Source of the DNA: Alphaproteobacteria bacterium Ga0077535
GTDB taxonomy: Bacteria; Pseudomonadota; Alphaproteobacteria; Caulobacterales; Aquidulcibacteraceae
Length of the DNA: 34,258 bases
Reading direction: 5' to 3'
Assembly (NCBI GenBank): GCA_001464425.1
Contig: LNEK01000028.1
Location: 1-34,258, forward strand
The translations under genes and the position numbers were made by a program. Positions 1-34,258 of the stretch are shown here, one piece after another. How positions within the stretch are numbered: position 1 is the stretch's first letter; each line of letters begins with the position of its first letter. The notes below the pieces were generated by a model that was not told the DNA's origin, ran no database searches, and was given only the letters and a program-made list of their open reading frames with translations.

Positions 1-344
1 CGGCCTTCACTCCAAACGACAGTTGCCGACGAAGTGCTGACGATGCGAACGCTGGTGACGCGGACATCGATATTGGCCGGATTGTTCGGGTACATCAGCA
101 CTGCGAGCGCGTCCCAAAGGCCGCTCACTTCGGCATTGGAGACTTCCGTATCGCGCGCAACCACGTCCGCCAGCGAAGCGGCGACGTTTTGCGCGCGGCT
201 GTTGACGGACAGCATGTCGATCGTTTCGACCGAGCCGAACAGCAGGAAGATCATCATCGGCGCGATGATTGCGAACTCGAGCGCAGCAAGGCCCTTCTTG
301 GCCTTTGCGAAGCGGCGGAGACGACGGCGCATGAGCTTGATCAT
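1..344 (-). CDS. TadE-like minor pilin, 3' end cut by the window edge
   Basis: The reading frame opens with ATG at 344 and runs off the left edge after about 114 codons. The N-terminus is basic (MIKLMRRRLRRFAKAKKG) and is followed by LAALEFAIIAPMMIFLLFG, the cleavage region and single membrane helix of TadE/TadF pseudopilins, with the conserved Glu at residue 28. Family knowledge: these minor pilins are processed by the prepilin peptidase and are needed for Flp pilus assembly. The start codon overlaps the stop of the upstream pseudopilin gene (ATGA at 341-344), so translation is probably coupled. The C-terminal half is outside the window, so TadE cannot be told from TadF or TadG. The family call is firm. 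Confidence 0.85.
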   Translation of the reverse strand, partial: MIKLMRRRLRRFAKAKKGLAALEFAIIAPMMIFLLFGSVETIDMLSVNSRAQNVAASLADVVARDTEVSNAEVSGLWDALAVLMYPNNPANIDVRVTSVRIVSTSSATVVWSEG

Positions 345-892
345 AGGTAGGGCTCGTTGCGGAACATCATCGTTGAAACGAGAATTCGTTCGCCGTTCGA
401 AACATTGGCGAACACAGCCTCGAACATCGGTGTCATGATTTTCCAGCGATAATAGACGCGGACGACGACGATGTCGGACTGGACGCCCGGCGAGTAACCC
501 ATGCCGGCGGGTTGGAACTCGCCGTTCTGGATGGGGTCAGCAGCGTTGTTGCTGGCGTTCGTAAACGAGTCGAAACGATCAATGTCGACGAACAGGTTTC
601 CGTCGCATTCCAGCAGCATGAACTTGTTGAGGTCGTCGCAGAGCGCCGCTTCGATCTGCGCTTGCGTGGCGCCGGATCGTTGGGCTTGGCCGAGGCGGAT
701 AGTACGCGAAGTGTCCGCGACGGCGTTGTTCAAGCTGGTCTGGGCAAAGCCGATCATGGAGATTTCGGCGAGACCGAACATCAGCAGGAAGAACGGCAAC
801 GCGACGAGCCCAAACTCGACGGCGGTCGAACCGCGGCGCGCGCGTGCGAAACGCCGAAGCTTTCGCGAAAAGGTTTTACGCGGCGCGCCCAT
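341..892 (-). CDS. TadE/TadG-like pseudopilin
   Basis: This is a 183-residue protein when started at ATG 892, which has a GGAG ribosome site about 8 nt upstream; a longer frame from 919 lacks such support. A basic leader (GAPRKTFSRKLRRFARARRG) precedes STAVEFGLVALPFFLLMFGL, the TadE signature with Glu at about residue 26 and one membrane helix. The remainder is a predicted periplasmic domain. Family knowledge: TadE-like proteins are pseudopilins cleaved by CpaA/TadV. It is the first of two coupled pseudopilin genes on this strand, downstream of the free-standing secretin-N-domain gene and divergent from the flp-cpa operon. Confidence 0.88.
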   Translation of the reverse strand: MGAPRKTFSRKLRRFARARRGSTAVEFGLVALPFFLLMFGLAEISMIGFAQTSLNNAVADTSRTIRLGQAQRSGATQAQIEAALCDDLNKFMLLECDGNLFVDIDRFDSFTNASNNAADPIQNGEFQPAGMGYSPGVQSDIVVVRVYYRWKIMTPMFEAVFANVSNGERILVSTMMFRNEPYL

Positions 893-960
893 GAATACTC
901 CAGCGCACACTATGCGCACGGAAGGGCTTAGAAACCGTCAAAACAGAGCGTAAATGGCGC

Positions 961-1401
961 TTAACGAACGCCGGAGGCGGCGGCGCGGCCGGTGATTTGC
1001 TGCGTGATCGCCTGCGAAGCTTCGCCGTCGCCGATGTCCGGACGCGGGCGGCAGAGCGGCGTGCACTCAAGGCGCGCAGTTTCCACACCGCGGGTGATCA
1101 TGACGACATCGGTCTCGTCCGGCGTGACAACGACGCGGCCGGAATAGAGCACCCTGCCCTCGGCGCCAACAACGACCAGGTTGGTCGAACCATAGGAGCG
1201 GCCAGTCACGAACAAGAAGCGGTCATTCTGAACGGAGACGCCGGCGATCGCGGGATTGCCGATGGCGACGCCTTCAGCCGGTTCGGCGAGGCGGATCGGA
1301 AAAGCCTGGTCGAGCGCGACACGCACATCACGTGCGGCGGCCGGGGTTGCGAACGCGCAGACGGCGGCGAGTGCAACAATATACGGACGCAAGGCGCGCA
1401 T
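961..1401 (-). CDS. Free-standing pilus/secretin N-terminal domain protein, periplasmic
   Basis: The protein has 146 residues with a signal peptide (cleavage near AAA/R at 23-24). Residues about 25-95 match the pilus formation protein N-terminal domain (PF13629, T2SS-T3SS_pil_N). The pattern IGNPAIAGVSVQ...FVTGRSYGSTNLVV parallels ISNPAIADATVR...VIGRQLGQTNIFF in CpaC of the same locus, so the two are paralogous domains. No secretin barrel follows. Two cysteines (C113 and C117) could form a disulfide in the periplasm. An AAGGAA ribosome site precedes ATG 1401. It lies first in the minus-strand tadE cluster, divergent from the Flp pilin. It may assist secretin assembly or pilus passage through the periplasm; that role is inferred. 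Confidence 0.85.
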   Translation of the reverse strand: MRALRPYIVALAAVCAFATPAAARDVRVALDQAFPIRLAEPAEGVAIGNPAIAGVSVQNDRFLFVTGRSYGSTNLVVVGAEGRVLYSGRVVVTPDETDVVMITRGVETARLECTPLCRPRPDIGDGEASQAITQQITGRAAASGVR

Positions 1402-1652
1402 TGGGCTTTCCTTATAGATACTCCGCTACGTTGCTACGCGCGATTAGTTGCGGGATCGCTAAAGCCCGCGCGCGCAAGAGCGACGAGATGCGCTGCGAAA
1501 TCACTTTAAAATTCACGAAAAAATAACCGTTTGCGTTGGGCCGGTTGTTAAGCACTGCCGCGTATTGTCATCCTTGCGTCTGGGAATGGGTGTCGGGTGC
1601 GACGCTCCCACCGGGCCAGGTGAAAAAGCACTCGACAATCGGAGAATTGAAA
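1402..1652. promoter_or_regulatory. Divergent intergenic region between the tadE cluster and flp
   Basis: This 251-nt gap must carry the promoters for the minus-strand pseudopilin cluster and the plus-strand Flp pilin. It contains an AT-rich stretch at about 1502-1530 (ctttaaaattcacgaaaaaa) that stands out from the GC-rich surroundings. I searched by eye for a CtrA box (TTAA-N7-TTAA) and a sigma-54 site and found no convincing full match. Start sites cannot be placed from sequence alone. Confidence 0.5.
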
Positions 1653-1817
1653 ATGTTGAAGCGTTTCCTGAAGAACGAAGACGGCGCCACCGCGATTGAG
1701 TACGGCCTGATTGCCGCTCTGATCGGCGTTGCGATCATCACGGCCGTTGGCCTGGTTGGCGACAGCCTCGATGAAGTCTTCACGAAGATCTCGACCGACC
1801 TCTCGACGGCCAACTAA
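1653..1817 (+). CDS. flp: Flp/Fap-type major pilin
   Basis: A 54-residue pre-pilin, MLKRFLKNEDGATAIEYG followed by a hydrophobic helix and a short polar tail. The G-ATAIEYGLIAAL processing motif, with Glu at +5 and the adjacent Tyr, is diagnostic of Flp pilins (PilA in Caulobacter). Cleavage by the CpaA peptidase is expected after Gly11. ATG 1653 follows GGAG at 1641-1644; an upstream in-frame extension to 1536 has no pilin character. The gene is monocistronic or leads the cpa operon. A strong terminator at 1890-1919 would make this pilin transcript much more abundant than the assembly genes, as is usual for a major pilin. Confidence 0.95.
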   Translation: MLKRFLKNEDGATAIEYGLIAALIGVAIITAVGLVGDSLDEVFTKISTDLSTAN

Positions 1818-1830
1818 GCGCCGAAGAACT

Positions 1831-1861
1831 GGCGCCGCGCACTCCTCGGGTGTGCGGCGCC
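1831..1861 (+). other. Hairpin after flp stop codon
   Basis: A 12-bp inverted repeat (ggcgccgcgcac / gtgtgcggcgcc with one G-T pair) encloses a 7-nt loop. No T run follows, so it is more likely to stabilise the flp mRNA 3' end than to terminate by itself. It lies 13 nt after the pilin stop, ahead of the true terminator. Confidence 0.55.
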
Positions 1862-1889
1862 ATTGCGTCCTTAAAGTTTCCCCCTCTTC

Positions 1890-1919
1890 AACGCCGCCCC
1901 TCGGGCGGCGTTTTTGTTT
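1890..1919 (+). terminator. Rho-independent terminator of flp
   Basis: A perfect 10-bp GC-rich stem (aacgccgccc, loop ctc, gggcggcgtt) runs straight into tttttgttt. It separates the pilin gene from cpaA and explains how pilin and assembly-gene transcript levels could differ. Confidence 0.9.
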
Positions 1920-1984
1920 GCGTTTTGGCAAGATCGACCGCCCCTTAATGCTTTCTAAGGAGGCGCCCGGGCAAGTTTACGCCT

Positions 1985-2491
1985 ATGGTCGAACTGCTCG
2001 CGCTCGCCGCTTTTGCGGCTCTCTTGATCTATGCGGCGTGCTCGGACGTCGCGAGCCTGACCATTCCAAATTGGATTTCGATCGCGCTGACGGCCCTGTT
2101 TATCCCGGCGGCGTTGGCCGCGCGTATGCCGCTCGGCGATCTCGCCATGCATGTGGCGTTCGGGTTCGGCGTGTTGGTCGTCGGCTTCTTTCTGTTTCAG
2201 GCCAATGTGTTCGGCGGCGGCGACGCCAAGCTTCTGGCCGCGGTTTCAGTGTGGACCGGCTTTCCGGCATTCGCTCCTTTTATACTCGGCACCGCCGTCG
2301 CCGGCGGATTGCTGGCGGTGATGCTTCTCGCGGCGCGCCAATTCGTGCCGCTGACCGAGACGACGCCAGGCTTCGTCAACCATTTGTTAAAAAAACAGAA
2401 CGGCATCCCGTACGGCGTTGCGATCATGTTCGGCGGACTGATCGCAATCCCTTCGCTTCCGTTCGCCCTGAGTCCGTTAACCCTGCCTTAG
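1985..2491 (+). CDS. cpaA: Prepilin peptidase CpaA/TadV
   Basis: A 168-residue polytopic membrane protein of the type IV prepilin peptidase A24 family. The two catalytic aspartates are visible: D21 in the CSD motif after the first helix and D80 in FGGGDAKL. The short length without an N-methyltransferase domain is typical of Tad-system peptidases. Role: inner-membrane protease that removes leader peptides from the Flp pilin and the TadE-like pseudopilins. A strong AAGGAGG at 1957-1963 is about 21 nt before ATG 1985, which is far; no closer in-frame start exists, so the ribosome site actually used is uncertain. It is first in the cpaABCDEF-tadBC run. Confidence 0.93.
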   Translation: MVELLALAAFAALLIYAACSDVASLTIPNWISIALTALFIPAALAARMPLGDLAMHVAFGFGVLVVGFFLFQANVFGGGDAKLLAAVSVWTGFPAFAPFILGTAVAGGLLAVMLLAARQFVPLTETTPGFVNHLLKKQNGIPYGVAIMFGGLIAIPSLPFALSPLTLP

Positions 2492-2552
2492 CCATGAACG
2501 TGGTCTGTTCGGCTGGGAATTCCGGGGCCGAGATCACGCGGGGAGTAAGTAT

Positions 2553-3326
2553 ATGTCAGCCCGTCAGCTGATCGTTCTCGTTGTTGCCGCAGTTGCGGCT
2601 ATCGGCGCCCTCTTCTTGATCCGCAGCATGGGCAGCGGCAACGCCGACGCCGCGGCTGCCGAAGGCGAGCCCGTCGCTGGTGAGCAAGTGCTCGTTGTGG
2701 CGCGCGATGTGCCGCAAGGCGCGGCGCTCACGCCGAGCGATCTGGCCGTCGCTGTGTTTCCAGAGGGATCGATTTCACCAAGCTATGTGCGACTTTCGGC
2801 GCAACCTTCGGCGCAAGCTGAATATGTCGGCGCAGTGACGCGCCGCGCTTTTGTGGCCGGCGAGCCGATCACCAATGCTTATGTCGTGCAGCCAGAAGGC
2901 CGCGGCTTCATGGCGGCGCAGCTGGAGCCGGGCTATCGCGCCGTCGCCATCGAAGTGGCGCGCGAGACGGCCGCCGGCGGTTACATCCAGCCGAATGACC
3001 GCGTCGACGTGATCATGTCGCACAGCTTCCAGGAAGGCGGCCAAGAGCGCGTCTCCAGCGAGATCATTCTGGAAGACATTCGCGTTCTGGCGCTGGGCGA
3101 CACGACGCAAACGCAAACTAGCGGTGAAGCGCCGCAAAGCATCGACGCCGCCGTCGCCGTGCTTGAGATGTCGCAAGAAGACGCCCGTACGCTCGCCCTG
3201 GCCGATCAGCTTGGCGAAGTGACGTTGGCGTTGCGCGGCGCGCAGGTCGACACGGTTGGTTTGAATTCGCAGCGGCGGCGCAATGGCGTTCACGCATACG
3301 GCACGGTCTCCGGGGGAAGCAGATGA
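2553..3326 (+). CDS. cpaB: Flp pilus assembly protein CpaB/RcpC
   Basis: A 257-residue protein with an N-terminal membrane helix (about residues 5-23), a SAF domain (about 43-112, with VLVVARDVPQGAALTPSDL) and the RcpC/CpaB domain (about 120-250, with GYRAVAIEV and NDRVDVIMSH). Family knowledge: a periplasmic component that works with the secretin CpaC/RcpA. ATG 2553 has GGGAG about 7 nt upstream. Its stop overlaps the start of cpaC as ATGA at 3323-3326, indicating coupled translation of the two partners. There is nothing unusual in its length or residues. Confidence 0.93.
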   Translation: MSARQLIVLVVAAVAAIGALFLIRSMGSGNADAAAAEGEPVAGEQVLVVARDVPQGAALTPSDLAVAVFPEGSISPSYVRLSAQPSAQAEYVGAVTRRAFVAGEPITNAYVVQPEGRGFMAAQLEPGYRAVAIEVARETAAGGYIQPNDRVDVIMSHSFQEGGQERVSSEIILEDIRVLALGDTTQTQTSGEAPQSIDAAVAVLEMSQEDARTLALADQLGEVTLALRGAQVDTVGLNSQRRRNGVHAYGTVSGGSR

Positions 3327-4975
3327 ATCCGGGCAAGTCCCTTCGCGTTACTCTCGCCACGGCGCTCTCCGCGACCGTGGCGCTGACGCCTGGTGTGGTC
3401 AGCGCTCAAGTTGAGCCGCCGAGCGCATCGAGCATCCGCATCAATGCGGGCGGCGGCGCACAATCCGCGTCGCTGGTGTTGCCGTACGGCAAGTCGGCGA
3501 TCATCGATCTGCCGGCGGACGCGCGCGACATCCTGATCTCCAACCCCGCCATCGCTGACGCAACAGTGCGCACGGCGCGGCGCGCGTACGTGATCGGCCG
3601 CCAACTTGGCCAAACCAACATCTTCTTCTTCGACGCACAGGGCCGCCAGATCGCCAACGTCGAAATCCGGGTTGAGCCGGACGTCGGTCCGCTGAACGAT
3701 ATTCTGCGCCGCCATACGCCGGACGCGAACATTACGGCCGAAGCTGTGAACGGCACCATCGTGCTTTCGGGCAGCGCCCGCAGCGCAGGCGAAGCCGATC
3801 GCGCGCGCTTGCTGGCGACACAATACATTACAACGAGCGGCGCGACCGGCGCCGGCAGCGCCACCAGCGAAGACCGCGTTGTCAATCTCGTGCAGGTGCA
3901 AGGCAGCGAGCAAGTGCTGGTGCGTGTGCGCGTTGTCGAGATGAGCCGCACCCTGGTGCGCCAGCTCGGCATCAACACAAACTACGAAGAGCTCATCAAT
4001 CAGCTCGTCGGCGAAGACAATTTTGTCGATATCGCAACGCGCAATGGTTTTTCGATCAGCGGCTCGGCCCTGGGCGGCCTCGCTGCCTCCGGCGGTGTCG
4101 CAGAGAATATTCTGCGCCCGAACAGCTACACCTACCCTTCCGGCACAGTCGATCCGAGTGTCACCCCCGGCCAAGCCGGCGTCGGTGGTTACGAGTTCGA
4201 CCCGGTCACGGGCGAAACCACATACGGCCCCGCAACCGTCACGAGCGCACGCCGCACCGACGCATCGATCGAAGCGTTCGAGCGCGCAGGTTTGCTGCGC
4301 GTGTTGGCTGAGCCGAACTTGACGGCCATCTCGGGCGAAGCAGCGCGCTTCCTTGCGGGCGGCGAATTCCCGGTGCCGGTGAGCTCCGAGGACGGACAGA
4401 TTTCAGTTGAGTTCAAGCCATTCGGTGTCGGCCTTGCGTTCACGCCGGTGGTTCTCTCGGGCGGCCGCATCTCGTTGAAGGTTGCGACCGAAGTCAGCGA
4501 ATTGACCTCGGAAGGCGCGATCTCAACCGGCGACACGCCGATCCGCAATGCTGACGGCACGACGACCGTCATTCGCGGCATCACTATCCCAGCGCTGCAG
4601 GTGCGACGCGCGGAAACGACGCTTGAAATGTCGTCAGGCTCTTCGATCGTGCTGGCTGGCCTCATTCAAGAGCGCACGCGCCACGCGCTTGAAGGCGTGC
4701 CGGGCGTGATGAACACGCCGGTGATCGGCTCGCTCTTCCGCTCACGCGACTTCGTCAACAATGAAACCGAGCTTGTCATCATCGTGACGCCATACCTGGT
4801 GCGGCCGACGAGCCCTGAAAATCTTCGCACGCCTGCCGATGGCTACATGAACCCGAGCGAAGGCGAGAGCCTCTTGAGCGGGCGCTTGAACTCCATCTAC
4901 CGGCCGGCGCGCGGCTCGGACGGGGCGCGCGAGAACGCAAGCCTGCAAGGCCCGCATGGGCATGTGATTGAATAA
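3323..4975 (+). CDS. cpaC: Tad pilus outer-membrane secretin CpaC/RcpA
   Basis: A 550-residue secretin. In order: signal peptide (cleavage near VSA/Q at 28-29), PF13629 N-terminal domain (about 49-118), a BON-like domain (about 121-193), and the type II/III secretin barrel in the C-terminal half, ending with ETELVIIVTPYLVRP. Role: forms the outer-membrane channel through which the Flp pilus passes. Length and domain order are normal for CpaC. It overlaps cpaB by 4 nt and touches the reading frame of cpaD. The PF13629 domain has a separate paralogue at 961-1401. Confidence 0.95.
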   Translation: MNPGKSLRVTLATALSATVALTPGVVSAQVEPPSASSIRINAGGGAQSASLVLPYGKSAIIDLPADARDILISNPAIADATVRTARRAYVIGRQLGQTNIFFFDAQGRQIANVEIRVEPDVGPLNDILRRHTPDANITAEAVNGTIVLSGSARSAGEADRARLLATQYITTSGATGAGSATSEDRVVNLVQVQGSEQVLVRVRVVEMSRTLVRQLGINTNYEELINQLVGEDNFVDIATRNGFSISGSALGGLAASGGVAENILRPNSYTYPSGTVDPSVTPGQAGVGGYEFDPVTGETTYGPATVTSARRTDASIEAFERAGLLRVLAEPNLTAISGEAARFLAGGEFPVPVSSEDGQISVEFKPFGVGLAFTPVVLSGGRISLKVATEVSELTSEGAISTGDTPIRNADGTTTVIRGITIPALQVRRAETTLEMSSGSSIVLAGLIQERTRHALEGVPGVMNTPVIGSLFRSRDFVNNETELVIIVTPYLVRPTSPENLRTPADGYMNPSEGESLLSGRLNSIYRPARGSDGARENASLQGPHGHVIE

Positions 4976-4986
4976 TGAGGCACGCC

Positions 4987-5667
4987 ATGAAATCCCGCTT
5001 GCCCCTCCTGCTCCTCAGCGTTAGCGCGCTCACCGCATGCGCGAGCGTGCCAACGCCTGAAGGCCCGCCCGTCTCCAGCGCTGCGGATCGTCACCGCATC
5101 GAGGTGACGCAAACGGCTGAGCGTATCGAAATTCCCGTCGCCAATGGCGAAGTGGCGCTCTCGGCCGAAGCGCGCAGCACGCTGCGCACGTTCGCCGGCA
5201 ATTATCTGCGCTACGGCCATGGCGCGCTCGTGCTGAGCTCGCCTTCCGGCGGTGCAAACTCTGACTCCGCTTCAGTGCTGGCGCATGAAACGCGCATGGC
5301 GCTGGTGGATTCTGGTGTCTCCTACGCCGCTGTCGCTGGCTCGACTTACGACGGATCAGGCGCGGAAGCGCCGATCATCGTGAGCTTCGCGCGTTTTGAA
5401 GCGCAAGCGCCTGAATGCGCCCCGCTCTGGGAGCAAGACCTCGCGCACCAAAGCAACAACCAGCCGTGGGCGAGCTTCGGCTGCGCGACACAAGCCAACC
5501 TTGCAGCTCTGGTGGAAGATCCAGCCGATCTGCTGCGTCCGCGCAACATGGACCCGCGCGACGGCGACCGCCGCGACACGGTTATGGACGCCTATCGCGC
5601 CGGCGAACAAACGCACGCCACGCGCTCGGACGACGAGCGCGTGACTCTTAGCAACGCGGTCAATTAG
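4987..5667 (+). CDS. cpaD: Pilus assembly lipoprotein CpaD
   Basis: A 226-residue outer-membrane lipoprotein. I prefer ATG 4987 because GAGG lies 6 nt upstream and it begins directly with a lipoprotein signal (MKSRLPLLLLSVSALTAC, lipobox LTAC, lipidated C18); an ATG at 4975 would add four residues. The body carries the CpaD pattern: conserved SAEARSTLRTFAGNYLRYG, and WASFGCATQANLAALVEDPADLLRPR near the end, typical of Tad pilus biogenesis CpaD. Role: assists secretin placement or stability in the outer membrane. It lies between cpaC and cpaE as in Caulobacter. Confidence 0.92.
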   Translation: MKSRLPLLLLSVSALTACASVPTPEGPPVSSAADRHRIEVTQTAERIEIPVANGEVALSAEARSTLRTFAGNYLRYGHGALVLSSPSGGANSDSASVLAHETRMALVDSGVSYAAVAGSTYDGSGAEAPIIVSFARFEAQAPECAPLWEQDLAHQSNNQPWASFGCATQANLAALVEDPADLLRPRNMDPRDGDRRDTVMDAYRAGEQTHATRSDDERVTLSNAVN

Positions 5668-5678
5668 GGCCTAAGCAC

Positions 5679-7136
5679 ATGAGCATCCCCGATCCCGCCT
5701 GGAGCCTCGGTACGGACGACGATTTTGTCCTCGAAGACGATGAGACGTTCGGCGTTGGCGAGCTTGAGGGCGTCGACTTGGTCGACCTGCCGCCGTTCGA
5801 CGACAGCATCGCGCCGGTCGCCGCGAACGAGACGCACGCACCGACACCGCCGCCGGAAGAAGATCCGTTCACGATGAGCGCACCAGCCATCGTGGCCGCC
5901 GCGCTGCCGACGATGCTGCGCGACGAAGGCCGGGTCACTGAACAACCCGTGCCGCGCATCACCATTCACGCTGTGTGCGATCGCCACGAGATTGCGGACA
6001 TCATCGCGGGTATTTCCGCCGACCGCCGCATGGCACGCGCCGAGATCACTGTAGAGCCGGGCGGCATCGATGCGGCTGTTGCGCGGTTTGCCTCACAAGC
6101 CAGCCCGAACCTGCTGATCATCGACACGTTGCAGCAAGGCGCTGCGATGCTGCACAGCCTCGACCGCCTCGCGGCCGTGATCGAGGAAGGCACCAAGGTC
6201 GTCATCATCGGCGCGGTCAACGATATCGCCCTCTTCCGCGAGCTCATGGCGCGCGGCGTCAGCGAATATATCGTGCCGCCGATCCAGCCGATCGACATGA
6301 TCCGCACTGTCTGCGGCCTCTATGTGAACCCAGACAAGCCGTTCGCCGGCCGCGTCGTCGCCGTGATCGGCGCCCGCGGCGGCATCGGCGCTTCGACGAT
6401 CGCGCACAACATCGCCTGGTCTATCGCCGAGCGTCAGGAATCGAGCGCGACCCTGCTCGATCTCGATCTCTCCTTCGGCACCGCGGCGCTCGACTTCAAC
6501 CAAGACCCGCCGCAATCGATCGCAGACGCACTGATGGCGCCGGACCGCGTTGATGACGTGTTCCTTGAGCGCGTCACCACCAAGCAAACCCAACGCCTGC
6601 AAATGCTGACGGCGCCGGCGACCTTGGAACGCGAATTCGAGCTCGATCCGCAATCCTATGAGATGGTGATCGAACGCGTGCGCCGCACCAGCCCCTACGT
6701 GGTGCTCGACCTGCCGCACATCTGGACATCGTGGGTGAAGCACACCCTGCTCGCGGCAGACGATGCGATCATCGTCGCGGGGCCGGATCTTGCTTCACTG
6801 CGCAACACCAAGAACATCATCGATCTCTTGAAGGCCATGCGCCCGTACGACTCGCCGCCGACAGTGGTGCTGTCGATGGTGGGCGTGCCCAAACGGCCAG
6901 AGATTCCGTTCAAGGATTTCGCCGAAGCGTTGGGCTGTGAGCCTGTCGCCTCAATTCCATTCGATCCCCAGCTGTTCGGCATGGCCGCCAATAATGGCCA
7001 AATGATCAGTGAAGTGGCGGCACAGTCGAAGACTGCGCTGGCGCTCGATGCACTTGCTGCATCGCTTACGGGTCGCAAGCCGGTGGAGGCGAAGAAGGCG
7101 TCGTTCACCGACAAGATCCCGTTCCTGAAGCGCTAG
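5679..7136 (+). CDS. cpaE: Tad pilus localisation ATPase-like protein CpaE/TadZ
   Basis: A 485-residue protein with an acidic low-complexity N-terminus (to about 80), a degenerate receiver-like domain (about 100-215) and a MinD/ParA-type domain from about 225. The P-loop reads GARGGIGAST at 231-240: the signature lysine position holds Arg233 and the phosphate-binding lysine position holds Ala238. Family knowledge: CpaE/TadZ proteins target the pilus machine to the pole and often have atypical Walker A motifs, so weak or absent ATP hydrolysis is expected. LLDLDLSFGTAALDF matches the switch region. It lies directly upstream of cpaF. Confidence 0.93.
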   Translation: MSIPDPAWSLGTDDDFVLEDDETFGVGELEGVDLVDLPPFDDSIAPVAANETHAPTPPPEEDPFTMSAPAIVAAALPTMLRDEGRVTEQPVPRITIHAVCDRHEIADIIAGISADRRMARAEITVEPGGIDAAVARFASQASPNLLIIDTLQQGAAMLHSLDRLAAVIEEGTKVVIIGAVNDIALFRELMARGVSEYIVPPIQPIDMIRTVCGLYVNPDKPFAGRVVAVIGARGGIGASTIAHNIAWSIAERQESSATLLDLDLSFGTAALDFNQDPPQSIADALMAPDRVDDVFLERVTTKQTQRLQMLTAPATLEREFELDPQSYEMVIERVRRTSPYVVLDLPHIWTSWVKHTLLAADDAIIVAGPDLASLRNTKNIIDLLKAMRPYDSPPTVVLSMVGVPKRPEIPFKDFAEALGCEPVASIPFDPQLFGMAANNGQMISEVAAQSKTALALDALAASLTGRKPVEAKKASFTDKIPFLKR

Positions 7137-7144
7137 GGGTTTAG

Positions 7145-8665
7145 ATGTTCGGTAAGCGAGGCCTAGGCGATGCGCCCAATGCGACGCCAACGGCGCCAGT
7201 CGCCGCGCCGCCCTCCGCTGCGCGCGTTGCTGCATCTGTCGGCGTAAAGCCGGCGGCTGCGCCGCAATCGGCTACGCGCCCCGCTGCTCCGATGTCGGCG
7301 CCTGCGCCGCGGCCCGCTGCCTCTTCCGCAAGCGCACCGGCCGTGCGCCAGCGTGAGCCAGAACCAAACGATCAGCCGGAATACCGCTCGGAAGCGTATT
7401 ACCGCGTCAAATCCACGATCTTCAACGCGCTGATAGAAACCATCGATCTGACGCAGCTGGCGCAGCTCGACCCGGAATCCTCGCGCGACGAAATCCGCGA
7501 CATCGTCGCTGAAATCATCTCGATCAAGAACGTCGTCATGTCGATCGCCGAGCAGGAAGCCCTGCTCGATGACATCTGCAACGACGTGTTGGGCTATGGC
7601 CCGCTTGAGCCGCTGCTGGCGCGCGACGACATCGCCGACATCATGGTCAACGGCGCCAATGCCGTGTTCATAGAAGTCAGCGGCAAGATTTCAAAGACGG
7701 GCATCCGCTTCCGCGACAACGGCCAGCTGATGAACATCTGCCAGCGCATCGTCAGCCAAGTCGGCCGCCGCGTAGATGAAAGCTCGCCGATCTGCGACGC
7801 GCGCTTGCCTGACGGCTCTCGTGTCAACGTCATCGTACCGCCGCTGGCCATCGATGGCCCGACGCTCACCATTCGTAAGTTCAAAAAAGACAAGCTTAAG
7901 CTCTCCAACCTTGTTGAGTTCGGCTCGATCTCGCCTGCCGGCGCGAAGATCCTTCAGATCATCGGCGCATGCCGCTGCAACGTGCTGATCTCCGGCGGTA
8001 CCGGTTCTGGTAAGACGACTCTTCTCAACACGCTGACGGCGTTCATCGATCCGACCGAACGCGTCATCACCTGCGAAGACGCGGCCGAACTGCAGCTGCA
8101 GCAGCCACACGTCGTGCGTCTCGAAACGCGGCCGCCGAACCTTGAAGGCTCCGGCCAGGTCACGATGCGCGACCTCGTGAAAAACTGCCTGCGTATGCGT
8201 CCTGAGCGGATCATCGTCGGCGAAGTCCGGGGCAGCGAAGCGTTCGACTTGCTGCAAGCCATGAACACCGGCCACGACGGCTCGATGGGCACGCTGCACG
8301 CAAACACGCCGCGCGAAGCTCTCTCGCGTCTTGAATCGATGATCACGATGGGCGGCTTTTCGCTGCCCGCAAAAACTATCCGCGAAATCATCGTCGCCGC
8401 CGTCGATGTCGTGATCCAGGCACAGCGTTTGCGCGACGGTTCGCGCCGCATCACCCAGATCACCGAAGTGCTCGGCCTCGAAGGCGATACGATCATCACG
8501 CAAGATCTGCTCGTGTACGAAATTCAGGGCGAAGACCAAAACGGGCGCATCACCGGCCGCCACAAGGGCACGGGCGTTGGCCGCCCGCGCTTCTGGGAGC
8601 GCGCGCGCTATTTCGGCCTTGAGAAAGAATTGGCGCAGGCCCTCGACGAGACGGAGAGCGCGTAA
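7145..8665 (+). CDS. cpaF: Tad secretion ATPase CpaF/TadA
   Basis: A 506-residue hexameric secretion ATPase of the VirB11/PulE group. A Pro/Ala-rich N-terminus (to about 65) precedes the N-terminal domain. The Walker A motif GGTGSGKTT has Lys290, and RMRPERIIVGEVRGSEAFDLLQAMNTGHDGS covers the Walker B and His box regions. Role: powers pilus extension, and in Caulobacter-type systems probably retraction, from the cytoplasmic face. AGGGG overlapping the cpaE stop lies 5 nt before ATG 7145. The stop overlaps the tadB start by one base (TAATG), so stoichiometry is probably coupled. Confidence 0.96.
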   Translation: MFGKRGLGDAPNATPTAPVAAPPSAARVAASVGVKPAAAPQSATRPAAPMSAPAPRPAASSASAPAVRQREPEPNDQPEYRSEAYYRVKSTIFNALIETIDLTQLAQLDPESSRDEIRDIVAEIISIKNVVMSIAEQEALLDDICNDVLGYGPLEPLLARDDIADIMVNGANAVFIEVSGKISKTGIRFRDNGQLMNICQRIVSQVGRRVDESSPICDARLPDGSRVNVIVPPLAIDGPTLTIRKFKKDKLKLSNLVEFGSISPAGAKILQIIGACRCNVLISGGTGSGKTTLLNTLTAFIDPTERVITCEDAAELQLQQPHVVRLETRPPNLEGSGQVTMRDLVKNCLRMRPERIIVGEVRGSEAFDLLQAMNTGHDGSMGTLHANTPREALSRLESMITMGGFSLPAKTIREIIVAAVDVVIQAQRLRDGSRRITQITEVLGLEGDTIITQDLLVYEIQGEDQNGRITGRHKGTGVGRPRFWERARYFGLEKELAQALDETESA

Positions 8666-9645
8666 TGGATCCGGCGCTGCTTGCGGCTGTCTTGGCTTTC
8701 GTTGCAGTCGGCGGCGTTGGTCTCGCCTTCAGCGGCGGCGGCTCACAACCGGTGACTGCGACGAAGCGCGTCAAGCAGGTTGCGGGCACGCAGAAGAGCG
8801 ATCGGCGTAACCAAGCGGTTGAGAACGCCGCCCTGAAGCGGCGGCAAAGCACGCAGGAAGCGCTGAAAGACCTAGCCAATAGCGAGAAGCAATCGCGCAA
8901 GCGCCGCTACTCGGTGAAAGGCCAGATCGCGCAGGCCGGCATCAAGCTTACGCTCACGCAATATTGGATGATGGCGGGCGCGGCCGCAGCCGTCCTGACG
9001 ATCGCGGGCCTGATCATCCAAGGGCCGATCGGCGCCGCAATGGGATTCTTCATCGGCCTGTTCGGTCTGCCCCGCTGGGTGCTCGGCTTCATGGTCGGCG
9101 GACGGCAAAAAAAATTCGCCAGTCAATTGGCCGACAGCATCGATGTCATCGTACGCGGCGTGAAATCCGGCCTGCCGCTTGGCCAGTGCTTGCGCATCAT
9201 CGCAGCGGAAAGCCCGGAGCCGCTGCGAAGCGAATTCCAGCAGCTGGTCGATTCACAAGCCATGGGCGTGCCGCTCGAAACCGGCATGCAGCGCATGTAC
9301 GACCACATGCCGCTGCCGGAAGTAAACTTCTTTTCGATCGTGCTGATCATTCAGCAAAAGACCGGCGGCAACCTTTCGGAGTCGCTTGGCAACCTCTCCT
9401 CCGTGCTGCGCTCGCGCAAGCTGATGGTGGAGAAAGTGAAGGCGCTTTCGGCCGAAGCAAAGGCCTCCGCGATGATCATCGGCTCGTTGCCGGTTTGCGT
9501 CGGCGGCTTGGTCTATTTCACACGCCCGGCCTATATCGGCGTTCTATTCGAACACCCTGTCGGCCATCTCATTCTCATGGGCTGCGTCGTGCTGATGTCC
9601 GCCGGCATCTTCATCATGCACAAAATGGTCAACTTCAAATTCTGA
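8665..9645 (+). CDS. tadB: Tad inner-membrane platform protein TadB
   Basis: A 326-residue polytopic protein: N-terminal helix (4-22), a basic cytoplasmic linker (about 35-80), membrane helices around 100-135, a T2SSF domain (about 158-284, with DSIDVIVRGVKSGLPLGQCL and QQKTGGNLSESLGNLS) and two C-terminal helices. Family knowledge: the TadB/TadC pair forms the PilC/GspF-like platform that couples CpaF to pilin insertion. The ATG overlaps the cpaF stop. Length and motifs are regular. Confidence 0.94.
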   Translation: MDPALLAAVLAFVAVGGVGLAFSGGGSQPVTATKRVKQVAGTQKSDRRNQAVENAALKRRQSTQEALKDLANSEKQSRKRRYSVKGQIAQAGIKLTLTQYWMMAGAAAAVLTIAGLIIQGPIGAAMGFFIGLFGLPRWVLGFMVGGRQKKFASQLADSIDVIVRGVKSGLPLGQCLRIIAAESPEPLRSEFQQLVDSQAMGVPLETGMQRMYDHMPLPEVNFFSIVLIIQQKTGGNLSESLGNLSSVLRSRKLMVEKVKALSAEAKASAMIIGSLPVCVGGLVYFTRPAYIGVLFEHPVGHLILMGCVVLMSAGIFIMHKMVNFKF

Positions 9646-9655
9646 GGGCGCGGAC

Positions 9656-10639
9656 ATGGCTGATATCGTCGACACCCTCACCGATCCGCTGACCATCGCT
9701 GGCGTCCTCGCCGCAGGCGCATGCTTTGCCACCATCGTCACAGTCGCCGCGCCGGCGATGTCGGAAAACAAGCTTGGCTCGCGGCTCAAGGAAGTCGCCA
9801 AGAAGCGCGAAGAGCTGCGCAAGCGCAGCCGCGCCGATCTCGCCAAGGGCAGCCAATCGCTGCAGCACAAGAACGCCAACTCGTTCGCCAAGAATCTTGT
9901 CGACAAGTTCAACCTGCAAAAGGCGCTGGCTGACGATACGCTGTCGGAAAAGTTGATCCGCGCGGGCCTGCGTGGCCACGCCGCGCAGACGATGTTCTAC
10001 TTCTATCGCGCCGCCCTGCCGATCGGGTTCGGCGTCATCGCGCTCTTCTATGTGATGGCGTTCGGCGCAGATCTCGTGCTGCACATGAAACTCGCCGCAG
10101 TCGTTGGTGGCGTGGCTGTCGGCTATTACGCGCCGAACATCTATCTGAAGAACCTCGCCGATAAGCGCCGCAGCAAGATCATGGAGGCGTTTCCGGACAG
10201 CCTCGACATGATGCTGATCTGCGTCGAGAGCGGCATGTCGATCGAAATGGCGCTGCAGCGCGTCGGCCAGGAAATCGCGCCGGCTTCGGTTGAACTTGCG
10301 GAAGAGTTCGCGCTGACGACAGCTGAACTCTCCTATCTGCCAGAGCGCCGCATGGCGTACGAGAACCTCGCGCGCCGCACCAATCACCCAGGCGTCAAGG
10401 CCGTCGCCATGGCGCTGACGCAGGCGGAGAAGTACGGCACGCCCGTTGGCCAAGCGCTGCGCGTCATGGCCAAGGAAAACCGCGACCTGCGCCTCTCGGA
10501 AGCTGAGAAGAAAGCTGCGTCACTGCCGCCGAAGCTGACGGTGCCGATGATCGTGTTCTTCCTGCCAGTGCTGTTCGCCGTGATCATCGGCCCGGCCGTG
10601 ATCCAGGTGAACGAGATCCTGAGCAGCCGTGGCGGGTGA
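9656..10639 (+). CDS. tadC: Tad inner-membrane platform protein TadC
   Basis: A 327-residue partner of TadB with the same design: N-terminal helix, basic linker (AKKREELRKRSRADLAKG), two central helices, T2SSF domain (about 185-310, with FPDSLDMMLICVESGMSIEMALQRV and EKYGTPVGQALRVMA) and a final helix. GAGGG overlapping the tadB stop lies 7 nt before ATG 9656. It is the last plus-strand gene of the pilus operon. Only 10 nt separate its stop from the stop of the convergent C1q-like gene, so any terminator must lie inside one of the two. Confidence 0.94.
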   Translation: MADIVDTLTDPLTIAGVLAAGACFATIVTVAAPAMSENKLGSRLKEVAKKREELRKRSRADLAKGSQSLQHKNANSFAKNLVDKFNLQKALADDTLSEKLIRAGLRGHAAQTMFYFYRAALPIGFGVIALFYVMAFGADLVLHMKLAAVVGGVAVGYYAPNIYLKNLADKRRSKIMEAFPDSLDMMLICVESGMSIEMALQRVGQEIAPASVELAEEFALTTAELSYLPERRMAYENLARRTNHPGVKAVAMALTQAEKYGTPVGQALRVMAKENRDLRLSEAEKKAASLPPKLTVPMIVFFLPVLFAVIIGPAVIQVNEILSSRGG

Positions 10640-10649
10640 CGGCGAGAGC

Positions 10650-11120
10650 TCAGGCGACCTTTGCGATCGAGAAATCGCAAGTCCGCAAGAAGCGTTTGGC
10701 GTTGTTTCCGCCGCTGGCGACAGATGTTTGCACGAGCGTATTGCCGCGCAACTTCAAGACGCCACTGAAACTTGCCGTTCCGCGCGCCTGAGGCTGCGGC
10801 TTCCATGCACGAAAGCCAATGGCGCGATAATCGGGCGCCCCTGGCTCACGCATCTGCACATCCACGTAGATATCGTCGTTAGTGCTGCCGTCCTCGACGT
10901 CAGACACGAACGTCAGCGAAACTTGATAGAGTCCATCCGACGGGACGATAAGCCGACGGCCATCCCACAAATATTCTGGCCGTGGCAGAACCTTGCAGCG
11001 CTCGATCGTGTAGGCCAGCACGGCCGGTGAAGCGCCTGAGACGTGCCGCTCTAGTCCCACCGTCAGCGCGACCGGATCATTGTTGAACGCGCCCTTGTTG
11101 ATTTCGTCTTCCACCGCCAT
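10650..11120 (-). CDS. Hypothetical protein, possibly C1q/jelly-roll-like
   Basis: A 156-residue protein with no signal peptide or membrane helix, which I do not assign to a family with certainty. It is rich in predicted beta strands. The pattern AFNNDPVALTVG, then LIVPSDGLYQVSLTFVSD near the middle, and KLRGNTLVQTSV near the end recalls bacterial C1q/TNF-like domains often found on surface or phage fibre proteins. GGGAGGA precedes ATG 11120. It lies 67 nt downstream of the TadD-like gene on the same strand, inside the pilus locus, and may be co-transcribed with it. A link to pilus or surface function is inferred from position only. Confidence 0.6.
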   Translation of the reverse strand: MAVEDEINKGAFNNDPVALTVGLERHVSGASPAVLAYTIERCKVLPRPEYLWDGRRLIVPSDGLYQVSLTFVSDVEDGSTNDDIYVDVQMREPGAPDYRAIGFRAWKPQPQARGTASFSGVLKLRGNTLVQTSVASGGNNAKRFLRTCDFSIAKVA

Positions 11121-11129
11121 AGCAGTCCT

Positions 11130-11147
11130 CCCGCAAAACCGTGCGGG
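11130..11147 (-). promoter_or_regulatory. Small hairpin overlapping the ribosome site of the C1q-like gene
   Basis: Read on the minus strand, CCCGCA and TGCGGG pair around a 6-nt loop, and the last three G of the stem are the first bases of the GGGAGGA ribosome site. It could act as a weak attenuator or translation control between the tadD-like gene and the gene at 10650-11120. Short stems like this occur by chance in GC-rich DNA. Confidence 0.35.
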
Positions 11148-11187
11148 GAACTTATCCGAGGCCGAAACGATTGCAACCCCTGGTTGA

Positions 11188-11976
11188 TTAGCCTGCCCGG
11201 CCGAGATCGCCCCATCGACGGGGGTCGCTCAAAAGCCCTCGCAGAAAGCGGATGTTTTCAGCCGCTTGCGCGGGCGGCAGATCGATGCGTTCGAGCTGTT
11301 CGGCTTCGTCGAAGCGGCCTTGCAGCGCCACCGCGATCGCGAGGTTCTGGCGCGCTTCGGGCGGCGCGTTCGGGCGATCGACGGCGCGGCGCAGGATCGG
11401 TTCGGCGTCGGCGGGCTCGCCAGCCATGATGTGCGAGACACCGAGATTAGTGAGGATGCGTGGATCGTCGGGCTGCAGCGCCAGCGCTTCTTGGTACGCT
11501 TGGCGCGCTTCGTTGTAGCGGCCGAGCTGATCGAGCGCCGCACCAAGCGCTGAACGCACGCGCCAATTGTCTGGCTCGGCCGCGGCGACGACAGCAAGCG
11601 GGCGCAGAGCTTCCTGCGGCCGGTTCGATGCGATCTGCGCCAGGCCGTAAGTTGTGAGAAGCTGGCGATCTTCCGGGAAACGGCCGATGGCTTCGCCCGC
11701 GATCTGGACGGCGCGATCCACACGTCCGCCTTTACGCAACGATTCAGCGAAACGCTGCGCCGCCTCGAGATCGTTCGGGAAGGTCTGATACTCGCCGGCC
11801 CAGAAGGCCATTTGCGTCAGCGTGTCCTCGCGGGCGATGCGTTCGCGGGCTTGGCGGTCCACTGGGCGGGCGCTGGCGAGCGCGCCTGTCGTGTCGACGG
11901 CTTGTTCGCCGCCGCCGGAGGTGGCGCAAGCGGCGAGCGTGGAAACGGCGAAAAGCGCGGCGGGCAGACGATGCAT
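11188..11976 (-). CDS. tadD: TadD-like TPR lipoprotein
   Basis: A 262-residue lipoprotein: signal MHRLPAALFAVSTLAAC with lipobox LAAC and lipidated C17, followed by a linker and about four tetratricopeptide repeats (from about 70 to 230, for example WRVRSALGAALDQLGRYNEARQAYQEALALQPDD). Family knowledge: TadD is the TPR lipoprotein of Tad loci and acts in secretin assembly. Its position directly after the tadBC operon supports this over a generic TPR protein. It is transcribed away from pepB with a 77-nt divergent gap and is followed by the C1q-like gene. Confidence 0.85.
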   Translation of the reverse strand: MHRLPAALFAVSTLAACATSGGGEQAVDTTGALASARPVDRQARERIAREDTLTQMAFWAGEYQTFPNDLEAAQRFAESLRKGGRVDRAVQIAGEAIGRFPEDRQLLTTYGLAQIASNRPQEALRPLAVVAAAEPDNWRVRSALGAALDQLGRYNEARQAYQEALALQPDDPRILTNLGVSHIMAGEPADAEPILRRAVDRPNAPPEARQNLAIAVALQGRFDEAEQLERIDLPPAQAAENIRFLRGLLSDPRRWGDLGRAG

Positions 11977-12053
11977 GGGCGCGAATCCTAATAAGCGCCT
12001 AATGCTGCCCCGACATGCTCAACAAAGCGCTAATGGCGTACTAGGTAACACCC

Positions 12054-13427
12054 ATGACCAACCTCCCCTTCATCATCGACTCCGCCAACGCCGTTCCCAT
12101 CCACGCCATCCGCGCCGCGGATTGGAAAGGCTGGATCGAGCGGCATTCGGAGACGCTGCGGCGGCTCGCGACGGCGCTGGATTTCCAAGCGCAGAACGCC
12201 CGCATCATGCTGGCGCCGGCCACGGACGGCTCGATCGAGCGGGTGCTGTTCGGGGTTGGCGACAAAGCCAATGTGAACGTGATGGGCGCTTTGGCGCAGC
12301 ATCTGCCTGCCGGCGATTATCGCATCGCCTTCGCGCCGCGTGAGTTTGACGCCACCTCGATCGCAGTGGCCTGGGGGCTCGGGGCATACGCGTTCGACCG
12401 CTATAAGAAGCGCAAGCGTCCGGCCCCGCGCCTCGTCGCGCCAGAAGGCGCAGACATGGAGGAAGCGGGGCGGATCGTCGAAGCGTCCTGGCTGGCGCGC
12501 GATCTCGTCAACACGCCGACGAATGATATGGGCCCGGAAGCGTTGCACGCGGCGGCCGCGAAGGTCGCGCGTGAATGCGGGGCCGAGATTGAGGCGATTG
12601 TTGGCGACGATCTGCTGAAGCAGAATTATCCGCTGCTGCACGCTGTCGGCCGCGCCGCGGCTGAAGCGCCGCGTTTGCTGCATTTGTCTTGGGGCGCTGA
12701 AGATGCGCCCCGCGTGGCGCTGGTGGGCAAAGGCATCACCTTCGATACGGGCGGGCTCGATATCAAGCCGGCCGCCGGCATGCGCATGATGAAGAAAGAC
12801 ATGGGCGGCGCGGCGCACGCTTTGGCGCTTGGGCAGCTCGTCATGCAATCAAAGCTCAATGTGCGGCTCGATGTGTTCTTGGCGGTGGCGGAGAACTCAA
12901 TTGCATCGAACGCGTTCCGGCCGGGCGATGTGATCGCCAGCCGCAAGGGGCTGACCGTTGAGATCGACAACACCGATGCCGAAGGCCGCTTGGTGTTGGC
13001 CGATGCGCTGACGCGCGCGTGTGAAGATCAGCCGGCGTTGCTGCTGGATTTCGCAACGCTGACTGGCGCGGCGCGCACGGCTTTGGGGCCGGACATTCCG
13101 CCCTTCTACACCGGCGAAGAAGCTCTGGCGGCCGAGTTTGCGGCGGCGTCACTCGCAGCGAACGACCCGATTTGGCGGATGCCGCTTTGGGATGCGTATG
13201 ACGGCGACATGGATACGCCGATCGCCGATCTCAAAAACACTGGCGATGGCGCGATGGCGGGCTCGATCTACGGCGCGCTATTCTTGCGGCGTTTCGTGAC
13301 CGTGCCGGCCTGGGCGCACTTCGACATTTTCGCCTGGGCCCCAAAGGAAAAACCCGGCCGCCCGCAAGGCGGCGAAGCGCAAGCCTTGCGAGCGTCGTAC
13401 CGGGTGATCAAGGCGCGGTTCGGCTAG
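12054..13427 (+). CDS. M17 leucyl aminopeptidase family protein
   Basis: A 457-residue cytosolic metallo-aminopeptidase. The C-terminal catalytic domain shows VGKGITFDTGGLDIKP (Lys226, Asp231), MKKDMGG (Asp249) and the family signature NTDAEGR at 306-312, which supply the two-metal site and the catalytic Lys/Arg. The N-terminal domain is shorter and more divergent than in PepA, as in the alphaproteobacterial PepB-like subgroup. Role: removal of N-terminal residues from peptides. Only a weak AGGT precedes ATG 12054. The last 20 nt overlap the end of the convergent DUF6768 gene. In rhizobia this gene is often followed by an NlpC/P60 gene; here four genes' worth of distance separates them. Confidence 0.93.
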   Translation: MTNLPFIIDSANAVPIHAIRAADWKGWIERHSETLRRLATALDFQAQNARIMLAPATDGSIERVLFGVGDKANVNVMGALAQHLPAGDYRIAFAPREFDATSIAVAWGLGAYAFDRYKKRKRPAPRLVAPEGADMEEAGRIVEASWLARDLVNTPTNDMGPEALHAAAAKVARECGAEIEAIVGDDLLKQNYPLLHAVGRAAAEAPRLLHLSWGAEDAPRVALVGKGITFDTGGLDIKPAAGMRMMKKDMGGAAHALALGQLVMQSKLNVRLDVFLAVAENSIASNAFRPGDVIASRKGLTVEIDNTDAEGRLVLADALTRACEDQPALLLDFATLTGAARTALGPDIPPFYTGEEALAAEFAAASLAANDPIWRMPLWDAYDGDMDTPIADLKNTGDGAMAGSIYGALFLRRFVTVPAWAHFDIFAWAPKEKPGRPQGGEAQALRASYRVIKARFG

Positions 13428-13785
13428 CGGCAAAGCGCGCGACTTGCAGTTCGAGGCGCTTCACTTCGCGCAAAGTGGCGTTGCGGTTGATCTCCATCCA
13501 GAAATACATTTTCAGCATCGCTACGGCGAGCATGGCGATCACTGCGCCGGCGCTCCACAGCACGGTGTCGCGCACTTCTGCGGCCTGAAATGCATTCCAC
13601 GCGCAATACACAAAGCCGCCGAACATCGCAAAAGTGATGATCGCAGCGAAGACGTTAAGCGCGCCGGATTGGCCGCGGAACGTGCCCAAGGCTTCGCTGA
13701 ATTTCCCTTCGTCTTCGAAGCGGGCGAGGAAGGCCGCGTCTTCCGCTGAGAGCGCTTCGCGGATGGCGTTGTCGAGGTTGGTCAT
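13408..13785 (-). CDS. DUF6768 family membrane protein paired with an ECF sigma factor
   Basis: A 125-residue protein with a soluble N-terminal third (MTNLDNAIREALSAEDAAFLARFEDEG), two membrane helices (about 44-66 and 75-95) and a basic amphipathic tail (MEINRNATLREVKRLELQVARFA). I recognise it as the DUF6768 type, which is usually encoded directly after an ECF sigma factor. Its ATG overlaps the sigma stop as ATGA at 13782-13785, with GGAGAAG upstream. A role as membrane-bound partner or anti-sigma factor is inferred from this coupling and its topology; I know of no experimental proof. Confidence 0.75.
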   Translation of the reverse strand: MTNLDNAIREALSAEDAAFLARFEDEGKFSEALGTFRGQSGALNVFAAIITFAMFGGFVYCAWNAFQAAEVRDTVLWSAGAVIAMLAVAMLKMYFWMEINRNATLREVKRLELQVARFAASRTAP

Positions 13786-14321
13786 TGCACTTCTCCAAAA
13801 CGCGCGCGCAGTGCTTTGCGCGCCGCAAACAAACGTGACTTCACAGTGCCCGGCGGAACGCCGGTGGCGGCGGCGATGTCGGCGATGCTCATGTCCTCGC
13901 CAAAGAAGAGACTGACGACGACGCGTTGCTCAGGCGGCAGCAATTTGAGCGCGGCCGTGAGATCGAGCGTTGCATCGGCGTTGCTTTCAACCGTTTCGCT
14001 TGGCGCATCGGCGATCGCGGCGACGTTGCGCGCGTGCCGGTACTTCGAACGCAGCGCGTCAGTGCATTTGCGCGATGCAATGGCGTAGAGCCACGGCCCA
14101 AAACGCGCCGGGTCCTCCAGCCGCTTGAGCCCGCGCACGGCGCTTTCCCAGGTATCTTGCACCACATCTTTCGCAGCCTCATTTGTGCCGAGGGTGCGGG
14201 CGGCGAACGCCAAGAGCTTTGGCGACCAGCGCGCGACCAGCCGGGCAAACGCCTCCTCTGAGCCGTTCTTCGCCAGCAGGACGAGATAATCGTCGAGCGC
14301 TTGTTCAAGTCCGCGGCTCAC
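13782..14321 (-). CDS. ECF-family RNA polymerase sigma factor
   Basis: A 179-residue group IV sigma factor. Region 2 includes AAKDVVQDTWESAVRGLKRLEDPARFGPWLYAIASRKCTDALR (core binding and -10 recognition). Region 4 has LLPPEQRVVVSLFFGEDMSIADIAAATGVPPGTVKSRLFAARKALR (helix-turn-helix for -35). The start is GTG 14321 with GAGAAGG upstream. It is coupled by a 4-nt overlap to the DUF6768 membrane protein, its likely regulator, and is divergent from the MarR-like gene. The target promoter is unknown; I saw no repeated motif upstream that would indicate autoregulation. Confidence 0.92.
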   Translation of the reverse strand: MSRGLEQALDDYLVLLAKNGSEEAFARLVARWSPKLLAFAARTLGTNEAAKDVVQDTWESAVRGLKRLEDPARFGPWLYAIASRKCTDALRSKYRHARNVAAIADAPSETVESNADATLDLTAALKLLPPEQRVVVSLFFGEDMSIADIAAATGVPPGTVKSRLFAARKALRARFGEVQ

Positions 14322-14554
14322 GGCCTTCTCGCCCCTCCGCAGCTTAAGTCGCTGGATGTGCTGCGCCGGTTCGATCCGGTTGGCGATTTTTTTTCAGAGG
14401 CCGGAAAGCCCGTGTCGGACACGGATCGTTTCGGTCTGATCCGTCAAGATTTGGTTAATCATTTCGGCCATTCCACAACATCTTGTGGTTTCGTACTTGC
14501 ACCGAACACCAAATCGGCGAATCTTGCACTTGCGATTCAATTGGAGGAACGGGC
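14322..14554. promoter_or_regulatory. Divergent control region of the ECF sigma and MarR-like genes
   Basis: This 233-nt gap holds two clear palindromes. ACGGATC (14421-14427) and GATCCGT (14438-14444) are a perfect 7-bp inverted repeat with a 10-nt spacer. CCACAA (14473-14478) and TTGTGG (14483-14488) form a 16-bp palindrome with a 4-nt centre, ending 66 nt before the MarR-like start. MarR proteins bind such palindromes and commonly repress themselves, so either could be the operator. A run of eight T near 14390 has no stem in front of it. Confidence 0.5.
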
Positions 14555-14929
14555 ATGGACCTCGGGCAGAACCAAGTAGAAGCATTGGACTTGTGGCGTC
14601 GGGTTACCGTCACCACCGTACGTTCGGACGCGCCGGACCTTACCGCCCGCCAACTGGCGGTGCTGATGACGGTACGGCTGCAGCCGGCCCCGCACACGGT
14701 GCGCGGCCTCGCCGCCACCCTGAATGTCGGCAAGCCGGCGATCACCCGCGCGCTCGACACGCTGTCGCGCCTCGGCTTTGTGCAGCGCCGCCGCGATCCG
14801 AAGGACGGCCGCAACGTGTTCGTGGAACGCACCGAAAAGGGTGACGCGTTCCTGGAACAATTGGGCGCCACCATTCTGCAGGACGACCAAGCCCAGCAGA
14901 TCAGACCGGTGCTACAAGCGGTCTCATGA
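14555..14929 (+). CDS. Short MarR-like winged-helix regulator
   Basis: A 124-residue DNA-binding protein started at ATG 14555, which has GGAGGA 6-7 nt upstream; an ORF extension to 14483 would read through a palindrome and is unlikely. It shows the MarR core: LTARQLAVLMTVRLQPAPHTVRGLAATLNVGKPAITRALDTLSRLGFVQRRRDPKDGRNVFVERTEKG, covering the recognition helix and the beta wing with the conserved D-R motif. The N-terminal dimerisation helices are shorter than in classical MarR. Its stop overlaps the start of the NlpC/P60 peptidase (ATGA at 14926-14929), so regulator and peptidase are made together. Confidence 0.88.
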   Translation: MDLGQNQVEALDLWRRVTVTTVRSDAPDLTARQLAVLMTVRLQPAPHTVRGLAATLNVGKPAITRALDTLSRLGFVQRRRDPKDGRNVFVERTEKGDAFLEQLGATILQDDQAQQIRPVLQAVS

Positions 14930-15750
14930 ATGATCCACGGCTGACGCCGGCGCGCAGTGATGTAGCGGCGGCGAAGCTCAGAGGCACGATCGATGCGGAA
15001 CGCTTTGTCGAAGGCGTTCCGCATCAGGTCAAAGTCGGCGCTTCCGTTTTACGCGAAGCGCCGTCTTTCGTTGCGCGGCTGGAGACGCAGCTGCTCTACG
15101 GCGAGATCTTCGACATTTACGATCAGGACGAAGACGGCTGGGTGTGGGGCCAAGCGCGGCTCGACGGTTATGTCGGCTATGCGCGGGCTGAGAGCTTTGA
15201 CGCTGAGATTCATGTGCCGACACACCGCGTCGCGGTGTTGCGGACCTTGGTATTTCCCGAGCCGGACAAGAAATCCCAGCCGCCCTCGCCTCTAAGCCTC
15301 AACGCAAAGCTCACCGTGACGGCGATGGAAAACGGCTTTGCCGGTTTGAGTCGCGGCGGCTGGGTTTATGCCGCACACATCGCGCCGATCGACGCGCACG
15401 TCGATGATTGGGTGGCGAGCGCCGAGCGTTTCGTCGGACTGCCCTATTTGTGGGGCGGCAAGGATTCGAGCGCGGCCGATTGTTCGGGCGTGGTGCAGAC
15501 GGCGCTGGAAACCGGCGGCATCAACGCGCCGCGCGATGCGGACATGCAGGAAGCGGTGGTGGGCCGCGAAATTCCGCTCAATGCGAAGCTAGAGCGCGGC
15601 GACCTGGTGTTTTGGCCAGGGCACGTTGGCCTCATGCGCAGCGCAAAGGAATTGCTCCACGCCAACGCATTTCACATGCAAACTGTGGTCGAACCACTCG
15701 CAGAGACGATCGCGCGGATCGGCGCGCCGCGCTCTATCCGTAGGCTTTAG
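14926..15750 (+). CDS. NlpC/P60 family cell-wall peptidase (C40)
   Basis: A 274-residue protein without an obvious signal peptide. An SH3b-like region (about 28-155, with two repeats such as GWVWGQARLDGYVGYA) precedes the NlpC/P60 domain (about 160-270). Catalytic Cys186 lies in FVGLPYLWGGKDSSAADCSG and the catalytic His is H233 in WPGHVGLM; H245 or H250 is the probable third polar residue. Family knowledge: these enzymes cleave gamma-D-Glu-diaminopimelate bonds in peptidoglycan or muropeptides. Lack of a secretion signal suggests muropeptide recycling or an unconventional export route. It is translationally coupled to the MarR-like regulator and shares its stop region (TTAG) with the convergent cytochrome gene. 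Confidence 0.9.
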   Translation: MNDPRLTPARSDVAAAKLRGTIDAERFVEGVPHQVKVGASVLREAPSFVARLETQLLYGEIFDIYDQDEDGWVWGQARLDGYVGYARAESFDAEIHVPTHRVAVLRTLVFPEPDKKSQPPSPLSLNAKLTVTAMENGFAGLSRGGWVYAAHIAPIDAHVDDWVASAERFVGLPYLWGGKDSSAADCSGVVQTALETGGINAPRDADMQEAVVGREIPLNAKLERGDLVFWPGHVGLMRSAKELLHANAFHMQTVVEPLAETIARIGAPRSIRRL

Positions 15751-16382
15751 CCGCCTGCTGGCGCGGCGGCGGCGTCAACTTCCGTTGGCGCGGCTTCGCC
15801 TTCAGCAGCGGCAGGCGCAGCCTCCGGCAACGGCGCGGGCAGCGCGACATTGTTCGGCGAGATCGAGCGCAGATACGCAATCATCGCCACGCGGTCTTGA
15901 TCGTTGCGCAAGCCGGCGAACGCCATCTTGGTCCCCGGCACGTTGCGTGACGGTGAGGCCAGAAAGTCGTTGAGCGCCAGATAATCCCAGGCCCCGCCAT
16001 GAGCCTGCATCGGCTCTGAATACTCAAAGCCGGCATGGCTCGCGACAGCGCGGCCGAAGGCATCATGCAAGTTCGGGCCGATGCCGTTTGCGCCACCAGC
16101 ATCGAAACTGTGGCAGGCGGTGCACTGCGCCTGAACGCGCGCGCCGCGTGCGATCAGCTCATCAAGTTGAACTTGGTCAGCGAACAGGCGACCGAAATCG
16201 GGAGGACCGGCCGGCGCGGCAGCGCCGCCGCTGGCCGCCTCAAGCACGACTTCCGGCAGGTAGCCCGGTGTATCGGGGTAATTCGTGTGGACCAAAGTAT
16301 CGGCGAGAACGCCGACGCCCATGATGCCAAGCACCGAAGCCAGAACGGCTCCGAACACAGAATTCATCCGCAGATCGCTCAT
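15747..16382 (-). CDS. Membrane-anchored class I cytochrome c (CycM type)
   Basis: A 211-residue protein with an N-terminal uncleaved signal/anchor helix (about 8-28), a linker, one haem-binding motif CTACH (C87, C90, H91) and the axial Met in GTKMAFAG (M153), then an Ala/Pro/Glu-rich tail. Family knowledge: membrane-bound cytochrome c-552/CycM carries electrons from the bc1 complex to aa3 oxidase at the periplasmic face. It is divergent from kdsB, an arrangement common in alphaproteobacteria. ATG 16382 is chosen from the frame; a second Met at residue 6 is possible. The acidic low-complexity tail is longer than in typical members. Confidence 0.93.
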   Translation of the reverse strand: MSDLRMNSVFGAVLASVLGIMGVGVLADTLVHTNYPDTPGYLPEVVLEAASGGAAAPAGPPDFGRLFADQVQLDELIARGARVQAQCTACHSFDAGGANGIGPNLHDAFGRAVASHAGFEYSEPMQAHGGAWDYLALNDFLASPSRNVPGTKMAFAGLRNDQDRVAMIAYLRSISPNNVALPAPLPEAAPAAAEGEAAPTEVDAAAAPAGG

Positions 16383-16527
16383 TGCCCTGCCCTGGGTGGC
16401 CGCGCGGCCGTCTCGAAACAGGCGGCGTTATGGCCTGCGTCGGGGCCCTCGCCAAGCGGGGCTAATGACGCGGGGCGCGCATCACTGGCCTTGCGCGGCG
16501 AACCGCCGCACGGCAAGCCGACGCCCC

Positions 16528-17247
16528 ATGAACTCCGTTGTCGTCATCCCTGCGCGCATGGCCTCCACCCGGCTGCCAGGAAAACCCCTGGCCGATATCC
16601 ACGGTCGGCCCATGATCGCCTGGGTGGTGGACCTGGCTCACGCCGCCAATGCGGGACCGGTGCTCGTCGCGGCGGCTGAGGAGGAAGTGGCCGAAGCAGC
16701 GCTCAAGGCGGGCGCGCATGTTTCGCTGACCGATCCTGATTTGCCCTCCGGCTCGGACCGCGTGCACGCGGCACTGGAAGCGTTCGACCCCGGCCGGCGC
16801 TTCGATGTGGCGGTCAACCTGCAAGGCGATATGCCGACGATGCGCGCCGAGGACGTAGCGCGCGCGCTTGCTGCGCTGAAGCCTGGCGCTGACATCGCGA
16901 CTTTGGTCTCGCCCTCGAACGATGAAGCGGAGCGCGCGAACCCGAACGTCGTGAAAGCTATTCGCGCGGCGGATGGACGTTGTCTTGCGTTCACGCGCGC
17001 GCCGGCCCCATGGGGCGAAGGGCCGATCGAACGGCACGTCGGTATCTATGTGTATCGGCGCGAAGCATTGGCCCGCTTTGTTGCGGCGCCGCCCTCGCCG
17101 CTTGAACTGCGCGAAAAGCTCGAGCAATTGCGCGCGCTCGAAATGGGCATGACGATCTACGCCGATTCAATCGCGGACTTTCCAAAGGGCGTCGACAGCC
17201 CGCCTGACCTTGAAGCAGCGCGCGCAGCGTTGGCGGCGTTCACCTAA
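16528..17247 (+). CDS. kdsB: 3-deoxy-manno-octulosonate cytidylyltransferase (CMP-KDO synthetase)
   Basis: A 239-residue enzyme that activates KDO with CTP for lipid A core assembly. The N-terminus (MNSVVVIPARMASTRLPGKPL) is the nucleotide-binding motif of the family, and VNLQGDMP and RHVGIYVYRREAL are further hallmarks; the length is usual. ATG 16528 is selected because the family begins exactly there, although no strong ribosome site is visible; the open frame extends to 16285 without homology. It shows that the host makes KDO-containing lipopolysaccharide. In many alphaproteobacteria pheA follows directly; here four genes intervene. Confidence 0.96.
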   Translation: MNSVVVIPARMASTRLPGKPLADIHGRPMIAWVVDLAHAANAGPVLVAAAEEEVAEAALKAGAHVSLTDPDLPSGSDRVHAALEAFDPGRRFDVAVNLQGDMPTMRAEDVARALAALKPGADIATLVSPSNDEAERANPNVVKAIRAADGRCLAFTRAPAPWGEGPIERHVGIYVYRREALARFVAAPPSPLELREKLEQLRALEMGMTIYADSIADFPKGVDSPPDLEAARAALAAFT

Positions 17248-17402
17248 ATTCCATACGTGTGAGCGCGCATTAAGCCGTGACGCAGTTGCATTTCCTGTTT
17301 GGCAATAACTGGCTCTCGTTTTCGTGATTTTCCTTCAGCGCGCGTTATCCCTTCTGGCTGCTTAGTCCTCGTCTGCGTGCACATCGCGGGCGGGGGCAAT
17401 AT

Positions 17403-19310
17403 ATGAACGCGAAGCAAATCCTTGTTCGCCACCTCGCGGCGGCGCGTGTGAAAACGTGGCGCTTGGTGCAGACGGCATCGACCAGTCACAAGCTGGCTTT
17501 GGCTTTCGCATTATTCCTTGTCCCGCTTGTGTTCGTGAGCGGCAAACTAGCCTCCGAACAACAGCATCTCGTCGATGTCACGCGCCAAGAGCGTGATGGC
17601 GCGGCGTATCTGCGTGTCGTCAACGAAGCGCACACATTGCTCAACATGCAATCGCGCGCGCAACAGCTTGGCCACGATGTCGATAATATCAGCGCCGCTA
17701 TCCGCGCGCTGCGCTCGGCTGAGCGACGTTACGGCGGCGGTCTCCAAACTGCTGAAATGTCGGAGCGCGCGATTACTGCGATGCGCACGGCGCTCAACAA
17801 TGATCGCGCTCGCGCCACCGCGGCGGGCGCGGCCGTCATGGCGCTCTGCGATTTGGCGCATCAAATTGGTGATCGCGCCAACCTCGTCCGCGATCCGGAT
17901 CGCGCCAGCCACGCCGCCGCCGCCATTGTTATCGAGCGCGCGCCGATGTTGGCGCAGCAGGCCCGTGATCTGGCCAGCCTGACAGAAACCGTATTCGCAG
18001 ACCGGCGCATCGGTGAAGGCGAACGCACGCAAATCCTGCAAGAGCTCGCGGTGCTTGAGCGCACCACCAACGCGCTCGGCGGCGCAATCGATCGCACAGT
18101 AGAGAACGCCGCGGACGCTGGCGTGCAATCGTCGCTGGGTCCGCCCTCATATTCGGTCGTCACCAATTTTGCGGCGTATCGCGCGAACATCGAGCGCGCC
18201 ATCGATCGCGGCCGCCTCAACTTGCCAGATCTGATCGCAACAGAAGCCGGCGCACAATATGCGCTCGCTGACCTTTCAGGCCGCGTCTCCACCGCGCTTG
18301 ACGCCATGCTGGTGGCCCGAGCCGAGCGGCTTGCCGATGAGCGGACGAGCACGCTGCTGCTCGCGGGCGCGCTGTTCTTTGTAGTGATCGGTTTCATCGT
18401 GGCGCTACTGCGGGTTGGCCTCATTCAGCCGATCGACTCGCTCTCAGCCTCGATCCGAGCCATCGCCGACGGAAATTACGACGCCGACATTCCGGCGCTC
18501 AATCGCGGAGACGAGATCGGCGACATGGCGCGTGCGCTCGCCGTGCTACGCGATGCAGCCGAGGCGCGGATTGCAGCCGACACCGCGCGCGCCGCGGCTG
18601 AAGGCGCCAATCGCGCGAAATCGCAATTCGTCGCGAATATGAGTCACGAGCTGCGCACGCCGCTCAACGCCATCATCGGTTACGCCGAGATCTTGGCGGA
18701 AGATGCCGAGGATCGCGGCGACACCTCTTCGATCAGCGATCTGCAGCGCATCAACATGGCGGCGCGGCACTTGCTGGCGGTGATTAACGACATTCTCGAT
18801 CTCTCCAAGATCGAAGCCGGCCGCATGGATGTGCTGGCGGCGCCCACAGATCCGCGCGGCATTGTCGCCGACGCGATCTCGACGGCGCGGCCCCTGGCGA
18901 GCAAGAACAATAACACGCTGGAATGCGATATCGAGCCGATCGAGGCCTCTTACGTCGACGCGCAGAAATTGCGCCAGTGCTTGCTGAATTTGCTCTCCAA
19001 CGCCTGCAAGTTCACCAAGCAAGGCACCGTGCGCCTGACAATGCACCGCGAAGAGCACGACGGCGAAGGCCGCCTCGTGTTCAAGGTCACCGACACCGGC
19101 ATCGGCCTCAGCGCCGAGCAATCCAGCCGCCTCTTCCAAGCGTTCGAGCAAGCCAGCGCTACCACGGCGCGCGAGTTCGGCGGCACCGGCCTTGGCCTCA
19201 TGATCACCCGCCGCATGGCGCAGATGATGGGCGGCGATGTCACGGTGACCAGCGAACTCGGCAAGGGCGCGACGTTGCGAGGGCGACGATGTGTTCGACC
19301 GCGAGGGTGA
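17403..19310 (+). CDS. Membrane sensor histidine kinase, end apparently disrupted
   Basis: A 635-residue kinase: TM1 (about 30-48), a helical extracytoplasmic sensor region (about 50-312), TM2 (about 316-340), HAMP (about 341-395), HisKA with His415 in SHELRTPLNAIIGY, and a HATPase domain with N box LLNLLSNACKFT, G1 DTGIGLS and G2 GGTGLGL. After SELGKGAT the frame continues as LRGRRCVRPRG and stops, without the usual hydrophobic last strand (FTxRLP). The next frame at once encodes a receiver domain (19291-19728), so this looks like a hybrid kinase broken at the junction, or naturally split. A GGGGG run lies near ATG 17403. The signal it senses is unknown. Confidence 0.9.
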   Translation: MNAKQILVRHLAAARVKTWRLVQTASTSHKLALAFALFLVPLVFVSGKLASEQQHLVDVTRQERDGAAYLRVVNEAHTLLNMQSRAQQLGHDVDNISAAIRALRSAERRYGGGLQTAEMSERAITAMRTALNNDRARATAAGAAVMALCDLAHQIGDRANLVRDPDRASHAAAAIVIERAPMLAQQARDLASLTETVFADRRIGEGERTQILQELAVLERTTNALGGAIDRTVENAADAGVQSSLGPPSYSVVTNFAAYRANIERAIDRGRLNLPDLIATEAGAQYALADLSGRVSTALDAMLVARAERLADERTSTLLLAGALFFVVIGFIVALLRVGLIQPIDSLSASIRAIADGNYDADIPALNRGDEIGDMARALAVLRDAAEARIAADTARAAAEGANRAKSQFVANMSHELRTPLNAIIGYAEILAEDAEDRGDTSSISDLQRINMAARHLLAVINDILDLSKIEAGRMDVLAAPTDPRGIVADAISTARPLASKNNNTLECDIEPIEASYVDAQKLRQCLLNLLSNACKFTKQGTVRLTMHREEHDGEGRLVFKVTDTGIGLSAEQSSRLFQAFEQASATTAREFGGTGLGLMITRRMAQMMGGDVTVTSELGKGATLRGRRCVRPRG

Positions 19311-19728
19311 TGAAGATGCGCCGCTCGCTATCGTCATCGACGATGAAGCCAGCGCACGCGATCTTGCCGTGCGGGCGCTGACACAAGTTGGCTTTGCGGT
19401 GCAGTGCGCGCGTACCGCGGACGCGGGGCTCACACTGGCGCGGACGCTGAAGCCGGCGCTTGTGGTGCTGGATATCAACCTCCCCGACCGCGACGGCTGG
19501 GGCGTGATCTCCGACCTTTCACTCGACCCTGAAACGCGCGGTGTGCCGATCGTCGTGCTGTCGATCGAAGAGGATCGCCGCCGCTCGATCGAACTCGGCG
19601 CCGCCGACCATTTGGTCAAGCCGGCGACGCGCGATGTTCTCTGCGCCGCGGCGCTGCGCTTTGCGCGGCTGCGCCCCGATCCGGCGCTTGCTGACGAAGC
19701 GCCGGTCGTGACGCGGCTTAGCGCCTAG
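19291..19728 (+). CDS. Receiver domain protein, overlapping the histidine kinase in another frame
   Basis: A 145-residue single-domain response regulator with all key residues: acidic D17 and D18 in IVIDDE, phosphoacceptor D61 in LVVLDINLP, S91 in VVLS, and K110 in LVKP. No output domain follows. It overlaps the kinase by 20 nt in the +1 frame. The possible start is GTG 19291, with GAGGG 7 nt upstream, so independent translation is possible; the first residues (FDREGDEDAPLA) read like an inter-domain linker, which fits a former hybrid kinase. It would receive phosphate from H415 of the kinase. It ends convergently with a lipoprotein gene, sharing CTAG. Confidence 0.85.
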   Translation: MFDREGDEDAPLAIVIDDEASARDLAVRALTQVGFAVQCARTADAGLTLARTLKPALVVLDINLPDRDGWGVISDLSLDPETRGVPIVVLSIEEDRRRSIELGAADHLVKPATRDVLCAAALRFARLRPDPALADEAPVVTRLSA

Positions 19729-20267
19729 CCGGGAAAGCTTTGCAGGCCGATCGAGGCGAAACCGCCTTCTTCGAGCACCAAGCAATTCAAGCTCTCCATG
19801 CCTTGCACGTAGCAGAGCATCGGCAAATTGTTGGCGCGCACGGCTTCGTATTGGGCGCGGTCGATACCTTCGTGCGGATAGAACGGAAACTCGCCGCTGA
19901 CGGGGCTGTCGGCATTAGCGGCCCATTCCGGCAATTGCGAACTGGTTTGCGCTTGAACCGTCGTCCATTCGCCGAGCGCAGTCTCCATCGCGTTAGTGTC
20001 GTCCGCGTGCGAGAGCATCATCACGTGTTGGGCGAGATGCGCTTCCGCGTAGATCGGCGCGCCAGAGCTATCGCGCACGACGAACGTGCCGACAGCGCGC
20101 GCGCAATCCGGGCCGGCGGTTGTGGCTTCGAGCGAATACGTCGCCTCGCCCGCCGTCCAGGAACCTACAGCGCGCGCATCGCAGCCCGCCGACATCACCT
20201 CCGTCTCTTCCGCTGGTGTGCAAGCGGCCGCGAGCGCGGCGGCGGCGGCAATCAAGAGTATGCGCAT
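19725..20267 (-). CDS. Hypothetical lipoprotein
   Basis: A 180-residue protein with a lipoprotein signal (MRILLIAAAAALAAAC, lipidated C16). The mature part contains four further cysteines (in SAGCDAR, GPDCARAV, MLCYV and LNCLVL), which could form two disulfides in the periplasm. No domain is recognised. A small beta-rich fold is suggested by alternating short strands such as WTAGEATYSLEAT and VGTFVVRDSSG. It lies between the receiver gene (convergent) and the esterase gene (same strand, 30 nt upstream), so it may be the second gene of an esterase-lipoprotein unit. Confidence 0.75.
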   Translation of the reverse strand: MRILLIAAAAALAAACTPAEETEVMSAGCDARAVGSWTAGEATYSLEATTAGPDCARAVGTFVVRDSSGAPIYAEAHLAQHVMMLSHADDTNAMETALGEWTTVQAQTSSQLPEWAANADSPVSGEFPFYPHEGIDRAQYEAVRANNLPMLCYVQGMESLNCLVLEEGGFASIGLQSFPG

Positions 20268-20297
20268 CGAGTGTTCCCCCTGGTGTTGAGCGTCACC

Positions 20298-21203
20298 CTA
20301 GCTGCTCCACTCCGCGCGCACCAGCGCACCGACTTCGCGCAAAGCTGAGGTCGCAGTCTTCGAATATGCGGTAAAGTTGAGCCCGCCATGCATAAGCGGA
20401 GGATACTTTTTCTCGGTCACGCGCACGCCGGCGGTGCGCAAGGCAGACACGAAGGCTTTCACATCACTACGCACCGGATCGAGTGGCCCACCGCCAGCTA
20501 CGATGGTAGGCGGCGCAGCGGAGAGATCGACATCGAGCAGAGACGGCAACTTTTCAGCGCCGAGGCTCTTGGCGATGTAGAGCGCCGCAACGCGGCCAAG
20601 GAAACGGAAGTTGCGCACTTCCTCCGCGGCCCAGAGCGTGTCTTGCACATGCACGAGCGGATAAAGCAGAACCTGCAGCGCAACGGCGCCAGGTGTTGCG
20701 CGATTGATTTCGAGCGCGATGGTGCAGGCGAGATAAGCGCCGGCGCTATCGCCGGAGACGGCGATGCGATTTGGCCCAGCGCCGAACGTGCGCGCGTTCT
20801 GAAACGCCCAAACGCACGCGGCGCGAACATCGTGAAGTTGTCCCGGGAACGGCGTCTCCGGCGCGAGACGATAGCCAACCGAAAGGACGCGGCCTTGCGA
20901 TGACTTCGCCAGCCACGAACAGATTGAATCGTGCGTGTCGATGTCGCCGCATACGAAGCCGCCACCATGAAAGAAAACGATGAGCGGCGCGCGGATGGCG
21001 TCGGCGGCTTCGTAATAACGGGCGCGCAACGGCCCGGCGGCGCCAGCGATTTCCAGCTCTTCGACGCGCGCCAGCCCAGCGGCGCGCGCGGCGGGCACCG
21101 CCAAAAGCGTGCGCAGACCCCTGCGCGTTTGCGCCAAAATCGCGCTTTCGACAGTTTGCGCCACACCCATTGAGGCATCGCCCCTACCAGAGAAGCGGCC
21201 CAT
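20298..21203 (-). CDS. Alpha/beta hydrolase, HSL-type esterase
   Basis: A 301-residue hydrolase of the hormone-sensitive-lipase family. The oxyanion motif HGGG is at 79-82, the nucleophile motif GDSAG at 151-155 (Ser153), the acid is probably D242 in LDPVRSD, and the catalytic His is H272 in MHGGLNF. Role: hydrolysis of short-chain esters; the substrate is unknown. There is no signal peptide, so it is cytoplasmic. The start may be ATG 21203 or ATG 21170 (MGVAQT), where AGGGG lies upstream. With the longer start only 19 nt separate it from the divergent pheA, so the shorter start leaves more room for promoters. Confidence 0.92.
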   Translation of the reverse strand: MGRFSGRGDASMGVAQTVESAILAQTRRGLRTLLAVPAARAAGLARVEELEIAGAAGPLRARYYEAADAIRAPLIVFFHGGGFVCGDIDTHDSICSWLAKSSQGRVLSVGYRLAPETPFPGQLHDVRAACVWAFQNARTFGAGPNRIAVSGDSAGAYLACTIALEINRATPGAVALQVLLYPLVHVQDTLWAAEEVRNFRFLGRVAALYIAKSLGAEKLPSLLDVDLSAAPPTIVAGGGPLDPVRSDVKAFVSALRTAGVRVTEKKYPPLMHGGLNFTAYSKTATSALREVGALVRAEWSS

Positions 21204-21222
21204 ACGCTAACGCTCGCCGCCA

Positions 21223-22059
21223 ATGACCGACTATATTTCCTTTCAAGGCGAACCTGGGGCGAACTCACACATCGCTGCCCGCGCCGCCTTTCCACAACTC
21301 GAGCCGCTGCCGTGCGCAAGCTTCGACGACGCCTTCGCGGCCGTTAGCGAAGGCCAGGCGCGCTACGCCATGATCCCGATCGAGAACTCGGTCGCGGGGC
21401 GCGTCGCGGATGTACACACGCTGATCCCGGAGAGCGGGCTCTACATTATCGGCGAACGCTTCGTGCCGATTAGGCATCAATTGCTCGGCCTGAAAGACGC
21501 CACGCTTGAAGGCCTGACGCACGTGCGCTCGCACCCGCAAGCCCTCGGCCAGTGCCGCAAGCAATTGCGGGAGCTTGGCGTGGCTGCAGTGAAGACAGCC
21601 GATACCGCCGGCGCGGCACGCGAGATTGCAGAGCTCGGCGATCCGCGCATCGGTGCGCTTGCATCGGGACTTGCTAGCGAGATTTATGGGCTGAAAGTGC
21701 TGAAAGCCGACATCGCGGACGCGCCGCACAACACGACGCGGTTTTTGGTGTTCGCGCGCGAGGCGCAGAACGCGGCGCTGGGTTCGGGCCCCTGCATGAC
21801 GAGCTTTGTCTTCCGCGTCCGCAACGTGCCCGCGGCGCTCTATAAGGCGCTCGGCGGCTTCGCAACCAACGGTGTCAACATGACCAAGCTTGAGAGCTAC
21901 ATCGAAGGAGGCGCGTTCTCGGCGGCCATGTTCTTTCTGGAAGTCGAAGGCCACCCGGAAGAGCAGGCCCTGCGGCTGGCGCTGGAGGAATTGGCATTCT
22001 TTTCTACGTCGCTGAAAGTGCTGGGAGTTTACCCGGCCGACCCGTTCCGGCGGACGTAA
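21223..22059 (+). CDS. pheA: Prephenate dehydratase
   Basis: A 278-residue monofunctional enzyme converting prephenate to phenylpyruvate in phenylalanine synthesis. The PDT domain (about 4-180) has GEPGANSHIAA, PIENSVAGRV and the catalytic HNTTRF (Thr172). The ACT regulatory domain (about 193-272) includes GVNMTKLESYIEGG, the phenylalanine-binding site, so feedback inhibition is expected. No chorismate mutase domain is fused. Its stop codon lies within the GTAACC motif of the downstream sigma-factor promoter. It is divergent from the esterase gene with a very short gap. Confidence 0.96.
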   Translation: MTDYISFQGEPGANSHIAARAAFPQLEPLPCASFDDAFAAVSEGQARYAMIPIENSVAGRVADVHTLIPESGLYIIGERFVPIRHQLLGLKDATLEGLTHVRSHPQALGQCRKQLRELGVAAVKTADTAGAAREIAELGDPRIGALASGLASEIYGLKVLKADIADAPHNTTRFLVFAREAQNAALGSGPCMTSFVFRVRNVPAALYKALGGFATNGVNMTKLESYIEGGAFSAAMFFLEVEGHPEEQALRLALEELAFFSTSLKVLGVYPADPFRRT

Positions 22060-22081
22060 CCGCCGCTAGCGCCGGCGCGTA
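22056..22081 (+). promoter_or_regulatory. SigF-like ECF promoter before the sigma/NrsF operon
   Basis: GTAACC (22056-22061), a 16-nt spacer and CGTA (22078-22081) precede the TTG start at 22101 by 45 nt measured from the -35. The motif resembles the reported Caulobacter SigF consensus GTAACC-N16-CGAA (recalled, 9 of 10 positions). It shares GTAACCGCCGC with the site upstream of the DoxX gene. This supports positive autoregulation of the operon. It overlaps the pheA stop codon. Confidence 0.7.
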
Positions 22082-22100
22082 AGCACTCTCGGGAGGGCCA

Positions 22101-22643
22101 TTGGCGGACGAAACCGCACTTCGAGCCTTGTTGCTCCAGGGCCTCGCGGGCGATGAGGCCGCGCATCGCGCTTTCCTGACGGAAGCGGCGGCGCTGCTTC
22201 GCGCCTACTTCCGCAATCGGCTGCGCGGGCGGCCAGAGGATGCGGAGGATCTGGTGCAGGAGACACTGGTGGCGCTGCACACAAGACGCGAAAGTTACGA
22301 TCCGAACTACCCTCTCACGGCGTGGCTCTACGCCATCGCACGCTACCGGCTGATCGATTTTCTACGCCGCGCCAAGCATCGTGCACATGCGCCGCTCGAT
22401 GGGCTCGACGTCGGCGACATCGATCCCGACTACGAGGCGACGGACGCCAAACACGATATCGGCGTGCTGCTCGGCAAGCTTCCGGAAAAGCAACGCATCG
22501 CCATCCGTATGGTGAAGCTTGAAGAGAAAAGCGTGCGCGAAACGGCGGACGCGACCGGCCTCAGCGAAAGCGACATTAAGATTTCCATCCATCGCGGCCT
22601 GAAGACGCTGATGCGCCTGATGGCCGAGGAGCAAGTATCGTGA
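22101..22643 (+). CDS. ECF sigma factor, SigF/NrsF-type
   Basis: A 180-residue group IV sigma factor. The start is TTG 22101, backed by GGGAGGG 3-9 nt upstream. Region 2 shows LRGRPEDAEDLVQETLVALHTRRESYDPNYPLTAWLYAIARYRLIDFLRR; region 4 shows LPEKQRIAIRMVKLEEKSVRETADATGLSESDIKISIHRGLKTLMRLM. The WLYAIARYRLIDFLRRAKHR pattern and the downstream NrsF-like gene place it in the group of Caulobacter SigF, which responds to chromate, cadmium and oxidative stress. It is coupled to its anti-sigma factor by a GTGA overlap (22640-22643). A matching promoter lies just upstream. Confidence 0.93.
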   Translation: MADETALRALLLQGLAGDEAAHRAFLTEAAALLRAYFRNRLRGRPEDAEDLVQETLVALHTRRESYDPNYPLTAWLYAIARYRLIDFLRRAKHRAHAPLDGLDVGDIDPDYEATDAKHDIGVLLGKLPEKQRIAIRMVKLEEKSVRETADATGLSESDIKISIHRGLKTLMRLMAEEQVS

Positions 22644-23281
22644 AAACCGACGATCTCATCGAAGCGCTGGCGCGCGGCGCTGGGCCCGCGGACAAGCAAC
22701 ATTGGCGGCGCGATTTGGCGCTGACATTGCTGGTCGGGCTTGTCGTGTCGGCGGTGCTGGTTGTGGTGTTTCTTCAGGTGCGGCCGGACATCGGCGCGGC
22801 GCGCATGCCGGTGATGATGAAGGCGATGTTCTCAGCTTTGGCGGCGGCCGTGATCTTGCCGTTTGCGCTGCAATTGATGAAGCCGGGCCGCCCGCTGGGG
22901 TGGCGCATCGGGGCTGTGCTGGTGTTCGCGGGCGTGTGCGTGCTGGCGACCGTCGTCGCGCTTATGGGCGAGATGCCGGAGCGACGCTGGGAAGCGTGGA
23001 TGGGCGGGCGCGGCGGCGTGCCGTGGTGCGTGGTGCTGATCCCGATTTTGGCCGCGCCGACAGCGGCTCTGCTCACGTGGTTCATGCGCGCGTTTGCCCC
23101 GACGCGCATCACGCTGACGGGCGCTGCGATCGGCGCAGTGTCCGGCGGCATCGCCGCGATGGCCTACGCAATGTATTGCCCGACAGACTCGGTGGCGTTC
23201 GTGACCACGTGGTACACGCTGGCGATTGCCGTGTGCGCGGCGCTGGGCGCGGTGATTGGGTCGAAGTTTTTGCGCTGGTGA
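22640..23281 (+). CDS. nrsF: NrsF-like (DUF1109) anti-sigma factor
   Basis: A 213-residue protein with a short cytoplasmic N-terminus (KTDDLIEALARGAGP) and six predicted membrane helices, the layout of NrsF/DUF1109 proteins that hold an ECF sigma factor at the membrane. GTG 22640 follows GAGGAG. Cysteines are at 100, 130, 180 and 199. C130 (GVPWC) and C180 (AMYCPTDS) sit at the loop or helix-end positions where Caulobacter NrsF has its two functionally important cysteines, so redox or metal sensing is plausible. Symbol assigned by family and context. It lies directly after the sigma gene and before a convergent membrane protein gene. Confidence 0.9.
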   Translation: MKTDDLIEALARGAGPADKQHWRRDLALTLLVGLVVSAVLVVVFLQVRPDIGAARMPVMMKAMFSALAAAVILPFALQLMKPGRPLGWRIGAVLVFAGVCVLATVVALMGEMPERRWEAWMGGRGGVPWCVVLIPILAAPTAALLTWFMRAFAPTRITLTGAAIGAVSGGIAAMAYAMYCPTDSVAFVTTWYTLAIAVCAALGAVIGSKFLRW

Positions 23282-23300
23282 TTTTTGACTGACACCGCGT

Positions 23301-23765
23301 TCAAACTCGCGCGTTCAGCGCCCGCCACGCTTCGATCTGCTCCACGATCTCTCGCGCGCTGTGGTCGCCGAAGACGCAAAGGATGCGGCGGCCAAGCAGT
23401 TTGGTTGCGCGTTCTTCGGCGTCGCGCGGAGCGTCAAGCGGATAGGCGAACCAAAGCGTCCGGATGAACAAGAGACTGGGGAGCGGTGCGGGCTTGGTGT
23501 CCAGCGGGCCCATCCGAGACCACGCGAAGCTCTCGGTGCGGCCGAGCGTGTGATGGATGAGCGCCCCCGAAGTGAGTTCGAGCCGCCAGCGCTCGCGCAT
23601 AAAACCGGCGGCAAGAGCGGCGACGAGCGGCAGCGACGCGATGGCCGTAAGCAGGATCGGCATCGCCTGCCAGCTTTCCCAGTGCAGCCACAGTGAAAGC
23701 GCCAGCAGCGCCCAGAGCGGACTAAACAGGCGCAAGACTTTTTCGGGATTCACCGGGAAGTTCAT
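23301..23765 (-). CDS. Hypothetical membrane protein, PH-like
   Basis: A 154-residue protein with two adjacent N-terminal membrane helices (about 14-28 and 33-55) and a cytosolic C-terminal domain. The domain reads as short strands (RWRLELTSGALIHHTLGRTESFAWSRMG, then RRILCVFGDHSAREIVEQIEAWRALNA), which recalls bacterial PH-like domains, but I cannot name the family. It lies between the sigma/NrsF unit and the DoxX operon, convergent with nrsF by 19 nt. No GTAACC motif is seen upstream, so it is probably not part of the same regulon. Confidence 0.7.
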   Translation of the reverse strand: MNFPVNPEKVLRLFSPLWALLALSLWLHWESWQAMPILLTAIASLPLVAALAAGFMRERWRLELTSGALIHHTLGRTESFAWSRMGPLDTKPAPLPSLLFIRTLWFAYPLDAPRDAEERATKLLGRRILCVFGDHSAREIVEQIEAWRALNARV

Positions 23766-23816
23766 CGGCGTTGCTTAGCGTGGCAGATGCGGCGCGTCGC
23801 TGGTGAGCGCGCTCTC

Positions 23817-23925
23817 GCCCTTTGGGGGGGGGCTGAGTGGGGGGGGCCGGCAGGATGCAGCGCCGTCACCAGAACTCGCGATCCATTCTGAAAGCCCCCA
23901 CCTCCAACTTCTCCCCCAAGGTGAA
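23817..23925. repeat. Degenerate palindromic intergenic repeat with G runs
   Basis: The left arm carries CCTTT followed by a run of nine G, then CTGAGT and a run of eight G. The right arm (about 23895-23925) is a diverged reverse complement of it (CCCCCACCTCCAACTTCTCCCCCAAGG). Such CCTTGGGGGAGGTGGGGG palindromes are common intergenic debris in alphaproteobacteria. ORFs across it are spurious, with low-complexity translations rich in Gly or Pro. The G runs are error-prone to sequence and could vary in length. Confidence 0.6.
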
Positions 23926-23938
23926 GAAGAGTTTTCGT

Positions 23939-23964
23939 GTAACCGCCGCACACCTTCGCGCGAC
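23939..23964 (+). promoter_or_regulatory. SigF-like ECF promoter before the DoxX-YHS operon
   Basis: GTAACC (23939-23944), a 16-nt spacer and CGAC (23961-23964) lie 49 nt (from the -35) before ATG 23988. The -35, the following GCCGC and the spacer length are the same as at 22056-22081. This makes the DoxX-YHS operon a probable target of the neighbouring ECF sigma factor. Confidence 0.68.
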
Positions 23965-23967
23965 ATA

Positions 23968-23984
23968 CCCCCCATACGAGGGGG
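23968..23984 (+). promoter_or_regulatory. Hairpin covering the DoxX ribosome site
   Basis: Six C (23968-23973) can pair with five G (23980-23984) around the loop ATACGA, and the G arm is the ribosome site GAGGGGG of the DoxX gene. If the transcript starts near 23970, most of the stem would be at the extreme 5' end and could limit translation. Whether it forms depends on the exact start site. Confidence 0.4.
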
Positions 23985-23987
23985 CAC

Positions 23988-24512
23988 ATGCTCAAGCACA
24001 TCCAACGTTTCGCGCCGATCGCGATCTCGGTTTTCGCCGCTGCGGTCTTCTTAGACTCGTTGCGCTACAAATTCACCGATCACCCGAACACGCAGGAAAT
24101 CTTCGGCCGCCTTGACGGCTGGGCCGCTTCGATCGGCGCGGGCGGATTGTTCGCGCACACGGGCTTGTTCAGCCAGTACGTCATTGGCTCTGCCGAGCTC
24201 GTCGCCTCGGCGCTTCTTCTTGTCGGCCTCCTGCCCGGCTTGGTGCGGCTGAACGCACTCGGCGCTGCTATCGGCTTGGCGGTGATGACCGGCGCAGTAA
24301 GCTTTCACCTGTTTACGCCGCTCGGCATCGATCCGAACAATGACGGCGGCGGGCTGTTCGCAGCGGCGGTCACCATTTGGGTGTCGTCGATCGTGTTGCT
24401 GTTTCTGCGCCGCGCCGAGATCGGTGCGCTGCTAGGCGACATCACCCGCGCATTCGTGCCGAACGCGGCCGCCACACAAACCCGCTCATCCCTTGAAGGC
24501 GCGCGCGCCTGA
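23988..24512 (+). CDS. DoxX-like membrane protein
   Basis: A 174-residue protein with four predicted membrane helices and the DoxX pattern: LDSLRYKFTDHPNTQEIFGRLDGWAASIG near helix 1, the repeated SAELVASALLLVGLLPGLVRLNALGAAIGLAVMTGAV, and SFHLFTPLGIDPNNDGGGLFAAAVTIW. Family knowledge: DoxX-like proteins act at the membrane in redox and thiol stress, and several are under SigF or similar ECF control. GAGGGGG precedes ATG 23988 by 4 nt. The YHS gene follows 17 nt after its stop, so they form an operon under the GTAACC promoter. Confidence 0.88.
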   Translation: MLKHIQRFAPIAISVFAAAVFLDSLRYKFTDHPNTQEIFGRLDGWAASIGAGGLFAHTGLFSQYVIGSAELVASALLLVGLLPGLVRLNALGAAIGLAVMTGAVSFHLFTPLGIDPNNDGGGLFAAAVTIWVSSIVLLFLRRAEIGALLGDITRAFVPNAAATQTRSSLEGARA

Positions 24513-24529
24513 CCGCTTGGAGATTGACT

Positions 24530-24988
24530 ATGCTTCGTCGCTTATTTTTCGCACTAACGCTGCTCGCCGCGCCGATCGCGCTCGCGCCTGCTGCCCATGC
24601 TGACACTGCGCCGGTGCACACCGGTCTCCTCTCACGCGTTGCTGTGGGCGGCTACGATCCGGTTGCGTACTTCACCGATGGCCGGCCGGTGCGTGGCAGC
24701 GAGCGATATCGCATCATGCATCAAGGCTACGAGTATCGCTTTGCAAATGCTGAGAACTTGGCGGCGTTTCGCGCTAGTCCCGCGCGTTATCTGCCACAAT
24801 ATGGCGGGTATTGCGCCTGGGCGGTGAGCCAAGGCTACACCGCCGCCGGCAATCTGAACAATTGGCGCATCGTCGATGGCCGGCTCTATCTCAACTACAA
24901 CGACGAAATTCAAACGCGCTGGGAAGGCGACATTCCCGGGCACATCCGCCGGGCCAATACCAACTGGCCCGGCGTGCTGAGCCGTTAA
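24530..24988 (+). CDS. YHS-domain exported protein
   Basis: A 152-residue protein with a signal peptide (cleavage near AHA/D at 24-25) and a YHS-like domain (about 33-110): VAVGGYDPVAYFTDGRPVRG, then EYRFANAENLAAFRASPARYLPQYGGYCAWAVSQGY. The only cysteine of the mature protein is C95 in GGYC, the position typical of periplasmic YHS (seleno)proteins. ATG 24530 is preferred over TTG 24524 because GGAG lies 7 nt upstream. Metal or thiol chemistry in the periplasm is likely but not proven. Second gene of the DoxX operon; its stop shares TTAA with the convergent hydrolase gene. Confidence 0.88.
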   Translation: MLRRLFFALTLLAAPIALAPAAHADTAPVHTGLLSRVAVGGYDPVAYFTDGRPVRGSERYRIMHQGYEYRFANAENLAAFRASPARYLPQYGGYCAWAVSQGYTAAGNLNNWRIVDGRLYLNYNDEIQTRWEGDIPGHIRRANTNWPGVLSR

Positions 24989-26418
24989 GCCACCGCTTGC
25001 GCGGCGCCGACCAGCGCCGCGCCAATCGGCTGGCCGACTGCATCGACGCGGCCGTCATTAGTTGCAGCGGCAGCGACGATGCCGCGATTACGATCGAACA
25101 TCACTTCGGCGTAGAAGAGCGTGTTCGAGCCGTTGTGCCAGAGCATGCCTTCACGCTCCGCCCAGCCCATCGCGTACGGCCCACCGAACGGCGGCGTGTG
25201 CAAAGCTTGCCAGCTTTCGCGACGCAGAAACGGCGAAGCTTGATCGCAGTGCGCGCGCAGATATTTGAACACGTCTTCAAACGGGGCATGAACGCGGCCA
25301 GCCGGACCGAGCGCGGCGGGATTGTCCGAAATCGGGCCGCCGGGTGGGAATGGCACGAGCGATGCTGAGGCCTGGCCGTTCACCACCGTCGTCGGGCCGA
25401 GCGCGTGGCCGACGGGTTGATCGTACGCGCCTGCCGTACCCGGTGCGCCCTGGCCAGCGTTCGTCATCGCCAGCGGCGTGAAGACGTGATCGCGGATAAG
25501 CGTTTCCCACGGCGCGCCGAACCTTTGCTCCAGCATCGCTCCGGCGATGACGTAGCCGGTGTTGGAATATTCGAAGTGCGCTTCCTTGGCGCCCGCCGGC
25601 TGCTGCTGCAGGCCGAGTTGCGCGTAGCGGATGCGATCAGCGCGTGAATCGGCGCTTTCGCGTGGGAAACCGATCATCTGCCCCATCTCGATATTCGCCG
25701 GCAGGCCGGCGCGGTGGCTCAGCAGATGGCGGAACGTGACGTCCCGATACTCGGCGCGCATATCCGGGATCGCAGCGCCGAGGACGCCATGCACAGTATC
25801 ATCCCAACGCACACGGCCAGCTTCGACGGCGCGCGCGACGAGCGTTGCGGTCATCGACTTGGTGATGGAGCCCAGGTGCCACTTATCTGAGGTGGTCGCC
25901 GCTTCCGTGCGGCCTACAGCGCGCACACCGTCCACAAACGAAACCGCGCGGCCGTTGCGGTTTGCCGCGGCGGCGGCAAACGCTGGCGCACCGCAGCCGG
26001 TGCGCAGCGCGACAAGGCCGGCTTGCGTCAGCGCCTCGCGCGCCGGCGCCTGCTCGGCCGCCTGCTCGCGCGTGAAAACAAGCGGCAGTGCGCCGCGCTG
26101 GGTGAACTGGCCCTCGATGCGACCATTGCTGAGCCGGCCATCAAAGCTGCCGCCAATGACCGGGATGGCAAGCCGCAGACGATCGCCTTCGATCGTGGTT
26201 GTCCCCACCGGGATCGCGCTGTTGCCTTGGTCGATGCTGTAGAGCGTCGAGGTCGGGCCAGCCGCCACGACGAGGCGCAAGCGCAAACGCTGCGAGCCAA
26301 GGTCGAGCGCGCCGAACCACTCGCCCATGAAATCGGCGGCGGATTGAGCGAGTGCGTTCGATGCCATGAGGCCTGCCGCAGCGGCGCCCAGCAACAAGGG
26401 GCGGCGAGAGATGATCAT
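24985..26418 (-). CDS. Serine beta-lactamase-like hydrolase (class C/PBP-like fold)
   Basis: A 477-residue exported enzyme. The N-terminus (MIISRRPLLLGAAAAGLMASNALA) resembles a Tat signal with twin Arg. An extra beta-rich domain (about 28-118) precedes the beta-lactamase domain. Catalytic motifs are SITK (S184, K187), YSN (Y284, N286) and HNG (H428-G430). Family knowledge: such proteins are usually esterases or peptidases, not antibiotic-destroying enzymes, so resistance should not be inferred. GGAAGGGA precedes ATG 26418. It is divergent from etfB and convergent with the YHS gene. Confidence 0.9.
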   Translation of the reverse strand: MIISRRPLLLGAAAAGLMASNALAQSAADFMGEWFGALDLGSQRLRLRLVVAAGPTSTLYSIDQGNSAIPVGTTTIEGDRLRLAIPVIGGSFDGRLSNGRIEGQFTQRGALPLVFTREQAAEQAPAREALTQAGLVALRTGCGAPAFAAAAANRNGRAVSFVDGVRAVGRTEAATTSDKWHLGSITKSMTATLVARAVEAGRVRWDDTVHGVLGAAIPDMRAEYRDVTFRHLLSHRAGLPANIEMGQMIGFPRESADSRADRIRYAQLGLQQQPAGAKEAHFEYSNTGYVIAGAMLEQRFGAPWETLIRDHVFTPLAMTNAGQGAPGTAGAYDQPVGHALGPTTVVNGQASASLVPFPPGGPISDNPAALGPAGRVHAPFEDVFKYLRAHCDQASPFLRRESWQALHTPPFGGPYAMGWAEREGMLWHNGSNTLFYAEVMFDRNRGIVAAAATNDGRVDAVGQPIGAALVGAAQAVA

Positions 26419-26587
26419 GTAGTGGTCCCTTCCAAACTGTCAGGCATGGGATGCCGGCGCTGGTCGGAACGGATGCGTCCGCCCCAACTGTCCCGATAGT
26501 CGCATTGACGAGGCTTTTCTTACGGGCTTTATGTGCGACCGCGAATTGAACGCGGGTGTGCGCCGCCAATCCTCAAGGATTTCAACG

Positions 26588-27352
26588 ATGAAAGTCCTCG
26601 TCCCGGTCAAGCGGGTGCTCGATTACAATCTCAAAGTCCGGGTAAAGCCCGATGGGTCGGGGGTCGATCTCTCGAACCTCAAAATGTCGATCAATCCGTT
26701 CTGCGAGATCGCGATCGAGGAAGCCGTCCGCATGAAGGAAGGCGGCGGCGGGCACGCCAAGGACGCGGCGACGGAAGTCATCGCCGTCTCGATCGGCCCG
26801 GAGCAGGCGCAAGAGACGCTGCGCAACGCCCTCGCCATCGGCGCCGACCGTGGGATCTTGGTGAAGGCCGAAGGCGAAGTGGAGCCGCTGGCGGTCGCAA
26901 AGCTGCTGAAAGCCGTGATCGACGCTGAGAAGCCGGACCTCGTCATCCTCGGCAAGCAAGCCATCGACGATGACAACAACGCCACCGCGCAAATGCTCGC
27001 CGCCCTGCTTGACTGGCCGCAGGCGACGTTTGCATCGAAGATCGTGCTGGGCGCAGGCAAGGCCTCAGTGACGCGCGAAGTCGATGGCGGCTTGCAGACG
27101 ATCGATGTCGAACTGCCGGCAATTATCTCGACTGACTTGCGCTTGAACGAACCGCGCTACGCCTCGCTGCCGAACATCATGAAGGCGAAGAAAAAGCCGA
27201 TCGACGTAAAGACGCCGGCCGATCTCGGCGTCGACGTGGCGCCGCGCCTGAAGACGATCAAAACCGCCGAACCTGGCAAGCGCCAAGCCGGCATCAAGGT
27301 GAAGTCTGCCGCCGAACTGGTTGGCAAGCTCAAAGAAGCGGGAGTGATCTAA
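26588..27352 (+). CDS. etfB: Electron transfer flavoprotein beta subunit
   Basis: A 254-residue subunit starting [20 protein letters not shown], with [17 protein letters not shown] and [23 protein letters not shown], hallmarks of EtfB, which binds AMP and helps hold FAD. ATG 26588 follows AAGGA; an in-frame extension to 26531 has no homology. Role: with EtfA it carries electrons from acyl-CoA dehydrogenases to ETF-ubiquinone oxidoreductase. etfA starts 1 nt after its stop. Confidence 0.96.
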
Positions 27353-27353
27353 G

Positions 27354-28298
27354 ATGGCCGTTCTCGTTATTGCTGAGCACGACAATACGTCCGTGAAAGA
27401 TTCGACCAACAAGGTCGTCACCGCCGCGAAAGCCATGGGCGGCGATGTCGATGTGCTGGTCGCCGGCGCCAATGCGAGCGCCGCCGCCGCCGCCGCCGCG
27501 AAAATCGATGGCGTGCGCAAGGTTCTGCACGCGGACGGCGCCACCTTGGCCAAGCAAATGGCCGAGCCGCTGGAAGCGCTGATCGTGCCGCTGATGGCCA
27601 ATTACGACGCCGTGCTGTTTCCGGCGACGACGACCGGCAAGAACGCCGCCCCGCGTGTCGCCGCCAAGCTCGATGTGATGCAAGTCTCAGGCGTCATCGG
27701 CGTTGAAGGCGCCGATACGTTCGTGCGGCCGATCTACGCCGGCAACGCCATCATCACGGTGCAGGACACGCAAGCGAAGAAGGTCATCACCGTACAGGCA
27801 ACGGCGTTCAAAGCCGCTGGCAACGGCGGCAGCGCCGCCGTGGAAACGACAGCGGCGCCGAGCGGGCCATTCAAGGCTGCGTTCGTCAGCGAAGAAATGG
27901 CGAAGTCGGACCGGCCGGAACTGACGGCGGCGAAGCGTGTCGTTTCGGGTGGGCGCGCGCTCGGCTCGAGCGAAGAATTTCACAAAGTGCTCGATCCGTT
28001 GGCCGATAAGCTCGGCGCGGCCGTGGGCGCCTCGCGCGCGGCGGTCGACGCCGGCTACGCGCCGAACGATTACCAAGTCGGCCAGACCGGCAAGGTGGTG
28101 GCGCCGGAGCTCTATGTCGCCGTCGGCATTTCGGGCGCCATCCAGCATTTGGCCGGCATGAAGGACTCGAAAGTCATCGTCGCCATCAACAAGGACGAAG
28201 ACGCCCCGATCTTCCAGGTCGCCGATTACGGGCTGGTAGCGGACTACAAAACCGCGATCCCGGAACTGATGGACGAGCTGGGCAAGGCCGGGGTCTAA
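27354..28298 (+). CDS. etfA: Electron transfer flavoprotein alpha subunit
   Basis: A 314-residue FAD-binding subunit. The N-terminal ETF domain starts [11 protein letters not shown]. The C-terminal FAD domain (about 190-310) carries the family signature: [15 protein letters not shown], then [45 protein letters not shown]. Length is normal. GGGAG lies about 10 nt upstream inside the end of etfB, so the pair is coupled. A large palindrome follows the stop by 2 nt. Confidence 0.96.
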
Positions 28299-28300
28299 TC

Positions 28301-28371
28301 ATGGAGCGCGGGCGCCCTCGCCCGCGTAGCCTGACTGAACGAAGCCGCGGGCGGGGGCGCCCGCGCTCCAT
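28301..28371. repeat. 26-bp palindromic intergenic element (REP-like)
   Basis: Arms 28301-28326 and 28346-28371 pair over 26 bp with a single G-T mismatch around a 19-nt loop. The arm begins ATGGAGCGCGGGCGCC. No T run follows, so it is not a classic terminator, although the very stable hairpin could stop transcription or protect the etfBA mRNA 3' end. The GAGCGCGGGCG...CGCCCGCGCTC design is seen in dispersed repeats of several bacterial groups, so a REP or transposase-mobilised unit is likely. Confidence 0.8.
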
Positions 28372-28443
28372 AGAAGGCTTGCGCGCCGGCCCGCCCTATG
28401 CTGCACTGCAACAAGAATTGCAATTCAGCGGCGCTCGGCGCCT

Positions 28444-29331
28444 ATGGCTAACACAATGACGAACATCAAAACGGTCGGCGTCATCGGCGCCGGGCAAATG
28501 GGCAACGGCATCGCGCATGTATGTGCGCTGGCCGGCTACGACGTGCTGTTAAACGACGCCGATGCTGCACGCATCGATGCGGCGCTCGGCGTCATCGATA
28601 AGAATCTCAACCGCCAGGTAACGCGCGAGCTTGTCGGCAAGAGCGACGCGGATGCGGCGCGCAAGCGGATCAAGGGCTCGGCGCTGAAGGACCTCGGCGC
28701 CTGCGACTTCGTGATCGAGTCGATCGTCGAAGAGCACGACGCCAAGAAGCAAATCTTCGCCGACCTGCGCAGTGTGCTGCGGCCGGACGCGATCCTGGCT
28801 TCGAACACCTCTTCGATCTCGATCACCCGCCTCGCCGCGACGACGGACCGTCCGGACAAATTCATCGGCGTTCACTTCATGAACCCGGCGCCGGTGATGG
28901 AGCTGGTGGAAATCATCCGCGGCCTCGCCACCAGCCAAGAGACCTACGACACCACGCTCGAATTTGTCGGCAAGCTCGGCAAGCAGATCGCCAACGCCGA
29001 AGACTTCCCGGCCTTCATCGTCAACCGCGTTCTGGTGCCGATGATCAACGAGGCGATCTACACGCTGTATGAAGGCGTGGGCTCGGTTGAAGCGATCGAT
29101 AAATCCATGCGCCTCGGAGCGCACCACCCGATGGGCCCGCTTGAGCTTGCGGACTTTATCGGCCTCGACACCTGCCTCTCGATTATGCAGGTGCTTTATG
29201 AGGGCCTCGCGGATTCGAAATATCGTCCGTGTCCGTTGCTCGTAAAGTACGTCGAAGCCGGCTGGCTTGGCCGCAAAACCCAACGCGGCTTCTACGACTA
29301 CCGGACAGATCCCCCTACGCCGACGCGCTAA
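28444..29331 (+). CDS. hbd: 3-hydroxybutyryl-CoA/3-hydroxyacyl-CoA dehydrogenase
   Basis: A 295-residue NAD-dependent dehydrogenase. The Rossmann motif GAGQMG is at 15-20, the active-site His is H144 in GVHFMNPAPVMELVE, and SNTSSISITRLA is the conserved substrate-side motif. The C-terminal domain includes NRVLVPMINEAIYTLYEGVGS and HHPMGPLELADFIGLDTCL. Role: oxidation of 3-hydroxyacyl-CoA or the reverse in butanoate/PHB metabolism. ATG 28444 or 28456 are both possible; neither has a clear ribosome site. Proximity to etfBA fits a fatty-acid or butyrate oxidation block. Confidence 0.93.
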   Translation: MANTMTNIKTVGVIGAGQMGNGIAHVCALAGYDVLLNDADAARIDAALGVIDKNLNRQVTRELVGKSDADAARKRIKGSALKDLGACDFVIESIVEEHDAKKQIFADLRSVLRPDAILASNTSSISITRLAATTDRPDKFIGVHFMNPAPVMELVEIIRGLATSQETYDTTLEFVGKLGKQIANAEDFPAFIVNRVLVPMINEAIYTLYEGVGSVEAIDKSMRLGAHHPMGPLELADFIGLDTCLSIMQVLYEGLADSKYRPCPLLVKYVEAGWLGRKTQRGFYDYRTDPPTPTR

Positions 29332-29347
29332 GAGCCGTCGGCTTTTT
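29330..29347 (+). terminator. Possible short terminator after hbd
   Basis: The stop codon region AAGAGCC can pair with GGCTTTT around a 3-nt loop (7 bp with one G-T pair), followed directly by T residues. It is short but correctly placed and has the T run. Confidence 0.4.
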
Positions 29348-29409
29348 CACATTTCAAGAGAGCACGAAGCGCGCGGGCATTCTGCCCACGCGCTCCGCTT
29401 TCATGCGCT

Positions 29410-29520
29410 TCACGCGGCCATTGAGGCCATCGCCACGAAGCCCTGCGCCATGTACGCCGCGACGGCGATGGCGAAAGTCGCGCCGATGCTCAGTTCGAGC
29501 AATGTGATTGCTTTGCGCAT
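29410..29520 (-). CDS. Candidate 36-residue single-helix membrane peptide
   Basis: ATG 29520 opens MRKAITLLELSIGATFAIAVAAYMAQGFVAMASMAA and a TGA stop follows at 29410-29412. GGGG lies 7 nt before the start. Two basic residues at the front and an unbroken hydrophobic stretch suggest a small inner-membrane protein; LLELSIGATFAIAV recalls a pilin-like N-terminal helix. It fills an otherwise empty gap between hbd and the gene at 29677. Coding status rests on the ribosome site and composition only. Confidence 0.5.
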   Translation of the reverse strand: MRKAITLLELSIGATFAIAVAAYMAQGFVAMASMAA

Positions 29521-29676
29521 TTAGTGTCCCCGGTTGCGCGGACGAGGAGGTGTCCGCGCGCTGGAGATAGTGGCGCTGCGCATCGCCAATGTGGCTGCAG
29601 CATTAAATGAATGTGAGTTCGGCGCGATCCGGCGCGCGACTTGCATTTGCGCCACACGTCGTCTGGGGACAAATTC

Positions 29677-30138
29677 ATGAGTATCGGCGCAATTGGCGCA
29701 AACGCGCTGTTTTCTTTGAGTTTGCCGACACGCGCGTCAAACAACGCTGCGAATTTTTTGCCGAGCCCCAACACGACATCGGCAAATTCTGCCGGCAGCA
29801 ACTCGGTTTTGCCGATCTCGCCAGTGCCGCCGATCTCTTTCGAGATGTTCATCAACCTGCAAAGCTTGGATGAACCAGAAGAGCTGCAACTCACCGCGCC
29901 GAGCGCGACCGAGATATTCTTAGAAGAAGCGCAAAAATCGCCAATCGAGCGGATGCGTGAGCAAATTCTGGCGGAGCTCGGATTTAGTGAAGAGTCGCTC
30001 GCGCAATTACCGCCGGATGAGAAGCGCGCGATGGAAGATAAAATCCGCGAGATGATCGAAGAGAAATTCCGTCAAGGCATGGGCGTCGATCAAGCAGGCT
30101 CTGAGAGCAACGCCTCGATGATTTCAGTCGTCGCCTAA
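29677..30138 (+). CDS. Hypothetical protein with a conserved charged C-terminal helix domain
   Basis: A 153-residue protein with ATG 29677 preceded by GGGGAC 6 nt upstream. The first 50 residues are Ser/Asn/Pro-rich and disordered. The C-terminal part SPIERMREQILAELGFSEESLAQLPPDEKRAMEDKIREMIEEKFRQG is a helical module that I have seen at the C-terminus of many uncharacterised alphaproteobacterial proteins; its function is unknown to me. There is no signal peptide. Codon use near the front is less GC-rich than its neighbours. It ends convergently with the DUF938 gene, overlapping by 15 nt. Confidence 0.72.
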   Translation: MSIGAIGANALFSLSLPTRASNNAANFLPSPNTTSANSAGSNSVLPISPVPPISFEMFINLQSLDEPEELQLTAPSATEIFLEEAQKSPIERMREQILAELGFSEESLAQLPPDEKRAMEDKIREMIEEKFRQGMGVDQAGSESNASMISVVA

Positions 30139-30729
30139 GCGCTCGAACACCAGCACGAAATTGTTGGCCGGCATCTCGACAGCCTCGCGCAGACGCAAGC
30201 CCTGGGCATTCGCGGCAGCTTCAACATCAGCGATGTCGCGCACACCGAACCTCGGATCGCGCGCCTTCAGCCATTGCTCGAACTCTTCGTTCGATGGCGC
30301 GGTATGGGCGCCGTCGCGTTTGTATGCGCCATAGGTGAGGAGCAGCCCGCCGGGTCTAAGCAGCCGACCTGCCCCGGCCATCAATCCCAGTGTCGCTTCC
30401 CAGGGCGCGATGTGGATCATGTTGATGGCAAGCACCGCGTCGAACGGGCCCTCCACCAGCCAGGCCGCTGCGGACGCGTCCAGCGCCACCGGCGGGCGGA
30501 CGTTCGCCATCCCCTCGCACCAAGCAGCAATGCTGGCGCGGGCGGCTTGGTCGGGGTCACTAGCCTGCCAATCCCAGCCCGGCATGGCGGCGGCAAAGAA
30601 CGCGGCGTGCTCGCCCGTGCCGGACGCGATCTCCAGCACCCGCGCCTCCGCCGGCAGCAAACGCTGCAACTGCTCCAGGATCGGCTCGCGGTTGCGGGCG
30701 GTGGAGGGCGATTGCTGGCGGGCGTCCAT
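30124..30729 (-). CDS. DUF938 SAM-dependent methyltransferase-like protein
   Basis: A 201-residue protein when started at ATG 30729 (MDARQQSPSTARNREPILEQL), which matches the usual family start; the frame extends to 30771 without support. The SAM-binding motif VLEIASGTGEHAAFFA and the DUF938 hallmark NMIHIAPWEATLGLMAGAGRLLRPGGLLLTYGAYKRDG are clear. The substrate is unknown. It is cytoplasmic. It overlaps the end of the convergent gene by 15 nt and is divergent from the small membrane protein gene. Confidence 0.92.
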   Translation of the reverse strand: MDARQQSPSTARNREPILEQLQRLLPAEARVLEIASGTGEHAAFFAAAMPGWDWQASDPDQAARASIAAWCEGMANVRPPVALDASAAAWLVEGPFDAVLAINMIHIAPWEATLGLMAGAGRLLRPGGLLLTYGAYKRDGAHTAPSNEEFEQWLKARDPRFGVRDIADVEAAANAQGLRLREAVEMPANNFVLVFERLGDD

Positions 30730-30821
30730 GGCGCTCAACAACCATAGCTCAGAGAAAAGCACAGCCCCCATCCGGTGCGCCCAGGTGACGGGCAGGCCCC
30801 CCGCCCCATAAACTCACGGCC

Positions 30822-31286
30822 ATGCGCGCGCCGATCCCGCAAATCATCGCCCCGCTGACGTGGCGGCGGCCGGCCTTCATCTGGACGCCGCTGGCGCTTG
30901 CCGCAGCGATCGGCTGGCCGGCGGCGCTGTTCATGGAAGAGCCCAGCTTGCAACGGCTGGCGCTGGTGGCGGGCATGGCGGTGTTTGCGATCGCGCTGAT
31001 CAGCTTGGGCGCCAGTTGGGCGCTGGGTAAGGCGCCGCGGGCGCGGCGCGTGGTGGTGCTGCACGTGGTGCTGGCGGGCGCGCTGATCGCGGTGCTCGCG
31101 CCGTTCGTGCTGACCCAGTTGCTGGCGGCGCTCGCCGATTACGAACAGAACGGCGCCGCAGCCGCGAGCTTCACCACCGATATGGCTCTCGCTATGGCGC
31201 CGCTGGCGCTCATTATCGGGCTGCCGATGACTTTGGTTTCGGCGCTGCTGTTCTCGTGGCTGGCGCTGACGCGCGACGCCGCCTGA
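30822..31286 (+). CDS. Hypothetical four-helix membrane protein
   Basis: A 154-residue protein with four predicted membrane helices (about 20-37, 45-67, 76-100 and 120-147). It begins MRAPIPQIIAPLTWRRPAFIWTPLALAAAIGWPAALFM. No family is recognised and no catalytic motif is visible. No clear ribosome site lies before ATG 30822. It stands alone on the plus strand, 119 nt before the TauE operon. Clean hydrophobic periodicity and high third-position GC support it as a gene. Confidence 0.68.
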   Translation: MRAPIPQIIAPLTWRRPAFIWTPLALAAAIGWPAALFMEEPSLQRLALVAGMAVFAIALISLGASWALGKAPRARRVVVLHVVLAGALIAVLAPFVLTQLLAALADYEQNGAAAASFTTDMALAMAPLALIIGLPMTLVSALLFSWLALTRDAA

Positions 31287-31405
31287 GTCTGCTCTCGGAA
31301 GCGGAACAATAGCGCCGGAAAATCCAGCTTCGCGCCGTTGCTTCGACCGCCTGAGGCGCCCATAAGGGCTCGGGCGCGGGACGCTCCCGGATCAGAGCTG
31401 GAAAA

Positions 31406-32317
31406 TTGATCTACCTGCCGATCGCCGAAATGCCGGTGAACGTGCTGCTCATTCTTTTGGTGAGCGGCGGGGTGGGATTCTTGTCTGGTCTCATCGGCGT
31501 TGGCGGCGGTTTCATCATGACGCCGGCGCTGATTTTCCTCGGTGTGCCCGCTCCCGTCGCGGTCGCCACCGGCGCGAGCCAAATCGCGGCAACCTCGTTC
31601 TCCGGAATCATGACGCAGACGCGACGCAAGTCCGTCGATTGGCACATGGGATTGCTGCTGTCTTTCGGCGGCATACTCGGCAGCGTCTGCGGCGTGTGGC
31701 TATTCGAGCGGCTACTGCATCTCGGCCAACTCGATCTCATCGTCTCGCTGCTTTATCTCGTGCTGCTCGCTGGCGTCGGCCTCCTCATGGTGCGCGAGAG
31801 CTATCACATCTGGCGCGGACGTCAGGCCAAGGGCGTTTCCATCCTGCGCCGCCCGATCAAGACGATTGCGCACAATTTGCCGTTTCGCATGCGGTTTCCG
31901 CGCTCTGGCCTCTACATCAGCGTGCTGCCGCCGCTCGGCATCGGCTTCGTCATCGGCGCGCTGTCCGCGATCATGGGCATTGGCGGCGGCTTCATCCTCA
32001 TTCCCGCGATGATCTATCTGCTGCGCATGCCGACCAATGTCGTCATCGGCACCTCGTTGTTTCAGGTGTTGATCACCACCTCGTTGATCGTTGTGCTGCA
32101 ATCGGCGGCGACCAAGACCGTCGATCTCGTGCTGGCGGCGCTGCTCATGCTCGGAGGCGTCATCGGCGCGCAACTCGGGGCACGGCTCGGCGCAGGGCTG
32201 AAGAGCGAGCACTTGCGCGCCATTCTCGGCGCACTTCTGCTCGCCGCGAGCGCGAAATTCTTGTGGGACTTGGTCATCGCGCCAACTGAACAATACGTGC
32301 TGCGGGGGCTGTGGTGA
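31406..32317 (+). CDS. TauE/SafE family sulfite/anion exporter
   Basis: A 303-residue protein with about eight membrane helices. Two copies of the family motif are present: FLSGLIGVGGGFIMTPALIFLGVPAPVAVATGASQI near the front and LSAIMGIGGGFILIPAMIYLLRMPTNVVIGTSLFQV in the second half. TTG 31406 is the best start because the subgroup begins with the IYLPIAE pattern seen here; no ATG lies close upstream. Role: export of sulfite or related organosulfur anions. The downstream TIGR02186 gene overlaps its stop (GTGA at 32314-32317), an association typical of this subgroup. Confidence 0.92.
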   Translation: MIYLPIAEMPVNVLLILLVSGGVGFLSGLIGVGGGFIMTPALIFLGVPAPVAVATGASQIAATSFSGIMTQTRRKSVDWHMGLLLSFGGILGSVCGVWLFERLLHLGQLDLIVSLLYLVLLAGVGLLMVRESYHIWRGRQAKGVSILRRPIKTIAHNLPFRMRFPRSGLYISVLPPLGIGFVIGALSAIMGIGGGFILIPAMIYLLRMPTNVVIGTSLFQVLITTSLIVVLQSAATKTVDLVLAALLMLGGVIGAQLGARLGAGLKSEHLRAILGALLLAASAKFLWDLVIAPTEQYVLRGLW

Positions 32318-33108
32318 GAAGGCTCGCAGCGCTCCTTGCTTTGGTGCTCATCTGCGCGCCTGCGGCAGCGCAAACTGGCGCGCCCACCGGCCCCAACGTC
32401 GCTGATCTGCCGGCTGGCGTCGCCGAAGATTCGATCACTGTGAGTTCCGATTATCGCGGCTCCTCTGTGACGGTGTTCGGCGTCAATCCTGATCGACAAG
32501 GCCGCGGCGACATCGTCGTGGTCGTGCGCGGACCAACCGACAGCGCAGTCGTGATGCGTAAGCGGCGAGTGTTTGGACTTTGGGTAAACGGCGATCCCGT
32601 GCGCTTCAGCGAGGCGCCGACGTTTTTCGCCGTGCTCAGCAACAGGCCGCTGCGCTCAATCGCCAGCGCCCAATCCATCTGGCGCTACCAGCTCGATCCA
32701 GCTGCGTCGGCGCAGTTGGCCAGCGCTGTGCCGGCGACAGGCGATCCTTCGGCCTATCGCGCTGCGCTCGTGCGCCTGCGGCGCGCGCAAGGGCTCTATC
32801 AGGAATACTCAGGCCGCGACGCGCCGGATCGGCCAGGCGGGCTCACCATGTACGAAGGCGGCCTCTTCCGCGCCGTGGTGCGGCTGCCGGCGAACGCGCC
32901 GATCGCACAATATTATGCCGACACTTACCTCTTCCGGGACGGGCGTTTGATCTCGGCGCAGCGCATCCCGATTAGTATCACACGCGTCGGCATCGAGCGG
33001 CGCATCCACGACCTCGCCACCAATTTCGGTTGGCTCTACGGGCTGATCACGGTGATGTTAGCCCTTGTCTCGGGATGGATCGCGGCGTTTCTTTTCCGGC
33101 GTACGTGA
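32314..33108 (+). CDS. TIGR02186 family membrane-anchored protein
   Basis: About 264 residues, started at GTG 32314 (GTG 32311 is an alternative). Signal peptide (cleavage near AAA/Q), a large extracytoplasmic region (SITVSSDYRGSSVTVFGVNPDRQGRGDIVVVVRGPTDSAVVMRKRRVFGLWVNGD, with conserved VFGLWVN and FSEAPTFFAVLSNRPL) and one C-terminal membrane helix (about 243-263). I recognise TIGR02186. Its function is unproven, but it regularly accompanies TauE exporters, suggesting a periplasmic partner. It overlaps TauE by 4 nt and is followed by a GTGA overlap with the DUF3429 gene. Confidence 0.88.
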   Translation: MRRLAALLALVLICAPAAAQTGAPTGPNVADLPAGVAEDSITVSSDYRGSSVTVFGVNPDRQGRGDIVVVVRGPTDSAVVMRKRRVFGLWVNGDPVRFSEAPTFFAVLSNRPLRSIASAQSIWRYQLDPAASAQLASAVPATGDPSAYRAALVRLRRAQGLYQEYSGRDAPDRPGGLTMYEGGLFRAVVRLPANAPIAQYYADTYLFRDGRLISAQRIPISITRVGIERRIHDLATNFGWLYGLITVMLALVSGWIAAFLFRRT

Positions 33109-33581
33109 TCGAACCACAGCCCTTCCTGCCACGCGCCGCTTTGCGGCTCGGCTTTCTCGGCCTCGCTCCCCTTGCGATCGCGGCGCTTGTGTCGCTGTCG
33201 CAGCATCACGACACGGCGGTGCTGGGGGCGCTAGCGTTCTCGATCTACGCGGCGGTGTTGCTCTCATTTCTGGGCGGCATACGCTGCGGCTTTGAACTGA
33301 TGCGGGCGCCGCAAAATCCGAACGGGGTGCGGCTCATCTTTAGCGCGTTGCCGGCTTTGGCGGCATGGGCGCTGGCGCTCTTCGTGGTAATCGTGCCCGC
33401 AGGCATCGCCGCGGCTTCGGCGTTCGCCGGCTTGTTCGCGGCGCAATCCGCCTGGGATCACCGCAGCGCGCGCGACGCTGGCGCACCGGAATGGTATCCG
33501 CTGCTGCGGCAAGTGCTCACCGGGGGCTCGATGATCGTGTGCTTGCTGATCCCGCTCGCCGCGGCGCTGCAGCGGATTTAG
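33105..33581 (+). CDS. DUF3429 family membrane protein
   Basis: A 158-residue protein with about five membrane helices. GTG 33105 is preferred: it overlaps the upstream stop (GTGA), and the frame before it is only the shadow of the upstream gene. It has the DUF3429 pattern: LPRAALRLGFLGLAPLAIAALV, YAAVLLSFLGGIRCGFELM, SAWDHRSARDAGAPEWYPLLRQVLT. Function is unknown. It is third in a tightly coupled operon with TauE and TIGR02186. It shares the TTAG stop region with pdeM. Confidence 0.87.
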   Translation: MIEPQPFLPRAALRLGFLGLAPLAIAALVSLSQHHDTAVLGALAFSIYAAVLLSFLGGIRCGFELMRAPQNPNGVRLIFSALPALAAWALALFVVIVPAGIAAASAFAGLFAAQSAWDHRSARDAGAPEWYPLLRQVLTGGSMIVCLLIPLAAALQRI

Positions 33582-34243
33582 TCGCTCAGCAACCGATCGC
33601 TCGCAACCGGCAGCACGCGGTCCTTGCCGAGCACCAGCGCCGTTACGCCATTTGCGAAGATCGGCGCGTACGCATCGTCGCAAACATTGAGTCCGCCCGT
33701 ATAAGCGCCGAACGCGGGCATCACGAGCCGCGCACCATCTGTGGCGAAGCAGCGACGGCGCACGCTGCGGCCACGGCCGGATACTTTCGCGCATGGATGC
33801 AAGTGACCAGCGATTTCGCCGGGGGCTGCATTCAAGGTCGGCTCGTGGCGCAACACTAGCGCACCGATGTGCAACACCTCACGCACCGCGCCGCCGAGCG
33901 TTTCCGGCGCGCGGCCATCGTGATTGCCTTCGACCCAAATCCAATCGCAGCGCGACATCAGCAATTTCAGGAGATCGCGGTCAAACGAGTCCCCGAGAGA
34001 AACGACGATGTCGGGCTGCAGCCTGAGCATCAGGTCGGTGAGCTTCATGAGCGCCGCGTGCGTGTCGTACGGCGGCAGCATCTGACCGCGCAGCGCGTAG
34101 GACGAGCCTTTCTCGAAGTGAATGTCGGACACAATCAGCGTCTTCGATTCTGCGACCCACAGCGCGCCCTCCGGCAGCGCCGCGACCAAAGCGTCACCGA
34201 GCTTAAACTCCACGTTCGCGCCAGCGATCGCCATCGGCGCCAT
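33578..34243 (-). CDS. pdeM: Ligase-associated DNA damage response endonuclease PdeM
   Basis: A 221-residue calcineurin-like phosphoesterase. Metal-binding motifs are in order: DIHFEKGSS, GDSFDR, GNHD, HEP and GHLHP, matching the PdeM family, which is encoded with ligase-associated helicase and exonuclease in DNA repair clusters. ATG 34243 is preferred because an upstream frame on the same strand would end with TGA at 34243-34245 (TGATG overlap), as expected if the helicase gene lies just beyond the window; GTG 34246 is an alternative. It ends convergently with the DUF3429 gene. Confidence 0.93.
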   Translation of the reverse strand: MAPMAIAGANVEFKLGDALVAALPEGALWVAESKTLIVSDIHFEKGSSYALRGQMLPPYDTHAALMKLTDLMLRLQPDIVVSLGDSFDRDLLKLLMSRCDWIWVEGNHDGRAPETLGGAVREVLHIGALVLRHEPTLNAAPGEIAGHLHPCAKVSGRGRSVRRRCFATDGARLVMPAFGAYTGGLNVCDDAYAPIFANGVTALVLGKDRVLPVASDRLLSD

Positions 34244-34258
34244 CACGCGCGGCGCAGC

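Follow-up and report, generated by a model that had tools for sequence, protein, structure and literature searches.

Putative SigF-type promoters connect an ECF16-type sigma factor with a DoxX-YHS gene pair and methionine sulfoxide repair genes

The window analysed here, a stretch of DNA of 34,258 nucleotides, carries two promoter-like sites of the SigF type, one ahead of genes for an ECF sigma factor and an NrsF-type anti-sigma factor, the other ahead of genes for a DoxX-like and a YHS protein. We propose, at a probability of about 0.88, that this is an ECF16 SigF/NrsF redox switch with DoxX-YHS and methionine sulfoxide repair as its output. Thus, a single stress-sensing sigma factor very probably switches on itself, a membrane/exported protein pair and two unlinked methionine-repair enzymes. 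The features are:

22056..22081, + strand: putative sigF promoter GTAACC-N16-CGTA, GTAACCGCCGCTAGCGCCGGCGCGTA, of the SigF type and apparently autoregulatory; its -35 overlaps the pheA stop codon
22101..22643, + strand: sigF-like ECF sigma factor, TTG start; PF04542 5.6e-15 and PF08281 4e-12 (regions 2 and 4)
22640..23281, + strand: NrsF-type anti-sigma factor; PF06532 152.4 bits, cut-off 26.8
23939..23964, + strand: putative doxX promoter GTAACC-N16-CGAC, GTAACCGCCGCACACCTTCGCGCGAC, a SigF-type target promoter
23988..24512, + strand: DoxX-like protein of 174 aa, modelled as a helical bundle and presumably located in the inner membrane
24530..24988, + strand: YHS protein; NF041384 (YHS (seleno)protein) 152.7 bits, cut-off 70

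Both sites lie where a sequence-only reading had placed them, and their common 11-mer, their identical 16-nt spacers and the distances of 45 nt to the sigF TTG at 22101 and 49 nt to the doxX ATG at 23988 were recovered on re-reading. Two details of the window sites are not general: the common GCCGC, which follows GTAACC and is mostly not conserved in stacked promoter alignments of relatives, and the distance to the doxX start. The site is 39–46 nt from the sigF start at same-genus loci and 46–82 nt from the doxX start across relatives (rows with an ATG there). No site was found in the 140 nt preceding nrsF at any of 28 loci, and no Rfam family reached its gathering threshold in the window.

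The sigma/anti-sigma pair has the hallmarks of an ECF16 SigF/NrsF switch, namely an ECF sigma factor, an adjacent NrsF/DUF1109 anti-sigma factor, a conserved cysteine pair (C130 and C180 of NrsF, both present in 13/13 aligned homologs) and a GTAACC-N16 promoter, here with CGTA replacing CGAA at -10. The NrsF protein scores 110.4 bits against NF042994, the Caulobacter NrsF equivalog, far under the cut-off of 300. The same genome encodes a second NrsF-associated sigma factor (G000:C12; L016/L085).

By Pfam score, the assignment to DoxX is weak (PF07681, 13.3 bits, under the gathering cut-off of 23.6), but the predicted fold could accommodate a DoxX-like bundle. A fold search with this model returned mostly unrelated helical bundles in the rows below NACHO, and the profile of the protein had no match among solved structures. 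The YHS protein scores 26.4 bits against PF04945, under the gathering cut-off of 30.3. It has a single invariant cysteine, C95, in 12/12 sequences, and is presumably exported, judging by eye from a signal-peptide-like N-terminus. Its structure model is poor (pLDDT 46.4), and its profile had two matches only among solved structures, both to large unrelated proteins (E 0.067 and 0.12).

How specific is the pattern itself? GTAACC-N16-CG occurs four times in the window, against a shuffle mean of 0.38, and none of 100 shuffles reaches four; the remaining two matches, 2961–2984 (minus strand) and 8807–8830 (plus strand), are inside called genes. A whole-genome search gave 73 matches against a chance expectation of ~44, scaled up from the window shuffles, so the bare pattern is unspecific and constitutes weak evidence. 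When genes were assigned with a simple purpose-made caller, the form GTAAC-N17-CGWM had 50 sites genome-wide, 38 within called genes, irrespective of strand, and the remaining 12 elsewhere. Four of the 50 are well placed, 30–90 nt ahead of a called start (sigF, doxX, msrB and a weak 147-bp ORF), where ~1.4 are expected on the assumption of 3,700 genes; genome counts are therefore barely above chance. With the same caller, no convincing further target was seen among the other non-coding sites and eight GTAACC-N16-CGWK sites; this genome-wide target search covered the GTAAC/GTAACC forms with the full-length spacer.

It is the comparison with relatives, rather than the pattern count, that provides convincing evidence for the sites. 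Among 28 NrsF-bearing genomes, the site precedes sigF in 27, always with CGTA as its -10, and likewise precedes doxX in 27 (at most 2 in shuffles, in each case). Moreover, 27/29 doxX loci in NrsF-bearing genomes have the site, as opposed to 1/15 in genomes that lack NrsF; the NrsF-bearing set includes four genomes (G021, G032, G034 and G035) in which doxX and nrsF are on separate contigs. For named doxX loci without a linked SigF, the site is present in 12/13 with NrsF elsewhere in the genome and in 3/37 without it, although three of those 12 genomes overlap the preceding comparison. Relatedness among the genomes and overlap between the samples mean that Fisher values for these comparisons overstate independence. 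Of the 80 named doxX loci, 24 instead have a LysR gene beside doxX, and the site is absent from all of these. In one genome (G025) that has no DoxX match, the YHS gene is nonetheless preceded by the site. Exceptions are a doxX site whose -10 reads CTAT (G010, counted as a miss), a second doxX copy without the site (G036), the NrsF-bearing genomes of L154, L174 and L200, in which doxX lacks it, and L199, where a GTAACG site is present in a genome without NrsF.

Elsewhere in the genome, msrB and msrA are also preceded by this site, an arrangement conserved in the genus. For msrB, 16/20 loci have it at one spacing, two more have a spacer shorter by 1 nt, another reads GCAAC-N17-CGTA, and 1/20 has none of these forms. 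For msrA, the site is found at 8/14 loci and as GCAAC-N17-CGTA at four more, with neither form at 2/14; the shuffle maximum in these tests was 2. The msrA site is 131–149 nt upstream of the gene; msrA may therefore have a second promoter, or the site may drive a different transcript. Outside the genus, the site was found before 0/4 msrB and 0/8 msrA genes, even though NrsF is present in G038 and G046, which are among the genomes concerned. With msrB and msrA among the site-bearing genes, the regulon would extend beyond the local genes. The earlier proposal that the sigma factor drives itself and DoxX-YHS is thus supported by conservation and co-occurrence with NrsF, but is incomplete.

Conservation and the co-occurrence with NrsF strongly support the view that the local sigma factor acts at both window sites as its promoters. 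The 73 genomic matches and the two window matches within genes would fit chance or composition in a GC-rich genome, but an exact single spacing before orthologous genes in 27/28 genomes and the association with NrsF speak against it; we reject chance as the origin of the two motifs, and regard it as extremely improbable. Could another sigma factor, such as that of the second SigF/NrsF-like pair, read the sites instead? The presence of that pair speaks for it. However, 33/38 NrsF-bearing genomes have a single NrsF match, no GTAAC-N17-CG site lies upstream of the second pair, and the site stands in the window sigma factor's own promoter. We consider transcription by the second pair unlikely.

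By analogy with studied relatives, we suggest that the ECF16-type pair encoded at 22101–23281 works as follows. NrsF, presumably membrane-embedded and carrying the conserved cysteine pair, would hold SigF until it is set free by oxidant or metal stress. Together with RNA polymerase, the freed sigma factor would then read GTAACC-N16-CGWN promoters, the targets being its own operon (-10 CGTA), doxX-yhs and the unlinked msrB and msrA. The reading of the sites by SigF, as well as sensing and release by NrsF, is modelled on those relatives; visible in the sequences compared here are the promoter-like sites themselves, how well they are conserved, how they go together with NrsF across genomes, and the matching site ahead of msrB and msrA. 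Through these targets, the cell would be expected to repair its envelope and proteins during oxidative, chlorine or metal stress, with MsrA and MsrB reducing methionine sulfoxide and DoxX-YHS possibly serving as a membrane-bound redox or metal-handling pair.

The switch type is already known. Caulobacter crescentus has an ECF sigma factor with an NrsF that has two conserved cysteines, and GTAACC-N16-CGAA promoters, one of them before sigF itself (PMC3511200); this matches the consensus given in the sequence-only reading. DoxX and YedY (MsrP) are among its targets (PMC3511200). The suggestion that DoxX-YHS is not usually described as a target holds for the pair with YHS in the literature searched; for DoxX proteins in general it does not, since Caulobacter SigF is known to control another one, CC3257 (PMC3511200). 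The Caulobacter DoxX belongs to a DUF2282/DUF692/DUF2063 (bufferin) operon, whereas the DoxX-like protein here is of another sequence group and is paired with YHS, which PMC3511200 does not mention; in the present genome, MNIO is absent and the repair targets are MsrA/MsrB. Bradyrhizobium japonicum EcfF/OsrA, likewise of the ECF16 type and with its cysteines at positions 129 and 179, controls three predicted methionine sulfoxide reductases (PMC3420878). Its promoter, GTAAC(g,a)-N14-15-(c,t)CG(t,a), is similar with a different spacer, and that paper, which lists several targets merely as hypothetical proteins, mentions neither DoxX nor YHS. Brucella BcrS/AbcS with bcrXQP, another ECF16 switch, is linked to the oxidation of methionine and to hypochlorous acid, but it controls a methionine-rich peptide and MsrPQ, with no mention of DoxX or YHS (PMC8315932). 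In Haemophilus influenzae (RpoE2) and Neisseria (SigE), an ECF sigma factor governs MsrAB together with a gene cluster that includes DoxX, the stress in Haemophilus being hypochlorite (PMC7907618). These systems differ in their anti-sigma factors (in Haemophilus, 67 aa and cytoplasmic) and in the setting of DoxX, a bufferin-like cluster (COG3767, UPF0276, DUF2063), again with YHS unmentioned (PMC7907618).

A literature search for DoxX together with the YHS domain had no match, and one for the YHS domain with sigma factors gave only a selenoprotein survey. Matches for the YHS domain with periplasmic location and oxidative stress look unrelated by title or start of abstract. YHS is unmentioned in three DoxX/ECF-sigma papers (PMC7907618, PMC3511200 and PMC8224329) and in PMC12452194 and PMC6180224. 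Thus, a link of this switch to a DoxX-YHS pair was not found described in the literature covered. It ties two poorly understood families to a defined redox switch and methionine sulfoxide repair, and so offers a direct route to their function.

What, then, is the stress? It is possible, though we think it rather doubtful, that SigF reads the sites but responds mainly to metal (copper, chromate or cadmium), with DoxX-YHS a metal-handling replacement for bufferins rather than an oxidant-repair module. The Caulobacter SigF regulon answers to chromate, cadmium and copper (PMC3511200, PMC8224329), and the bufferin enzyme MNIO, part of the classical SigF regulon, has no PF05114 match in this genome. 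However, the co-targets MsrA/MsrB fit oxidant or chlorine damage, as with B. japonicum EcfF (PMC3420878). Two same-genus genomes do have MNIO, and GTAACC-N16-CGAA is upstream of it in both, 60 nt before the first ORF of the cluster (L063) or 393 nt before the MNIO ORF (L066). In L066, the neighbouring ORF 2740–3195, taken for DoxX by position and look, has no meaningful BLAST similarity to the window DoxX (E 65).

More tentatively, and at somewhat less than even odds, DoxX-YHS could be a self-contained envelope redox/metal-handling module, independent of bufferins and wired in related lineages to whichever stress regulator adjoins near pheA: ECF16 SigF/NrsF in this family, LysR in Hyphomonas and relatives. 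Here it would replace the bufferin operon as a main SigF output beside methionine sulfoxide repair. The region near pheA resembles a natural instance of one regulator replacing another, with matching promoter gain or loss. In two same-genus genomes without matches to NrsF or the DoxX-like protein (G014 and G022), the msrB promoter has lost its -35 and kept the TGGACGAA block, a remnant that suggests how the regulon decays.

A sequence-only reading had proposed that sigF, encoding an ECF Sigma factor, controls itself and doxX-yhs through matching SigF-type promoters (GTAACC-N16-CGNN). Inspection of the sequence confirmed both motifs, with 16-nt spacers, 45 and 49 nt from the start codons of sigF and doxX, respectively. 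The locus comprises, in order:

21223-22059, pheA
22056-22081, SigF-type motif before sigF
22101-22643, plus strand, sigF
22640-23281, plus strand, nrsF, anti-sigma factor gene
23301-23765, minus strand, 154-aa ORF
23939-23964, SigF-type motif before doxX
23988-24512, plus strand, doxX (DoxX-like gene)
24530-24988, plus strand, yhs

The pheA stop codon and the -35 element upstream of sigF share bases. The 154-aa ORF has no family match, and among the loci searched with tblastn its protein has a match only in G010, besides the window. Two G runs, of 9 and 8 bases, lie between this ORF and the doxX promoter (23824-23846). A gene for a beta-lactamase-family serine hydrolase (PF00144; 24985-26418) is convergent with yhs, overlapping it by 4 bases.

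The raw pattern is common in the source genome, G000, with 73 GTAACC-N16-CG sites. Of 50 GTAAC-N17-CGWM sites, 38 are within genes called by a simple codon-based gene caller and 12 are outside. Four are 30-90 nt before a called start, namely those of sigF, doxX, an MsrB methionine sulfoxide reductase gene (TIGR00357, 154.7 bits; cut-off 113.05) and a weak 147-bp ORF; one more is 149 nt before MsrA (TIGR00401, 221.6 bits; cut-off 108.1). Many matches outside promoters, which the sequence-only reading had named as evidence against itself, are thus what the genome-wide search found. The case for promoters stands on conservation.

NrsF is present in 38 of 61 sampled genomes, and a DoxX-like protein in 44 of 61. 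We searched for GTAAC-N17-CGW up to 300 nt upstream of each gene, and found it before sigF in 27/28 genomes, doxX in 27/28 NrsF-bearing genomes, msrB in 16/20 and msrA in 8/14. Dinucleotide shuffles gave at most 2 matches in 200 rounds for each gene, and no other spacing tried, from 8 to 26, occurred more than 5 times. The msrB site of G009 and G013 has a spacer one base shorter, and a GCAAC-N17-CGTA variant precedes one msrB and four msrA genes. There is no site within 140 nt upstream of nrsF (28/28 loci). The CGTA -10 element proposed for sigF is a fixed feature, being found in 27/27 cases (and in 8/8 for msrA), whereas the CGAC proposed for doxX is one of several forms (CGTC 8, CGAA 6, CGAC 5, CGTA 5, CGAT 3). 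For msrB, the forms are CGAA (15) and CGTT (1).

In genomes outside the genus, including NrsF-bearing G038 and G046, GTAAC-N17-CGW is absent before msrB (0/4) and msrA (0/8). In this comparison of the genus with genomes from beyond its family, control of msr genes by the site is therefore seen only within the genus. Upstream of one msrA (L225:1040-1188) is a long leader, similar in 8/14 orthologs, with a SigF-type site at its distal end; this leader may reflect an additional promoter or else encode a small RNA.

Presence of the doxX site follows that of NrsF. Across 44 doxX loci in 43 genomes, the site occurs at 27/29 loci from NrsF-bearing genomes versus 1/15 from NrsF-lacking genomes (Fisher 1.5e-8, ignoring kinship). 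Elsewhere in the family, NrsF-bearing G032, G034, G035 and G036, each from a different genus, have the site, a second G036 doxX copy is without it, and the three NrsF-lacking genomes (G030, G031, G033) have none. Among the best 80 of 145 named doxX loci, which overlap the 44-locus set and for which 16 or 17 bases after GTAAC were accepted, the site occurs at 19/20 SigF/NrsF-linked loci (three linked by NrsF only, at a contig end), 0/24 where LysR lies no more than 2.5 kb from doxX, and 13/36 with neither nearby. Of 60 loci without linked SigF, 50 were checked for NrsF, which scored above cut-off in 12/13 genomes with the site versus 3/37 without (Fisher 4.5e-8); three of the 12 (L161, L164, L196) match G032, G034 and G021 of the 44-locus set. 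The exceptions are L199, a GTAACG site in a genome without NrsF, and L154, L174 and L200, where NrsF is present and doxX has no site. The NrsF-adjoining Sigma factor gene has a site in the L174 genome, and none in the 150 nt examined in the L154 genome. L140 and L144 give weaker support, since their doxX spacers are 1 nt shorter and no site was found at their Sigma factor genes.

Neither NrsF nor the DoxX-like protein has a match in G014 or G022; upstream of msrB both genomes keep the TGGACGAA block, but no GTAAC -35 element at the correct spacing. Of the two, G022 shows the loss more cleanly, G014 being 89% complete with an interrupted msrB frame. G025 has no DoxX match, and its site is directly upstream of the YHS gene.

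Caulobacter SigF controls a bufferin operon, according to PMC3511200, where its enzyme MNIO is listed as DUF692. MNIO (PF05114) has no match in G000 and occurs in 2 of 23 sampled same-genus genomes (G000 counted). Each of these two carries GTAACC-N16-CGAA upstream in the same orientation, at 60 nt from the MNIO cluster's first ORF in G011 (L063) and at 393 nt from the MNIO ORF itself in G012 (L066). This ties the motif to SigF independently of DoxX-YHS. A further GTAACC-N16-CGAA in G011 (L063:2863, plus strand) is 49 nt before a divergent ORF adjoining the cluster, TonB-receptor-like by eye. ECF control of Msr genes and some DoxX gene is already known (PMC3511200, PMC8315932, PMC3420878, PMC7907618); we found no description of DoxX-YHS as an ECF16 target in the parts of the literature searched.

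All 24 LysR-linked doxX loci have YHS, and 18 have pheA within 8 kb. In Hyphomonas loci L153, L166 and L190, which were read in detail, pheA and doxX are separated by the LysR gene, encoded on the other strand. With LysR in some loci and SigF/NrsF in others, the same gene pair appears, from sequence, to be under different regulators in different lineages. In these three and other Hyphomonas-type loci, LysR holds the place of the family's SigF/NrsF; L153 has an additional plus-strand gene, AhpD-like by eye, between LysR and doxX.

A second Sigma factor/NrsF-like pair in G000 has no upstream GTAAC-N17-CG site:

G000:C12:24787-25392 (L016, L085), Sigma factor/NrsF-like pair, ~42-47% identical to the window pair

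Comparable pairs are present in G008, G018 and G028.
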